DNA of 48,978 nt from a virus. The position numbers and the translations under genes were made by a program. The notes under the pieces were generated by a model. It saw only the letters and a list, made by a program, of their open reading frames with translations. It ran no database searches and had not been told where the DNA came from. Shown here in pieces: positions 1 to 48,978 of the stretch. The stretch lies in IMG/VR virus record IMGVR_UViG_3300048928_000203, positions 1 through 48,978 of that record; one strand, 5' to 3'. Numbering within the stretch: the stretch's first letter is position 1; the number at the start of each line of letters is the position of its first letter.

Positions 1-96
1 TGTCAGTGCCGCTGCGAACAATAAAGTTCCGAGTGCAAGCCCTATGCCAGATAGGGAATGCCTGAATCGATAGAATGCATTGGCAACGAAGGACAT
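1..96 (-). CDS. Partial membrane protein, 5' end only (host flank)
   Basis: The minus strand reads 32 codons from an ATG at 96 to the window edge without a stop. The peptide begins MSFVANAFYRFRHSL and continues into a hydrophobic stretch (GIGLALGTLLFAAAL) that looks like a first transmembrane helix. The arrangement resembles the N-terminus of membrane-anchored alpha/beta-hydrolase proteins of the Abhydrolase_9 type, but only 32 residues are visible, so this is a guess. An in-frame stop just upstream supports this start. It lies outside the tRNA-Lys gene and is most simply host chromosome flanking the prophage. Confidence 0.4.
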   Translation of the reverse strand, partial: MSFVANAFYRFRHSLSGIGLALGTLLFAAALT

Positions 97-431
97 GAAA
101 AACCAAAATGCTGGAATGAGTTACACCCGTGAGCCTACAGTAACATTTCAACAACAGGAATCGCTTTTTCAAAGCTCGAAATTTTTGGCTAGTTCGTCAA
201 TTCCGACGCGATTCTTTGTCGTCTCGGATGGGCGGACGCGGAAATTTTGTTGATAAATGCGCTTTTTGACGGTGGAAAATCGGCGGTGCACCCAGCTTAT
301 CGTGGAAATCTGCCGATTGATGTCGTTTTTTTGAATTTATGTTGAAGAAACTTGATTTTATGGTGTTGACCATTCTGAAAGTCGCCCGTATGTTCCGCCG
401 CACTTCCAGGGACGATTTGTTCCCCCTCTGG
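97..431. other. Intergenic region, host flank
   Basis: About 335 bases between the partial membrane-protein gene and tRNA-Lys. It is rather AT-rich. I see no convincing gene, terminator or promoter; the only open frame crossing it is the antisense of the tRNA. Confidence 0.5.
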
Positions 432-507
432 GAGCGCGTAGCTCAGCCGGTAGAGCAACTGACTTTTAATCAGTAGGTCCAGGGTTCGAATCCCTGCGCG
501 CTCACCA
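432..507 (+). tRNA. tRNA-Lys(TTT), probable prophage attachment gene
   Basis: A 76-nt cloverleaf with a perfect 7-bp acceptor stem (GAGCGCG/CGCGCTC), D-arm GCTC..GAGC, anticodon stem ACTGA/TCAGT with loop CTTTTAA (anticodon TTT), a T-arm with GGTTCGAATCC, and an encoded CCA end. tRNA genes are the commonest integration sites for tyrosine integrases. Phage-type sequence and an excisionase-like gene begin immediately after the CCA, so the 3' half is the likely attachment core. A matching second copy was not seen in the window. Confidence 0.95.
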
Positions 508-653
508 AAAAACTCCAACAATATCAAATGTTTGAGCTTGGTGTGGCATCGCAATCCATGTGCCGCAAATGTTCAGGAATTTCCCAGAAAAACACGCATT
601 TTCAGGATTGCGCGGGGAATCGACGGCACATGGTTTGACACACGGCACATGAC
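508..653. promoter_or_regulatory. Putative att arm region with CATGTGCCG repeats
   Basis: A 146-bp non-coding segment between the tRNA CCA end and the excisionase-like gene. It contains CCATGTGCCG at 556-565, its exact inverted copy CGGCACATGG at 624-633, and a further copy CGGCACATG at 643-651. A direct repeat around TTCAGGA occurs near 572 and 601. Repeated short sites beside an att core are what integrase-arm or excisionase binding sites look like. The protein that would bind them is not identified, so the function is inferred from position. Confidence 0.45.
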
Positions 654-857
654 TTAAGCGGCGTGCTCCGCTTCCAGATTTTCCATCCATTTTTTGAGGC
701 TGGATCGACGAGCAGCAACGGTGCCGCCGAGCTTAAAGCTGGGCATAATTTTATCGTAGACCAGCCGATAAGCTTGGCGCCTTGTGACTCCTAGATACTT
801 GGCGATAGGCTCGACGCCCATCAGCAAGTCAGCTTCGTTATCGTTTTCATGATTCAT
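654..857 (-). CDS. Excisionase-like helix-turn-helix protein
   Basis: A 67-residue protein with a MerR/excisionase-type winged-helix signature: GVEPIAKYLGVTRRQAYRLVYD (residues about 14-35) is the recognition helix-turn-helix, followed by a short wing (MPSFKLGGTVAARRSSL) as in the HTH_17 family. The start is supported by GAGGAAT upstream on the minus strand. Position right beside the putative attachment region supports a role as directionality factor (Xis) for prophage excision. A small transcriptional regulator is an alternative. It is transcribed leftward, toward the tRNA, like the other minus-strand early genes. Confidence 0.65.
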   Translation of the reverse strand: MNHENDNEADLLMGVEPIAKYLGVTRRQAYRLVYDKIMPSFKLGGTVAARRSSLKKWMENLEAEHAA

Positions 858-945
858 GTAGATTCCTCACTTTTCTTGATTTTTTTGGAACAAAGATTCC
901 GGGTCGGCGTTATCGCGGCGGTTCCCCACAACTGAGGAAATTGAG

Positions 946-1140
946 ATGACGCCGCAGTTCGCAATGGCAGCTAACTTCTATTATCTGGACGAACAGCCGA
1001 ATGGTCTTTGGGCTGTAAAGGAAACCGTCAGTCAGAACCCGGTTTCTCTCAATGGGCAGCTTTGTTGCTCGCTGAAGAAACGCGACGCTGAAGAACTGAT
1101 TGAGTATCTGAATGGTTTGGATGAGGCGCTAGCGGCTTAG
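946..1140 (+). CDS. Small protein, paralogue family member 1
   Basis: A 64-residue protein of unknown function with GAGGA in front of the ATG; an internal ATG at 964 is an alternative start. It belongs to a family of small paralogues in this prophage (1219, 2588, 3409 and, on the other strand, 21882). The shared pattern is an aromatic start, then [ND]G.W.V, then P...NG, then L...[DE]A.E[LM]...LN. It is closest to the 3409 protein: NGQLCCSLKKRDAEEL here and NGQFCCNLRRDEAEEM there. No catalytic motif, signal or membrane segment is visible. It lies on the plus strand among leftward genes. Confidence 0.6.
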   Translation: MTPQFAMAANFYYLDEQPNGLWAVKETVSQNPVSLNGQLCCSLKKRDAEELIEYLNGLDEALAA

Positions 1141-1218
1141 TGGGGTATTGACCAAACGGGATTTGAAATTAAACTTCGTCTCGTGATTGGAAAGTTAGTC
1201 CACATGGAGGGTAGTGGC

Positions 1219-1413
1219 ATGGCTGACCTTAGGTATGATGTCCGCAAAGAGCAGGACGGTAGCTGGACAGTTGTTAACACAAACAATGCTCTGCCAGCAG
1301 CCGTAAATGGAACGCTGCTTCACGATTTGTCAGAGGACGAAGCTAGCGAGATGGCTTATCTGTTTAATCACTGCGACATTCGATGGAATAGGCATCCGAT
1401 ACGCCATCATTAG
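1219..1413 (+). CDS. Small protein, paralogue family member 2
   Basis: Start chosen at the ATG at 1219, behind GGAGGG, rather than the upstream 1183 start. The 64-residue product carries the family core: YDVRKEQDGSWTVV, then PAAVNG, then LSEDEASEMAYLFN. The function of the family is unknown. Conservation of the DG-S/T-WTV and VNG blocks suggests a small beta-rich fold followed by one helix, which is inference from the pattern. The last residues are basic and histidine-rich (RWNRHPIRHH), unlike the other members. Confidence 0.6.
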   Translation: MADLRYDVRKEQDGSWTVVNTNNALPAAVNGTLLHDLSEDEASEMAYLFNHCDIRWNRHPIRHH

Positions 1414-1468
1414 TTCTGACCAGTCGCTTACGAATTTCTGTGACTGGCAACGCCAGCTCAATGCGCTC

Positions 1469-1496
1469 TTGGTTGCGGAATCTATTTCGCAACCAA
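1469..1496. terminator. Inverted repeat, weak terminator candidate
   Basis: TTGGTTGCG (1469-1477) and CGCAACCAA (1488-1496) form a perfect 9-bp stem with a 10-nt loop. The plus-strand continuation (CTTTGTAATTTG) is T-rich but not a clean T run. It lies between the gene ending at 1413 and the one starting at 1555 and could end transcription of the former. Confidence 0.35.
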
Positions 1497-1554
1497 CTTT
1501 GTAATTTGTTTCTGTTTCGTTCCTGTTGTAATTGCCGCCTGACAGGAGAGCGGC

Positions 1555-1827
1555 ATGGCATACATCAGCACGAACAGAACACTTGGTGAGTGCATCAAGT
1601 ACGGATACAAGATCACGGCTTACTGCAATGGCTGTCATCACAACGTTGCGCTGGACCTGCCCGCTCTTGCTGAAAAGTTTGGTGAGGATCACGGCGCGTT
1701 GCATGCCGATCTCGTTCCAAAGCTTCGTTGTGTTGAATGCAGAGGTAAGAATATCGGCCTTATCCTGACCCACGAGAGCGCCGAGGTTGAAGGAATGGCG
1801 AAGTTCCCGAAGTATCCGACGCGGTAG
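1555..1827 (+). CDS. Small zinc-ribbon-like protein
   Basis: A 90-residue protein with ACAGGAGAG upstream of the ATG. Two cysteine knuckles are visible: CNGCHH (about residues 24-29) and CVECRG (about 60-65), an arrangement typical of a treble-clef or zinc-ribbon fold. Between them is an amphipathic stretch (ALDLPALAEKFGEDHG) like a helix. Such small C4 proteins are common in alphaproteobacterial prophages and usually have no assigned role; nucleic-acid binding is only a guess. It is on the plus strand and converges with the leftward gene ending at 1833. Confidence 0.7.
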   Translation: MAYISTNRTLGECIKYGYKITAYCNGCHHNVALDLPALAEKFGEDHGALHADLVPKLRCVECRGKNIGLILTHESAEVEGMAKFPKYPTR

Positions 1828-1832
1828 GGCCA

Positions 1833-2129
1833 TCACTTCCCGCCTTTCAGGGCTTGGTTGGCAGATAAGTCGATGGCGAATACCTCGACGGGGTCCGGTC
1901 CGAAATGTGGATGGGTGATGGTCTTGCGGACGAAACCAAGCCAAGGGCGTTCGATGACAAATTCTGTGTCGCCAGTCTTCGGATAGCCCCACTTCAGGAC
2001 AATTCCTTCATAGGACTTTCCGATAAGACGTTTCGACCAATAGTCAGTGACCAGCCGGTCTTCCTCTACCTTCGTACCGGCCTTGATCGCATCGAAATAT
2101 TCGCGCTTTAGTGAGAGGTGCAGCTTCAT
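1833..2129 (-). CDS. ASCH/PUA-like domain protein
   Basis: A 98-residue protein opening MKLHLSLKREYFDAIKAGTK, the recognisable start of ASCH-type proteins (PUA-like beta-barrel fold, proposed RNA or modified-nucleotide binding). Conserved features visible are the K-x-E-E pattern after the first helix, a central YWSKRL and a hydrophobic VLKWGYPKTG strand. GGGGAG precedes the start. Its first four bases overlap the stop of the upstream minus-strand gene (ATGA type), so the two are probably translationally coupled. The role in the phage is unknown. Confidence 0.7.
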   Translation of the reverse strand: MKLHLSLKREYFDAIKAGTKVEEDRLVTDYWSKRLIGKSYEGIVLKWGYPKTGDTEFVIERPWLGFVRKTITHPHFGPDPVEVFAIDLSANQALKGGK

Positions 2130-2314
2130 TCGCTCTGCTCCCCTAGTGGGCTGGCTTCCCGATGCATCTGCAACGCTCTTGACGCCTGCAACAGTTGAAG
2201 CTTTTTGTGATCTTCTTCATTGAGAACTGGGATAGCGACGAAAAGGACGTGCGCCTTTGTGAAATCCTGCGCGATGCTAATTTCCTCGCGGATTTGCGCA
2301 ACTTTACTGACCAT
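2126..2314 (-). CDS. Small hypothetical protein of the leftward operon
   Basis: A 62-residue protein with a strong Shine-Dalgarno (AAGGAGG) correctly spaced from the ATG at 2314. The sequence has charged helices with no recognised domain. It overlaps the ASCH gene downstream by 4 bases and the upstream gene by 11 bases, which indicates a tight leftward operon. I do not recognise a family. Confidence 0.55.
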   Translation of the reverse strand: MVSKVAQIREEISIAQDFTKAHVLFVAIPVLNEEDHKKLQLLQASRALQMHREASPLGEQSE

Positions 2315-2534
2315 GGATGGCCTCCTTTGCGCGCAAGAGGGCGATGGCAGACTGATCTACATCAATGCGGCTGTCACAGCGTGTGATAAGGTAAGAATTA
2401 CCCTGCGGTACGAAACCGAAAGCTCCCCGTCGGGCAGGGATGGCCCATGTTGCTGGCGTCCAGTTCAGTACATCGGTCACGGGGAGCGCCCTCTCAGGCC
2501 CGTCCAGCTTGGATAGTCTGTCAATGAGGGTCAT
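2304..2534 (-). CDS. Small hypothetical protein of the leftward operon
   Basis: A 76-residue protein starting MTLIDRLSKLDG behind GAGG. It is rich in tryptophan, proline and arginine in the centre (NWTPATWAIPARRG) and ends in a helix (SAIALLRAKEAIHG). The opening resembles small phage proteins of the type MTLIDRLEKL..PDR, which occur widely in rhizobial prophages without assigned function. It is coupled to the next gene by overlap. Confidence 0.55.
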   Translation of the reverse strand: MTLIDRLSKLDGPERALPVTDVLNWTPATWAIPARRGAFGFVPQGNSYLITRCDSRIDVDQSAIALLRAKEAIHGQ

Positions 2535-2563
2535 GGCTTGGCCTCGTTAGAAGATCGGCGTAT

Positions 2564-2585
2564 GGTTGTTGTTAGGAGAACAACC
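2564..2585 (+). promoter_or_regulatory. Hairpin presenting the Shine-Dalgarno in its loop
   Basis: GGTTGTT (2564-2570) pairs with AACAACC (2579-2585). The 8-nt loop GTTAGGAG contains the AGGAG of the gene starting at 2588. A ribosome-binding site held in a loop directly before the start is unusual and could be a translational control element. Confidence 0.45.
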
Positions 2586-2587
2586 AA

Positions 2588-2776
2588 ATGGCTGAGAACC
2601 GATACAACCTTCGCAAGGAATATGACGGCTCGTGGACCGTGTTCGACATATTTACGGGTATGCCTGCCGAGGTGAATGGCATCCCGCAGGATGGCCTTGA
2701 AATGGAACAGGCTGACGATCTCGTAGACCTGCTCAACCTTCAATACATTCGCCGTCGCACTGTTGATGAAAACTAG
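2588..2776 (+). CDS. Small protein, paralogue family member 3
   Basis: A 62-residue protein with the clearest form of the family signature: YNLRKEYDGSWTVFD, then TGMPAEVNG, then MEQADDLVDLLNLQYIRRR. Similar small proteins are, from memory, frequent in Rhizobiales genomes; no function is known to me. It is on the plus strand, inserted between two leftward genes, and converges with the gene ending at 2782. Its SD sits in a hairpin loop. The opposite-strand open frame across the same bases shows no family resemblance and is rejected. Confidence 0.7.
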   Translation: MAENRYNLRKEYDGSWTVFDIFTGMPAEVNGIPQDGLEMEQADDLVDLLNLQYIRRRTVDEN

Positions 2777-2781
2777 GCCAG

Positions 2782-3264
2782 TCATGGTTTGTCCTCCAAG
2801 GCGGCGCGGGCAATAGTGTGAGCCTGTGATTGTGGCGACGAATATTTAACTACTCGCTCCAACGCCTTCCTAGCCGCCGCGAGTTGGGTTTCGAGGTCTT
2901 CTTTATCGCTGTTGGCTTCCTCGATAATATCCAGAAGGCGTTGCTGCGCTTGACGTTCCGCCGCAATGATGGCCTCGGCCTGCGAAAGTTTTACCCATTC
3001 ACCGTTTTTAGCAGGAGCTAGATAAGTATCAGTTTGACTATATGAACCGTCAAAATCGTAAATGCTTTTGGTATGATAACCAAAAGTCTCCAACCCCTCG
3101 ACCGGCGCGGGGTGGCGGGTGTTCCGATCTTTAATTATGGCTTTGGCCATGTCCGCGAACGTTGCGACGTAAGATGTTGGATGAAGTGCGACCGAGCTTT
3201 TCGGATCTGCCTTATTCCATGCGTCGATCAGCAATTCAGCAATGCGGTTGACTTCATTCGCCAT
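2782..3264 (-). CDS. Hypothetical protein with C-terminal coiled coil
   Basis: The ATG at 3264 was chosen over a longer frame because the minus strand has ACAGGAGG eight bases before it. The product is 160 residues, beginning MANEVNRIAELLIDAW. The C-terminal half (SQAEAIIAAERQAQQR onward) is a long heptad-like helix with many E, Q, A and L residues, probably a coiled coil. The middle contains an aromatic, acidic loop (IYDFDGSYSQTDTY). No family is recognised. It belongs to the leftward operon. Confidence 0.6.
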   Translation of the reverse strand: MANEVNRIAELLIDAWNKADPKSSVALHPTSYVATFADMAKAIIKDRNTRHPAPVEGLETFGYHTKSIYDFDGSYSQTDTYLAPAKNGEWVKLSQAEAIIAAERQAQQRLLDIIEEANSDKEDLETQLAAARKALERVVKYSSPQSQAHTIARAALEDKP

Positions 3265-3408
3265 GGTCGCTGCCTCCTGTCGGTCGGGCGGCCAACGCTC
3301 CCGGTGAGGTTGGGAGGCGGTCATTGTTAAACATTGTGATATCTCCAGAACCTTGAAACCTGGCTTCTCCAGCTTATCTGTCTCGCATAGCAACAAACTG
3401 CTGATGCC

Positions 3409-3591
3409 ATGACGATATTTCATTTTGACAAGCGGCAAGAGCCGGATGGAACATGGACCGTCGTTAAGCTCTCAACGGGCGAACCTGCGAAGCTGAACGG
3501 CCAATTCTGTTGCAATCTCCGGCGCGATGAAGCCGAAGAGATGACCAATTATCTTAATCTGTTGGCGGACCCTGACGAGCCGCCGCCTTGA
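3409..3591 (+). CDS. Small protein, paralogue family member 4
   Basis: A 60-residue protein: FDKRQEPDGTWTVVK, then TGEPAKLNG, then LRRDEAEEMTNYLNLL, all family blocks. The double cysteine after NGQF is shared with member 1. No good Shine-Dalgarno is visible before the ATG, so expression level is uncertain. It is on the plus strand opposite the direction of the surrounding operon. Confidence 0.6.
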   Translation: MTIFHFDKRQEPDGTWTVVKLSTGEPAKLNGQFCCNLRRDEAEEMTNYLNLLADPDEPPP

Positions 3592-3760
3592 TAGATCGCA
3601 CCTCATCACCAACGACGACGGCCCGACCTGTTGCCGCCAGACGGCGAGCAACGGGCAGGGGAATCCCCGCGCTTCCAACAGAAGCCCGGCCTATGCGCTG
3701 CGGGCCGAGCCGCAACGCGTTTAAGTAAGCAGCGTCGATACTGTTGCCGCGACTGTCCAT
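3554..3760 (-). CDS. Small hypothetical basic protein
   Basis: A 68-residue protein. The ATG at 3760 overlaps the stop of the upstream gene as TGATG, and GGAGGG lies just upstream, so translation is probably coupled. The sequence is alanine- and arginine-rich (PVARRLAATGRAVVVGDEVRSIKAAARQ) with no recognised domain. Its 3' end overlaps the plus-strand gene ending at 3591. Coding status rests on the coupling and the ribosome-binding site. Confidence 0.45.
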   Translation of the reverse strand: MDSRGNSIDAAYLNALRLGPQRIGRASVGSAGIPLPVARRLAATGRAVVVGDEVRSIKAAARQGPPTD

Positions 3761-3993
3761 CACGCCGCCCTCCGCTTGAATGGACGGCGATTGTCGTTGG
3801 CTGGTCGCACGCGGCGCATACGGATCTTCTCGCCCGTTTTGCGCGACACGTCATATGCAATATCTTTGATCTTTGCGGCAGTCGCCGGGTCGCTCACGCG
3901 ATACCAGCGGGCAATCGAAAGGATTGCTGCTGCTGTGGTGCCCTGAGCGATGAACTCGTCGGCGGTAAGGACGTGCGTGTGTCTGTTAGACAT
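3760..3993 (-). CDS. Small hypothetical protein with ANDN tail
   Basis: Start at the ATG at 3993, preceded on the minus strand by the recurrent leader ACACGAGGAG; a longer frame reads through that leader and is rejected. The 77-residue product has a helical body (TADEFIAQGTTAAAILSIARWYRVSDPATAAKIKDIAYDV) and a basic tail containing PANDNRRPFKRRA. The ANDN peptide recurs in a dozen otherwise unrelated early proteins of this prophage. The function is unknown. Confidence 0.6.
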   Translation of the reverse strand: MSNRHTHVLTADEFIAQGTTAAAILSIARWYRVSDPATAAKIKDIAYDVSRKTGEKIRMRRVRPANDNRRPFKRRAA

Positions 3994-4113
3994 GAATAGA
4001 TGCTCCTCGTGTGGTTTTGGTAAGCGTGACGACCTGTGGCGTGACAACGCTCGGATCGTCGATGATTGGGAAATTCTGGGGCGCTCCGCCCCGTCGCTAT
4101 CTTTCGCGGTAAC

Positions 4114-4338
4114 TCATGTGACGCCGAGCCCAACAGCGCCGATGGTCACAAAGAAACCAATGATAACCGTCATCTCAACGGCTTCCCGCGCTGCGTATCG
4201 TATCCAAGGCATGGGGCGAGCGTGCTTCTTTGCACGGTGGTCGGGACGACGCATTGGTTCGTCACTGCCTGCACGAGCAGCGTCTGTGTGCAGGTCTGGC
4301 TCCATGTCGGCGAGCATTTCCAGCAGGGCGCGGTCCAT
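4114..4338 (-). CDS. Small protein with C-terminal membrane anchor
   Basis: A 74-residue protein whose ATG overlaps the upstream stop as TGATG behind GGAGG. The N-terminal two thirds are charged (MDRALLEMLADMEPDL, then a basic RRPDHRAKKHARP patch). The last 20 residues are a hydrophobic helix (MTVIIGFFVTIGAVGLGVT), so it is probably a tail-anchored inner-membrane protein. After its stop, a GC-rich hairpin lies at 4078-4092 but without a T run. The role is unknown; it is in the leftward early operon. Confidence 0.6.
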   Translation of the reverse strand: MDRALLEMLADMEPDLHTDAARAGSDEPMRRPDHRAKKHARPMPWIRYAAREAVEMTVIIGFFVTIGAVGLGVT

Positions 4339-4673
4339 CACGCAGCCTCCGCCAGCTCGGGGTTTTCACTAGCGACAGTCTCAACGCTGGCGCCAGCCTC
4401 GCGGAGTTCGGCGAGAAACACATCATGGTTAGATGTGGCGATCGCGCCGCTTGTCTGGAAAACTTCGTATGTTTCACCTGGGCAGAGCTTGGCGAGGCGT
4501 GTTGCCTCCGCCAGTGCTTGCTCAAACGATCCGTGCTCATAAGGCAGGGTGGTGGCTACGCTGACGCGGCCGGTCTGTTTGCCGCGGCGGAATACAAAGA
4601 ATCCGCCGCCGATTACTTCGTTCATGCGAGGTGCTGGCGATCTTCTTCTTCTCGGGGTTTTCGCGTTCGTCAT
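4338..4673 (-). CDS. Hypothetical protein, first gene of leftward operon
   Basis: A 111-residue protein whose start is supported by ACACGAGGAG, read on the minus strand from 4681-4690. It begins with a basic segment (MTNAKTPRRRRSPAP), then a compact alpha/beta pattern (GGGFFVFRRGKQTGRVSVATTLPY, EQALAEATRLAKLCPGETYEVFQ), and an acidic tail. The basic N-terminus suggests nucleic-acid contact, but no family is recognised. It is the promoter-proximal gene behind the consensus promoter at 4746-4775. Confidence 0.6.
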   Translation of the reverse strand: MTNAKTPRRRRSPAPRMNEVIGGGFFVFRRGKQTGRVSVATTLPYEHGSFEQALAEATRLAKLCPGETYEVFQTSGAIATSNHDVFLAELREAGASVETVASENPELAEAA

Positions 4674-4745
4674 TGGGTTACTCCTCGTGTTTGGTTGGTT
4701 CAGCAGATCAAGCTGGTGAGGCTGTCTTCGTGCTGTTCTGTCACC

Positions 4746-4775
4746 TTTATATGCGTATCAGTCATCATATGTCAA
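4746..4775 (-). promoter_or_regulatory. Leftward early promoter (PL-like)
   Basis: On the minus strand TTGACA (4775-4770) and TATAAA (4751-4746) are separated by 18 bp, near-perfect sigma-70 elements pointing into the leftward operon. A 7-bp inverted repeat, GTCATCA (4761-4767) and TGATGAC (4782-4788), overlaps the -35 region and is a candidate operator. Confidence 0.7.
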
Positions 4776-4851
4776 CACGGATGATGACAAAAACACATCG
4801 ACGAAATTCACAGGGTTAACCAAACATGAAGAATGTTCTTGAAATGTTCTC

Positions 4852-4870
4852 ATTATGATGGAATCATAAT
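4852..4870. promoter_or_regulatory. Perfect palindrome, candidate operator
   Basis: ATTATGAT and ATCATAAT form perfect 8-bp arms around GGA, 26 bases before the gene at 4896. The arms differ from the dyads near the repressor promoter, so a different regulator may act here. No binding protein can be assigned. Confidence 0.4.
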
Positions 4871-4895
4871 TCCAGTGTTAAGGGTGTGAGGTGTC

Positions 4896-5123
4896 ATGTA
4901 TCCGCTGTTTGTCGTGCAAGGATTTACTGCGTGCAGGTGGGGTGTAATCCCTGACACTCCGATCCAGGTTGATACGGAAGATCATGCGCTGAGGCTGGCT
5001 CATCGCTTGGCGTGTGAAAAGCCTGCCGTCCTTGCTTTATACAGATGGAATAATGAGACGCAGATCATCGCAGCTATCGGTCGTGTACCTGATAGCGCGC
5101 TTGAGGCGGTCGTTAATGGCTAG
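4896..5123 (+). CDS. Small hypothetical protein in immunity region
   Basis: A 75-residue protein beginning MYPLFVVQGFTACRWG, with GTGAGG upstream. The central part (EDHALRLAHRLACEKPAVLALYRW) reads as a helix followed by a strand. It is convergent with the repressor gene, whose stop lies 3 bases away. A palindrome at 4852-4870 sits in its promoter area. Location between the two early promoters suggests an immunity or early-control role, but no family is recognised. Confidence 0.55.
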   Translation: MYPLFVVQGFTACRWGVIPDTPIQVDTEDHALRLAHRLACEKPAVLALYRWNNETQIIAAIGRVPDSALEAVVNG

Positions 5124-5126
5124 TTT

Positions 5127-5804
5127 TTAACGGGTGTTGTACTTGCCGACAACGCGATGGCAGACAGGCCAATCCGCGCGAAATTCCTTGAATTCTTTAT
5201 GCGGGTTGTACTGTTCTAACATCCATTCGCGGTCATTGAAGCCGACGAGTCGCTTGATGATCGCTTCGTTCTCGTCCATTGCGCTTGTGTGATAAAGAAT
5301 TACGTCTTCATCGCGAACTGGCGGCAAGTTCGGGTTTACGAGTGCAGTTTCGCCTGGTCGATAGGCAGGAACCATTGATTCCCCAGATAATAGAAGGCCG
5401 TAACCACCCTTAACGCCCTGCAGGACTGCAGGCATTTTCATATAGCTGATTGGATCAAAGGTGATGATGACGTGTCCATCGCCGCCCTTCGCCGCAGCGT
5501 AAACAGGCAGGCCTCGTTCTTGGCTTACGAGCTGATCGCCGGGGATTGGTGTTGGTGTGAACGTATCAGAAGTTGGTTTCACTGACGTCGCAGTCATCTC
5601 GCCGTTGCCAAAGGCAAGCCAATCCTCATTAAGATCCAGCGCACGAGCCAGGCGGGCAACAAACTCAACGCTGGCCCCACGCTTCCCGCCTTCCAAAAGA
5701 CTGATCGACGACTTGTCGCGCCCAATTAGAGCGGCAAGGTCAGCCTGGCTCATTCCTTTAAGGTCACGCGCCAAACGAAGGCGCTGCGCGAAATCTTTGT
5801 CCAT
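5127..5804 (-). CDS. CI-like repressor with S24 (LexA-type) peptidase domain
   Basis: The 225-residue start at 5804 (MDKDFAQRLRLARDL) fits the family; a longer frame runs through the operator region and is rejected. The N-terminal XRE helix-turn-helix is about residues 16-45 (MSQADLAALIGRDKSSISLLE). A flexible linker rich in T and P follows. The C-terminal S24 domain has the nucleophile serine in GESMVPAYRPGE (about residue 143) and the general-base lysine in AIIKRL (about 184). Proteins of this type keep the prophage dormant and self-cleave when RecA is activated, which would couple induction to DNA damage. The Shine-Dalgarno is weak. The gene diverges from the rightward promoter at 5861. 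Confidence 0.9.
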   Translation of the reverse strand: MDKDFAQRLRLARDLKGMSQADLAALIGRDKSSISLLEGGKRGASVEFVARLARALDLNEDWLAFGNGEMTATSVKPTSDTFTPTPIPGDQLVSQERGLPVYAAAKGGDGHVIITFDPISYMKMPAVLQGVKGGYGLLLSGESMVPAYRPGETALVNPNLPPVRDEDVILYHTSAMDENEAIIKRLVGFNDREWMLEQYNPHKEFKEFRADWPVCHRVVGKYNTR

Positions 5805-5811
5805 GTTGCGC

Positions 5812-5848
5812 TTTTCGCATATTGTTGTGAAAATGTAACGTGCGAAAA
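5812..5848. promoter_or_regulatory. TTTTCGCA/TGCGAAAA operator-like dyad
   Basis: TTTTCGCA (5812-5819) and its exact inverse TGCGAAAA (5841-5848) flank 21 bp between the repressor start and the rightward promoter. A further TGCGAA lies at 5871-5876 inside that promoter. Position suggests repressor or Cro-type control. Confidence 0.45.
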
Positions 5849-5860
5849 TGTCACCGAGTG

Positions 5861-5889
5861 TTGACAGAGATGCGAATCTGTCATATATA
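5861..5889 (+). promoter_or_regulatory. Rightward early promoter (PR-like) with embedded operator
   Basis: TTGACA (5861-5866), a 17-bp spacer and TATATA (5884-5889) form a consensus sigma-70 promoter. The spacer is almost filled by an inverted repeat, TGACAGA (5862-5868) and TCTGTCA (5877-5883), so a bound repressor dimer would cover the promoter. It points into the large rightward operon. Confidence 0.8.
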
Positions 5890-5943
5890 GGTGTCATCAA
5901 CCGGCGCATAAGACGTCGGATAGTTCGAAGGAGGGCCTACCTC

Positions 5944-5991
5944 ATGATGCCAGAGAACATCCTCCCAAGGATATCGGCACTCAATAGATAG
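5944..5991 (+). CDS. 15-residue micro-ORF downstream of PR
   Basis: ATGATG followed by 13 more codons and a TAG, preceded by a strong AAGGAGGG. The peptide is MMPENILPRISALNR. It is the first translatable unit behind the rightward promoter, where a Cro gene is usually found. It is too short for a DNA-binding domain and could be a leader peptide. Coding status is inferred from the ribosome-binding site only. Confidence 0.35.
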   Translation: MMPENILPRISALNR

Positions 5992-6031
5992 AAGCCGCGC
6001 TAACGCGCAATTGAAACTGAGGAGAGAGCAA

Positions 6032-6085
6032 ATGACCAATTCCGCCGAAAGAAGCGAACCGGCTCTCGTTGAGGTGCCGCCGTAG
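6032..6085 (+). CDS. 17-residue micro-ORF
   Basis: ATG at 6032 behind CTGAGGAGAG, encoding MTNSAERSEPALVEVPP and then TAG. It follows the first micro-ORF by 40 bases. No function can be suggested from 17 residues; a leader peptide is one possibility. Confidence 0.35.
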   Translation: MTNSAERSEPALVEVPP

Positions 6086-6101
6086 GATCAATAGGGACGC
6101 T

Positions 6102-6122
6102 GCTGACCTGAATACGGTCAGC
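6102..6122. other. Stem-loop after the micro-ORFs
   Basis: GCTGACC (6102-6108) and GGTCAGC (6116-6122) form a perfect 7-bp stem with a 7-nt loop, extendable by two or three pairs. No T run follows, so it is not a clear intrinsic terminator; attenuation or antitermination is possible. Confidence 0.4.
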
Positions 6123-6231
6123 GGCGCTTTCGGCGTTCCTGAATGCTGAAAGATTTATAGGACGGCGTTGTGAGCCGGCACCACCCGCTGCTCCGCCGTC
6201 CTCGTAATACCCCGGCTTACACGAGGAGGGC

Positions 6232-6342
6232 TTGCGCCACTTCTACACCGGGGGTTCCTTCACGGGTACCACCCCGCGCAGGACAACAGATGGCTTCACC
6301 AAGGCCATTTGTCAACCAACACCACACACGAGGAGAGCATGA
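6232..6342 (+). CDS. Possible 36-residue protein with TTG start
   Basis: A TTG at 6232 stands directly behind TTACACGAGGAGG, the recurrent leader of this prophage. The frame reads MRHFYTGGSFTGTTPRR and ends in a TGA that overlaps the next ATG as ATGA. The leader and the coupling support it, but the codons are unremarkable and part of the frame runs over the next gene's own leader. Function unknown. Confidence 0.35.
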   Translation: MRHFYTGGSFTGTTPRRTTDGFTKAICQPTPHTRRA

Positions 6343-6638
6343 AAGATTATGAAACCATAGAAGAAGTGCATCGCATGCACGAGGTGGGCGCCAACCCGAC
6401 AGAGATCGGAAATGCGCTTAGCCTGCCCAGATCGACGGTAGCTTCAATTCTCCGCCGACCGATCCCAAAATCTACAGCCGACCGCATTGTTGTGCGGTGC
6501 GTTTCGAACGGTGGATGGTCCACGGCCAATCACTGCGTCAGTTATATCGCAATGCCACGCATCCGTGCGCTGGAAGCCGCGAACGACAACTTCGAGCATC
6601 ATTCAGAACACAAACAGCCGGGCGCAATCGCAGCCTGA
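6339..6638 (+). CDS. Helix-turn-helix early regulator-like protein
   Basis: Start at 6339, where ACACGAGGAG precedes the ATG; a frame starting at 6309 reads through that leader. The 99-residue protein begins MKDYETIEEVHRMHEVG, then GANPTEIGNALSLPRSTVASILRR, a resolvase/sigma-4-like helix-turn-helix (residues about 18-42). The rest is less ordered and carries EAANDN near the C-terminus. As the first substantial gene of the rightward operon it may fill the Cro or early-activator position; that is inference from location and fold. Confidence 0.6.
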   Translation: MKDYETIEEVHRMHEVGANPTEIGNALSLPRSTVASILRRPIPKSTADRIVVRCVSNGGWSTANHCVSYIAMPRIRALEAANDNFEHHSEHKQPGAIAA

Positions 6639-6718
6639 GCCACGTTGGCCGTGTCGGAGTTATAAATCTACGTATTTTTGACCGGCCACAGATCAACCTC
6701 CTGACAGGAGGAATATCA

Positions 6719-6922
6719 ATGAAATCCCATAACTTGCGTGAGCCGCACAAGGCTTACCAAACCAAATTCACGCGGACTGGTGAGCGGGATACGACGAACC
6801 GCAAGCCTTATCGAACGGTCGCGCAGAAGCTGCTTGCCCGCGACACTGCCGTCCTTAAAGACGGTCGGTACGTTTCAAACGCACCTGTGTCCTTCAGCAG
6901 AACGAAGCGGGGTGCAGCGTGA
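6719..6922 (+). CDS. Small basic hypothetical protein
   Basis: A 67-residue protein with CAGGAGGAATATCA before the ATG at 6719. It is strongly basic (many K and R), for example KAYQTKFTRTGERDTTNRKPYR, and ends SRTKRGAA. Basic composition suggests nucleic-acid binding, without a recognised fold. Its TGA overlaps the GTG of the next gene (GTGA), indicating translational coupling. Confidence 0.55.
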   Translation: MKSHNLREPHKAYQTKFTRTGERDTTNRKPYRTVAQKLLARDTAVLKDGRYVSNAPVSFSRTKRGAA

Positions 6923-7224
6923 CTTGCGAATGCGGTGATTGCTGGGATCTACCCGGCTCAATTGTGACCCACAAGCTGACAGGCTGGAAGGGCATCATCA
7001 TCGGCGACCGAGATGGCTGCATGTTCCTCACAGTGCGGTTCTGGATACCAGGCACTGGCCTTGGGACGATCGAGGTTTCGCGCTTCGAAGTTGAACCACC
7101 CGCTAATGATGGCGACGGCGGTGGCGGCTCTGAGGTCGGAACAGAAGAAGACAATGTCATTCCGGTCGATTTCACCAAGGGCGTGAAACTTACCAAGAAC
7201 ACCAAAACACGAGGAGTAGCTTGA
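6919..7224 (+). CDS. Hypothetical protein with SH3-like strand pattern
   Basis: A 101-residue protein starting with GTG coupled to the previous stop. The N-terminal half (CECGDCWDLPGSIVTHKLTG, then GIIIGDRDGCMFLTVRFW) is a beta-rich stretch of the kind seen in small SH3/KOW-like barrels and contains an early CxCxxC cluster. The second half is a low-complexity acidic and glycine-rich linker (NDGDGGGGSEVG). No family assigned. It is coupled by TGATG to the following gene. Confidence 0.55.
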   Translation: MTCECGDCWDLPGSIVTHKLTGWKGIIIGDRDGCMFLTVRFWIPGTGLGTIEVSRFEVEPPANDGDGGGGSEVGTEEDNVIPVDFTKGVKLTKNTKTRGVA

Positions 7225-8210
7225 TGGGTAATGTGAAAGTTGGAGATAAGGTTAGAAGCCTGGTAACACAGATCGACGTTCGCGCAGGCGAGCTTTACGA
7301 GGTAAAAACCGTCGATGATGGTGATGTTTGGGTCATCGATGACGTTGGCGACGATTTTTATTTGACGGCAGATGAGTTCGAAATTCTGCCAGTTGAGGAG
7401 GCATCGGAAGATAAGCCAGCTTTCAAGGTTGGCGATCGGGTGCAAATGATTGCCGATTCACTACCTTGGTACAGGACTGGTGAAATCGCAGAGGTCATCA
7501 GGGCTGATGGTGGCGACAACGATTGTTACGTTCGATTTGATACGCATCGAATGGCTGATGATTGCTGGTATGCGAAATGGGATCATCTCAAATTAGCTCC
7601 CCTCAAAATCGAAGCAGGCAAATACTACCGCACGCGTGATGGCCGTAAGGCTGGGCCATTGATGGCACGAAATAATGATTCATATGCATTTGCTGCTGAT
7701 ATAGCCGGTGATATCGGGATCCGCATCTTCCAGAAAGACGGTGTTCACGGCTCACGCTGGATAGGCAATGAGCCAAATCTCGACCTCATCGCCGAATGGG
7801 TCGACGAGCCTGTCAAGGCGGCTGCTCCGCTCCAGTTCATTCTGCGCAACGATGTATTCTCGTTTGCTCCGGTTGCAAAACCCGCCATCGTTGCGCTGAT
7901 TGAAAACGGTCAGCCAAAGCCGTCAACAGCTCCATATGTTCACGCCAATGAAACGTTGGCCACGAAGGAAGCCGCACGTCTAGCCAGCCTCCAGAAAGGC
8001 AAGGAGTTCGGCGTGTACGTGATGACGCAGAAGGTGAGTGAGCCTGCACCATCCTATAAGCACGAATGGCAACGGTTAGCTGCTAAGGGCGAGAAGATTT
8101 CAGCGATCAAAGAGCTGCGATCTGTAACTGGTCTCGGATTGAGGGCGGCAAAGGATGCCGTCGAACACTGGATCGCTCACGACGAGCCGTACTCGCGCAT
8201 CGCCGCCTAA
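7224..8210 (+). CDS. Two SH3-like repeats with ribosomal L7/L12-like C-terminal domain
   Basis: A 328-residue protein; the ATG at 7224 overlaps the preceding TGA and is preceded by ACACGAGGAG. Residues about 3-50 and 70-130 are two similar beta-barrel units, opening KVGDKVRSLV and KVGDRVQMIA. The C-terminal 45 residues (GEKISAIKELRSVTGLG, then LRAAKDAVEHWI) match the signature of the ribosomal protein L7/L12 C-terminal domain, which in ribosomes recruits translation GTPases. Phage and bacterial proteins with isolated L7/L12-like domains are known but not well understood. Its role here could be translation or RNA related; this is inference. Confidence 0.65.
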   Translation: MGNVKVGDKVRSLVTQIDVRAGELYEVKTVDDGDVWVIDDVGDDFYLTADEFEILPVEEASEDKPAFKVGDRVQMIADSLPWYRTGEIAEVIRADGGDNDCYVRFDTHRMADDCWYAKWDHLKLAPLKIEAGKYYRTRDGRKAGPLMARNNDSYAFAADIAGDIGIRIFQKDGVHGSRWIGNEPNLDLIAEWVDEPVKAAAPLQFILRNDVFSFAPVAKPAIVALIENGQPKPSTAPYVHANETLATKEAARLASLQKGKEFGVYVMTQKVSEPAPSYKHEWQRLAAKGEKISAIKELRSVTGLGLRAAKDAVEHWIAHDEPYSRIAA

Positions 8211-8239
8211 CCAGCAAATCCCACCGATAAACCAACCAG

Positions 8240-8261
8240 CCCCGCTGCAATCGCGGCGGGG
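8240..8261. other. GC-rich hairpin before micro-gene cluster
   Basis: CCCCGC (8240-8245) pairs with GCGGGG (8256-8261). It has no T run. Comparable hairpins precede the genes at 10652, 11765 and 18199, so these may be processing or control elements of the operon. Confidence 0.4.
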
Positions 8262-8275
8262 AATGAGGAGGTATT

Positions 8276-8308
8276 ATGCTCAGATTTAATAAGGACGGTG
8301 CCGAATGA
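8276..8308 (+). CDS. 10-residue micro-ORF coupled to small membrane protein
   Basis: ATG behind a strong GAGGAGG, encoding MLRFNKDGAE and a TGA that overlaps the next ATG as ATGA. The micro-ORF supplies the only good ribosome-binding site for the downstream small membrane protein, so it probably acts as a translational feeder. Confidence 0.35.
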   Translation: MLRFNKDGAE

Positions 8309-8472
8309 CGGCGCCCTTCAAAGACTACGTCGTCGAGGACGACCGCATCATCACAGAAAAGCAGTTGTCCAGCGAAACGACGCTAGGTCTCGGTGATCGC
8401 TTCGTTCAAGGGCTGTTAGTTGTCGCGGCTTTAGCGCTGGCCATCGGTTTTTACTCATGGGTGTTGTCGTGA
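8305..8472 (+). CDS. Small single-span membrane protein
   Basis: A 55-residue protein overlapping the previous stop. The N-terminal 30 residues are charged and polar (FKDYVVEDDRIITEKQLSS). The C-terminus is one hydrophobic helix (GLLVVAALALAIGFYSWVL), so it is likely a tail-anchored inner-membrane protein facing the cytoplasm. It overlaps the next small membrane protein by 4 bases. No family recognised; superinfection exclusion or holin-like roles cannot be told from sequence. Confidence 0.55.
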   Translation: MTAPFKDYVVEDDRIITEKQLSSETTLGLGDRFVQGLLVVAALALAIGFYSWVLS

Positions 8473-8573
8473 CCTACCCACGGTTCCCTACGCTGGCGAC
8501 GTCGGCGCCAGTCTGGCTGATCGGATCGCTCATTCTGTTGGCAATGATGATCGTCATTCAGCTTACCCACTAA
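8469..8573 (+). CDS. 34-residue membrane peptide
   Basis: The GTG start overlaps the previous TGA (GTGA). The product MTYPRFPTLATSAPVW continues into a hydrophobic helix (LIGSLILLAMMIVIQL) and ends at TAA. Together with the preceding gene it forms a pair of overlapping single-span membrane proteins in the early operon. Coding status is inferred from coupling and the membrane helix. Confidence 0.45.
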   Translation: MTYPRFPTLATSAPVWLIGSLILLAMMIVIQLTH

Positions 8574-8593
8574 CCACACACGAGGAGTTAATT

Positions 8594-9367
8594 ATGGCTA
8601 TCAGCCTATCAAGCCTCAAATCGACGAAGAGAAACGACCCGCCAGTCATGCTTCTGTATGGCGTCGACGGTATCGGCAAGACCAGCCTTGCCGCTGAGTT
8701 TCCAGATCCGATCTATCTGGCCACAGAAGGCGAGCGTCCTCCATCTGATATCGAAATGGCAACGCCAGGCACGATTGAAAGCTTCGACGACTTGCTCAAC
8801 ATTATCGGCGAACTGCTGACAGTTGAGCATGATCGGCGCACAGTGATTATCGACAGCGTCGACGGATTAGAACCTCTTGTCTGGGCGGCGACCTGTGCCC
8901 GCTTAGGAGTAAGCAGTATTGAAGAGCCTGGGTTCGGGCGTGGTTACGTCGAGGCTGATAGCGAGTGGCATGAACTGATGTCTGCAGTCTCAGCGCTCTC
9001 GCGTACCGGAATCCATGTCGTGATGCTGGCCCACCCTGAGATTATTCGGTTCGACAGTCCAGTCACCGATCCATACTCACGCTACACGATCAAGTTGCAT
9101 AAGCGAGCCAATTCTCTCGTCCGGGAAAAGGTCGATATCGTGGCCTTCATGAATTATCGCGTGTCCATCAAGGAGAAAGAAGTCGCTCGCCAAACGAAAG
9201 TGGCGCACGCCGAAGGTGGCAAGGAGCGTAATATTCATCTGAATGAAGGTGCGGGCTATGTGGCGAAAAATCGCTTCTCTATGCCGGACTCGATCGTTTA
9301 CCGAAAAGGTCAGGGCTACGCTGAGTTAGCGAAGTTCTGGGCTGAAGAAAAAGCTGAAGCTGCATAA
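8594..9367 (+). CDS. Sak4-like RecA-fold ATPase
   Basis: A 257-residue protein behind ACACGAGGAG. Walker A is GVDGIGKTS (residues 23-31) and Walker B is TVIIDS (83-88); a polar HVVMLAH segment (about residues 137-143) fits motif C. This is the AAA_24/Sak4 type of phage ATPase, a RecA-core protein that promotes single-strand annealing together with a single-strand-binding partner. The DUF669 gene downstream (10034) is its usual neighbour, which supports the assignment. It probably works in phage recombination and replication restart. Confidence 0.85.
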   Translation: MAISLSSLKSTKRNDPPVMLLYGVDGIGKTSLAAEFPDPIYLATEGERPPSDIEMATPGTIESFDDLLNIIGELLTVEHDRRTVIIDSVDGLEPLVWAATCARLGVSSIEEPGFGRGYVEADSEWHELMSAVSALSRTGIHVVMLAHPEIIRFDSPVTDPYSRYTIKLHKRANSLVREKVDIVAFMNYRVSIKEKEVARQTKVAHAEGGKERNIHLNEGAGYVAKNRFSMPDSIVYRKGQGYAELAKFWAEEKAEAA

Positions 9368-9369
9368 GC

Positions 9370-10005
9370 TTGCTGATCGAGTTGAAAGGCCTGCCTAAAT
9401 CCAAAGCGGAAGCAATGGCGCTAGGTGTAAGGCACTTCTTCACTGGAATTCCGTGCACTCGTGGACACTTTGCGAAAAGGTACGCTAGCACGGGTCAGTG
9501 CACTGAATGCCAGTACCTCCATAGGCTCAACTGGAAAAGCAATAATCCCGAAAAAGAAGCCGAGAGCAGACTTCAAAGCGTACGAGCATGGGCGCTCCGA
9601 AATCCAGATCGGAAACGAGATTTGGCGCGTAAGTCAAATGCAAAGCCAGATGTCTCGGCGAACAACGTAGCAAGAGCGAAGCGATGGAGAGACAAAAATC
9701 CTGAGCAGGCCAGAAACTCTCGGCTGGTATCTAACCGGAATAGGCGCTCAAGAAAGAGGGGGGCTGAAGGTACTCATATCGCCGAAGACATAGCAAACAT
9801 ACTGAAGCGCCAAAAATACAGATGCGCTGAATGTGGAGTTTCGGTCCGAAAGATTGAGCAGCGGCATGTTGATCACATTGTACCCTTAGCTTTGGGAGGA
9901 TCTAATTGGCCATCTAACCTGCAAGTACTCTGTCCTGCTTGCAATCTGCATAAAGCGGCTAAAGATCCGCTAGTTTTCGCTCGGCAAAAAGGGCGACTTA
10001 TTTAA
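9370..10005 (+). CDS. HNH endonuclease, probable homing type
   Basis: A 211-residue protein starting with TTG two bases after the previous stop, without a clear Shine-Dalgarno. Residues about 28-60 contain CTRGH and CTEC, an extra zinc knuckle. The C-terminus has a complete HNH site: CAECG, then HVDHIVPLALGG, then NLQVLCPACNLHK. The middle is a lysine- and arginine-rich stretch with repeated NPE/NPD motifs, typical of DNA-binding NUMOD-like regions. It separates the Sak4-like gene from its usual DUF669 partner, as an inserted mobile endonuclease gene would. It also lacks the ACACGAGGAG leader of its neighbours. Confidence 0.75.
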   Translation: MLIELKGLPKSKAEAMALGVRHFFTGIPCTRGHFAKRYASTGQCTECQYLHRLNWKSNNPEKEAESRLQSVRAWALRNPDRKRDLARKSNAKPDVSANNVARAKRWRDKNPEQARNSRLVSNRNRRSRKRGAEGTHIAEDIANILKRQKYRCAECGVSVRKIEQRHVDHIVPLALGGSNWPSNLQVLCPACNLHKAAKDPLVFARQKGRLI

Positions 10006-10033
10006 CCACACCACCAACACGAGGAACCAACAC

Positions 10034-10594
10034 ATGGCGAGACTTGGAACGGCGTTTGACGCCACCCAACACGACACGACGCAGTCGGACTATTCCGAGC
10101 TGCCGAACGGCACATACAAGATGGAAATCGAGGCGGCCGACGTAGTGCCGACTTCGACCGGCAGCGGCACCATTCTGAAAACCACAATGAAGGTGCTTGA
10201 ACCGGCTGAATACGCCGAACGCAAGCTGTTCAACAACTACAACATCGAGAACAAAAACCCGACCGCGCAAGAAATTGGTCAAAGGCAATTTGCCAGCCTT
10301 TGCCGCGCTCTCGAGATGTCCTCGGTAGAAGACACCGACGATCTGCTCTTTAAGTCGTTCACGGTGCGAGTGGCCCTCGGCAAACCTTCAAAGGACGGCC
10401 AGTATCCGGCGCGCGCTGAGATCAAGAAGTATTTCTTCCCCGACGAAAATAACGTGCCAGAGCCGAGCATTGACACTCAGCAGCCTGCGGCGGCAGTGCA
10501 GCGTCCAGCCAATGACAACCGCCCTGCAGCGGCAAATAACAACAAGCCTGCGCAGCCTGCAAAAACTGCGGGTAGCCGTCCTTGGTCTAAGTAA
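10034..10594 (+). CDS. DUF669 protein, single-strand-binding partner of Sak4
   Basis: A 186-residue protein with leader ACACGAGGAA. The first 130 residues follow the DUF669 pattern: PNGTYKMEIEAADVVPTSTG, then ILKTTMKVLEP, then RKLFNNYNIENKNP, then a helical segment and a final strand set. The last 50 residues are a low-complexity A, P, N and Q tail with PANDNRP, ending RPWSK. OB-fold proteins of phages often have such disordered tails with a terminal motif that recruits partners. It probably coats single-stranded DNA during recombination. Confidence 0.8.
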   Translation: MARLGTAFDATQHDTTQSDYSELPNGTYKMEIEAADVVPTSTGSGTILKTTMKVLEPAEYAERKLFNNYNIENKNPTAQEIGQRQFASLCRALEMSSVEDTDDLLFKSFTVRVALGKPSKDGQYPARAEIKKYFFPDENNVPEPSIDTQQPAAAVQRPANDNRPAAANNNKPAQPAKTAGSRPWSK

Positions 10595-10609
10595 GACCTT
10601 AACAACCGT

Positions 10610-10637
10610 CCTGCCTGTTGCTGCGGCAACGGGCAGG
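10610..10637. other. 12-bp hairpin upstream of small gene
   Basis: CCTGCCTGTTGC (10610-10621) pairs with GCAACGGGCAGG (10626-10637) around a TGCG loop, with one T-G pair. AGGAGGG follows directly. It lacks a T run, so it is more likely a control or processing structure than a terminator. Confidence 0.5.
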
Positions 10638-10651
10638 GATAGGAGGGAATG

Positions 10652-10828
10652 ATGGCTCATTACCGAATAGTTCGTGACAATTTCAATGGCTACGAAGTTC
10701 AATCATGGCGGTGGTGGTTCCCGTTCTGGATACAGGGACGCACCAATACACACACAACGGTATGGCACGCCGAGCGATACGCAAATGAACTAGCAAATGG
10801 CGGCGTGAAATTTCTAGGGCGGCTCTAA
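10652..10828 (+). CDS. Small aromatic-rich hypothetical protein
   Basis: A 58-residue protein behind AGGAGGGA. The sequence MAHYRIVRDNFNGYEVQSWRWWFPFWIQG is very rich in tryptophan and tyrosine, and the second half (HAERYANELANGGVKFLG) is a helix plus strand. Similar small proteins of the pattern Y.I..D.y.GYEVQ.WR.WWPFW occur in phages, with no known role. Confidence 0.65.
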   Translation: MAHYRIVRDNFNGYEVQSWRWWFPFWIQGRTNTHTTVWHAERYANELANGGVKFLGRL

Positions 10829-10861
10829 TCACTACACCGAACCGAACACGAGGAGTTTTGT

Positions 10862-11707
10862 ATGGCTTATGAATCAGAGCGCAGACAGATCGATGGTGCG
10901 CTTCCAATACGCTTCGACGGTGCGTTCGTCGCTGGTGGCGCAGTCACAAGCGTGTTTACCGGAACTGAAATCAATGACGTTGATTTGTATTTCAAATCTC
11001 GCCGCGCATTCGAGCGGGCTGTTTATGACGCATATGAGGAAGGTTTGTGGTGTGTGGCTGCCAGTAAGCGCGCCGTGACATTCACTGATCGTAGCAACAA
11101 TATTGCTCAGCTGATGTATTTTGACTTCTTTCCGACTGCCCAGTCTATTTTTGAAGCTTTTGACTTCACCGTCTGCATGGGTGCGGTTGATCTGGACGCT
11201 GGCGAGAAAACAGAGTGGATAGGCGGATCACGTGTCACATTAGGTGAGAAACACATCGACTCCGGTTTCGCCTTTCATCCTGACTTTTTGAAGCACAACA
11301 GCCAGCGCTTTCTGAAATTCAATGCTGGCACTCGCTATCCGCTAGCGTCAGCTACCCGCGTCCTGAAATACCAACAGCGAGGCTACACGATAGGCAAAGG
11401 CGACATTATGAAAGTTGCCTTGGCCGTTCGGGGTGTGAAAATCGAAACTTGGGAAGACCTCAAAGACCAGATCGGCGGCGCGTATGGTGACAAGGTTGTG
11501 CTGGGTAACGAGGACAAGCCTTTCACCATTGAGGCGGCTATTGAGGCGCTGACTGTGGACGATGCGGAAAGTGAACCATGGGTTGAACCGGCCAACGATA
11601 ACATGCCGGGCAATGCAGAAGCGCTGCTGGAACACCTTGCCGATCTCAATGGCATCGAATTTGTTCCGCCTGATCTTGATGAAGACGGCTGGCCTCTAGC
11701 AGCCTAA
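10862..11707 (+). CDS. Pol-beta-fold nucleotidyltransferase-like protein
   Basis: A 281-residue protein behind ACACGAGGAG. Residues about 21-45 read FVAGGAVTSVFTGTEINDVD then LYF, the GG(S/A)...D-x-D arrangement of the DNA polymerase beta nucleotidyltransferase superfamily (CCA-adding enzymes, antitoxin-type transferases). D40 and D42 would be metal ligands, and a third acidic candidate lies in YFDFFP. The C-terminal 60 residues are acidic with PANDN. The substrate is unknown. Relatives occur in many phages as uncharacterised proteins. The fold call is from the motif only. Confidence 0.6.
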   Translation: MAYESERRQIDGALPIRFDGAFVAGGAVTSVFTGTEINDVDLYFKSRRAFERAVYDAYEEGLWCVAASKRAVTFTDRSNNIAQLMYFDFFPTAQSIFEAFDFTVCMGAVDLDAGEKTEWIGGSRVTLGEKHIDSGFAFHPDFLKHNSQRFLKFNAGTRYPLASATRVLKYQQRGYTIGKGDIMKVALAVRGVKIETWEDLKDQIGGAYGDKVVLGNEDKPFTIEAAIEALTVDDAESEPWVEPANDNMPGNAEALLEHLADLNGIEFVPPDLDEDGWPLAA

Positions 11708-11717
11708 AACCAACAAC

Positions 11718-11738
11718 GGCGCGGTCACCAGCCGCGCC
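11718..11738. other. GC-rich hairpin before dnaN
   Basis: GGCGCGG (11718-11724) pairs with CCGCGCC (11732-11738) around TCACCAG. No T run follows. It is placed like the hairpin at 18152, directly before an ACACGAGGAG leader. Confidence 0.45.
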
Positions 11739-11764
11739 CACCAAACCAACACGAGGAGAAACCA

Positions 11765-12823
11765 ATGCGGGTAACGCTTGACCGAGCGCAGCTTGCGCAC
11801 GCCTTATCGGCCGTGACGAAGGCGGTTGAAGCCAGAACGACAATTCCTATTCTTGGCAACGTGCTTTTGTCCGCGGACAAAGGACAGCTGAGCATCACCG
11901 GTACAAATCTTGATCTGCAAATCAGTACCAGTTTGCCGGTTCTGGACAGCCAGGACGGCACTGTTACGGTTGCAGGCAAGCTGCTTGCGGACATTGCCAA
12001 GAAGGCAACCGGTGACGTTAAATTGGAAGCCGACGGCAATCATCTGGTCGTTAAATCTGGCAAGAGCCGTTTCAAACTGGACACGCTGCCAGCTGCTGAC
12101 TTCCCGTCCTTCAATCACGGAAGCTTCGACACCACGATTGAGTTCGATCTGGCATCGCTCGTGCAGGAAGTGCAGTTTGCTGTCAGCACCGAAGAAACCC
12201 GCTATTATCTCTGCGGCGTCTTTCTGGAAGCAAAGGACGGCCATATCGTTGCCACGGCGACAGACGGGCATCGTCTTGCGTCGACACGCATTGAGCAGGA
12301 AGCCACGTTTGCGCCGGTCATTCTGCCTAACAAGTTGCTGTCATTGCTGCCAACCGGCGCCGTGTCAGTTTCGCTGTCGTCAAACAAGGTGATGGTCGCG
12401 AGCGGTTCGACTGTCATTGTGTCGAAACTCGTCGACGGCACATATCCAGATTACGAGCGCGTTATTCCAAAGCCATCGGAGCGTGTCGCTACGCTGTCGG
12501 CAAAAGCACTGCGCGAAGCCGTCGGCCGCACATCAGTTATCGCAAGCGAGCGCGGTAAAGCCGTTCGCTTCTCGTTTGCATCTGACGCTTTAACGCTGAA
12601 TGTCGCTAATCCGGATCGCGGCGATGCTACCGAGGAAATGGAGGTCAACTTCAGCAGCGAGCCTCTGACGATCGGTTTTAACGGCCAGTATGTCACCGAT
12701 CTTATGGCGGCGTTTGGTGCGGATGAAATCACAATGTCGATGGCGGACTCCGGTTCGCCCGCTTTGATCACGTCGACGAGCAGGCCGGGGTATAGGTGTG
12801 TAATTATGCCGATGCGCGTGTAG
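11765..12823 (+). CDS. dnaN: DNA polymerase III beta subunit (sliding clamp), phage copy
   Basis: A 352-residue protein close to the usual bacterial length (about 365-375). It opens MRVTLDRAQLAHALSAVTKA and shows clamp blocks TTIPILGNVLL, LDLQISTSLPV, ATDGHRLA (about residues 162-169), DGTYPDYERVIP and the C-terminal hydrophobic-cleft segment CVIMPMRV. Three similar domains can be followed. It forms a ring that tethers the polymerase to DNA. No DNA polymerase gene is seen in the phage, so this clamp probably recruits the host polymerase to phage DNA. Leader ACACGAGGAG. Confidence 0.95.
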   Translation: MRVTLDRAQLAHALSAVTKAVEARTTIPILGNVLLSADKGQLSITGTNLDLQISTSLPVLDSQDGTVTVAGKLLADIAKKATGDVKLEADGNHLVVKSGKSRFKLDTLPAADFPSFNHGSFDTTIEFDLASLVQEVQFAVSTEETRYYLCGVFLEAKDGHIVATATDGHRLASTRIEQEATFAPVILPNKLLSLLPTGAVSVSLSSNKVMVASGSTVIVSKLVDGTYPDYERVIPKPSERVATLSAKALREAVGRTSVIASERGKAVRFSFASDALTLNVANPDRGDATEEMEVNFSSEPLTIGFNGQYVTDLMAAFGADEITMSMADSGSPALITSTSRPGYRCVIMPMRV

Positions 12824-12834
12824 GTGTGGTGACC

Positions 12835-13011
12835 ATGAAAAGCATCTTCGCGATATTCAAGCAGGTCTCAACCGAAACAGACCGGCCATTTCGCGTCATA
12901 GAAACATACTTGACTTCGGAGGGGATGCGTTCGCGCATCTGCTCTGGCGCGTTTCACTCCCTTGAAATTGCGCAAAGTTGGATTGATCACTTCCAAGACG
13001 AGGAAATGTAA
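12835..13011 (+). CDS. Small hypothetical protein
   Basis: A 58-residue protein; the ATG at 12835 is preceded by GGTGTGGTGACC, while a longer frame would overlap dnaN. It begins MKSIFAIFKQVSTETDRPFR and ends in an amphipathic helix (LEIAQSWIDHFQDEEM). The stop overlaps the next ATG (TAATG), so the two are coupled. No family recognised. Confidence 0.5.
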   Translation: MKSIFAIFKQVSTETDRPFRVIETYLTSEGMRSRICSGAFHSLEIAQSWIDHFQDEEM

Positions 13012-13289
13012 TGCCTAAGTTTGCAGTGAATTACACCTTCCATGGCAGATCATCGACATTCGTTGAGGCCGAAAGCCTTGATGCCGCCAAGGCTAAGATA
13101 GATGCGGATATTGAGCGTGATGACTTCGAACTGGATGCCGATGAAATTGATGACGTTGATTACGACATCAATGAAATGCACCCCGTAACTCGTGAAGGGC
13201 GTGAGATTTGGACAACGTATGTTCGTGACGGTGATATTCGCGGTCATCAGTCATCATTGGAATCGTCACCGCTTTTCGGTGATTCCTAG
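13011..13289 (+). CDS. Small acidic protein
   Basis: A 92-residue protein with a strongly acidic centre (IDADIERDDFELDADEIDDV). The N-terminal part, FAVNYTFHGRSSTFVEAESLDAAKAKI, is a strand-strand-helix pattern like the small DpdA or YdbC-type folds that bind nucleic acids, though with low certainty. The acidity raises the possibility of DNA mimicry, which is speculative. It is coupled to its upstream neighbour. Confidence 0.5.
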   Translation: MPKFAVNYTFHGRSSTFVEAESLDAAKAKIDADIERDDFELDADEIDDVDYDINEMHPVTREGREIWTTYVRDGDIRGHQSSLESSPLFGDS

Positions 13290-13291
13290 TC

Positions 13292-14227
13292 GTGGCACCA
13301 CTCCCCAAACCTCAATCAACAACCGTCGGCGCGATCTACGCTGCTTACGAGGCCCAGGCGAAATCCTGGGACTCGTGGGGCATCAGCGTGGGCGAGGCCG
13401 GCACTGAGTGCGACAGGGCGCTTTGGTATGGCTTCAGGTGGGCATCAGCCCATGAAGCCCATAGCGGCCGCCAGCTGCGCTTGTTTGAAACGGGTAACAT
13501 CGAGGAAGATCGGCTCGTCGCTGATCTTGAGCGCATCGGCGTCGACGTCTACGGGCAGCAAGACAAGATCCGGCTGGTGTCTGGATTCGTGCGCGGCAAG
13601 TGCGACGGTAAGGCAATGAATGTGCCTGAAGCGTCTAAGACAGAACACCTGTTAGAGTTTAAATCGAGCAATGCCAAGGGCTTCGCGCTGATTGTTAAGG
13701 ACGGCTGCCAGAAAGCAAAGCCGTTGCATTATGCGCAGTGCCAGCTTGGAATGCATGCCTTCGGGCTTACACGATGCCTCTATCTGGTGTCATGCAAGGA
13801 CAGCGACAGCCTTTATTCCGAGCGCATCGAATACGATCTGGAATTCTGCTTACGGCTCGTTGCGCGGTGTGAACGCATTGTGTTTTCGGACATGCCACCG
13901 AGCAGGATTAGCGAAAACCCGGAGTTCTTTGGGTGCATGTTCTGCATGCATAAGGCGGTCTGTCATCACGATGCGCAGCCACGAGTGAACTGCCGAACCT
14001 GCCTTCATGCTCAACCGGAAAGCGGCGGCGATTGCCATATCTCATGCGCGCGATGGGCAAAGCCCTTGTCGATCGATGAACAGCGCGACGGTTGCCCGGC
14101 GCATTTGTATCTGCCGGGCATGGTGAATGGCGAACAGATTGACGTCGACGAGGATGCCGAAACGATCACTTACAGGTTGAAGTCGGGAGAGGTTTGGACC
14201 GACGGAGAGGGAAGGAAGGCGGCGTGA
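13292..14227 (+). CDS. PD-(D/E)XK nuclease, Cas4/RecB-like
   Basis: A 311-residue protein with a GTG start. The nuclease core is visible: a CDRALWYGFRW motif (about 36-46), GKCDGK with the metal-binding aspartate (about 108), and LLEFKSS with E-x-K (about 123-129). C-terminal cysteines (CMFCMHKAVCHHD, then CRTC) resemble the iron-sulfur or zinc cluster of Cas4/AddB-type nucleases. It probably acts as a 5'-3' exonuclease that feeds the Sak4/DUF669 annealing system. It is coupled to the next gene by GTGA. Confidence 0.8.
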   Translation: MAPLPKPQSTTVGAIYAAYEAQAKSWDSWGISVGEAGTECDRALWYGFRWASAHEAHSGRQLRLFETGNIEEDRLVADLERIGVDVYGQQDKIRLVSGFVRGKCDGKAMNVPEASKTEHLLEFKSSNAKGFALIVKDGCQKAKPLHYAQCQLGMHAFGLTRCLYLVSCKDSDSLYSERIEYDLEFCLRLVARCERIVFSDMPPSRISENPEFFGCMFCMHKAVCHHDAQPRVNCRTCLHAQPESGGDCHISCARWAKPLSIDEQRDGCPAHLYLPGMVNGEQIDVDEDAETITYRLKSGEVWTDGEGRKAA

Positions 14228-14448
14228 GTGTAAAAATCAATCATGAGCTTGTCGGTCAGACAGTCAGTGTCCGTAAGGTTGGCGACAAGGAAGCATTCAT
14301 CGGCATCATTGCAGAAGCTTGGTTCTGGAAAGTGAAAGACGAACCGGCCGTGGTCTATTTCCATGTCATCGATCCAACTGATGGGACCATGTGGAATCGT
14401 GATGCTGAAGAAATCATAGCAATTGAGTATATCGCGGAGGCAGCTTGA
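14224..14448 (+). CDS. Small beta-rich hypothetical protein
   Basis: A 74-residue protein starting with GTG overlapping the previous TGA. The strand pattern (INHELVGQTVSVRKVG, then AFIGIIAEAWFWK, then AVVYFHVID, then EEIIAIEYI) suggests an SH3-like barrel. The stop overlaps the next start (TGATG). Function unknown. Confidence 0.55.
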   Translation: MSVKINHELVGQTVSVRKVGDKEAFIGIIAEAWFWKVKDEPAVVYFHVIDPTDGTMWNRDAEEIIAIEYIAEAA

Positions 14449-15083
14449 TGAAAAAGCCCACCAAGGAGACGTTTCTAGAGAATATCGCCAGCCACACAAT
14501 GGAGGTGCGGTGTAATAGCGGCACACATAGACACCTGACGTTCGCTAACAATGGCTCGTCAGTGTATAGGTTTCACATCACAACTTGGCCCGGCTACTTG
14601 GCGATATCTGGCGACATGGGTTCATTCATGTTCTCGCGACTTCCAGATATGTTCGAGTTTTTTCGCGGTGATCATATCAATCTTGGGTACTGGTCCGAAA
14701 AGCTAACGGCACACGAGAAACACGGCGGTCACACGTCATATAGTGAAGATCTGTTCGTTGAAGCTCTTAAGAGCGATTTTGCAGGTTGGTACTTTGAAAG
14801 CGAAGACGACAGGGCAAAGGCATGGGATGCGATAACCGATGATTGTGATGGTCTAACTGACCGTAGCAGCAACGCTCAAGATGCCATTCAGTCTGCCATG
14901 GATTGGACCTGCCCAGTATCAGAGAATTCGTTTCAATATTTCTGGGAACACCGGGTCGAAGACTACAGCTATCATTTCACTTGGTGCTGCTACGCCATCC
15001 AATGGGCAATTCAACAATATGACGCCCGTTTTACAGCTGCGAATGATAACAAACCCAACGAAAGCATTGAAAAGGCAGCATAA
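14448..15083 (+). CDS. Conserved phage protein of unknown function
   Basis: A 211-residue protein; the ATG at 14448 overlaps the previous TGA. The block YLAISGDMGSFMFSRLPDMF (residues about 47-66) recurs in hypothetical proteins of many temperate phages of proteobacteria, from memory. The middle is acidic and aromatic, and the C-terminus has AANDNKP before KAA. No catalytic motif can be assigned. It is coupled by TAATG to the helicase gene, which suggests a role in DNA metabolism. Confidence 0.6.
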   Translation: MKKPTKETFLENIASHTMEVRCNSGTHRHLTFANNGSSVYRFHITTWPGYLAISGDMGSFMFSRLPDMFEFFRGDHINLGYWSEKLTAHEKHGGHTSYSEDLFVEALKSDFAGWYFESEDDRAKAWDAITDDCDGLTDRSSNAQDAIQSAMDWTCPVSENSFQYFWEHRVEDYSYHFTWCCYAIQWAIQQYDARFTAANDNKPNESIEKAA

Positions 15084-16840
15084 TGCTCCAGCTACGCGCA
15101 TACCAGTCAGAAGCAATAGACGCCGTTTTCGACTATTGGCAAGAGGAGGCAGGCAATCCGCTTGTTGATCTTGCGACCGGCTGCGGCAAGTCGTTGGTTA
15201 TGGCGTCTTTGATCCAGCGCCTTGTTGAAGGCTGGCCTGATATGCGCGTGATGGTCGTTACTCATGTCGCGGAACTGATCGAGCAGAACTATTTGGAATT
15301 GCTTGGCGTCTGGCCGTTTGCACCTGCAGGTATCTATTCAGCTGGTTTGGGTCGTCGTGATGCGCGCAGTCAGATCGTGTTTGCTGGCATCCAGACTGTT
15401 CACAACAAGGCTCAACAAATCGGACGTGTCGACGTCCTTATGGTCGACGAGTGCCACCTGATCCCGATCAACAGCAACACGATGTATCGCAAGTTCATCG
15501 ATGCGCTGCTCGAGATCAATCCTGACATGAAAATCCTTGGCCTGACAGCCACGCCTTATAGGCTGGATAGCGGTCGCTTGGATGATGGCGCAGATCGCCT
15601 CTTTGACCCGATCGTCAACACCTACGGTGTAGCAGACGGCATCCGAGACGGATTCCTTGCTCCACTCACAAGCAAGCCGACCGCTACTGAATACGACGTC
15701 AAAGGAGTCGGGCGGCTTGGCGGAGATTACAAACAGCGCGCTCTGGAAGAAGCAATTAACCGAACCGACCTTAACGATGCAGTGGTTTCAGAGATCATTG
15801 CAAAGGGCGCTGATCGGCGTTCCTGGCTTTGTTTCTGTGCCGGTGTGAAAGCAGCTCTAGACGTGCGCGACGAATTCAGATCGCGCGGTATTACCTGCGA
15901 GTCCGTAACGGGCGATACGCCAAAGGAAGAACGCCGCCGCATCCTTGAGGACTTTAAAGCATACCGCATCCAGTGCGTAACGAACAATTCAGTTCTTACG
16001 ACAGGATTCAATCATAAGGGCGTTGATTTAATTGCATTTATGCGCCCGACACTGTCCTTGAGTTTGTACGTCCAAATGGCCGGTCGTGGCACGCGTCCGC
16101 TCTATAAGGCAGGTGCGCCGTTGGATACCGTTGAGGAGCGTTTGTCAGCTATCGCGGCAGGCCCCAAACGTAATTGCCTCGTTCTGGATTTCGCGAAACT
16201 CGTCGATCGACATGGCCCTGTAGATATGGTCGAGCCGAAAGCGCCAAGCGCTGGCAATGGTGAGCCGCCAATCAAGATCTGCCCGACAGTACCAGACGAC
16301 AACGGGGCGGTCGGTTGCGGTGAGAAGGTGCACATCTCGCTGATGAAATGCCCATGCTGCGGCTATGACTTCCCACCGAATGAGGATGAGAAGCTAACAC
16401 GGCAGGCCGCCGACGTTCCGATTGTCAGTACCGCCGAAGCAGAATGGCGCAAGGTGACCGGAAGGACGTTTCACTTTCACGAAGGAAAGGGCGACAAGCC
16501 GCCGTCGGTCAAGTGCAGCTACATCGCTGGATATACGCAGATCAACGAATGGCTTTGTCCTCAGCACACTGGTTTCGCACAAACCAAGGCGCATCGATGG
16601 TGGACGCAGCACGGAGGCCAGCGGCCTTTCCCCAAAACGGTCATGGAGTGGCTCGAACGCCAGCGCGAACTGCTCACGACCGACGAGATCAGCGTCGTGC
16701 CCAACGGCAAATACTGGAACGTGAAAGATGTGCGCGCTGGCCTTAGTCTTGAAGCAGATAACGACAACGTGCCTGAGCCTGCGAACGACAATGTGTCTGT
16801 TGGCCTTTCGGAGTTGCTGGATGACGAAATTCCATTTTGA
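15083..16840 (+). CDS. SF2 DEAD/DEAH-type helicase
   Basis: A 585-residue protein. Q-like motif at LRAYQSEA, motif I ATGCGKS (31-37), motif II DECH (122-125), motif III TATP (155-158), motif V near TTGFNHKGVD, and motif VI QMAGRGTRP (331-339). A zinc knuckle (CPCCGYDF plus an upstream CP/CG pair) follows the helicase core. The tail has two (A)NDN peptides (EADNDNVPEPANDN) and ends DDEIPF. It is like T5 D10/UvsW-type phage helicases and probably acts in replication or recombination branch processing. Confidence 0.9.
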   Translation: MLQLRAYQSEAIDAVFDYWQEEAGNPLVDLATGCGKSLVMASLIQRLVEGWPDMRVMVVTHVAELIEQNYLELLGVWPFAPAGIYSAGLGRRDARSQIVFAGIQTVHNKAQQIGRVDVLMVDECHLIPINSNTMYRKFIDALLEINPDMKILGLTATPYRLDSGRLDDGADRLFDPIVNTYGVADGIRDGFLAPLTSKPTATEYDVKGVGRLGGDYKQRALEEAINRTDLNDAVVSEIIAKGADRRSWLCFCAGVKAALDVRDEFRSRGITCESVTGDTPKEERRRILEDFKAYRIQCVTNNSVLTTGFNHKGVDLIAFMRPTLSLSLYVQMAGRGTRPLYKAGAPLDTVEERLSAIAAGPKRNCLVLDFAKLVDRHGPVDMVEPKAPSAGNGEPPIKICPTVPDDNGAVGCGEKVHISLMKCPCCGYDFPPNEDEKLTRQAADVPIVSTAEAEWRKVTGRTFHFHEGKGDKPPSVKCSYIAGYTQINEWLCPQHTGFAQTKAHRWWTQHGGQRPFPKTVMEWLERQRELLTTDEISVVPNGKYWNVKDVRAGLSLEADNDNVPEPANDNVSVGLSELLDDEIPF

Positions 16841-17062
16841 GTGGAGAGAGAGTTGAGTAGCGAACACCTGATAGTTATCGCCAGAAACCATTTGACTGGT
16901 GAAATTCAACTGCCACTGGAAGAGTTAACGCTTTATGGCGACGAAGACGAGAACGACGGATTGGTGCGGGGCATTGCTAAGCACTATGACGAAGACTGGG
17001 TAATCACCCTGTACGGCAAGAAAGGGCCTGACTACAGCGGGCAGAAGAAAAAGCCTGATTAA
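16841..17062 (+). CDS. Small hypothetical protein
   Basis: A 73-residue frame from GTG at 16841; a TTG at 16853 with GGAGAG before it is an equally good start. The product ends YGKKGPDYSGQKKKPD, and its centre has strands LIVIARNHLTGEIQL and WVITLY. No recognised family. It is directly downstream of the helicase. Confidence 0.5.
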   Translation: MERELSSEHLIVIARNHLTGEIQLPLEELTLYGDEDENDGLVRGIAKHYDEDWVITLYGKKGPDYSGQKKKPD

Positions 17063-17137
17063 CTGTTGCGCCGACTGACGACCCCACCACAATAAGCATT
17101 ACCCAGCCTCACCAGCCACCCACACGAGGAGAATTAA

Positions 17138-17893
17138 ATGACCGACGATACATACGACCCGTACAACGCTAGAACCGCTGCGCAACCGGGCCACAACAAC
17201 CCACCGACCTCTGCATATGAAGAGATCAAACAGGAAATCGAAGACTTGTTCGACGAGGCGAAGAACTTCGCGGACGGCGAAGCCATCGACAATCAAGCTC
17301 TGGCCGACGCTGTGACCGAACTGCACGATAAGTTGCATGAAGCGGGAAAGCGTGCCGATGAGGTTCGCAAAGACGAAGCCAAACCGCACGACGACGCGAA
17401 AGCTGAGATCCAGACGCGTTACAACAAGTTGATCGGCAACACTAAGACATCAGGCAAAGGCAAGGTCGTGCTCGGCAAGGAAGTGCTGCAAGGGCTGCTG
17501 ACCCCATGGCGCAATAAGGTTGCCGCTGAAAAGGAAGCTGCTGCTAAAGCCGCGCGTGAGGAAGCCGACCGCGTAATCCGCGAGGCGCAGGAAGCCATAC
17601 AGGCGAGCGCTGGTAATCTGGAAGCGCGCGAGCAGGCCGAGGAACTGGTCAAGGAAGCGAAACAGGCTGACCGGTGGGCGAAGCGCGAAGACAAGGCAGC
17701 AACGACTGGTACTGGCCTTCGCTCGGTATGGCATTGCGATCTGGTTGACGAAGGCGTCGCGCTTGATTGGGCGTATGGACGTGCGCCAGAGCGTTTCAAG
17801 GCTGTCGTTCAAGCAATGGCCGAGGAAACCGTACGTGCCGGTATGCGTCAGGTGCCGGGTTTTACGGTAAGGGAAGAACGGGTGGCGCGGTGA
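17138..17893 (+). CDS. Coiled-coil phage protein of unknown function
   Basis: A 251-residue protein behind ACACGAGGAG. After an N-terminal NARTAAQPGHNNPP segment, residues about 25-185 are almost wholly helical with heptads rich in E, A, K and Q (EEIKQEIEDLFDEAKNFAD; EAAAKAAREEADRVIREAQ), predicting long coiled coils. The last 55 residues are a compact domain (SVWHCDLVDEGVALDWAYG, then VPGFTVREERVAR). Similar proteins lie next to recombination genes in other phages. It may be a structural partner in recombination, which is inference. Confidence 0.6.
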   Translation: MTDDTYDPYNARTAAQPGHNNPPTSAYEEIKQEIEDLFDEAKNFADGEAIDNQALADAVTELHDKLHEAGKRADEVRKDEAKPHDDAKAEIQTRYNKLIGNTKTSGKGKVVLGKEVLQGLLTPWRNKVAAEKEAAAKAAREEADRVIREAQEAIQASAGNLEAREQAEELVKEAKQADRWAKREDKAATTGTGLRSVWHCDLVDEGVALDWAYGRAPERFKAVVQAMAEETVRAGMRQVPGFTVREERVAR

Positions 17894-17905
17894 TGGTAGA
17901 GGTAT

Positions 17906-18115
17906 TTAGTCTTTAAGATCGTATTGGGCGCGATAGTGGTCGCGAACTTCTTCGAATTTGTGAAGAAACTCTCTTGAGGCCGCTGAAATTGCAGGGATAG
18001 CGCTCCAACCATCGTCTTGCGTCACAATCCTGACGTCAACATCGAAGCCCAGCGCGATCAATCTCGATTTGATAATTTTAACCAATTCATCTGCAGTCTT
18101 CAATTCTTTGGTCAT
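17906..18115 (-). CDS. Small hypothetical protein, opposite strand
   Basis: A 69-residue protein on the minus strand with TTAGGAG before the ATG at 18115. It begins MTKELKTADELVKIIKSRL, a helix, then strands DVDVRIVTQDDGWSAIPA and a C-terminal helix. It interrupts an otherwise rightward operon, so it is likely an independently expressed small cargo gene. No family recognised. Confidence 0.55.
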   Translation of the reverse strand: MTKELKTADELVKIIKSRLIALGFDVDVRIVTQDDGWSAIPAISAASREFLHKFEEVRDHYRAQYDLKD

Positions 18116-18151
18116 AGCAACTCCTAACTAAAAAACCACTCTATCACACCC

Positions 18152-18174
18152 CCCGCCAGCCACCAACTGGCGGG
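18152..18174. other. GC-rich hairpin before MT-A70 gene
   Basis: CCCGCCAG (18152-18159) pairs with CTGGCGGG (18167-18174) around a 7-nt loop. ACACGAGGAG follows at 18182. There is no T run on the plus strand, but on the minus strand it lies in the promoter area of the gene at 18115. Confidence 0.45.
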
Positions 18175-18198
18175 TTACCACACACGAGGAGAGAATGA

Positions 18199-18771
18199 AT
18201 GCATGCACCGCTACCCAGCGGGCCTTTCGGCTGCGTCCTTGCGGACCCGCCGTGGTCGTTCAGAACATATGGGAAAAAAGACGTTGCGCCAGCACGGGGT
18301 CGTCAGCCTTACGGCGTAATGTCGCTCGACGATATCAAAGCGCTACCTGTTGAGCAGGTATGCGCTCGCGACTGTTTGTTGTTCATGTGGACGGTTTCGC
18401 ACCTGCAGGCCGCTGCAATCGATGTGGCTGCAGCATGGGGCTTCAAACCTGTGAGTGTTGCTTTTGTCTGGGACAAAGGCCGCATGGGCATGGGTTACTG
18501 GACACGTCAGGAAGTCGAAATCTGTCACTTGTTTAAGCGTGGCAAGCCTCGCCGTCTATCGAAAGGCGTGCGCTCCCTGATCAAGGCCCCGCGTCGCGAG
18601 CATTCCCGCAAGCCAGACGAACAGTACGGACGCATCGAGAAGCTGGTCGATGGTCCTTATCTCGAGCTCTTCGCCCGTCAGGCGTGGCCGGGTTGGTCTT
18701 CGTGGGGCAATGAGTCTGAGAAGTATGTGGCGGCCAATGATAACCAAGATTTGCTGGGGAGGGTGGCTTAA
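18199..18771 (+). CDS. MT-A70 family adenine-N6 methyltransferase
   Basis: A 190-residue protein behind ACACGAGGAG. The catalytic DPPW is at residues 16-19, following the strand GCVLA. LLFMWT, then WGFKPVSVAFVWDK, and the C-terminal WPGWSSWGNE are hallmarks of the phage branch of MT-A70 enzymes. It would transfer a methyl group from SAM to adenine N6 in DNA. ANDNQ is near the C-terminus. It is coupled to the next methyltransferase by overlap at 18771 and probably protects phage DNA from restriction. Confidence 0.9.
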   Translation: MHAPLPSGPFGCVLADPPWSFRTYGKKDVAPARGRQPYGVMSLDDIKALPVEQVCARDCLLFMWTVSHLQAAAIDVAAAWGFKPVSVAFVWDKGRMGMGYWTRQEVEICHLFKRGKPRRLSKGVRSLIKAPRREHSRKPDEQYGRIEKLVDGPYLELFARQAWPGWSSWGNESEKYVAANDNQDLLGRVA

Positions 18772-19586
18772 TGGCGAAACTCACAAAAGCGCAGGCTCAG
18801 GCCCACTCTCAAGCAGTTGCCATCCTTCAGCAAGAACAGTTGTCGGAAGACGATAAGGAATTCGTGTACAGAAATTGGAACGAGGGCGCTAACCACGTAA
18901 ACGGTGCAGCTGGTGCATTCTTCACCCCATTCGATATGGCGTTTGATTTTGCTATAGATGCCGGTGGCGGTCGTATTATCGACCTCTGTGCCGGGATTGG
19001 AATGCTGTCTTACGCCATCTGGCAACGCAGCCATTTCAACGACAGCAGGCCACAAATCACCTGTGTTGAGCGCAATGACGATTATCTAGAAGTCGGCAAA
19101 AAACTGCTGCCAGAGGCAGAATGGATTCACGCGGACGTATTCGACGTTTTAGATATGGGGCTGGGGCGCTTCGACAGCGCGATTAGCAACCCTCCGTTCG
19201 GAAATATCAAGCGGAGCAAAAATTCCCCGAGATACAGCGGCAAGGACTTCGAATTCCACGTAATTGATATTGCTTCCCATCTGGCAGAGTACGGCACGTT
19301 CATCGTTCCCCAAATGTCGGCAGGCTTCAATTATTCCGGACTGCAGAGCTATGAGCGCCAAACCAGTGGTAAAGCCGTTAAGTTCCAGGAACAGACAGGC
19401 CTACACTTCGATAGTGGATGCGGGGTTGATACTGCCTATTTCATCGATCAGTGGAAGGGCGTCTCGCCTATGTGCGAGATCGTTTGCGTTGACTTTTCTG
19501 ATGTGCGCCCAGTTGTCGCGAAAGCGCAACCGGCGAACGACAACGTGCCGCCCGTACAGGCTAGTCTATTCGGAGATGCCGCATGA
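18771..19586 (+). CDS. SAM-dependent methyltransferase with NPPF motif
   Basis: A 271-residue protein. Motif I for SAM binding is DLCAGIG (residues 71-77), an acidic SAM-ribose contact follows at CVERND, and the catalytic NPPFGN is at 140-145. This marks an N6-adenine or related amino-methyltransferase. There is no separate target-recognition domain of a restriction-modification system and no cognate endonuclease gene beside it, so it is likely an orphan phage enzyme. PANDNVP lies in the tail. Confidence 0.85.
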   Translation: MAKLTKAQAQAHSQAVAILQQEQLSEDDKEFVYRNWNEGANHVNGAAGAFFTPFDMAFDFAIDAGGGRIIDLCAGIGMLSYAIWQRSHFNDSRPQITCVERNDDYLEVGKKLLPEAEWIHADVFDVLDMGLGRFDSAISNPPFGNIKRSKNSPRYSGKDFEFHVIDIASHLAEYGTFIVPQMSAGFNYSGLQSYERQTSGKAVKFQEQTGLHFDSGCGVDTAYFIDQWKGVSPMCEIVCVDFSDVRPVVAKAQPANDNVPPVQASLFGDAA

Positions 19587-19768
19587 CTACCCGCTACCGT
19601 CTTCCTCAAAAAAACCGGGGGCACCGTCATCCCGAAAGCGCCCCGGCTCAATGTCCTCTCGAGGGAGAGGTCTTCAAGCGTCCGTCTTGGATAGGTTTGC
19701 TTGAAGTAGCTCACCATAACACATCTTCTCAACCAGAAGTTAAAATAAATTCGCGGAGGGCGTTATGA
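19583..19768 (+). CDS. Possible small protein bridging two genes
   Basis: A 61-residue frame whose ATG overlaps the upstream stop (ATGA) and whose TGA overlaps the ATG of the next gene. The sequence is basic with many prolines and histidines (RLPQKNRGHRHPESAPAQ) and no recognisable fold. The coupling at both ends is the only support. Confidence 0.35.
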   Translation: MTTRYRLPQKNRGHRHPESAPAQCPLEGEVFKRPSWIGLLEVAHHNTSSQPEVKINSRRAL

Positions 19769-20085
19769 TGGTTGCTGACGACATCTGCCACGTCTGCTCC
19801 CGCCACGCCGTAGGTCTCGGCGTGCAGGAGGGCAAAGAACCGATCCGCTGGCTATGCAAGGAATGCGCAGACATTGCCGAGCATATCCGCACACGCCGCA
19901 GGCTAGACCCTTACGAACTACGCGCTCTTGATACCGGCGTAGAGGCAGTTGGGGAGTTTTTGCAGTCCATAGGCAAAACCGACCTTGCTGAGTGCGACGA
20001 GCTCGAAGCGCGCATGCTGGTGAAAGCAGCGTGGGAAGGATGCGGGCGAGGAATGCGGAAAGCTTTGAAGGAAGCGCCGTTTTGA
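19765..20085 (+). CDS. Zinc-finger-like phage protein
   Basis: A 106-residue protein behind CGGAGGGCG. A zinc site is clear: CHVCSRHAVGLGVQEG then WLCKECADI (two CxxC pairs, residues about 8-36). The rest is helical (EAVGEFLQSIGKTDLAECDE). Proteins of this type are frequent between phage methyltransferase genes; no function is established. The stop overlaps the cytosine methyltransferase start. Confidence 0.7.
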   Translation: MMVADDICHVCSRHAVGLGVQEGKEPIRWLCKECADIAEHIRTRRRLDPYELRALDTGVEAVGEFLQSIGKTDLAECDELEARMLVKAAWEGCGRGMRKALKEAPF

Positions 20086-21707
20086 CAACTTATGCAATTC
20101 AGGCTGGTGCGCTGCGTACAAACCCATCGAGCGGGCCAGATGGCGTCGGTGTTCAAGAGGGCATCGCGTACACCTTGGAGGCAAGAGCGGAGGTGCAGGC
20201 AATATGCGCTGCGCCAACGGCCCATACCGACAACCGCCCGATTGCTGTTGCCAGCAAACCCGGCGGCCCAACTCTCCGCTTCCTTTCCGTTTGCAGCGGG
20301 ATTGAAGCGGCTTCGGTTGCGTGGAAACCTCTCGGATGGCAGGCGGTTGCATTTAGCGAGATAGAGAAATTCCCGTCCGCGGTGCTGGCACATCATTATC
20401 CAGATGTGCCGAACCTTGGAGATTTCACAAAGATCGATACATCGGCACTAGGTCGTGTTGATATCCTCTGCGGTGGCACACCTTGTCAGGCGTTTTCAAT
20501 CGCGGGATCACGAAAGTCGCTTAAAGATGCACGCGGTAACTTAACCCTAGCCTTTGTGGAGCTTGCACATGAGCTTGCAGCAGGAAATGGACTTCGCAAC
20601 GCCGTCTGGGAAAATGTCCCCGGCGTCCTATCGACCAAAGACAACGCATTCGGATGTTTCCTGGCAGGACTTGTCGGAGCAGATGATCCCTTGCAGTCGC
20701 CAGACGGGCATAAATGGCCAAACGCAGGTATGGTTGCCGGGCCACGGGCACGGGCCGCTTGGCGGGTTCTCGACGCTCAATATTTCGGATTGGCCCAACG
20801 ACGCAAGCGTGTCGTCGTTGTCGCAGATTTTGGAAACGGGGCAGATCCCGCAGCGGTTCTATTTGAGCGCAAAAGCTTGTCAGGGAATTCTGCGCCGCGC
20901 AGAGAAACGGGGGAAAAAGTTGCCCCAACAATTAGCGCGCGCCCTACAGGCGGTGGCGGACTTGGAACTGACTTCGATCTCGACGGCGGCTTGATATCGT
21001 CAACAGGCAGTGTGCCACAGTGCCTGAATGCCGGCGGCATGGGCCGACAGGATTATGAGACAGAGACGATGGTTGCTCATCCGCTGTTGGCAAAAGGAAA
21101 CAGCAGCCATGATGAAACGCTTGAGACGTATGTGGCTCATTCCTTGCGGGGCGAAGGTTTCGACGCCAGTGAGGACGGCACAGGGCGCGGAACTCCGATT
21201 GTTCCTGTCTCTCAGCCTTACACGCTAGCAATTCGTGGACGTGGTGAAAGCCATGATCTCGAATATCGTCAGGATGGCACCGCCAACGCTTTACTTACTC
21301 CAAATGGCGGTCGCGCTGGTATCGGTGTTGGTGCCGTTTGCGCGCCTGTTGCCTACGACCTCCGCAACGGAACAGAGGGCCACGTCACGCAATCATTGCA
21401 AGCTGGCGGGATGGGAGAGGACCGCGGGTTGTGCCCGAATGCCATCCCCCACACAGTATCCAATTGGGCCGTCCGCCGCTTGACACCAACCGAATGCGAA
21501 CGCCTGCAGGGCTTTCCAGACGGCTACACGAATATCCCTTGGCGGAATAAGCAAACCAGCCCGGATGGCCCGCGCTACAAAGCATTGGGCAATAGTTGGG
21601 CCGTGCCGAAGTTCAAATGGATTGGCCAGCGTATCGAGCGTTTCATGCCGAAAGCAGTAAACGACAACGAAATCAGGAAGCCTGACGCTTTGCCTCGAGC
21701 GTGTTGA
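20082..21707 (+). CDS. DNA C5-cytosine methyltransferase with N-terminal variable module
   Basis: A 541-residue protein with TTG start overlapping the preceding TGA. Motifs: I LSVCSGIEAASVAW (about 69-82), IV GGTPCQAFSIAG with catalytic cysteine (about 135), VI ENVPG, VIII QRRKR, IX RRLTPTECERLQGFP and X YKALGNSWAVP. Between VIII and IX lies a long, glycine-rich target-recognition region of repeated modules (VAHSLRGEGFDASEDGTG; SLQAGGMGEDRG). The first 65 residues (YAIQAGALRTNPSSGPDG; AYTLEARAEVQAI) resemble those same modules rather than a normal N-terminus. It would methylate cytosine to block restriction. Confidence 0.9.
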   Translation: MTTYAIQAGALRTNPSSGPDGVGVQEGIAYTLEARAEVQAICAAPTAHTDNRPIAVASKPGGPTLRFLSVCSGIEAASVAWKPLGWQAVAFSEIEKFPSAVLAHHYPDVPNLGDFTKIDTSALGRVDILCGGTPCQAFSIAGSRKSLKDARGNLTLAFVELAHELAAGNGLRNAVWENVPGVLSTKDNAFGCFLAGLVGADDPLQSPDGHKWPNAGMVAGPRARAAWRVLDAQYFGLAQRRKRVVVVADFGNGADPAAVLFERKSLSGNSAPRRETGEKVAPTISARPTGGGGLGTDFDLDGGLISSTGSVPQCLNAGGMGRQDYETETMVAHPLLAKGNSSHDETLETYVAHSLRGEGFDASEDGTGRGTPIVPVSQPYTLAIRGRGESHDLEYRQDGTANALLTPNGGRAGIGVGAVCAPVAYDLRNGTEGHVTQSLQAGGMGEDRGLCPNAIPHTVSNWAVRRLTPTECERLQGFPDGYTNIPWRNKQTSPDGPRYKALGNSWAVPKFKWIGQRIERFMPKAVNDNEIRKPDALPRAC

Positions 21708-21882
21708 GAAGGTCGCTAAGTTCCTTGGCATCGCGGTAGTTCAGACCTACCGCCTGCCGAGATCCCATCTCGACTAGCTTTTGAGCTTTCTGATCAAACA
21801 CTGACCAAGTGTCGTTTACTCCGTTCGATGTCTTGTAGCGTCCACCGATGTACCGTCCACCCGTTAATGTCGATCTGCTCAT
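21673..21882 (-). CDS. Small protein, distant paralogue family member 5
   Basis: Start at the ATG at 21882 behind AAAGGAC. The 69-residue product begins MSRSTLTGGRYIGGRYK and then shows the family pattern: NDTWSVFD, then a helix DAKELSDLLNTLEAK. It aligns with the four plus-strand members at 0.9-3.6 kb, though PA.VNG is replaced by VEMG. It converges with, and overlaps by 35 bases, the end of the cytosine methyltransferase gene. Function unknown. Confidence 0.55.
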   Translation of the reverse strand: MSRSTLTGGRYIGGRYKTSNGVNDTWSVFDQKAQKLVEMGSRQAVGLNYRDAKELSDLLNTLEAKRQAS

Positions 21883-21917
21883 GCGAGTCCTTTCAAGGAA
21901 CGAATCAATTGAAAACA

Positions 21918-24113
21918 ATGAGTACAGCTATGGTTAATTCAGCGCAACCTTTGGTCAATGATGCTGACCCAATGCTCGACGTCGCGTTGTCGTATCGGGC
22001 GCAGAACTGGCCCGTATTTCCGTGTCGCCACTGCGACGAAGAAATCATTGATCCACAAACCGGCGAAATTGAAATCCTAGCCACCAAGACTCCACTCACC
22101 AGCAACGGGTTCCGCGGCGCGACGCTGAATGAGCGCATCGTTCGCGAATACTGGCGCCGCAATCCATCCGCTATGATCGGCGTGCCAACCGGTGCACCAA
22201 TTGGCGCATGGGTGCTGGATATCGATCCGAAACACGGCGGCGACGAAACGCTTGCAGCGCTGGAGGCCGAACACGGCGTATTGCCTGCAACCCTGACAGC
22301 AGAAACCACGAGCGGCGGCCGTCACTATTTCTTCCGTCATCGTCAGGGCGTTCGCAACCGCGGCGCGCTTGGTGCTGGCGTGGATGTGCGCGGTGATGGC
22401 GGTTATGTCATTGCAGCTGGCAGCGTGCCGGAGGTCGGACTGCCTTATCGCTGGGTGTCTGAGCAAGAGCCGGTCGACGCTCCAGACTGGTTGCTGGAGC
22501 TGGTGCTGCCGCGCTCATATGAGAGCACATACACCGCAGCGCCGTCTGTCAGCGGCAAGATCAACGATCGTTATGTAGAGCGTGCAGTTCAATCCGAGCT
22601 GGACGACCTTGCGCTTGAACCGATGGGCAACCGCAACAACCGCTTGAACGACGCCGCGTTTCGTTTGGGCACTTTTGTCGGGGCGGGCGCACTTGCTGAA
22701 TCTGAAGCGCGCGCTCTGCTGCAAGACGTGGCACGAGGCTGGGGCCGCGACTGGCCGCGTTGCGTCAAGACGATCGACAACGGACTTGCTGCTGGTGCGC
22801 GGAGCCCACGCACTGTGCCGCAGAATGACAACGACAACACACGTCTGGTTGATATCAGCAGGATGATTGCCAATGGCTTGGCTAAAGCTGAGGCGCGCAC
22901 TGACATTGTTGCAGAGCCAGTCGCGGACTTAGATGAGAATATTAGCAATAGTGAACAAACCACTGAAAATAAACGCGCAATCATCGCAACTCCTTTCGTG
23001 TGGAAAGACCCGTCGACGCTTCCACGGCGCGAGTTTGCGTTTGGTAAGCACTTCATTCGCAAGTATGTTTCAGTGACGGTCGCGCCGGGCGGTCTTGGCA
23101 AAACTGCGAACAGCATCGTCGAGGCATTGGCCATGGCGTCGGGTAAAGCGCTCAATGGCACGAAACCGTCGAAGCGTCTGAAGGTCTGGTTGTTCAATGC
23201 CGAAGATCCGCGCGACGAACTTGAGCGCCGTATCATGGCGGCATGCATTCATTTCAATCTGAAGCCAGCAGATATCGATGGGCATCTCTTTCTGGACACC
23301 GGCCGCGAGCAGGAATTAGTCATTGCGATCGACGACAAGAAAGGCGTGCGGATTCAGGAGCCGGTCGTTGAAGCTGTCGTCGAAACGATCTCTGAACTTG
23401 GCATTGACGTGATGATTGTTGACCCGTTCGTATCGACGCACCAGGTCAATGAAAACGACAACGGCGCAATCGACAAGGTGGCCAAGCTTTGGGCGCAGGT
23501 CGCTGACCGCACGAACTGCTCAATCGATATCGTGCATCATCTGCGTAAGGTGAGCGATCGTGAAGCTACGGTCGAAGATGCACGCGGTGCTGTGTCCCTA
23601 ATCGGTGCGGCGCGCTCAGTGCGTGTGCTTAATCGCATGTCGGAAGCGCAAGCCAGTGAGGCTGGCCTTACACACGAAGCGCGGTTTTCGTATTTCAGTG
23701 TAGTCTATGGCAAATCAAACTTGTCGGCACTGTCGCACAAGGCTGACTGGCGCAAGCTGGAGAGTGTCGCGCTCGGGAACGGGCAGGGCCTGACCAAGCC
23801 TCAAGACCATGCGCCGGTCGTGACGTCGTGGGCGTGGCCGACGAGCGAGGAAGTTGCCGAAACGCTCACCGAAGACGAGCGCGACGCAATCCGTGGCGTT
23901 GTGAACGGCGGCATGTATAAGCCGGCACCACAGGCCAAGGATTGGGTAGGCCGTGCCGTTGCTTACGCGCTGCAGCTGGACGTCGACAAAGAGGCCGACA
24001 AGAAGCGCGTCGGAATGATCACCAAGGCGCTGTTCGCGGAAGGATTCTTAATGAAGGTGGAAGACCGGGACCCTGTTCAGCGTAGGGCGACGACGTTTGT
24101 GAGAGCGATGTGA
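21918..24113 (+). CDS. Bifunctional primase-polymerase with RepA-like helicase domain
   Basis: A 731-residue protein from ATG 21918; a TTG at 21909 is better spaced from AAGGAA and may be the true start. The N-terminal prim-pol domain (residues about 20-200) has WPVFPCR, KTPLTSNGFRGAT, MIGVPTG and the catalytic DID at 101-103. The C-terminal AAA_25/RepA-like domain has Walker A APGGLGKTA (389-397) and Walker B VMIVDP (about 495). It would prime and unwind DNA at the phage origin. NDNDN lies in the linker. A perfect terminator follows the stop. Confidence 0.92.
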   Translation: MSTAMVNSAQPLVNDADPMLDVALSYRAQNWPVFPCRHCDEEIIDPQTGEIEILATKTPLTSNGFRGATLNERIVREYWRRNPSAMIGVPTGAPIGAWVLDIDPKHGGDETLAALEAEHGVLPATLTAETTSGGRHYFFRHRQGVRNRGALGAGVDVRGDGGYVIAAGSVPEVGLPYRWVSEQEPVDAPDWLLELVLPRSYESTYTAAPSVSGKINDRYVERAVQSELDDLALEPMGNRNNRLNDAAFRLGTFVGAGALAESEARALLQDVARGWGRDWPRCVKTIDNGLAAGARSPRTVPQNDNDNTRLVDISRMIANGLAKAEARTDIVAEPVADLDENISNSEQTTENKRAIIATPFVWKDPSTLPRREFAFGKHFIRKYVSVTVAPGGLGKTANSIVEALAMASGKALNGTKPSKRLKVWLFNAEDPRDELERRIMAACIHFNLKPADIDGHLFLDTGREQELVIAIDDKKGVRIQEPVVEAVVETISELGIDVMIVDPFVSTHQVNENDNGAIDKVAKLWAQVADRTNCSIDIVHHLRKVSDREATVEDARGAVSLIGAARSVRVLNRMSEAQASEAGLTHEARFSYFSVVYGKSNLSALSHKADWRKLESVALGNGQGLTKPQDHAPVVTSWAWPTSEEVAETLTEDERDAIRGVVNGGMYKPAPQAKDWVGRAVAYALQLDVDKEADKKRVGMITKALFAEGFLMKVEDRDPVQRRATTFVRAM

Positions 24114-24117
24114 AAAG

Positions 24118-24140
24118 AGCGCCCTACGGGGCGCTTTTTT
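24118..24140. terminator. Bidirectional intrinsic terminator
   Basis: AGCGCCC (24118-24124) pairs with GGGCGCT (24129-24135) around a TACG tetraloop, followed by TTTTTT on the plus strand; on the minus strand CTTTTC follows. It ends both the primase-helicase gene and the convergent DUF4145 gene, whose TAG stop falls inside it. Confidence 0.85.
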
Positions 24141-24912
24141 GTTTCGTAGCTTTGTCTCTTTGCTTAATGCCGTTCACTTTATTTTCAGGTAGCTGGTCAT
24201 AAATATCAGCAAGCATATTTCTGTTCGTGATGGTCTTCTCTACAATAAGATTGAATATAAGAAAAAGTTTGTTTGCAGTAGTTCTGTCTTCGTTTAGATT
24301 AACCGACCCGTAGTGAACCGATTCATTGCCCAATATCCTTATGATATCCATCGACCTTTGAAGTTCTTCGCTTAAACCCAACTCCACCAAGTTCTTAATA
24401 TTGCCATTGATGTCGTCACCTTTCAGTCCAATGAAATTAAGCAACTTTTCCAGCGCGACTCGCAAAATAGCGGCAGAAGCACGGGGCGATATCGCAAATA
24501 TTTCCGCTGCCTCGTTATAATCAGGCAATATTTCTGCTGGTGTATCGACATGTGCTCGTGAGACTTCTAATTTTAATGGATAGACCATTCTCTCGCCGAT
24601 CCAAATTGAGAAGTCTTTACAATTGTCACACTGTGCGAACCAAGTGAGACGCATCGGACTAGCTGTCATCGCTGTTCCACTCTCTATGAATGGCGCAGTG
24701 GGTAGCTCCTTTTTGAGTAACGGAAATGTGCTCGTACCCAGCGAAATGCTGGCCTGCAGGTCTCTTAGAGTCTGTGAGGTTTTCAAATTTTCTAAGTCTT
24801 TTTCAGGAGTATTAGCCATTACGCTTACGCCGCAAGTTAGCCAACTCTGCCTAGAATAGACGCCACAATGTGGACAGTTGAATGCTGTTTTTTCGATTGA
24901 AGGTAAGTTCAT
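24124..24912 (-). CDS. DUF4145-domain protein, candidate defence cargo
   Basis: A 262-residue protein on the minus strand. The N-terminus has a zinc knuckle (FNCPHCGVYS with a later CDNC pair). The C-terminal half matches DUF4145: ISPRASAAILRVALEKLLNF, then NIKNLVELGLSEELQ, then IIRILGNESVHYGS. The R..GN..VH pattern is HEPN-like. DUF4145 domains are found in restriction systems and other anti-phage proteins. The gene is visibly AT-richer than its neighbours and oppositely oriented, features of an acquired cargo gene. The exact activity is unknown. Confidence 0.75.
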   Translation of the reverse strand: MNLPSIEKTAFNCPHCGVYSRQSWLTCGVSVMANTPEKDLENLKTSQTLRDLQASISLGTSTFPLLKKELPTAPFIESGTAMTASPMRLTWFAQCDNCKDFSIWIGERMVYPLKLEVSRAHVDTPAEILPDYNEAAEIFAISPRASAAILRVALEKLLNFIGLKGDDINGNIKNLVELGLSEELQRSMDIIRILGNESVHYGSVNLNEDRTTANKLFLIFNLIVEKTITNRNMLADIYDQLPENKVNGIKQRDKATKQKSAP

Positions 24913-25021
24913 TTCACACCCAAAAATAGAATCACTGCGTCGATTTCACCATACAATAATCCGCCGCAACACAACCCGCTGTCACAATCAAAATGCAACC
25001 CTAGGTAACGCGTAAGTCTTG

Positions 25022-25059
25022 TTGCGTAAGTCTCAAAAAACCTAAAAAGACTTGCGCAA
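25022..25059. repeat. Dyad 1 of the array
   Basis: TTGCGTAAGTCT (25022-25033) faces AGACTTGCGCAA (25048-25059) across 14 A-rich bases, 11 of 12 positions matching. Confidence 0.7.
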
Positions 25060-25074
25060 AAGCACGCTGCTTTT
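25058..25074. repeat. AAAAGCA/TGCTTTT hairpin between dyads
   Basis: AAAAGCA (25058-25064), CGC, TGCTTTT (25068-25074): a perfect 7-bp stem directly after dyad 1. Because it ends in T residues it could also act as a short terminator. Confidence 0.5.
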
Positions 25075-25075
25075 A

Positions 25076-25109
25076 GTGCGTAAGAGTTCTTATATAGAAA
25101 CTTACGCAC
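25076..25109. repeat. Dyad 2 of the array
   Basis: GTGCGTAAG (25076-25084) and CTTACGCAC (25101-25109) are perfect 9-bp arms; pairing continues with TTCT and AGAA around a TATAT centre. Confidence 0.75.
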
Positions 25110-25121
25110 AAAGCGCGCAGC

Positions 25122-25150
25122 GCGTAGTTCTATGCGTTTGAGAACTACGC
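25122..25150. repeat. Dyad 3 of the array
   Basis: GCGTAGTTCT (25122-25131) and AGAACTACGC (25141-25150) are perfect 10-bp arms around 9 bases. The half-site lacks one A compared with the other copies. Confidence 0.75.
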
Positions 25151-25300
25151 ACTTTTAGAAAATTTTCCTGATTGAAAAATACAACCTGATTTGAGGTTGG
25201 TTGAAATTATGCCGGTCGACGCTTGACCGACCTGTCACTCCCACCATGATGTGAATTGTCGGCCTACCAAGCTGACACACCATGAATACGAGGAGAGACC

Positions 25301-25894
25301 ATGACACGAAGACGTGCGCTGAAAGGCGCGTCATCCAACAAGCCCAATCCAAGCAAGCGCAATTCCAAACCAAGCACAACAAAAGCCACAATCCAAACCG
25401 TGCGCATTAATGGCGTTCGAACAATTATCACGACACGTGACGGCAAGGTGACAACAAAAGCAGCCCTGCCTCTGGAATGGGAATTGCAAGCTGCACAAGT
25501 TCGCAGCCTGCGTAAACTGCCAGAATACGTTCACACAGCGAGAGACGTTCGACCCGGCACGTTCACACTGGCTGGAGATCAGAACGCAGCCAAGCGTGGA
25601 CCCAAGGCAAGAGCTGAAGCATTAGCGGCAGGACTGACGCCGGGAGAAGCAGACGTTCGGATTTACCTCTACGGTGGTGTGCTGCGGCAGATTGAAAACA
25701 AGGTCGGCAAGGCCAGGCTCGAACCAAGCCAGATAACCCGCCACCCGTTGCTTGATGCTCTTGGCTTCCCCGTGGTGGTTGTCAGGGCAGTGACCGAAGA
25801 AGATGCAGCAGAGCAGGCAGTGAGGCTGGTTAAAGGCTGGCTGCTGGAAGCTTCGAACGATAACCAACCAAAAACACACGGGGAAGCAGCATGA
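25301..25894 (+). CDS. VRR-NUC domain nuclease
   Basis: A 197-residue protein with leader ATACGAGGAG. The N-terminal 60 residues are basic and disordered (RRRALKGASSNKPNPSKRN). The VRR-NUC core is about residues 98-175: KRGPKARAEALAAGLTPGEAD with the metal-binding aspartate, GGVLRQIENK with E-x-K, then LEPSQ and a final strand FPVVVVRAV. This PD-(D/E)XK family includes Holliday-junction or structure-specific nucleases such as the FAN1 core. It probably resolves branched phage DNA before packaging. SNDNQ lies near the end, and the stop overlaps the next ATG. Confidence 0.85.
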   Translation: MTRRRALKGASSNKPNPSKRNSKPSTTKATIQTVRINGVRTIITTRDGKVTTKAALPLEWELQAAQVRSLRKLPEYVHTARDVRPGTFTLAGDQNAAKRGPKARAEALAAGLTPGEADVRIYLYGGVLRQIENKVGKARLEPSQITRHPLLDALGFPVVVVRAVTEEDAAEQAVRLVKGWLLEASNDNQPKTHGEAA

Positions 25895-26805
25895 GCAAGT
25901 CGACACGCCACGGATCGATCGCCGAGCAACTCAAAGCGCTTATGGCCTACCGCAATCGTCCTGAAGAAGAATTCGAGCCGATGCAGACTAACTGGTCGGT
26001 GACGCCAGCTGCGAATGACAACGACCCTGAAGAAGTTGCAGACATGGGCTTCGAACGTAAACGCCTCGTCACTCCGTCGGTACAAGCCATAATGGACAGC
26101 GTTGCAACTGGTGAAGTGGAAACCAACGACCGAGGCCAGACTGTAAGGATTGGTCGTTTGCGTTTCAGTGACGGCAACCAGACAGAGGTTGGTTACGTGT
26201 TGGGAATTGATGGCGACGTCATCCAGGCAGATATCCGGATGCCAACGGGTTCAATGCTTGGATCTCGTGACAAAACGGATGTGCAGTCGGGTGGCGGCGC
26301 TGACCCAAGGCACATAGTGGACAGCAATCACTATTTCGCAGCTACGCTGGATACTCAACCATCCCGTTACATTCCTTCGAAGAAGCGTCGCAATGGTCAG
26401 AGTTTCACAGCAGAACAGTCAGCACAGACCTTAGCTGAAGCATACGCGAACACCGACATGTCGAAGGTCACCTACACCCGATACCCGAAAGGGTTGCCGT
26501 GTGGATCGCCAAAGATAGCCGATAGCTTCCTTGGTATGCGAAAGACAACATGTGCAGGAGGCGGTGGAGAGGCTTGGGAAGATACGCTGTCAGCAATGAT
26601 CGAACGCAATGTTTGGTTTGATGCGTTGCAGGATTTGAAGGACAGGGATCGAGAGGTGTTGGACATGGCTATGGGTAACACGAGTTTGGAGAGTATTGGA
26701 CGAAAGGACGGATACGGCAGTAAATATGCGACGGTAGCTGGAAGGCGACGGCTAATGGTTGCCAACGATAATTTTGCAGCCATTTTGAAAAAATGTGCTG
26801 CATAA
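25891..26805 (+). CDS. Putative late regulator with sigma-region-4-like C-terminus
   Basis: A 304-residue protein coupled to the VRR-NUC gene. Most of it matches no family I recognise. The C-terminus reads LKDRDREVLDMAMGN, SLESIGRKDGYG, then KYATVAGRRRLMVANDN, in which the D-R-E-V-L helix followed by a short HTH echoes sigma-70 region 4. Two ANDN peptides are present (residues about 37 and 293). It is the last gene before the late operon, where phages often keep their late activator or antiterminator; that role is inferred. Confidence 0.5.
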   Translation: MSKSTRHGSIAEQLKALMAYRNRPEEEFEPMQTNWSVTPAANDNDPEEVADMGFERKRLVTPSVQAIMDSVATGEVETNDRGQTVRIGRLRFSDGNQTEVGYVLGIDGDVIQADIRMPTGSMLGSRDKTDVQSGGGADPRHIVDSNHYFAATLDTQPSRYIPSKKRRNGQSFTAEQSAQTLAEAYANTDMSKVTYTRYPKGLPCGSPKIADSFLGMRKTTCAGGGGEAWEDTLSAMIERNVWFDALQDLKDRDREVLDMAMGNTSLESIGRKDGYGSKYATVAGRRRLMVANDNFAAILKKCAA

Positions 26806-27178
26806 CCTGACTTTTGGGGTGTCTCACGGAGAGTATAGTGAAGGGGTTCAACCGCATAGCGGTTGCCCCACACTGTTCCGTGCGCAATGGCGACGGACCC
26901 GAAGACATGCTGCAGTAAGGTGCAGTCTCTGAGCTTCGGGTAACTACCTGACGATAGTAGAAAGCACGTCGACCCCACTGGCTTTGCCATGCGTCACCTG
27001 CGCTGTCGTCAATCTGAAAAGCAAGCGCAATCCCCTGCAGTCATCGGCTCGCAGACATAGGCAGTGCACGCCTGCATTGCGCTTGCCAATCCATTCAAAT
27101 CCCCGGCGCCGTTTCTCCTCCGGCAGACGGGATGCGGCGGGTTGAGCTCATTCCTGTGGGCTCCCCGTCGATCAATTC
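26806..27178. ncRNA. Structured non-coding region ahead of tRNAs and late operon
   Basis: A 373-bp gap without a plausible gene but full of inverted repeats. CAACCGC/GCGGTTG (26849-26855/26859-26865) is extended by GGGG/CCCC. CCCGAAG/CTTCGGG (26898-26904/26934-26940) encloses CTGCA/TGCAG (26910-26925). GCAAGCGCAAT/ATTGCGCTTGC (27021-27031/27076-27086) is a perfect 11-bp pair. GACGGG/CCCGTC is at 27126-27131/27164-27169. This density suggests folded RNA. Strand is unproven; rightward transcription into the late operon is the natural reading. A phage ncRNA or a put-like antitermination leader are candidates. Confidence 0.5.
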
Positions 27179-27254
27179 GCCCTTGTAGCTCAGTTGGGAG
27201 AGCAACTGCCTTGTAAGCAGATGGTCCGGGGTTCGATTCCTCGCGAGGGCACCA
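27179..27254 (+). tRNA. tRNA-Thr(TGT), phage-encoded
   Basis: A 76-nt cloverleaf: acceptor GCCCTTG/CGAGGGC with one T-G pair, D-arm GCTC..GAGC, anticodon stem ACTGC/GCAGA with loop CTTGTAA giving anticodon TGT, T-arm with GTTCGATTC, and encoded CCA. It lies in the middle of the prophage, followed 6 bases later by a second tRNA. It would read ACA codons. Confidence 0.9.
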
Positions 27255-27260
27255 ATTCAA

Positions 27261-27337
27261 TGCGGAGTGGAGAAGTGGTCATCTCGTCTGGTTCATACCC
27301 AGAAGACCGTCGGTTCGAATCCGACCTGCCGCAACCA
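27261..27337 (+). tRNA. tRNA-Met(CAT)-like, phage-encoded
   Basis: A 77-nt cloverleaf. Anticodon stem TCTGG/CCAGA with loop TTCATAC (anticodon CAT), D-stem GAGA/TCTC, T-arm GTCGG-TTCGAAT-CCGAC, and ACCA end. The acceptor pairs as TGCGG+AG with CT+CCGCA, leaving one bulged G. It lacks the three G-C pairs typical of initiators. It is an elongator, initiator-like or Ile-CAU type; I cannot decide. Confidence 0.8.
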
Positions 27338-27402
27338 AACAAGACCAGCAACGCCTCTGACATATGCGCACCCAAGCTGGTTGCTTTTCGGGGAGGCCGA
27401 CC

Positions 27403-27687
27403 ATGACACAACGCACATGGCTTCGCCTCTATAAGACAGCCCGATGGCAGCGAATGCGAGAGCGACATCTCACAGAGCAACCGCTCTGCATGTTCTGCTT
27501 GCAGGTTGGTGACGTTGAACCGGCGACTGTTTGCGATCATGTCATCGCTCATAAGGGCGACGAGTTCCTTTTCTGGGATGCAGGCAACCTCCAGTCGCTT
27601 TGCAAGACGTGCCATGACCGAACCAAGCAGCGCTTGGAGCTAGGTCAGGACATCGTGACCTTCGGGGGCGACGGGTGGCCGGTTTGA
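27403..27687 (+). CDS. HNH endonuclease of the packaging module
   Basis: A 94-residue protein; the ATG at 27403 is preceded by GGGGAGG. It has the compact HNH site: LYKTARWQRMRERHL, then CMFCLQVG, then CDHVIAHKGD, then NLQSLCKTCHDRTKQ. HNH proteins of this size beside the terminase genes are known in HK97-type cos phages to act with terminase in cutting DNA for packaging. Position immediately before the small terminase gene supports that role. Confidence 0.88.
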   Translation: MTQRTWLRLYKTARWQRMRERHLTEQPLCMFCLQVGDVEPATVCDHVIAHKGDEFLFWDAGNLQSLCKTCHDRTKQRLELGQDIVTFGGDGWPV

Positions 27688-27802
27688 CCCCCGGGGGGGG
27701 GGCATCAAAAAGTCGACGAAGGTCGAAAACGCCGGAACGGCGAGGGTCCACAGCGCACGCATCCACAATTCAAATTATGACCCCTGTGAAGGATTTATGC
27801 CA
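27685..27802. other. Intergenic segment with poly-C/poly-G tract (candidate cos region)
   Basis: Directly after the HNH stop comes CCCCC followed by a run of nine G residues (about 27688-27701), then about 100 bases without a gene. In cos phages the cohesive-end site usually lies in this HNH-terminase interval and is GC-rich. The exact nick positions cannot be seen. Confidence 0.35.
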
Positions 27803-28188
27803 TGGCGAGGCCAAGAACGCCTCGCGCCAAGGCGGCAGTTGAGGCAAGCGATAAGAAAAACCCGCAGCGCTTTAAAAACCGCACCGACGCCAAGGCTGAT
27901 GGCCCGCTCGGCAATCCTCCCGCTTGGTTGAAGGATACCCCAGAGCTCAAAGCCAAGGCTGCATGGAAGCTGTTTGAAAAAGAGCTGCCGTGGCTCAACC
28001 AGTCACACCGAACGTTGGTCGGTATGGCTGCCAATATTCAGGGTCGCATCATGGCTGGGCAAGAAGTTGGCGTGCAGGCGATGAACTTGCTGCGTCAGAT
28101 GCTTGGCCAGATGGGCGCAACGCCTGCGGACGCATCGAAAGTTGCGACTGGCGACGACGGTGATGAGAAGGACGATCTGCTTGACTGA
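27802..28188 (+). CDS. Terminase small subunit
   Basis: A 128-residue protein starting MARPRTPRAKAAVEASDKKN, a basic N-terminal DNA-contact region, then PLGNPPAWLKDTPELKAKAAW, LPWLNQSHRTLVGMAANIQGR and an acidic tail. This is the P27-like small terminase layout of HK97-type phages. It recognises the packaging site and loads the large subunit. The tail overlaps or abuts the start of the large subunit. Confidence 0.85.
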   Translation: MARPRTPRAKAAVEASDKKNPQRFKNRTDAKADGPLGNPPAWLKDTPELKAKAAWKLFEKELPWLNQSHRTLVGMAANIQGRIMAGQEVGVQAMNLLRQMLGQMGATPADASKVATGDDGDEKDDLLD

Positions 28189-28189
28189 T

Positions 28190-30043
28190 ATGCCTGCGCT
28201 GGAGCGTGTGAGCGCCTACGCGCAAGCTGTCCTTGACGGCACTGAGATTGCAGGCCCGCACGTTCGGAACGCTTGCCAGCGTCATTTCGACGATTTGGCG
28301 GCAGGACATGAGCGCGGGCTCTGGTTTGACGACGAGGAAGCGGATCGCGTGTTTCGCTTTTTTGAAGAGCGCTTGAAGCTTTCAGAAGGCCAGTTCGAAG
28401 GCAAGCCCTTTAAGCTGCACGCATCCCAAGCCTTCAAGCTCGGCTCGCTGTTCGGTTGGAAGCGTGAAGACGGTTCCCGTCGTTTTCGTCGTGCCTATAT
28501 CGAAGAGGGCAAGGGCAACGGCAAATCGCCATTCGCTGGCGGTGTCGGTCTATTTGGACTGATCGCCGACAAGGAAGCTGGCGCGCAGATTTACGCCGCC
28601 GCTGCCAAGAAAGAACAGGCCGGCATTCTATTCCAAGACGCTGTGAAAATGGCCCGAGCCGCACCTGCTTTGATGCAGCGCGTGAAGTTCAGCGGCGGTA
28701 TCGGTCGCGAATTCAATATCGCGCACCACAAATCGCAGTCTTTCTTCCGTCCGATCTCTAAGGATTCGGGAAAGTCGGGTTCTGGTCCACGTCCGCACTT
28801 CGCGCTTTGCGATGAGGTGCATGAGCATCCAGACCGATCGACGATGGAAATGCTGGAGCGTGGCTTCAAGTTTCGTCGCCAGCCGCTGCTCCTGATGATT
28901 ACAAACTCTGGCAGCGACAAGAACAGTATTTGCTGGGAAGAGCACGAGCACGCAGTTCGGGTTGCAGCGGGGACGCAGACGCCAGACGAGGTTTTTAACT
29001 ACGTCGGTGAAGTCATAGATGACACGACGTTTGCATGGGTTTGCGCGCTCGATAAGGGCGATGACCCTTTAAATGATCCGACTTGCTGGAAGAAAGCTAA
29101 TCCACTTCTCGGTGTGATTCTGACGCACGAATATCTTGCGGGAGTTGTTGCTCAGGCAAAACAAATGCCGGGCAAGCTTAACGGAATCCTGCGACTGCAC
29201 TTTTGCTGCTGGACGGATGCCGATAAGGCGTGGATGCCGCGTGAGACTGTCGAAAGCGTCATGGACGACTTCGACCCCGAAGATGATCACGCTGACAAGC
29301 CGGTTTTCATGGGTGTCGACCTTTCGGGCAGTAAGGATATGACTGTTCTTGCCTGCGTGGTTCCTACGGGTTTCATGGAGATGGAACGCGACGACGGAGC
29401 TACCGTCAGTCTGCCGACCTTTGATGCGTGGGTTGAGGCTTGGACGCCACAAGAAACTCTGCAAGCCAGAGCTCAGGCCGACAAAGCGCCATATGAGTTA
29501 TGGGTGCAGCAGGGCTGGCTTAACGCCACGCCGGGCAAACGTGTGCGATATGACTTCGTCGCGGCGCGCCTTCAGCAACTTGATCAGCAGTTTGAAATCA
29601 AAGCCATCGCATACGACCGCTACGCTTACGACAAGTTTCGCGAAGAGGTGGACGCGCTCGGCATTGAAGTCGATCACGTTGCACATCCGCAGGGTGGCAA
29701 GGTCAGGGCTAAGCCTGAACCAGCCAAGGTCGAAGCCGCAAAAGCTGCTGGCCTGCCACCTCCTCAAGGCCTGTGGATGCCGGGCTCGGTGCTGGCGCTA
29801 GAAGACTTGATCATCGACGGGCGCATTCGTTTGAGGCGAAACCCGGTGTTGATGACAGCACTCATGGGCGCCACGTTCGATCACGACCCGCAAGAAAACA
29901 GATGGTTTGTCAAAACAAAAGCATCGGTGCGCATTGATGCGGCTGTCGCACTTGCAATGGCTATTGGTGCTGCGATGGACACCCAGATTGAGCCAGAAGA
30001 AAACCTAGATGACTTCATCAATAACATGGTCGTCATCGCCTAA
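28190..30043 (+). CDS. Terminase large subunit
   Basis: A 617-residue protein from ATG 28190; a TTG at 28181, better spaced from AAGGA, is possible. The Walker A-like EEGKGNGKS (about 105-113) and Walker B LCDEVHEH (about 204-211) form the packaging ATPase. The C-terminal nuclease has FMGVDLSGSKDMT, AIAYDRYAYDKF and the final RIDAAVALAMAIG aspartate. It matches the HK97/Terminase_1 group. It pumps DNA into proheads and cuts it. Confidence 0.95.
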   Translation: MPALERVSAYAQAVLDGTEIAGPHVRNACQRHFDDLAAGHERGLWFDDEEADRVFRFFEERLKLSEGQFEGKPFKLHASQAFKLGSLFGWKREDGSRRFRRAYIEEGKGNGKSPFAGGVGLFGLIADKEAGAQIYAAAAKKEQAGILFQDAVKMARAAPALMQRVKFSGGIGREFNIAHHKSQSFFRPISKDSGKSGSGPRPHFALCDEVHEHPDRSTMEMLERGFKFRRQPLLLMITNSGSDKNSICWEEHEHAVRVAAGTQTPDEVFNYVGEVIDDTTFAWVCALDKGDDPLNDPTCWKKANPLLGVILTHEYLAGVVAQAKQMPGKLNGILRLHFCCWTDADKAWMPRETVESVMDDFDPEDDHADKPVFMGVDLSGSKDMTVLACVVPTGFMEMERDDGATVSLPTFDAWVEAWTPQETLQARAQADKAPYELWVQQGWLNATPGKRVRYDFVAARLQQLDQQFEIKAIAYDRYAYDKFREEVDALGIEVDHVAHPQGGKVRAKPEPAKVEAAKAAGLPPPQGLWMPGSVLALEDLIIDGRIRLRRNPVLMTALMGATFDHDPQENRWFVKTKASVRIDAAVALAMAIGAAMDTQIEPEENLDDFINNMVVIA

Positions 30044-30060
30044 CTCACGACGGAGCGAAT

Positions 30061-31305
30061 ATGGGCTTCATTGATAGATGGGTCGGAAAGCCCATCAAGC
30101 TCACCGACGGCGAGTTCTGGCGCGGCTTCTTCGGCCTTGGAACTACGTCAGGTGAAAAAGTCACTTATGAAAAGGCTCTTGAGCTCGATGCTGTTTGGGC
30201 GTGCGTAAATCTTGTAGCTAACTCGGTAAAGACGCTGCCATGCAACGTGTTCAAAGACGACGGCGTTACAATCGATCGTGAAAACGTTCTTTATGAGCTG
30301 CTTCACGATATGCCCAATCTTGACGACACGGCGTCCGATTTTTGGGCCATGGTTGCGATGTGCCTTTGTCTGGATGGTAACTTTTTTGCGGAAAAGAAGA
30401 TGATCGGGGGGCGCCTAAAGGCGTTAATGCCGATTCATCCTCTTGCGGTTAAGGTTTGCAGAGATGACGAAAACGATCGCTATTACGAAGTAACTGAAAC
30501 GTCGAAGGGCAAGTCAGGCAAACCTCGTCGTATCAGTGAAGACAAGATGTTTCACGTTCGCGGGATGGTAATTCCAGGCTGTGATCGCGGTCTTTCGCCT
30601 ATCGGCGTGGTCAGGAACACCGTTGGTAATGCGCTTGCGGGTGAAAAGACCGCTGGCAAGATGTTTGCCAATGGTATGCAGGTTGCGGGCGTTCTTTCAT
30701 CGGACCAGATCCTGAAAAAGGAACAGCGTCAGCAGCTTGGTGAAGTGCTTGGGCAGTTTGCAGGATCTGAGAAGGCCGGTAAGATTGCTGTTCTAGAAGC
30801 TGGGCTTAAATACCAGCAGCTGACGATCAATCCGCAAGACGCACAGATGCTTGAAACACGCCAATTCAGCGTTGAGCAGATTTGCCGTATCTTTGGCGTT
30901 CCACCTGTCATGATCGGACATGCCTCAAACGGCACAACGACATGGGGCAGCGGGATTGAGCAGCTTATTCTGCAGTTTACTAAGACCTGCCTCACTCCGT
31001 TGCTGAGAAGCATTGAATCGGCAGTCTATCGCGATTTGCTGGACGCAAAGACGCGCAAAACGACTGTCGTGAAGTTCAACATGGAAGGCTTGCTCAGAGG
31101 CGATAGCCAGGCGCGCGCTGACTTCCTGCAGAAGATGGTCAACACCGGCATTTATACGCCAGATGAGGCCCGCAGTTACGAAAACAAGGCCTCCAAACCG
31201 GGCGGCGATCAGCTCATCGTCAACGGAACAATGCAACCTTTGCACGGCATCGGCCACAACGGCGGACCATCGCTTGATGACGCGCCCGAAACGCGCGCTG
31301 CTTAA
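30061..31305 (+). CDS. Portal protein, HK97 family
   Basis: A 414-residue protein. Typical portal blocks: VWACVNLVANSVKTLPCNVF, LHDMPNLDDTASDFWAMV, GNFFAEKK, then LGEVLGQFAGSEKAGKIAVLEAGLKYQQLTINPQDAQMLETRQFS and ICRIFGVPPVMIGHASNGT. It forms the twelve-subunit ring at the DNA entry vertex. It lies between terminase and protease as in HK97. Confidence 0.95.
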   Translation: MGFIDRWVGKPIKLTDGEFWRGFFGLGTTSGEKVTYEKALELDAVWACVNLVANSVKTLPCNVFKDDGVTIDRENVLYELLHDMPNLDDTASDFWAMVAMCLCLDGNFFAEKKMIGGRLKALMPIHPLAVKVCRDDENDRYYEVTETSKGKSGKPRRISEDKMFHVRGMVIPGCDRGLSPIGVVRNTVGNALAGEKTAGKMFANGMQVAGVLSSDQILKKEQRQQLGEVLGQFAGSEKAGKIAVLEAGLKYQQLTINPQDAQMLETRQFSVEQICRIFGVPPVMIGHASNGTTTWGSGIEQLILQFTKTCLTPLLRSIESAVYRDLLDAKTRKTTVVKFNMEGLLRGDSQARADFLQKMVNTGIYTPDEARSYENKASKPGGDQLIVNGTMQPLHGIGHNGGPSLDDAPETRAA

Positions 31306-31314
31306 GGGATTTCA

Positions 31315-32430
31315 ATGAAGTATCAGAATATCCTCTCGGCATTCGCTGCCGAGCCTTGGGCAATTGCGCCTGAAAAACTCGAAGCTATGACCGCCTTCCT
31401 GCTGTTTAAGGCAGAAGGCGGCAACTTTTCGCCTGATGAGGTCGCGGCCCGCATCAGCAACAAGCGTGCGAATGAACTCGCAAAGACGGAAGGCGCAACT
31501 GCTGTCATCCCTGTTTATGGCGTACTTGCGCAGCGCATGGACCTCATGTCTGAGATCAGCGGCGGTGTTTCCTACCAGTCTCTGAAGCGAAGCATCCACG
31601 AGGCGCTCGCCAATGATGATGTGAAGGCTGTTGTTCTGGACATTGATAGTCCGGGCGGGGCTGTTCCGGGCACTGATGAGCTTGCGTCTGAAATCCGCGC
31701 CCTTCGCGGTGGTGACAAGCCAATCATTGCACAGGTCAACAGTTTGGCGGCAAGTGCAGCGTACTGGATTGCATCTGCGGCCGACGAGATTGTTGTCACG
31801 CCATCCGGCCGGGCTGGTTCTATTGGCGTTTACACATCACACGATGATGTTTCTGCGTATCTCGAGAAGAATGGCGTTAAGCGCACATACATCTCCGCGG
31901 GCAAATATAAGGTCGAAGGCAACGAAGTTGAGCCTTTGGGTGAAGATGCCCGACAGTTTATCCAGGATCGCGTTGATTATTCTTATCGCCGTTTTGTTGA
32001 GGCAGTGGCGGAAGGCCGCGGCGTCACGAAGTCCAAAGTAGAGGACGGGTTCGGCCAAGGTCGCGTGTTCTTCGCACAAGAGCTTCTGGACCGTGGAATG
32101 GCTGACCGGATCGCCACGCTAGACGAAACGCTGGCGAGATACGGTTCCGATGCGACACCTCAGCCAATTCGGCGCATCAAAGCTGCAAACACTGCGCGCG
32201 CTCAGGATGCTGACACGCTAATCGCGAAGATCCGCGCAGGTGAAGAAGTTTCAAAACGTGAATTCGAGAACGGCCTCAAGGGTCTTGTTGGCTGTTCGAA
32301 TTCAGAGGCAGAGCGGGCCGCTCGGCTCTACCTCAAGTCTGATCAGGGGGAACCTGATGTCGATGCGGATGCTGCTGTTTCGGCGGCGCTAGATCAGCTC
32401 ATCGCTGAAACAAAATCGTTCAAAATTTAA
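31315..32430 (+). CDS. S49 (SppA-like) prohead protease
   Basis: A 371-residue protein. The S49 core shows IPVYGVLAQRMDLM, VVLDIDSPGG, AQVNSLAASAAYWIASAADE with the nucleophile serine, and SAGKYKVEGNEVEPL with the catalytic lysine. This is the lambda gpC-like type of head maturation protease. The last 80 residues after RRI are charged and helical (DADTLIAKIRAGEEV) and may serve as scaffold. It would trim the capsid precursor, cutting off its N-terminal delta domain. Confidence 0.92.
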   Translation: MKYQNILSAFAAEPWAIAPEKLEAMTAFLLFKAEGGNFSPDEVAARISNKRANELAKTEGATAVIPVYGVLAQRMDLMSEISGGVSYQSLKRSIHEALANDDVKAVVLDIDSPGGAVPGTDELASEIRALRGGDKPIIAQVNSLAASAAYWIASAADEIVVTPSGRAGSIGVYTSHDDVSAYLEKNGVKRTYISAGKYKVEGNEVEPLGEDARQFIQDRVDYSYRRFVEAVAEGRGVTKSKVEDGFGQGRVFFAQELLDRGMADRIATLDETLARYGSDATPQPIRRIKAANTARAQDADTLIAKIRAGEEVSKREFENGLKGLVGCSNSEAERAARLYLKSDQGEPDVDADAAVSAALDQLIAETKSFKI

Positions 32431-32445
32431 CATCAGGAGGGCTTT

Positions 32446-33650
32446 ATGCCTGAATTGAATATTGCTGAAAAGATTGGCGAACTTGGCCAGTCGATTGCTG
32501 CCATCAAAGAACAGGTTGGCAATCTGGGTTCCGAATACACTGCAAAGCTGGAACAGGCCGGTGCGGTTTCTACGGACCTCAAGGAAAAGACCGATAAGGC
32601 GCTGTCGCAGCTTGGTGAAGCCACTACGCGTATCAGCGAACTTGAAAAGCGCGCAGCTCGAAAGAAAGAAGTCGAAACTGCTGGCTTTAAGGGCCTCGGC
32701 GACTATCTGGTCGAATCCGAAAAGTTCCTCGCCATGGACAAGGGCGGTCGCGGTTCCGTTCGCGTAAAGGCCGAACGCGCAGATATCACTTCTGCCAACA
32801 CAACTGTCGGTGCCGGTCGATCGGATACAACGTCGCTTGTGTCGGGTCATCGCGTGCCAGGCATTATTGCTCCGCCTAACCGCACCTTCACGATCCGTGA
32901 TCTGCTTGCACAGGGTGAAACCTCGAGCAACAGCATCGAATATGTGAAGGAAACTGGTTTCACGAACAACGCCGCTCCGGTTGCCGAAGCGCGACCACGC
33001 CGAAGCCGAAGTCGGACATTACGTTCGATCTTGAAACGACGCCTGTTCGCACGATCGCTCATATCTTCAAGGCTTCCCGCCAGATCATGGACGACGCGCC
33101 AGCACTGGCTTCGTACATCAATGCGCGCGGCACGTACGGGCTTAAGTTTGTTGAAGAAAACCAGCTGCTCAACGGTGACGGCACCGGCCAGAATCTGAAC
33201 GGCCTTCTGCCGCAGGCTACTGCATTTGCTCCAGCGTTTACGCCGGCATCCGCGAACGGTATCGATCGTCTGCGCCTCGCAGTACTGCAGGTCATTCTTG
33301 CCGAGTATCCAGCAACCGGTTTCGTCCTCAATCCAACTGATTGGGCCAAACTGGAACTGACGAAGGACGGCGAAGGTCGTTACATCATCGGTAACGCTCA
33401 GGGCTCGACCGCTCCGACCCTCTGGAATCTTCCAGTTGTTCAGACACAGGCCATGGCAGTCAATGAGTTCCTAACCGGTGCGTTCAATCTTGCCGCTCAG
33501 ATCTTTGACCGTCAGGACGTGGAAGTTCTGCTTTCGAGCGAGAACGAAGACGACTTCGTCAAGAACATGCTGACGATCCGCGTGGAAGAGCGCCTTGCTC
33601 TTGCCGTGTACCGTCCAGAAGCATTCGTTAAGGGCGACGTCGAGGAATAA
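32446..33650 (+). pseudogene. Major capsid protein, HK97 fold, split by a frameshift
   Basis: The start is at 32446 behind AGGAGGG. The N-terminal coiled-coil delta domain (NIAEKIGELGQSIAAIKEQ), then GLGDYLVES, RVPGIIAPPNRTFTIRDLL and VKETGFTNNAAPVAEA are normal. At about 32989-32993 the frame shifts by -1: the capsid sequence resumes in the other frame as TTPKPKSDITFDLETTP, RQIMDDAPALASYINARG, and on to YRPEAFVKGDVEE. GCGCG where GCGGCG would keep frame points to a one-base loss. There is no slippery heptamer, so this is a mutation or sequencing error. A shifted ribosome would run to a stop at 33198. Confidence 0.85.
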
Positions 33651-33658
33651 TAGCGGCT

Positions 33659-33690
33659 GGGAGGCTTCGGCCTCCCTCCCTTTTGGGAGG
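33659..33690 (+). promoter_or_regulatory. Alternative hairpins around a Shine-Dalgarno
   Basis: GGGAGGC (33659-33665), TTCG, GCCTCCC (33670-33676) forms one perfect stem. CCTCCC (33675-33680), TTTT, GGGAGG (33685-33690) forms another that hides the Shine-Dalgarno of the next gene. The middle CCTCCC can pair with either side, so the structures compete. It could act as a terminator or a translational switch. Confidence 0.5.
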
Positions 33691-33695
33691 GTTTA

Positions 33696-34028
33696 ATGGC
33701 GCTATTAGAGCTTGAAACAGTCAAACGCCACTTACGCGTCTTTCATGATGACGAAGACAGCCAGATTGAGATCTATACGGCTGCTGCGGAATCTATCGTT
33801 ACAGAGTATCTCGACCGAGAAGTAGTTGCTACCGGCGAAACGCCTGCCTTGCCTGATGGCATTGCTGTTGGTCCCGCTATTGTCGCTGCAATTTTGTTGG
33901 TTACAGCCGATCTGTACGAGAACAGAGAGCCTGACATGAGTGCGCAAGGAGAGGTTGTATTGCCTCGACACGTGCGTGCTCTATTGGCTCCTTGGCGAGT
34001 TTGGCGTTCAATCCCTGATGAGGAATAA
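33696..34028 (+). CDS. Head-tail connector, HK97 gp6-like
   Basis: A 110-residue protein beginning MALLELETVKRHLRVFHDDEDSQIE, the standard start of gp6-type adaptor proteins (LD.vK.hLRvd.d.eD..I...i.aA). Helical throughout, with LPDGIAVGPAIVAAILLVTADLYENRE and a C-terminal LLAPWRVW. It would bind under the portal ring. Confidence 0.88.
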   Translation: MALLELETVKRHLRVFHDDEDSQIEIYTAAAESIVTEYLDREVVATGETPALPDGIAVGPAIVAAILLVTADLYENREPDMSAQGEVVLPRHVRALLAPWRVWRSIPDEE

Positions 34029-34031
34029 AGA

Positions 34032-34346
34032 ATGCAACCAAAGAATTACAAAACCGACGGCGGCGATACGCTCGTCATCGGCGGCACGCTGAAGGTTGAA
34101 GCCGGTGCAACGGTTGAAGGCCTTGAAGGCGGTGGAGGCGGCTCAACTGCTTGGGCCGACATTACTGGCAAGCCGGCCACATTTGCACCGACGGTTGGTA
34201 CAACGGCATCCACTGCCGCTGCTGGCAACCACAACCACGCAGTGACAGCCGACGCTGGAAGTGGTCTTGCGGCAGCTGCCAATATTCAGGCTGCTTTCGT
34301 TGCGCTGTCGGCACGCGTTAAGGCGCTCGAAGACGCTGCTGGCTAA
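34032..34346 (+). CDS. Head fibre/decoration-like protein
   Basis: A 104-residue protein: MQPKNYKTDGGDTLVIGG, then LKVEAGATVEGLEGGGG, a KPATFAPTVGTTASTAA segment and a final helix (IQAAFVALSARVKALED). The pattern matches phage head fibre proteins (phi29 gp8.5-type, Phage_fiber_2), which decorate capsids as trimers. It overlaps the next gene by TAATG. Confidence 0.75.
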   Translation: MQPKNYKTDGGDTLVIGGTLKVEAGATVEGLEGGGGGSTAWADITGKPATFAPTVGTTASTAAAGNHNHAVTADAGSGLAAAANIQAAFVALSARVKALEDAAG

Positions 34347-34525
34347 TGCCCCACGTCCGCTTCGCAGAAGACTTCGACTGGAAGCCACTCCCGCAAGTCA
34401 CGATTGCCTATAAGGCTGGCTGGTCTGGCCTTGTGACTACACCGTGCGCAATTGCTGCAATCGAACGAAACAAGGCTGTTCGCCTGAAAACTCCGAGAAA
34501 AGGTGAGAAGGATGGCGACACGTAA
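34346..34525 (+). CDS. Small head-module protein
   Basis: A 59-residue protein coupled to the previous stop: MPHVRFAEDFDWKPLPQVT, then AYKAGWSGLVTTPCAIAAI and a basic tail. Proteins with this start (F..DFdw.p......yk.G....vt..cA..A...GKA) are common between the head and joining genes of phages, without assigned function. It overlaps the next gene by 14 bases. Confidence 0.7.
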   Translation: MPHVRFAEDFDWKPLPQVTIAYKAGWSGLVTTPCAIAAIERNKAVRLKTPRKGEKDGDT

Positions 34526-34862
34526 AGGCGCAGGCGCGCTCAACAACATCGTCGTCTTTCAGCAGCGTGAAGCGGTGAGGGACGAGGGCGGAGGCACTAG
34601 CCAGGATTGGGTCGACAAGTTCGAAACGGCCGCTCGTTTGCAGCCCCGCCTCGGTTCCGAAACGGACATCGCCGCTCGTACGCAAGGCATCCAGCCTTAT
34701 ACGCTTGTTGTTCGCAGTGAACCGCGAACACGAGGCGTTACGCCGTCATGGCGCGCGAGAAACAAGCGAACTGGCATTCTTTACGAGATCCAGTCTTGTG
34801 CGAACCCCGACGAGGTTAATCAGTACATCGAAATGCGCGCTGTCGTGCAGGGCGGTGGCTGA
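34512..34862 (+). CDS. Head-tail adaptor / closure protein
   Basis: A 116-residue protein from ATG 34512. VVFQQREAVRDEGGGTSQDWVDK, then ARLQPRLGSE, then TLVVRSEPRTRGVTPSWRAR and YEIQSCANPDE follow the pattern of SPP1 gp16-like head closure proteins (Phage_H_T_join). It would close the portal channel and join the tail. TGATG coupling to the next gene. Confidence 0.85.
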   Translation: MATRKGAGALNNIVVFQQREAVRDEGGGTSQDWVDKFETAARLQPRLGSETDIAARTQGIQPYTLVVRSEPRTRGVTPSWRARNKRTGILYEIQSCANPDEVNQYIEMRAVVQGGG

Positions 34863-35335
34863 TGGCTATCGGCGCTCGAATTCTGGGGCTTGCTAAACTC
34901 GAACAGAAATTCAAACGCTTGCCGAAAGTCGCTCGCGACATGGTTCGTGGTGCGATGGAGCAGGGCGCTGACGATATCGTCGATATGATGAAACGTCGTG
35001 TTGCTGAAGACGACGGCGCACTAAGGGAAAGTATCGGTTGGACTTGGGGTAAAGCGCCAAAGGGCAGCATGGTTATCGCAACCGTCGAAGCCAGCCTTGC
35101 AGCTGATTGGACGATCACGATCTATGCAGGCAATAAAGAGGCTTATTACGCGCGCTGGATTGAATTCGGCACGGTAGGATTTGCCAATAAAGGCATGTTC
35201 CCCGGCACGAAGAATCCCGGTCAGGGAAAGCAGCCATTCTTCTACGTGACGTGGCGGGCCAAAGACAAAGAAACAAAACGCCGTATTCGTCGAGCCATCA
35301 CCAAAGCAGCGAAAACAGTAGCCGCAGGAGGCTGA
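34862..35335 (+). CDS. HK97 gp10-like tail-joining protein
   Basis: A 157-residue protein: LEQKFKRLPKVARDMVRGAMEQGAD, ESIGWTWG, YAGNKEAYYARWIEFGTVG, then QPFFYVTWRAKDKET. The YYA.WIEFGT block is the hallmark of the HK97 gp10 family, the neck or tail-completion component. The start overlaps the previous stop. Confidence 0.9.
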   Translation: MAIGARILGLAKLEQKFKRLPKVARDMVRGAMEQGADDIVDMMKRRVAEDDGALRESIGWTWGKAPKGSMVIATVEASLAADWTITIYAGNKEAYYARWIEFGTVGFANKGMFPGTKNPGQGKQPFFYVTWRAKDKETKRRIRRAITKAAKTVAAGG

Positions 35336-35338
35336 TGG

Positions 35339-35758
35339 ATGGACCCCGTATGGGAACTTCAAACCGCGATCTATGCGCGGTTATCGCAGAATGCTGCGCT
35401 GACAACGCTAATCGGCGCTGACAAAGTCTATGACAATCCTCCCGCCGATCCTAATGGCAATATACCGGCCGCGACCTATCCATATGTTTCATTCGGCAGC
35501 GCTTCATCTTCTGATGACAGTGCCGATTGCGTTGATGCGGTTGACGTCACATTGCAGATTAATTGCTGGTCGTCGTTGCCAAGTCAGAAACAGGTTCGGC
35601 AAGTCGCGGACGCTGTCACCAAGGCACTTAGACGATGGGAGCCGCCGCTCGCGGTGAACGCTCTCGTCACCTTCGATTATTGGCGGACTGACTACATCCG
35701 CGCTCCCGGCATCAATCAGGCTTCTATCCAGTACACGGCCGTCATCGAGACGCCGTAG
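35339..35758 (+). CDS. DUF3168 tail terminator protein
   Basis: A 139-residue protein behind GCAGGAGG: LQTAIYARLSQNAALTTLIG, then ATYPYVSFGSASSSDDS, then VTLQINCWSSLPSQKQV. This is the DUF3168 pattern, related to tail terminators (lambda gpU-type function). It would cap the tail tube at the head-proximal end. A strong terminator follows. Confidence 0.88.
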   Translation: MDPVWELQTAIYARLSQNAALTTLIGADKVYDNPPADPNGNIPAATYPYVSFGSASSSDDSADCVDAVDVTLQINCWSSLPSQKQVRQVADAVTKALRRWEPPLAVNALVTFDYWRTDYIRAPGINQASIQYTAVIETP

Positions 35759-35792
35759 CCGCACAGCCGGATTTCACCATTCATTCTCTTTT

Positions 35793-35817
35793 AAGGTCGC
35801 CATAGGCGGCCTTTTTT
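35793..35817 (+). terminator. Intrinsic terminator inside the late operon
   Basis: AAGGTCGCC (35793-35801) pairs with GGCGGCCTT (35805-35813) over a 3-nt loop, followed by TTTT. It is located between the tail terminator and tail tube genes, where read-through is needed for all downstream tail genes. Confidence 0.8.
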
Positions 35818-35830
35818 GTTGGAGGCCGCA

Positions 35831-36280
35831 TTGGCTCAAGCAACGACTATCAAGGGCGGCAAATTCCGCGTCCTTATCGGCAACGATGCCGACCCAATTG
35901 TATACGAAAACCCGTGCGGCTTCACGCAGCGGTCTATTACAATCAACAAAGGCCTAGAAGAGGTCAATGTTCCTGACTGTACCGATCCTGATAAGGTCGA
36001 TTGGGTTGGGCGCGATGCAACCAGTCTTTCGATGAGTATCAGTGGGGAAGGCGTACTTGCCGCTGAAAGCGTCGATGTTTGGCTAGATGCGGTCGACAGT
36101 CTCGAATCCATTCCAGTGAAGGTAGAGTGGGAATTCCCTGCAAAAACCATTACGTGGACCGGCTTCATGCATGTTGAAAGCATTGAGGCGGGCGCAACCA
36201 ATGGCCAGCGCGCGACCCTGAATGTCAGCTTGCAGTCTGACGGTGTTATGGTTCGCACATCTACCCCGGCTACACCATAA
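35831..36280 (+). CDS. Major tail tube protein
   Basis: Start at TTG 35831 behind GGAGG. The 149-residue product: MAQATTIKGGKFRVLIGNDA, then PCGFTQRSITINKGLEEVNVPDC, VDWVGRDATSLSMSISGEGVL, and a C-terminal strand pair ending ATLNVSLQSDG. This is the GTA/siphophage tail-tube type. Hexamers of it form the tail shaft. It is coupled to the next gene (TAATG). Confidence 0.85.
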   Translation: MAQATTIKGGKFRVLIGNDADPIVYENPCGFTQRSITINKGLEEVNVPDCTDPDKVDWVGRDATSLSMSISGEGVLAAESVDVWLDAVDSLESIPVKVEWEFPAKTITWTGFMHVESIEAGATNGQRATLNVSLQSDGVMVRTSTPATP

Positions 36281-36705
36281 TGAGCCGTGACGCGTCGATC
36301 GAACTAACCTGGGCGGATGATAATTACACCTTCCGCCTTGGGTGGAGCGAACTCGAAGCACTCCAGGAGGCCTGCGATGCGGGCCCCTGGGTTATCCTCG
36401 AGCGCCTTCACAGCAAGCAATGCCGATCTGGTGAAATTGCTGATGTTATCAGGCAAGGGCTGATCGGTGGCGGTTTGAAGCCGCCTGAAGCCACAAAGCT
36501 GGTTCAGAGATACGTCAAGGAGCGCGTGTCTGATTTGGCTGAGAATCTCTTGTTTGCGATAGCGATTTTGCAAACCGCCCTTCAGGGAGCGCCTGACGAG
36601 CCAGTGGGGGAGCCGGGGGCGGCAAGTCAGGAGGGGAACAACTCGACAGTCTCCCCAATGGAAAGATCAGATTTGCCGCAATCTACGGAAACGGTGCAGT
36701 TCTAG
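36280..36705 (+). CDS. Tail assembly chaperone, upstream frame (GTA family)
   Basis: A 141-residue protein: WADDNYTFRLGWSELEALQEACDAG, RLHSKQCRSGEIADVIRQGLIGGG and LKPPEATKLVQRYV match the gene transfer agent gp10-type family of tail chaperones. It binds the tape measure during tail assembly. After residue about 105 the frame becomes low-complexity (GEPGAASQEGNNSTVS), while the -1 frame continues a second conserved domain. This points to a programmed frameshift as in lambda gpG/gpGT. Confidence 0.85.
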   Translation: MSRDASIELTWADDNYTFRLGWSELEALQEACDAGPWVILERLHSKQCRSGEIADVIRQGLIGGGLKPPEATKLVQRYVKERVSDLAENLLFAIAILQTALQGAPDEPVGEPGAASQEGNNSTVSPMERSDLPQSTETVQF

Positions 36706-36854
36706 GATTTACGCCGCAAGACGTTGGGAAGATGTCGATGTGGCAATACATGGCTGCACTTGACGGTTACATCAAAGCGAATACGCCAGACGAGCCCGGC
36801 AAGCTTTCAGAATCCGAGAAAGACGATCTTTGGGATTGGATTAAGGCTGGGTGA
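36597..36854 (+). CDS. Tail assembly chaperone, -1 frame extension
   Basis: In the -1 frame an open stretch runs from the codon after a TGA (36594-36596) to TGA at 36852. It encodes PNGKIRFAAIYGNGAVLGFT, PQDVGKMSMWQYMAALDGYI and DDLWDWIKAG, a small chaperone domain of the Phage_TAC_6 kind. The conserved part begins before its first ATG (36732) and has no start codon, so it is probably made only by -1 frameshifting. G runs at 36606-36610, 36615-36619 and GGGGAAC at 36633-36639 are candidate slip sites. Confidence 0.65.
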   Translation, partial: RASGGAGGGKSGGEQLDSLPNGKIRFAAIYGNGAVLGFTPQDVGKMSMWQYMAALDGYIKANTPDEPGKLSESEKDDLWDWIKAG

Positions 36855-36860
36855 TCCAGC

Positions 36861-37103
36861 TTAGTTAGGAATCTTCCCACTCTCGTAGAAATCGAGACAT
36901 TTCCTTAGACGATTTACGTGTTCGGCCTGTGGGATCGCTTTGGTGTAAGCCTCGTCGAATGTCGGACTATTGCTGGTAATTTTCCCGCAATCGTTGGCGA
37001 ACGCCTGCCTCTTCAGCATTTCTGCAGCACGGTACTCATTCCAAAAATAGAACCCGACGAACGCGATAACCGCGATGCAGGCCGCGCCGACCAATACTTT
37101 CAT
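36861..37103 (-). CDS. Small single-span membrane protein, opposite strand
   Basis: An 80-residue protein on the minus strand, start at 37103 (MKVLVGAACIAVIAFVGFY), with GGGG six bases before; nearby ATG or TTG codons add five residues. An N-terminal transmembrane helix is followed by a soluble domain with two cysteines (FANDCGKI and LRKCLDFYES) that could form a disulfide in the periplasm. It is a lone reversed gene in the late operon, like a moron. Function unknown. Confidence 0.55.
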   Translation of the reverse strand: MKVLVGAACIAVIAFVGFYFWNEYRAAEMLKRQAFANDCGKITSNSPTFDEAYTKAIPQAEHVNRLRKCLDFYESGKIPN

Positions 37104-37113
37104 CCACATCCCC

Positions 37114-37139
37114 AAGCTCGCGTGACTGCGAGCTTTTTT
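37114..37139 (+). terminator. Intrinsic terminator before the tape measure gene
   Basis: AAGCTCGC (37114-37121) pairs with GCGAGCTT (37128-37135) around a 6-nt loop and is followed by TTTT. It stands 21 bases before the tape measure start, in the middle of the late operon, and near the start of the reversed small gene. Confidence 0.8.
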
Positions 37140-37160
37140 CTTATCAGGACATCGTTGAGT

Positions 37161-39938
37161 ATGGCAAGAACCGACCTCGAAAGTCTGGTTGTTCAGCTTT
37201 CTGCTGACTTCAAGTCATTTGAAAAAAGCCTGGCTCGCGCCAACGATGTTTCTAATCGCCAATTTAATGCGATTGAACGACGCGCCCGCCAGATGAACAA
37301 GAATCTGGATAGTATTTTCACACGCTCATTTAGTGGCCTTACGGCACCACTTGCCGGGATTGGCGCTGCGCTGGGTGTCGATCAGCTTCGCAAGATGACT
37401 GATACGTGGACGGATATGACGTCCCGCGTCAACCTTGCCGCAGGATCGATCGATAAGGGCACGGAGGTGATGGGGCGTCTCGGTGAGATGGCGCGCCGTA
37501 CCTATTCCGATCTTTCACAGACTGCTGAAAGCTATCTTTCTAATGCCACAGCCCTTCGTGAGCTCGGCTACAATACTGATGAATCTCTGAACTACACCGA
37601 GGCTTTAAACAACGCTCTCGTTGTGTCAGGAGCCAAGGGCGATCGAGCTGCACGAGTTATTGATGCGCTCGCTAAAGCTATGGCTACTGGTAAGTTGCAG
37701 GGCGATAACCTCAATACAGTGATTGAATCGGGTGGACGCGTTGCGGAAGCGTTGGCAGCTGGTCTTGATACGACCGTGGGCGGTCTGCGCAAGCTTGGTT
37801 CACAGGGTAAGATCACTGGAAACGACATTGTTCGCGGACTATCGAGCCAGATGGAAACGCTTCGTCAGGAAGCGGCCGACATGCCAGCGACGATCGGCGA
37901 CGGCTTTACGCTGCTGAATAATGCTCTGCTTCAGTATGTTGGCAATGCTGACAGCGCAGCTGGCGTATCTGCGAAGATTTCCGAAGCGCTGGTCATGATT
38001 GCCGACAACTTCGACAAGGTCGCAGATGGCGCCTTGCAGGTTGCAGCAGTAATTGCGGGTGCCCTGGTTGGTAGGTCGCTCCTTGGCATGATCCGTACGC
38101 TCGGAACCGCTGGCGTGGCTCTTGGCCAGTTCAGGCAAGCTTTAGCCGCAGCAAGCACAATGGGCGGTTTGGCTACAGCCTTCGGTGGCCTTGGTGCCGC
38201 TGCTGGCCCTGTAGGCATGGTCATTGGTGGCGCGGTTGTTTCGTCGCTTATTCTCTACAATTCAACAGTCGGTGAATCGAGTCAGGGAGCCACACTCTTT
38301 GCAGAGCGACTAAAAAAGGTTGAAGAGGCCGCTAAATCATCTGGCAATGCCGTCGAAGAAGCTGGCCGACAGAACGACGCGTACACTCAAAACTCACTGA
38401 GCAAGGAAGTTGAGGCTTCTGTCGTCGCACTTGATGACGCGCGCGAAGCAGCGGTCAACATGTTGGCCTCTTTTGCTCAAGTTTCGTCGATGAGCCTCAT
38501 CACTCCCCAGCAGTACGCTGAATTGGCTCGTCTTCGTGATGGAGTAAACGAAGGCACTGTTTCGGCAGAAGACGCCAAACAATCGTTGTTCGCTATGGCG
38601 AACGCTGATTACAACTTTCAGGAAGTTGCGGACGCAATTGGCCCGATACTAGATCGTTTGGCTATGGTTTCTAGCGCTGCTCGTGGCGCTGCAGCTGATC
38701 TGGCTGCGGTATCTGGCGCGCGTGCGGTCATCGAAGATCGTTCGACCCGTTCAGCTAAAGATCCATACATCATGCAGCGCGAAGCTGCGAATGAGTATGA
38801 ACGCGACCAGCTTCGCCTAGCTGCTCTCAGCAAGAAAGAACACGCGCTCGAAATGGAGCGGCAGAAAGTGCGAAATGCGGCCACAAAGGACGGCATCGCG
38901 CTTACAGAGAAACAAATCGATGCAATTGCACGCGCGAATGTTGCCGCGCAGGAAAGCCGCACATCTGAAGGCAAAAAGCCGGAGAAAGAAAAGGCTGTCC
39001 AGAAGTCGACTGATCAAAAGATTGATTCCGATATTCAAGCTGTAAAAGACAGAACGTCCGCGCTTCAGGCTGAAGCACAGATGGTTGGATTGTCTTACCA
39101 AGAGCAAGAAAAGCGGCGTATATCTCTTGATCTGGAACAGGCAGCCTTAGCTAAGCTCAGAGATGAAGCGATCAAGAAGGGGCAAACTGACCTTTCTAAC
39201 ATCAAGATTTCAGCTGAACAGCGGGCGCAAATTGACGAGGTTGCTTCTGCCTATGGCAGAGAAGCAGAAGCCTTAAGGTTGGTGCAAGAAAGTCAGTCGC
39301 GAGCCGAGCAGGCCGCTGCTGATTTCTATGACACCTTTAAATCTGGAATGATGGGCGCGATCTCCGGTGCAACTAGCCTAACGGACGCACTGAAAAATCT
39401 TCTCAGTAAATTGAGCGAGCTCCTTCTCAACTCTGCATTTGATGCGCTGTTTAAACCAACATCTGGAGGTGTTGGAGGCGGATCGTTTGGTGGTGTATTT
39501 GATTGGATCGGCGGACTATTCCGTAAAGATGGCGGTCCTGTACATGCGGCAACTGGCGGCTTGATCCGTGGGCCTGGTGGACCACGTACAGACAGCATTC
39601 CAGCGATGCTCTCGGATGGCGAGTACGTCATCAATGCGAAGGCTACCAAACAGAACCGAGCACTGCTTGAACGCATCAATAAAGGGCAGTCCTTGGCACT
39701 TGCGGGCGGTGGCTTCGCTTCGTTGAAGGCGCCAACTATGCCCAATCTGCGCGGTGCATCTTCAAGTTCAAGCGGCGGTTCGTTCACCTTTGCACCTGTG
39801 ATCGACGCTCGCGGCGCGGATGTTGCTGCGGTGGCACGTCTTGAACAGGTTGTGGCCCAGCAGCAGGCGCAATTCAGTGGCCGGGTTGTCGAAACGATGA
39901 GAAACGCGAAGAAAACCCGCAACTGGAGGGGTAGCTAA
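37161..39938 (+). CDS. Tail tape measure protein
   Basis: A 925-residue protein from ATG 37161 (MARTDLESLVVQLSADFKSF); the longer open frame crosses the terminator and is rejected. The lambda-type tape measure domain is at about residues 70-260 (LRKMTDTWTDMTSRVNLAAG, YLSNATALRELGYN, LNTVIESGGRVAEAL). Hydrophobic glycine-rich helices lie at 290-370. Long coiled coils follow at 540-730. The C-terminus has DGGPVHAATGGLIRGPGG and TDSIPAMLSDGEYVINAKA. Its length sets a tail of roughly siphophage size. Confidence 0.95.
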   Translation: MARTDLESLVVQLSADFKSFEKSLARANDVSNRQFNAIERRARQMNKNLDSIFTRSFSGLTAPLAGIGAALGVDQLRKMTDTWTDMTSRVNLAAGSIDKGTEVMGRLGEMARRTYSDLSQTAESYLSNATALRELGYNTDESLNYTEALNNALVVSGAKGDRAARVIDALAKAMATGKLQGDNLNTVIESGGRVAEALAAGLDTTVGGLRKLGSQGKITGNDIVRGLSSQMETLRQEAADMPATIGDGFTLLNNALLQYVGNADSAAGVSAKISEALVMIADNFDKVADGALQVAAVIAGALVGRSLLGMIRTLGTAGVALGQFRQALAAASTMGGLATAFGGLGAAAGPVGMVIGGAVVSSLILYNSTVGESSQGATLFAERLKKVEEAAKSSGNAVEEAGRQNDAYTQNSLSKEVEASVVALDDAREAAVNMLASFAQVSSMSLITPQQYAELARLRDGVNEGTVSAEDAKQSLFAMANADYNFQEVADAIGPILDRLAMVSSAARGAAADLAAVSGARAVIEDRSTRSAKDPYIMQREAANEYERDQLRLAALSKKEHALEMERQKVRNAATKDGIALTEKQIDAIARANVAAQESRTSEGKKPEKEKAVQKSTDQKIDSDIQAVKDRTSALQAEAQMVGLSYQEQEKRRISLDLEQAALAKLRDEAIKKGQTDLSNIKISAEQRAQIDEVASAYGREAEALRLVQESQSRAEQAAADFYDTFKSGMMGAISGATSLTDALKNLLSKLSELLLNSAFDALFKPTSGGVGGGSFGGVFDWIGGLFRKDGGPVHAATGGLIRGPGGPRTDSIPAMLSDGEYVINAKATKQNRALLERINKGQSLALAGGGFASLKAPTMPNLRGASSSSSGGSFTFAPVIDARGADVAAVARLEQVVAQQQAQFSGRVVETMRNAKKTRNWRGS

Positions 39939-40547
39939 GTGGCCATCACATACCCCTATGACATCCTTGCTGACTTTCCGGGCTGGTCTACTGAATTTGA
40001 TCTTCTCTATCGTCAGGAGATGAGCAGAACCGCGATTGGCCAGACTTTCGTTAAGGACCTTGGCTCACCAATCTGGACGGCTTCATATCAATCCCGCTCC
40101 ATGCGTTCGAATGAATTGGATGCTTGGCGCGCTCGGTTGAAGGCTCTGGAAGGTGGGCTGAAACAGCTTCTTGGTAGGCCAAAAAGCCGGTGCTACCCGA
40201 TTGCCTATCCGAATGGGACAGGAATGGGGAACGTTTCGGCGGTCACATTGGCATCTATCGGCGCGAACCGAAACACAGTTGGCCTGTCTGGATTGCCCGG
40301 TGGGTATGTCGTCAGCGTTGGCGATTATATCCAGATCGGAAACAGCAATCTGCATCAGGTCGTGAATGTCTCCGGCGCAGAGATTGAGATCAGGCCTCAC
40401 ATCTGGCCCACAACGGTCGTCGGTGATGCTGTGACGCTCGTTCGTCCATCGTGTCGAATGACAATAGTTCCGGGTTCTATCAACACGACTGCTGACGCTT
40501 CTACGGGGCGTGGCGTGGTGACGTTCCAGACAATTGAGAGCAGATAG
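39939..40547 (+). CDS. Distal tail protein
   Basis: A 202-residue protein with a GTG start directly after the tape measure stop. YPYDILADFPGWSTEFDLLYRQEMSRTA, GSPIWTASYQSRSM and ELDAWRARLKALEGG form a pattern common right after the tape measure in alphaproteobacterial siphophages. The C-terminal half is beta-rich. It probably belongs to the tail-tip ring (distal tail protein position). Confidence 0.65.
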   Translation: MAITYPYDILADFPGWSTEFDLLYRQEMSRTAIGQTFVKDLGSPIWTASYQSRSMRSNELDAWRARLKALEGGLKQLLGRPKSRCYPIAYPNGTGMGNVSAVTLASIGANRNTVGLSGLPGGYVVSVGDYIQIGNSNLHQVVNVSGAEIEIRPHIWPTTVVGDAVTLVRPSCRMTIVPGSINTTADASTGRGVVTFQTIESR

Positions 40548-40549
40548 CC

Positions 40550-41230
40550 ATGCGCAATCTTTCGATAGAGAATTACTCAGCGCTTCAAGCGCGTGAGTTG
40601 GTTGCGCGTGACTTCATATGGTTCACAGCGCGGAATAGAGCCACAGGAGCGCCGTTCTCCTATGGCTTCTGGTCTGACGTTGGGAATGTGAACGCGCCTA
40701 TTCTGAACCCAAATACAGGGCTTGCGGAGACAAGAAACTTCGAAGGATCTGGGACACTAATCAAGATCAGCGATATTCCACTGGTCGCCAATCTGACAGT
40801 TCAGACGATCACTGTGAACATGAACCAGATCAGTGAAGGCGTTCAGAACATCGTTCGCGGATATGATCTGAAACAAGGCGGCGTCGAAGTTTACCGCGGC
40901 TTGTTCTCTCCAGTCTCACGACAGATCGTTTCTCCGGCAATCAATCGCTTCATTGGTTATGTCGATCAGATTGAGATCAAAACACCCAAGGAAGGTGAGG
41001 AAGGCTCGATCAGCCTGACCTGTGCAAGCCATTCGCACGAGTTTACGCGATACAATCCAAGCACCCGTTCTCACGAAGACCAGAAGATGCGCGATGCTAA
41101 CGATGACTTCTTCGTGGATACATCGACGGTTGGGGAATGGGAGCATTTCTGGGGACAGAAGTCCGGCAAGGTCGGGTCAGGCACCTCGCTTCAGCGCTTG
41201 GTTTCTGCAGTTAAAGCATCAAACCAATGA
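40550..41230 (+). CDS. Tail-tip protein, DUF2163-like position
   Basis: A 226-residue beta-rich protein: LSIENYSALQARELVARDFIWF, IKISDIPLVANLTVQTITVNMNQIS, GGVEVYRGLFSP, then a helical-acidic tail SHEDQKMRDANDDFF. It occupies the place of the second tail-tip component (the DUF2163 protein of GTA-like tails), but direct family features are limited. ATGA overlap with the next gene. Confidence 0.6.
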   Translation: MRNLSIENYSALQARELVARDFIWFTARNRATGAPFSYGFWSDVGNVNAPILNPNTGLAETRNFEGSGTLIKISDIPLVANLTVQTITVNMNQISEGVQNIVRGYDLKQGGVEVYRGLFSPVSRQIVSPAINRFIGYVDQIEIKTPKEGEEGSISLTCASHSHEFTRYNPSTRSHEDQKMRDANDDFFVDTSTVGEWEHFWGQKSGKVGSGTSLQRLVSAVKASNQ

Positions 41231-41661
41231 TCCGTTTGGCGCAAGACGGTGATCGACTTGCGATTTTGGATATGTGCCGACAGTTCCACGCCGAAAGCGG
41301 GGTCGGGCTGGCATTTAACCAGGCTGTGGCGATCACAACCATTGATCAAGTGATTGCATCGCCGGATGCTTTGGCGCTCGTCCTAGAGCTCGATGGAGCT
41401 ATTCACGGCGTGTTTGCCGCTGCAATCGTGCCAAACATGTTCAGTCACGAACAATGCGCCCAAGAGCTTATGTGGTGGGTTGATCCTGCTCATAGAGGTC
41501 GTGGCGCGCTTAGGATGCTCACTGAATATGAAGCTTGGGCCAAATCAAAAGGCTGTTCAGCAATAAACATGGTCGGCTTAGGTGCCGATCCAGTGACGAC
41601 ACACGTCTATGAACGCTGCGGATACATCGCGCAGGAAAGACATTTCTTAAAGCGGCTGTAG
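41227..41661 (+). CDS. GNAT-family acetyltransferase in the tail module
   Basis: A 144-residue protein. LAQDGDRLAILDMCRQFHAES, then ELMWWVDPAHRGRGALRMLTEYE with the acetyl-CoA loop R-G-R-G-A (about residues 92-96), then GADPVTTHVYERCGYIAQERHFLKR are the GNAT motifs. It overlaps the upstream gene by 4 bases, so it is made with the tail proteins. A GNAT enzyme at this place also occurs in other alphaproteobacterial phages; the substrate is unknown. Modification of a tail or host protein is possible. Confidence 0.85.
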   Translation: MIRLAQDGDRLAILDMCRQFHAESGVGLAFNQAVAITTIDQVIASPDALALVLELDGAIHGVFAAAIVPNMFSHEQCAQELMWWVDPAHRGRGALRMLTEYEAWAKSKGCSAINMVGLGADPVTTHVYERCGYIAQERHFLKRL

Positions 41662-41679
41662 CCGTTCTCCGAGGACAAT

Positions 41680-44319
41680 ATGGCTGTATTTACTGGATTG
41701 GCAGCGTTTGCCGCTCCACTGCTGTCGTCTACGTTTTTGTCTGGCGCTCTCGGCGGCGCATTGCTCAAGATTGCGGTGGGCGTCGGCCTCAGTCTGGCCG
41801 CTCGTGCGCTAGCAGGTGATAAGGCTCCAGAGGCAGGCGGCGTTAAAGGTCAGTTGCAGGCCGGTGGCGATGTTGCACGGTCGTTGCTGTTCGGAAAGAC
41901 CTGCACGGCTGGATCACTCGTCTATGCTAATACATGGGGGCGTGATGGCAAAACCCCGAATGCATACTTCACTCAGGTAATTGCGCTCGCAGACCATCCT
42001 ATCCGTCAGCTCACGGCAATGTGGGTAAACGGTGAGGCTGTCGAGATCGGCACTACTCAGGAAGGCGATTTCGGCTTTCCCATCACTCAGTATCGTGATG
42101 GTGATGGCGATAACCACATGTGGATCAGGTGGTACGATGGCACTCAGACTGCCGCCGATAGCTTCCTTGTCAATCGCGTATCGTCATCGCAGCGCCCTTA
42201 CACCAACAAGAGAGTTGGTAAAGGTGTCGCTTATGCAATTGTCACGTCGAAATACTACAACGAGCTATTTACCGGCTTCCCATCGTTCAAATTCGAGGTA
42301 CAGGGCCGCAAACTCTATGACATCTCGAAGGATACAACGGCGGGCGGTTCCGGAACTCATCGCTGGAGTACACCTTCAACATGGGGTGGCGATGGTGATG
42401 ATCTCCTCGCAGTTCAGGTTTACAACCTGTTGCGCGGGATCATTGAGCAGAACACATGGCTATATGGCCTACAGACGGTCACAGCTGCGCGTTTGCCAGC
42501 CGTTGACTGGATTTATCAGGTCAACAAGTGTCGCCTGCAGGTGCAAGGCCCAGACGGTTTAGAGCCGCAATTTGTCACTGGCGGCGAAATCGCGGTCAAC
42601 ACTGCGATAGGCGATGCTGTCGATAAACTGCTGACTGGCGGCAATGCGAGACTGATTGAAAGTGCCGGTGTCTATAAGATCCGTGTTGGTGAGCCTGATG
42701 CGCCGATAGCCTACTTCACCGACGATGAAATCCTTTCGACTGAGGAACAATCATTTACTCCGTTCTTTGGTCTATCTGAGACAGTGAACGGCATTACAGC
42801 TGTTTATCCTGAACCAAAGGAAGGCTGGAACACTAAGGCCGCTCCCCCACTCTATAACCCGACTTATGAAGCAGAAGACGGCAATCGCAGGCTCCTGACA
42901 GACGTGCCGATGGATTTTGTCTATCGCCCCGGTCAGGTTCAGCGCTTGATGAAGGCAGCATTGAATGAGGCTCGCCGTGCGCGCCGTCACACATTCGTAC
43001 TGCCGCCTGCATATTGGACGCTTGAGCCGGGAGATATCATCTCGTGGACCAGTGCGCGAAACGGTTATGTCAACAAGCTTATGCGGGTTGATGGCACTAT
43101 TGATAAAGCAAATCTCGATATCGTTCTTGATCTAACCGAAGTCGATCCATCTGATTACGACTGGAACCCGGATACCGATTACACGCCACCTGTCTTCGCG
43201 CCAATCGGTGTTGTCAGACCTACACCACAGCCAATCATTGATTTTTCAGCGGTCGCAGCTGTTGCACAGGATGACAATGGCAACAATCGACGTTGTGCCA
43301 TTCTGCTTGGCTGGGATGGTGATCAGGAAGACGTTGATCTTGTCATGTACGAGATCAGAACAGCATGGGATTTGTCGGTTATCTTCGCCGGTCGGACTGA
43401 ACGCGTGTCGGTTGGTTCGATGCTGGTTGCGCCAGGAATGCTGCTTCTTCCTACGAAGTCGTATAAAATCCGCGCTCGTTACGCGACATATGCAGGTAAC
43501 AGGCCTTTTGAATGGTCGGACTGGATACCTGTAACGATGTTCGATATCCGGCTTGGGCCGCTGGATATTTACCCCATCGATATAGACCAGCTTAACGAGG
43601 ATGTTCAAAAGAACCTCGAATGGATCGGTGACAGCTTCCGTTATGTTCAGGAAGAGCTTGACCGTATCGGCGCAGAAGCCAGCGAGCAGGAAAGCACCAA
43701 CTATTTCGACAAGCAAACGCTTCGTCGGGAAATGTCGGTCACGGCTCAAGGGCTCAAGGCTTCCTACACCGAAGCAATTGAGGTCGCTATCGGTCCCGGT
43801 TCAGCAATCGTTACCCGGATTGAGAGCCTTGAAGCCGTCGTAACAGATCCTGTTACAGGTCTTGAGGCCACGGCGTCAGCTGTTGATCTTCTCCAAGCCA
43901 AGGTCACAACGCTTGATGGTGTGGTGACAGCTACAGCCAATTCGGTCACGGCACTGACTGCAACAGTGGGCAACTTCTCAGCAACCGGCTTGTTCAGAAC
44001 AACAGTTGAAGCCACGCCTGCCGGTGCGCTTGCTCGTATCGGCTTGAGTGTCGCAGCGTCTGGTAACGGATCGACATCGCAGGCCGCGATCTTCCTTGAT
44101 GCGCTTACAGGCGGTCAAAGCAGAGCGGTGCTGAATGCTGATCAGATTATTCTCACCAACGGCACAAACAGTGAAGCGCCGTTTGCTTTCATCGGTGGGC
44201 AAGCAACAATGATGTTGGCGCGCATTAATGAAATCACTGCCGGAATAATTCGGTCTCCCGACAATCAGGTCGTTTTCAACCTTGGAAACAAGACACTGAT
44301 CTTTAGCGATAATACGTGA
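41680..44319 (+). CDS. J-like tail-tip / host specificity protein
   Basis: An 879-residue protein behind CCGAGGAC. The first 60 residues are hydrophobic and glycine-rich (GALGGALLKIAVGVGLSLAA). Next come RSLLFGKTCTAGSLVYANTWG and the central hub domains (WIYQVNKCRLQVQG, FGLSETVNGITAVYPEPKEGW, LEPGDIISWTSARNGYVNKLMRVDG). A long helix around 650-700 leads to a C-terminal DUF1983-like part (LFRTTVEATPAGALARIGLS, then IFSDN). It forms the tail tip that carries receptor-binding proteins. Confidence 0.88.
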   Translation: MAVFTGLAAFAAPLLSSTFLSGALGGALLKIAVGVGLSLAARALAGDKAPEAGGVKGQLQAGGDVARSLLFGKTCTAGSLVYANTWGRDGKTPNAYFTQVIALADHPIRQLTAMWVNGEAVEIGTTQEGDFGFPITQYRDGDGDNHMWIRWYDGTQTAADSFLVNRVSSSQRPYTNKRVGKGVAYAIVTSKYYNELFTGFPSFKFEVQGRKLYDISKDTTAGGSGTHRWSTPSTWGGDGDDLLAVQVYNLLRGIIEQNTWLYGLQTVTAARLPAVDWIYQVNKCRLQVQGPDGLEPQFVTGGEIAVNTAIGDAVDKLLTGGNARLIESAGVYKIRVGEPDAPIAYFTDDEILSTEEQSFTPFFGLSETVNGITAVYPEPKEGWNTKAAPPLYNPTYEAEDGNRRLLTDVPMDFVYRPGQVQRLMKAALNEARRARRHTFVLPPAYWTLEPGDIISWTSARNGYVNKLMRVDGTIDKANLDIVLDLTEVDPSDYDWNPDTDYTPPVFAPIGVVRPTPQPIIDFSAVAAVAQDDNGNNRRCAILLGWDGDQEDVDLVMYEIRTAWDLSVIFAGRTERVSVGSMLVAPGMLLLPTKSYKIRARYATYAGNRPFEWSDWIPVTMFDIRLGPLDIYPIDIDQLNEDVQKNLEWIGDSFRYVQEELDRIGAEASEQESTNYFDKQTLRREMSVTAQGLKASYTEAIEVAIGPGSAIVTRIESLEAVVTDPVTGLEATASAVDLLQAKVTTLDGVVTATANSVTALTATVGNFSATGLFRTTVEATPAGALARIGLSVAASGNGSTSQAAIFLDALTGGQSRAVLNADQIILTNGTNSEAPFAFIGGQATMMLARINEITAGIIRSPDNQVVFNLGNKTLIFSDNT

Positions 44320-44325
44320 GGAACC

Positions 44326-44757
44326 ATGGCTCAACGTGTTTTTCTCAGCGGCAATCCGCCTCGGCTTATAACCAGTAAGCCGGGGCAGAACGCTTCCCCG
44401 TCATTGGCCGACGATCAGAAGACGTTCGACAGCGACTGGTTTTATGGAGGTGGCATTAAGTTTCATCTCACCGCCAACTCTCTCAACACATCGAGCGTCA
44501 ACTTTCCAATAGCTTTGAACTACATCCCTTCGGTTGTCGGCATCAAGGTTATGGATATGGATAAGGAGCCTGCAAAGACCTTGAGGATCGAAAGCGGCGT
44601 TCCTTCACCTCCAGCCAACGCTAAGTCAATCATTCTTTCAGGTGGAGTGGAAGGGGCTAGCCGGGCGAATATCGGCACGTCCTCGATCTATAATATCCCG
44701 CTCCAAACCAACATTTACTATAACTACATCACTCATTTTTTCGTGTTTGAAGCATGA
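44326..44757 (+). CDS. Tail-tip accessory protein, tandem paralogue 1
   Basis: A 143-residue protein behind GTGAGGAA. The N-terminus MAQRVFLSGNPPRLITSKPGQNA is similar to the starts of the next two genes. The rest is beta-rich with a C-terminal THFFVFEA. Three such proteins between the tail-tip hub and the fibre suggest small receptor-binding or fibre-docking subunits; no family is firmly recognised. Coupled by ATGA. Confidence 0.6.
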   Translation: MAQRVFLSGNPPRLITSKPGQNASPSLADDQKTFDSDWFYGGGIKFHLTANSLNTSSVNFPIALNYIPSVVGIKVMDMDKEPAKTLRIESGVPSPPANAKSIILSGGVEGASRANIGTSSIYNIPLQTNIYYNYITHFFVFEA

Positions 44758-45206
44758 GCAAAAGAATATTCTGCGGTCTTCAAGGCGCGAAAGCATCGTT
44801 TCGTGTAGCTCTTCCGGGGCAAGATGCCGAAGTTGGTAATGGACCCATGGTCTATTCTTCAGACAATGACTTCCTTCGCGTCCATACTCGATCCAGTCCA
44901 TCTGGCGAGGTCATGACAAACATCGGTAGCGGTGGGGCGGGCGGACGCTATCTTTACACGCTGTACAGGACGTTCCCTGATCTTGGTTATCTGCCACTCA
45001 TTTTCTACACCGTCTGTATCGACAGTGAGGGCGGTTTGAACAACCGCGTGATATTCCCTTGGGATAGCTCGGTAAACACTAGTCGATATCCTGTGGCTGT
45101 AAACTGCGCCATATCGAACAATGCGGTTTGGTTCTCGTGTGACGGGTACACCTTTTCGCAGACACTTAAGATCAAATACGTCATCTACAAAAACAGGTTG
45201 CTGTAA
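44754..45206 (+). CDS. Tail-tip accessory protein, tandem paralogue 2
   Basis: A 150-residue protein, start overlapping the previous stop. N-terminus MSKRIFCGLQGAKASFRVALPGQDAEVG, then beta-rich (LYTLYRTFPDLGYLPLIFYTV; WFSCDGYTFSQTLKIKYVIYK). The ending, a hydrophobic strand plus Y/N/R, parallels its neighbours. Probably an exposed tail protein. Coupled by TAATG. Confidence 0.6.
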   Translation: MSKRIFCGLQGAKASFRVALPGQDAEVGNGPMVYSSDNDFLRVHTRSSPSGEVMTNIGSGGAGGRYLYTLYRTFPDLGYLPLIFYTVCIDSEGGLNNRVIFPWDSSVNTSRYPVAVNCAISNNAVWFSCDGYTFSQTLKIKYVIYKNRLL

Positions 45207-45544
45207 TGCCTCAGAGGATAAAGTTCTCACCGGAAGGCGTGAAGGTTTCCAAGCCTGGCTTTGATGTCGATGTTGCCAGCTTGGAAAACCTCACGATGTA
45301 TCCGGGTATGGAGCCAATGAGGCCCATACATTCAAATTCGGCAACGTTCTCAGGCGGTGGAAGCCAAGACTTCAGTTTCGCTAACCCGACTGGCGCAATC
45401 CCTTATGTTGTCTTGAGGTCATCCGAAGGCACTTTCGCCGGCAGAGACACCTTTTGCGCTGAGATGTGGGAGCCTTACACCACTTGTCGCATCCGTAACA
45501 TCGACGGTGTTGGCCGAACAATTCGCTTCTTCGTACTCGTTTAA
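45206..45544 (+). CDS. Tail-tip accessory protein, tandem paralogue 3
   Basis: A 112-residue protein: MPQRIKFSPEGVKVSKPGFDVDVASLENLTMYPGM, then a glycine/serine loop and strands to IRFFVLV. The segment up to SKPGFDVDVAS is the clearest form of the shared N-terminus, found widely in rhizobial phages from memory. Probably exposed at the tail tip. Confidence 0.6.
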   Translation: MPQRIKFSPEGVKVSKPGFDVDVASLENLTMYPGMEPMRPIHSNSATFSGGGSQDFSFANPTGAIPYVVLRSSEGTFAGRDTFCAEMWEPYTTCRIRNIDGVGRTIRFFVLV

Positions 45545-45559
45545 ATCAGGAAATCAGAA

Positions 45560-45808
45560 ATGACAGAAACGACGGTTGATAAACCGGCGCAGCCTTCGCA
45601 CGTCCAGATTGATCCTATGGCGGCTGCAAGCGAGGCGATGGCTCTGAATGAGTTCTATAAAAATAGAACATTACTTCTGGCGAACGAGATCGCCGGTATG
45701 CGGATACAAATCTCAATGCTCGAAACGCAGTGTGAAGCTTTTCGGCAAGAGCTCGAACAGCGCAACAATGACCTTGAAGCCGCTCAGAAGACCAAGAGGA
45801 GCGCGTAA
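45560..45808 (+). CDS. Small coiled-coil protein
   Basis: An 82-residue protein behind CAGGAAATCAG. After a disordered start it forms one long helix (MALNEFYKNRTLLLANEIAG; RIQISMLETQCEAFRQELEQ), a coiled coil. It is coupled by TAATG to the fibre gene and may be a fibre chaperone or trimerisation partner. Confidence 0.6.
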   Translation: MTETTVDKPAQPSHVQIDPMAAASEAMALNEFYKNRTLLLANEIAGMRIQISMLETQCEAFRQELEQRNNDLEAAQKTKRSA

Positions 45809-47013
45809 TGGCTATTCGTCCTGATTATGACATCGGCACAGTGACGCTTGTTGCCAGCAGCGCAAACTTCACCACAACAGGTGCATCGCTCCAGACGGCC
45901 GCTGTTCAAGCCGGTGACGCTATTATCACGCCATCAGGGCATGTGCTGATTATTGCGTCTATTACAGGCCAAAATAGCGGAACACTGTTTCTTCCTTGCC
46001 CTGCAGGTGCAGCAGGATCGAATTTACCTCTTCGCATCCGCTTCCAGCCAGACGGCAGCCGGTATCAGGGTGCGGTGAGAAATCTGGTTGACCTTCTATC
46101 GAGTGGCAATATTGAAGCATTCGCCGCGCTCGTTGGTGCAGCCGGCCTCGTTCCGATCTTTACCGGCATAGGAACGATGGATTTGGCCGATCCTGCTACG
46201 TTCGGCATTCAAGACCCAAACGGCAATCTTGGCAAGTTGGCAGCGCTGACTTTATCTCAGAACAAATTCTTTCGAACCGATGCATCTGGGGATATTACCC
46301 TTGGACAGGTCGCAGACGCCGCATCCTCTATGCTTTCGTTGGAAGGTAAAGCATATGGGTTGCCGTACTATTCTGGAACGACTACGGCGGTTCTAGCGGA
46401 TATTCGGTGTCTCTATTCTTATAACTGGATTATAAATGGTGACTTCTCAGTCAATCAAAGAGGTGGTGTAAAGAAGCCAGCAAATGGCGTCTACGGCTAC
46501 GATCGATGGAAAGGGCATGCCAACGGGATAGAACAAGTCGTTGAGGCCTTCCCGGGTGGGGAGTGTACTCTGAACTGGAGTGGTGGCGGTATGGGTTCGT
46601 TAGGCGCGAACAATGGAACTTCGCCCATTAGGGCTACCGTTTCATCTGGAAACCTATCCATTGTTGTTCCGCAGACAGCTACAAATGTATCTCTCGTCAT
46701 AGGCGATGCTAGGGATAGAAACCTTTGGTCGCCGCGACCACTAGGGTTGGAAATGTTTCTCTGCCAAAGATATTTTCAGCGGGTTTCGCAAGTCGAGTTT
46801 CAGGCTGCGCCAGTAAGCGGTTATTCTCTTCGCTGCACAACATTGTTGCCAGTTCCTATGCGTGTAAGCCCAGCGATATCATTTACCCCCGTATCTGGAT
46901 CAGGCCATGCGGTTTCATCTTCTAGCATAGCAGGCCGACTGTACCTGGCTGCGTTCCCAGATAGTCAGGGAGTAATTTCTGTCAGTCAGATTAAGCTAGA
47001 TGCGGAGATTTGA
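45808..47013 (+). CDS. Tail fibre / receptor-binding protein
   Basis: A 401-residue protein. The N-terminal 90 residues (IRPDYDIGTVTLVASSANFT, LQTAAVQAGDAIITPSGHVL) form a docking domain common in alphaproteobacterial phage fibres. A helical-acidic middle follows (GAVRNLVDLLSSGNIEAFAAL). From residue about 208 comes a jelly-roll carbohydrate-binding-like domain: YNWIINGDFSVNQRGG, YGYDRWKGHANG, LEMFLCQRYFQRV. The INGDF.v.QRG..y..DRW pattern is typical of phage and viral receptor-binding tips. It would determine host range. Confidence 0.8.
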   Translation: MAIRPDYDIGTVTLVASSANFTTTGASLQTAAVQAGDAIITPSGHVLIIASITGQNSGTLFLPCPAGAAGSNLPLRIRFQPDGSRYQGAVRNLVDLLSSGNIEAFAALVGAAGLVPIFTGIGTMDLADPATFGIQDPNGNLGKLAALTLSQNKFFRTDASGDITLGQVADAASSMLSLEGKAYGLPYYSGTTTAVLADIRCLYSYNWIINGDFSVNQRGGVKKPANGVYGYDRWKGHANGIEQVVEAFPGGECTLNWSGGGMGSLGANNGTSPIRATVSSGNLSIVVPQTATNVSLVIGDARDRNLWSPRPLGLEMFLCQRYFQRVSQVEFQAAPVSGYSLRCTTLLPVPMRVSPAISFTPVSGSGHAVSSSSIAGRLYLAAFPDSQGVISVSQIKLDAEI

Positions 47014-47014
47014 A

Positions 47015-47437
47015 ATGATAACAATGGCATCTTATAATATGGACGGGACCATAACAGTTATCATTGATGAAGTAGAAATGGCAATCCCCAATGACATTGA
47101 AAATCGCCACCGCGCCATGCTAGCCGAGTGGGAAGCAGATGGTAACGTCATCGCACCGTATGCCGAACCTACTCTTACGCCCGAAGAAAAGCGCGAACGG
47201 ATGCCGCGACTGACAGCGCGCCAGCTTCGCCTCGGCCTGCTCCATCTCGGAAAGTTGGCGGAGGTCCCTGTAGCTATCGCTGCATTGTCGGAGCCGGAAC
47301 GCTCGCAGGCGCAAATCGAATGGGATTTTGCGAGCGAATTTCACCGCCTCCATCCGCTGATAGTGAAACTTATCCCCATCCTTGGGTTGATCGACGATCA
47401 GGTTGACCCTGTATGGGAAAGCCATTACCTAGTTTAG
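47015..47437 (+). CDS. Tail fibre-associated protein (chaperone-like)
   Basis: A 140-residue protein from ATG 47015 behind GGAG. The first 40 residues are a small beta unit (ASYNMDGTITVIIDEVEMAIP). The C-terminal half, PRLTARQLRLGLLHLGKLAEVPVAIAAL then EWDFASEFHRLHPLIVKLIPILG, is a conserved helical domain found after fibre genes in many rhizobial phages. Fibre assembly chaperone is a reasonable inference from position. Confidence 0.7.
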   Translation: MITMASYNMDGTITVIIDEVEMAIPNDIENRHRAMLAEWEADGNVIAPYAEPTLTPEEKRERMPRLTARQLRLGLLHLGKLAEVPVAIAALSEPERSQAQIEWDFASEFHRLHPLIVKLIPILGLIDDQVDPVWESHYLV

Positions 47438-47438
47438 A

Positions 47439-48161
47439 TCAAGAAACCGCTTCGATATGGAGTGGTCTTTCCCTGAATGGACTGTATGAGCGTCCTTTTG
47501 GGACATACTCAAGCACCATGTCAGTTTCATCGGCTAGATAATCGTATCCGATCTCCTGAATGCCGGACGTGTCAATTTTATTGTAAAGTTCAGCTCTGGC
47601 TCGCCGGTTTTCAGAATGGATCATCTTCAGGTGGTAGAGATTGATGTCTGACACCTGCATTGAATAGCCAGCGTTCATAGGATACCAGGCCGAATGAACA
47701 TTGTTGTTCATGAACTCTTGGCCTTCATTTAAAGCGAATAGTCGGTAACCTTTCTTCTGCCCCCAAACGCCGTCAGTACGGTATTTGTCTACGGCGAACA
47801 TCTCCCGGACATGGACGCCCCAGATTATTTTTCGGTCACCTGAAGAGAGTTCACGAATTTTCTCTTTTGCTCCGATTTCGAGGCGCTCGTCTGGGTCCAT
47901 GCAAAGTACCCAATCAGCACCATGTTGTCGGGCAGCTTCAATCAATGAGCGTCGAACTTCGCCTTCGTGGTACCAGAGTTCAGTGCGCTTGGTATCATCC
48001 CACGCAATCCACCCGTCAGTAAACGGAGCTACGTTCTCGAGCATATCTGGAACTAGGTTTTGATCATAACGATAAGCAAAGAGGCATATTACTTTTGGGC
48101 GCTTGGCCCGCAAGCCGATGCGCTGCAATAGTGATGGCTTCTTTATGTTAACAGTAATCAT
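47439..48161 (-). CDS. Glycosyltransferase-like protein (family 2 fold), cargo gene
   Basis: A 240-residue protein on the minus strand behind AGGGA. GT-A features: KVICLFAYRYDQNLVPDMLENV, DGWIAWDD, then ADWVLCMDPDERLE with the metal-binding DPD, and a later HLKMIHSENRR. No signal or membrane anchor is seen. It is oriented against the late operon and ends 2 bases after its last gene. Prophage glycosyltransferases often modify O-antigen and block superinfection; that is inference here. Confidence 0.8.
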   Translation of the reverse strand: MITVNIKKPSLLQRIGLRAKRPKVICLFAYRYDQNLVPDMLENVAPFTDGWIAWDDTKRTELWYHEGEVRRSLIEAARQHGADWVLCMDPDERLEIGAKEKIRELSSGDRKIIWGVHVREMFAVDKYRTDGVWGQKKGYRLFALNEGQEFMNNNVHSAWYPMNAGYSMQVSDINLYHLKMIHSENRRARAELYNKIDTSGIQEIGYDYLADETDMVLEYVPKGRSYSPFRERPLHIEAVS

Positions 48162-48464
48162 TAATGATCCCTAACCGAATGAAAGCATTGGATAGCACCC
48201 TTTAGAAAGATGCAATATGCTATGTCGGTATTTCTCTTTAGCCTGCTGTCCCTATGCGTCTCTTTTCGTCCTTAAAGCGTGTTTCCCACAGATCATAAGG
48301 GCGAAACGCAACCTCTTTATTTACTGACTTTTCTTGATCGCTTGTTCGATCTTTTTCGTTCTGATTGGTCAACGTGATATCCCATGAAAAATGTTTCGCG
48401 CTTTCTAAGCGTACTCGAAGCTAATCGCAACCAGTGATTTTGTAATCATAGCCTGACTTACCCC
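48162..48464. other. AT-rich intergenic region
   Basis: About 300 bases upstream of the glycosyltransferase, noticeably AT-richer than the rest, which fits a promoter for that minus-strand gene. No clear gene, RNA or repeat is visible. Confidence 0.4.
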
Positions 48465-48486
48465 ACCGCCCTTGAGGCGGTTTTTT
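48465..48486 (+). terminator. Intrinsic terminator
   Basis: ACCGCC (48465-48470) pairs with GGCGGT (48476-48481) around CTTGA, followed by TTTTTT. No plus-strand gene ends just upstream, so it may stop late read-through or end an unseen small RNA. Confidence 0.8.
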
Positions 48487-48611
48487 CATGCCGAAAGAAA
48501 AGCCCGGCGTGTGGAATGAAGGATAGCACGAGTTGGGGCTACGCAGATCTCCAGTCGCGTCTCGAAGATAATCTGCGCTCGGCAATCTTACACCCGACCT
48601 TGAACTAAGAA

Positions 48612-48645
48612 AACCCCGGCAGGCGGGCAGCCATGAACCGGGGTT
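48612..48645. repeat. Hairpin unit A
   Basis: AACCCCGG (48612-48619) pairs with CCGGGGTT (48638-48645). TACTCACT follows, as in unit B. CTCAGCGTCAAGAGTTGAAAA ends the unit near 48730. Confidence 0.65.
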
Positions 48646-48736
48646 ACTCACTGGCGCAACTCGAGCAATGCTTCGATCCGGTGAATAACCTCGATTTAGT
48701 GTCCGGCATCTCAGCGTCAAGAGTTGAAAAAGCAAA

Positions 48737-48766
48737 AACCCCAGCCGGAGGGAACCAACTGGGGTT
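48737..48766. repeat. Hairpin unit B
   Basis: AACCCCA (48737-48743) pairs with TGGGGTT (48760-48766), again followed by TACTCACT. The sequence TCAACGTCAAGAGTTGAAAA at 48832-48851 matches 48711-48730 in unit A with one change, exactly 121 bp apart. Confidence 0.65.
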
Positions 48767-48856
48767 ACTCACTTTGCATTCAAGCGGGGGCTGTGATGCT
48801 GTGAACAGATGGAAAATTAGCGTTCATTCTCTCAACGTCAAGAGTTGAAAAGAAAA

Positions 48857-48893
48857 AGCCCCAGCTCGTGGGTATCACTACCGAGCTGAGGCT
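48857..48893. repeat. Hairpin unit C
   Basis: AGCCCCAGCTCG (48857-48868) pairs with CGAGCTGAGGCT (48882-48893), 11 of 12 positions. It follows the second GTCAAGAGTTGAAAA block as unit B follows the first, so it is a diverged third copy. Confidence 0.55.
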
Positions 48894-48978
48894 CTGCATA
48901 CGACCTGTCTGCGGTGACGTCCTTATGCATTAGCATCTTCTCATAAAAGTTCTGCAATGCAATGAACGGTAGCGTACA

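Follow-up and report, generated by a model that had tools for sequence, protein, structure and literature searches.

What is a tight cluster of short inverted repeats doing beside the replication genes of a prophage? The window analysed here, the whole stretch of 48,978 nucleotides, is a prophage-like record related to Brucella/Ochrobactrum prophages, with a tRNA-Lys at 432-507 near one end. The prophage also encodes a DNA polymerase III sliding clamp (beta subunit, 11765-12823) with all three Pfam domains. Judged from sequence comparison, the repeat array is very probably an iteron-type origin that is read by the phage's own fused primase-helicase-winged-helix protein.

Layout of the array and its surroundings

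The array and the genes on either side of it were located as follows.

21828 to 24113, plus strand: primase-helicase gene, with Prim-Pol at residues 53-221, a RepA-like AAA_25 helicase at residues 389-576 and a predicted C-terminal winged helix at about residues 675-761
23850 to 24110, plus strand: part of that gene coding for the winged helix of the predicted model, the proposed reader of the half-sites
24124 to 24912, minus strand: DUF4145 / PD-T7-4 anti-phage-defence-like gene (PF13643, 7e-12; PADLOC PD-T7-4, 2.4e-65)
25010 to 25150, no strand: seven-copy half-site array of the GCGTAAG/GCGTAGTTCT type, the proposed initiator-binding part of an origin
25301 to 25894, plus strand: VRR-NUC-type nuclease gene, the right-hand neighbour of the array (phrog_824 and a weak endonuclease match)

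The first-pass annotation described seven half-sites in alternating orientation that form three dyads in non-coding DNA, and all of these were found again. Half-sites on the plus strand begin at 25010, 25024, 25078 and 25122, and those on the minus strand lie at 25048-25058 (a GCGC variant), 25098-25108 and 25141-25151. The sole reading frame that overlaps them is a GTG-initiated ORF of 66 amino acids without support. A separate AAAAGCA/TGCTTTT stem that had been placed between the first two dyads is present as letters, but TGCTTTT belongs rather to an inverted repeat of about 60 bp around dyad II. The consensus fold places dyad II at the heart of this longer repeat, and the stem is therefore better read as a part of it. 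The elements of the array region are as follows, none of them assigned to a strand.

25022 to 25059: dyad I, TTGCGTAAGTCT / AGACTTGCGCAA, with arms at 25022-25033 and 25048-25059 that are complementary at 11 of 12 positions and co-vary in relatives
25062 to 25121 (about): central nested inverted repeat of the consensus fold, in which dyad II is flanked by the outer arms GCACGCTGC / GCGCGCAGC
25076 to 25109: dyad II, GTGCGTAAG...CTTACGCAC, with perfect 9-bp arms around the core AGTTCTTATATAGAAA, which has 19% GC and contains TATATA
25122 to 25150: dyad III, GCGTAGTTCT / AGAACTACGC, with perfect 10-bp arms
25151 to 25210: AT-rich stretch (73% AT, percentile 0.9999), a candidate DNA-unwinding element

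The densest 150 bp of the window held six exact GCGTA[AG] half-sites, compared to a mean of 2.2 and a maximum of 4 in the densest 150 bp of 300 dinucleotide-preserving shuffles of the whole window. A looser consensus was only mildly enriched window-wide (17 matches, 10 expected), and it is thus the clustering that is unusual; no second half-site cluster was found elsewhere in the window. The 60 bp that adjoin the array on its right are the most AT-rich of the 49-kb window, so that the locus combines clustered short sites beside an initiator gene with an adjoining AT-rich stretch, as iteron-type origins do. GC skew did not change sign at the array. DnaA boxes are frequent in iteron-type origins, but they are not universal. 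Two one-mismatch DnaA-box-like matches overlapped half-sites here. In the window as a whole, DnaA-box-like matches numbered 55 where 66 were expected, and this lack of enrichment leaves DnaA boxes unsupported as a component of the origin.

Conservation of the array and exchange of its neighbours

Relatives were gathered by three queries, namely the nuclease, the next gene after the nuclease and the primase, and the close set was defined as the distinct complete primase-to-nuclease gaps with a primase at least 74% identical. The central dyad was present in all 48 distinct gaps, with one copy per locus and always in the same orientation, and eight host genomes of 3.8-5.5 Mb carried exactly one copy of the array each, as expected of a specific element. 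The first-pass annotation had weighed an association with the primase-helicase against one with the DUF4145 gene, and the array stayed with the replication genes (48/48) and not with DUF4145. When named phages were searched for DNA similar to the array, nothing was found. The array was also found at about 8450-8700 of NZ_CP022602.1 (L182), a 19.7-kb circular Ochrobactrum plasmid, whose mode of replication is not evident from its annotation. The primase-helicase gene of this plasmid is internally deleted, and it was for this reason set aside as a natural test of autonomous replication and is not used as evidence.

The distance from the primase to the central dyad varied from 0.6 to 5.1 kb among the relatives and was filled by differing genes, and in a few relatives extra DNA lay between the array and the nuclease instead. 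Within the sequences compared, the flanking genes change and the array is constant, and the DUF4145 gene belongs to the exchangeable cargo of a variable slot and is no part of the origin. The same slot (L002, L007, L017, L022, L033, L040, L055, L057 and L097) held matches to AriAB (PARIS), PDC-S05, PDC-S19, PDC-S39, PDC-S49 and a Schlafen-type ATPase, and also to porins and HWE histidine kinases. Between primase and origin there is in this respect a slot for variable cargo in which anti-phage-defence-like genes abound. A DUF4145-based search of viral contigs found no relatives. Profile scans found distant DUF4145 proteins in two other slots (L033 and L057), and the claim that DUF4145 is unique to the window was dropped on that ground. 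The array is independent of DUF4145 genes. The following two flanks accompany the array.

24970 to 25009, no strand: left flank ACAACCCGCTGTCACAATCAAAATGCAACC...GGTAAC, conserved, with the variable cargo stopping just left of it
25179 to 25206, plus strand: right flank ATACAACCTGATTTGAGGTTGG, conserved in relatives

ACAACC/ATACAACC elements lie in both flanks and are kept across relatives, and they possibly mark the boundary of cargo exchange.

Conserved inverted repeats might also be expected of a structured RNA with three hairpins, for example a regulatory RNA or a set of terminators. Both strands of the array folded better than shuffled sequences (z of -4.3 and -5.3), and the arms of each dyad varied jointly, with 11 of the 42 consensus pairs still paired despite changes on both sides. 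However, inverted DNA sites yield the same folding and covariation signal, the RNAalifold covariation term was slightly unfavourable (+0.22), and the array had no match in Rfam. In one relative (L073) the half-site was altered in concert across separate dyads, from GCGTAAG to GCACAAG and related forms, and each of the three dyads contained copies in which the core GCGTA had become GCACA. The more distant arrays described below consist of many copies of one short repeat and not of three defined stems. This concerted change and the many-copy arrays favour a protein that acts in trans and reads symmetric DNA sites over RNA stems, and we regard the RNA explanation as highly improbable. Hairpins on exposed single strands may nevertheless matter for priming.

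Repeat types and the proteins they accompany

Primases of other types were followed by other arrays just downstream, including those built from TCGATAGGAAA, CCCATACA, GGACGAAAC and TGGATAATT. One type carried a TTTGTCCCGC repeat with up to 19 copies of its core, and another a GGTGGAGCA/GGTGGCGCA repeat. Phages 16-3 and RHph_X2_25 had a GCGTGACAA repeat downstream of the helicase gene, and in plasmids of Methylobacterium, Microvirga and Rhodoplanes the stop codon of the helicase gene was followed directly by repeats of the GGTGGGG or GGTGACGCA type. The arrays of pVL1_6 and of Rhodoplanes plasmid 1 came immediately after a RepA-type helicase gene, and neither the annotation of pVL1_6 nor a Pfam scan of ten of its proteins revealed another replication initiator. 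A few primase relatives (L157, L170) showed no clear array in the sequence examined. A universal central core (CTWTAG-like) was considered as well, and it failed in some classes. The retention of the array in all 48 close gaps and the separate arrays of other primase-helicase types support a phage origin beside a replication initiator, the reading that the first-pass annotation had preferred.

The alternatives that it had named, an operator or a recombination site, are now much less likely. An operator array for a phage regulator of the divergent flanking genes would account for paired dyads between such genes, and the TATATA core of dyad II could then mark a promoter under operator control. 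Yet the neighbours swap freely and the array does not, the repeat type is independent of the downstream gene, and the arrays of other classes stand in a co-directional context directly after the helicase stop codon. Moreover, no sigma-70-like promoter match was found within the array, and the intergenic stretch beside the CI-type repressor gene (5127-5909) held no copy of the half-site array. We consider an operator very unlikely. The terminase genes lie a few kilobases beyond the array, a place that would suit a packaging (cos/pac) site or else a site of site-specific recombination. Against this, the known cos of phage 16-3 is at the end of its record, about 3.6 kb from its array, the tRNA-Lys is a more usual integration site, and plasmids too carry such arrays after a helicase gene. 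A packaging or recombination site is thus hardly credible.

The origin reading requires a protein that could recognise the repeats, and the primase-helicase offers a candidate domain. Its Pfam matches were PF09250 (Prim-Pol, 5e-38) and PF13481 (AAA_25, 5e-33), and its profile matched RSF1010 RepA (1g8y) with an E value of 4e-8. In an AlphaFold model of residues 595-761 (mean pLDDT 84), model residues 1-78 matched the end of the RSF1010 RepA fold, with 21% identity over 62 residues, and model residues 81-167 matched winged helices, of which BLM RQC, SelB and MepR were the best, at a modest Z of about 5. The C-terminus is predicted from this model to be a winged helix joined to an RSF1010 RepA-like helicase.

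The repeats were then compared with the proteins in 33 representatives, with the similarity between arrays expressed as a cosine. In the pairs L033/L036 and L057/L036 the nucleases were 92-96% identical, the helicase and C-terminus were 17-20% identical, and the array similarity was 0. In the pair L163/L177 the Prim-Pol domains were 20% identical, the helicases 53% and the C-termini 31%, with an array cosine of 0.73. All pairs with an array cosine of at least 0.3 had a C-terminal identity of at least 28%. The rank correlation with array similarity was 0.46 for the helicase and 0.48 for the C-terminus; these values differ little and come from related sequences. The repeat type goes with the helicase and the C-terminal part jointly, and not with the nuclease gene or the Prim-Pol domain; as determinants of the repeat, helicase and winged helix are inseparable among these 33 representatives. 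The coupling is not proof of recognition, since physical linkage by itself could carry an array along with the helicase gene and would yield part of the pattern.

A GC-rich hairpin with the core CCTTTAGG (e.g. CACCCCTTTAGGGGTG) was common to arrays with quite different repeats and lay downstream of the helicase gene at L030, L094, L074, L163, L173, L186, L187 and L189. Its role may be in priming or in structure, and it may be conserved more strongly than the repeats are.

The link to the replication protein would be no different if the array were a replication-associated site and not the start itself. Examples would be a region for copy control or incompatibility (like crr of satellite P4), a site of primosome assembly and a secondary origin. 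Control functions are common among iterons, and the GC-rich hairpin, a second one, inside several arrays would fit such a site. On the other hand, each phage has one array in a constant place, with no second half-site cluster in the window, and we judge a site of this kind to be unlikely.

Known initiation systems and a proposed course of initiation

In both the archaeal plasmid pRN1 (PMC4234260) and SaPI (PMC7581432) the origin lies just downstream of the initiator gene, and RSF1010 uses a separate protein, RepC, to read its iterons (PMC4234260). The pRN1 protein ORF904 resembles the protein described here in that it joins a Prim-Pol-type primase, a helicase and a C-terminal winged helix (predicted in our case), and its essential, dyad-containing origin has a position just downstream of the gene, like that of the array (PMC4234260). 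However, pRN1 combines an SF3 helicase with a single 100-bp stem-loop without iterons, whereas the prophage has a RepA/RecA-like helicase and a half-site array. The P4 alpha protein and SaPI Rep are self-contained initiator-helicases that read repeats with a C-terminal winged-helix or DNA-binding domain, as we propose here. In contrast to their SF3/AAA+ helicases, the helicase of the prophage is AAA_25 RecA-like and matches RSF1010 RepA, and its primase is Prim-Pol where that of P4 is of the Toprim type. The different helicase type, together with the single stem-loop in the case of pRN1, means that the module is not a member of the P4/SaPI or pRN1 type.

The likeness to RSF1010 (IncQ) lies in the RepA-family hexameric helicase and in the iterons. 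The RSF1010 primase needs hairpins, such as those of its ssi sites, and hairpins that may serve in priming are present in the array region. In RSF1010, RepA, RepB' and RepC are separate, whereas here one protein unites the primase, the helicase and the domain presumed to bind the repeats, and its primase domain is of the Prim-Pol type (PF09250), unlike that of RSF1010. In PrimQH, a family of PrimPol-PV1 primases, a primase is combined with a RepA/DnaB or other ATPase and a C-terminal winged helix, and Kazlauskas et al. (2018, PMC5862659) suggested that the winged helix of fused primases might recognise the origin. The accessible text of that paper describes no origin repeats that match, while arrays of that sort were found here; the likeness is one of architecture. 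A literature search with poor coverage of subscription journals returned no report of these arrays, and in a keyword search of the accessible text of the BiPBO1 and AP-16-3 (16-3-like phage) papers, neither repeats of this kind nor an origin were mentioned.

A course of initiation can be proposed from these comparisons. The winged helix of the primase-helicase would bind the inverted half-sites, and their pairing would bring protein to either side of the AT-rich centre of dyad II as well as next to 25151-25210. The DNA would then melt, either at the dyads with the AT-rich core of dyad II or in the AT-rich flank, and the ring of the RepA-like helicase would be loaded. To judge by the domain content of the protein, the Prim-Pol domain would then make the first primers, perhaps at single-strand hairpins, as RepB' of RSF1010 does at ssi sites, and the fused winged helix would do the job of the separate RepC.

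Compared to the first-pass annotation, these results add a likely reader of the sites, the C-terminal winged helix, as well as the coupling between repeat and protein and the nature of the DUF4145 gene. The published idea that a C-terminal winged helix of Prim-Pol proteins recognises origins is now directly testable with named DNA sites, including those of the laboratory model phage 16-3. The arrays can serve as candidate origins in a large number of rhizobial and Brucellaceae prophages and in several untyped plasmids, and they supply many naturally occurring combinations of winged helix and repeat in which the evolution of such specificity can be studied. The cargo slot may be a new hotspot of anti-phage genes. 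As a tentative proposal, which we hold with more doubt than conviction, Alphaproteobacterial phages and plasmids may share a module in which a single protein, a fusion of primase, RepA helicase and winged helix, initiates replication at the array that belongs to it. The winged helix and the repeat would evolve in step, and so rapidly that every lineage comes to have an origin to itself, which would allow related prophages to share a cell, and the interval between helicase and origin would serve as a landing slot for anti-phage genes.
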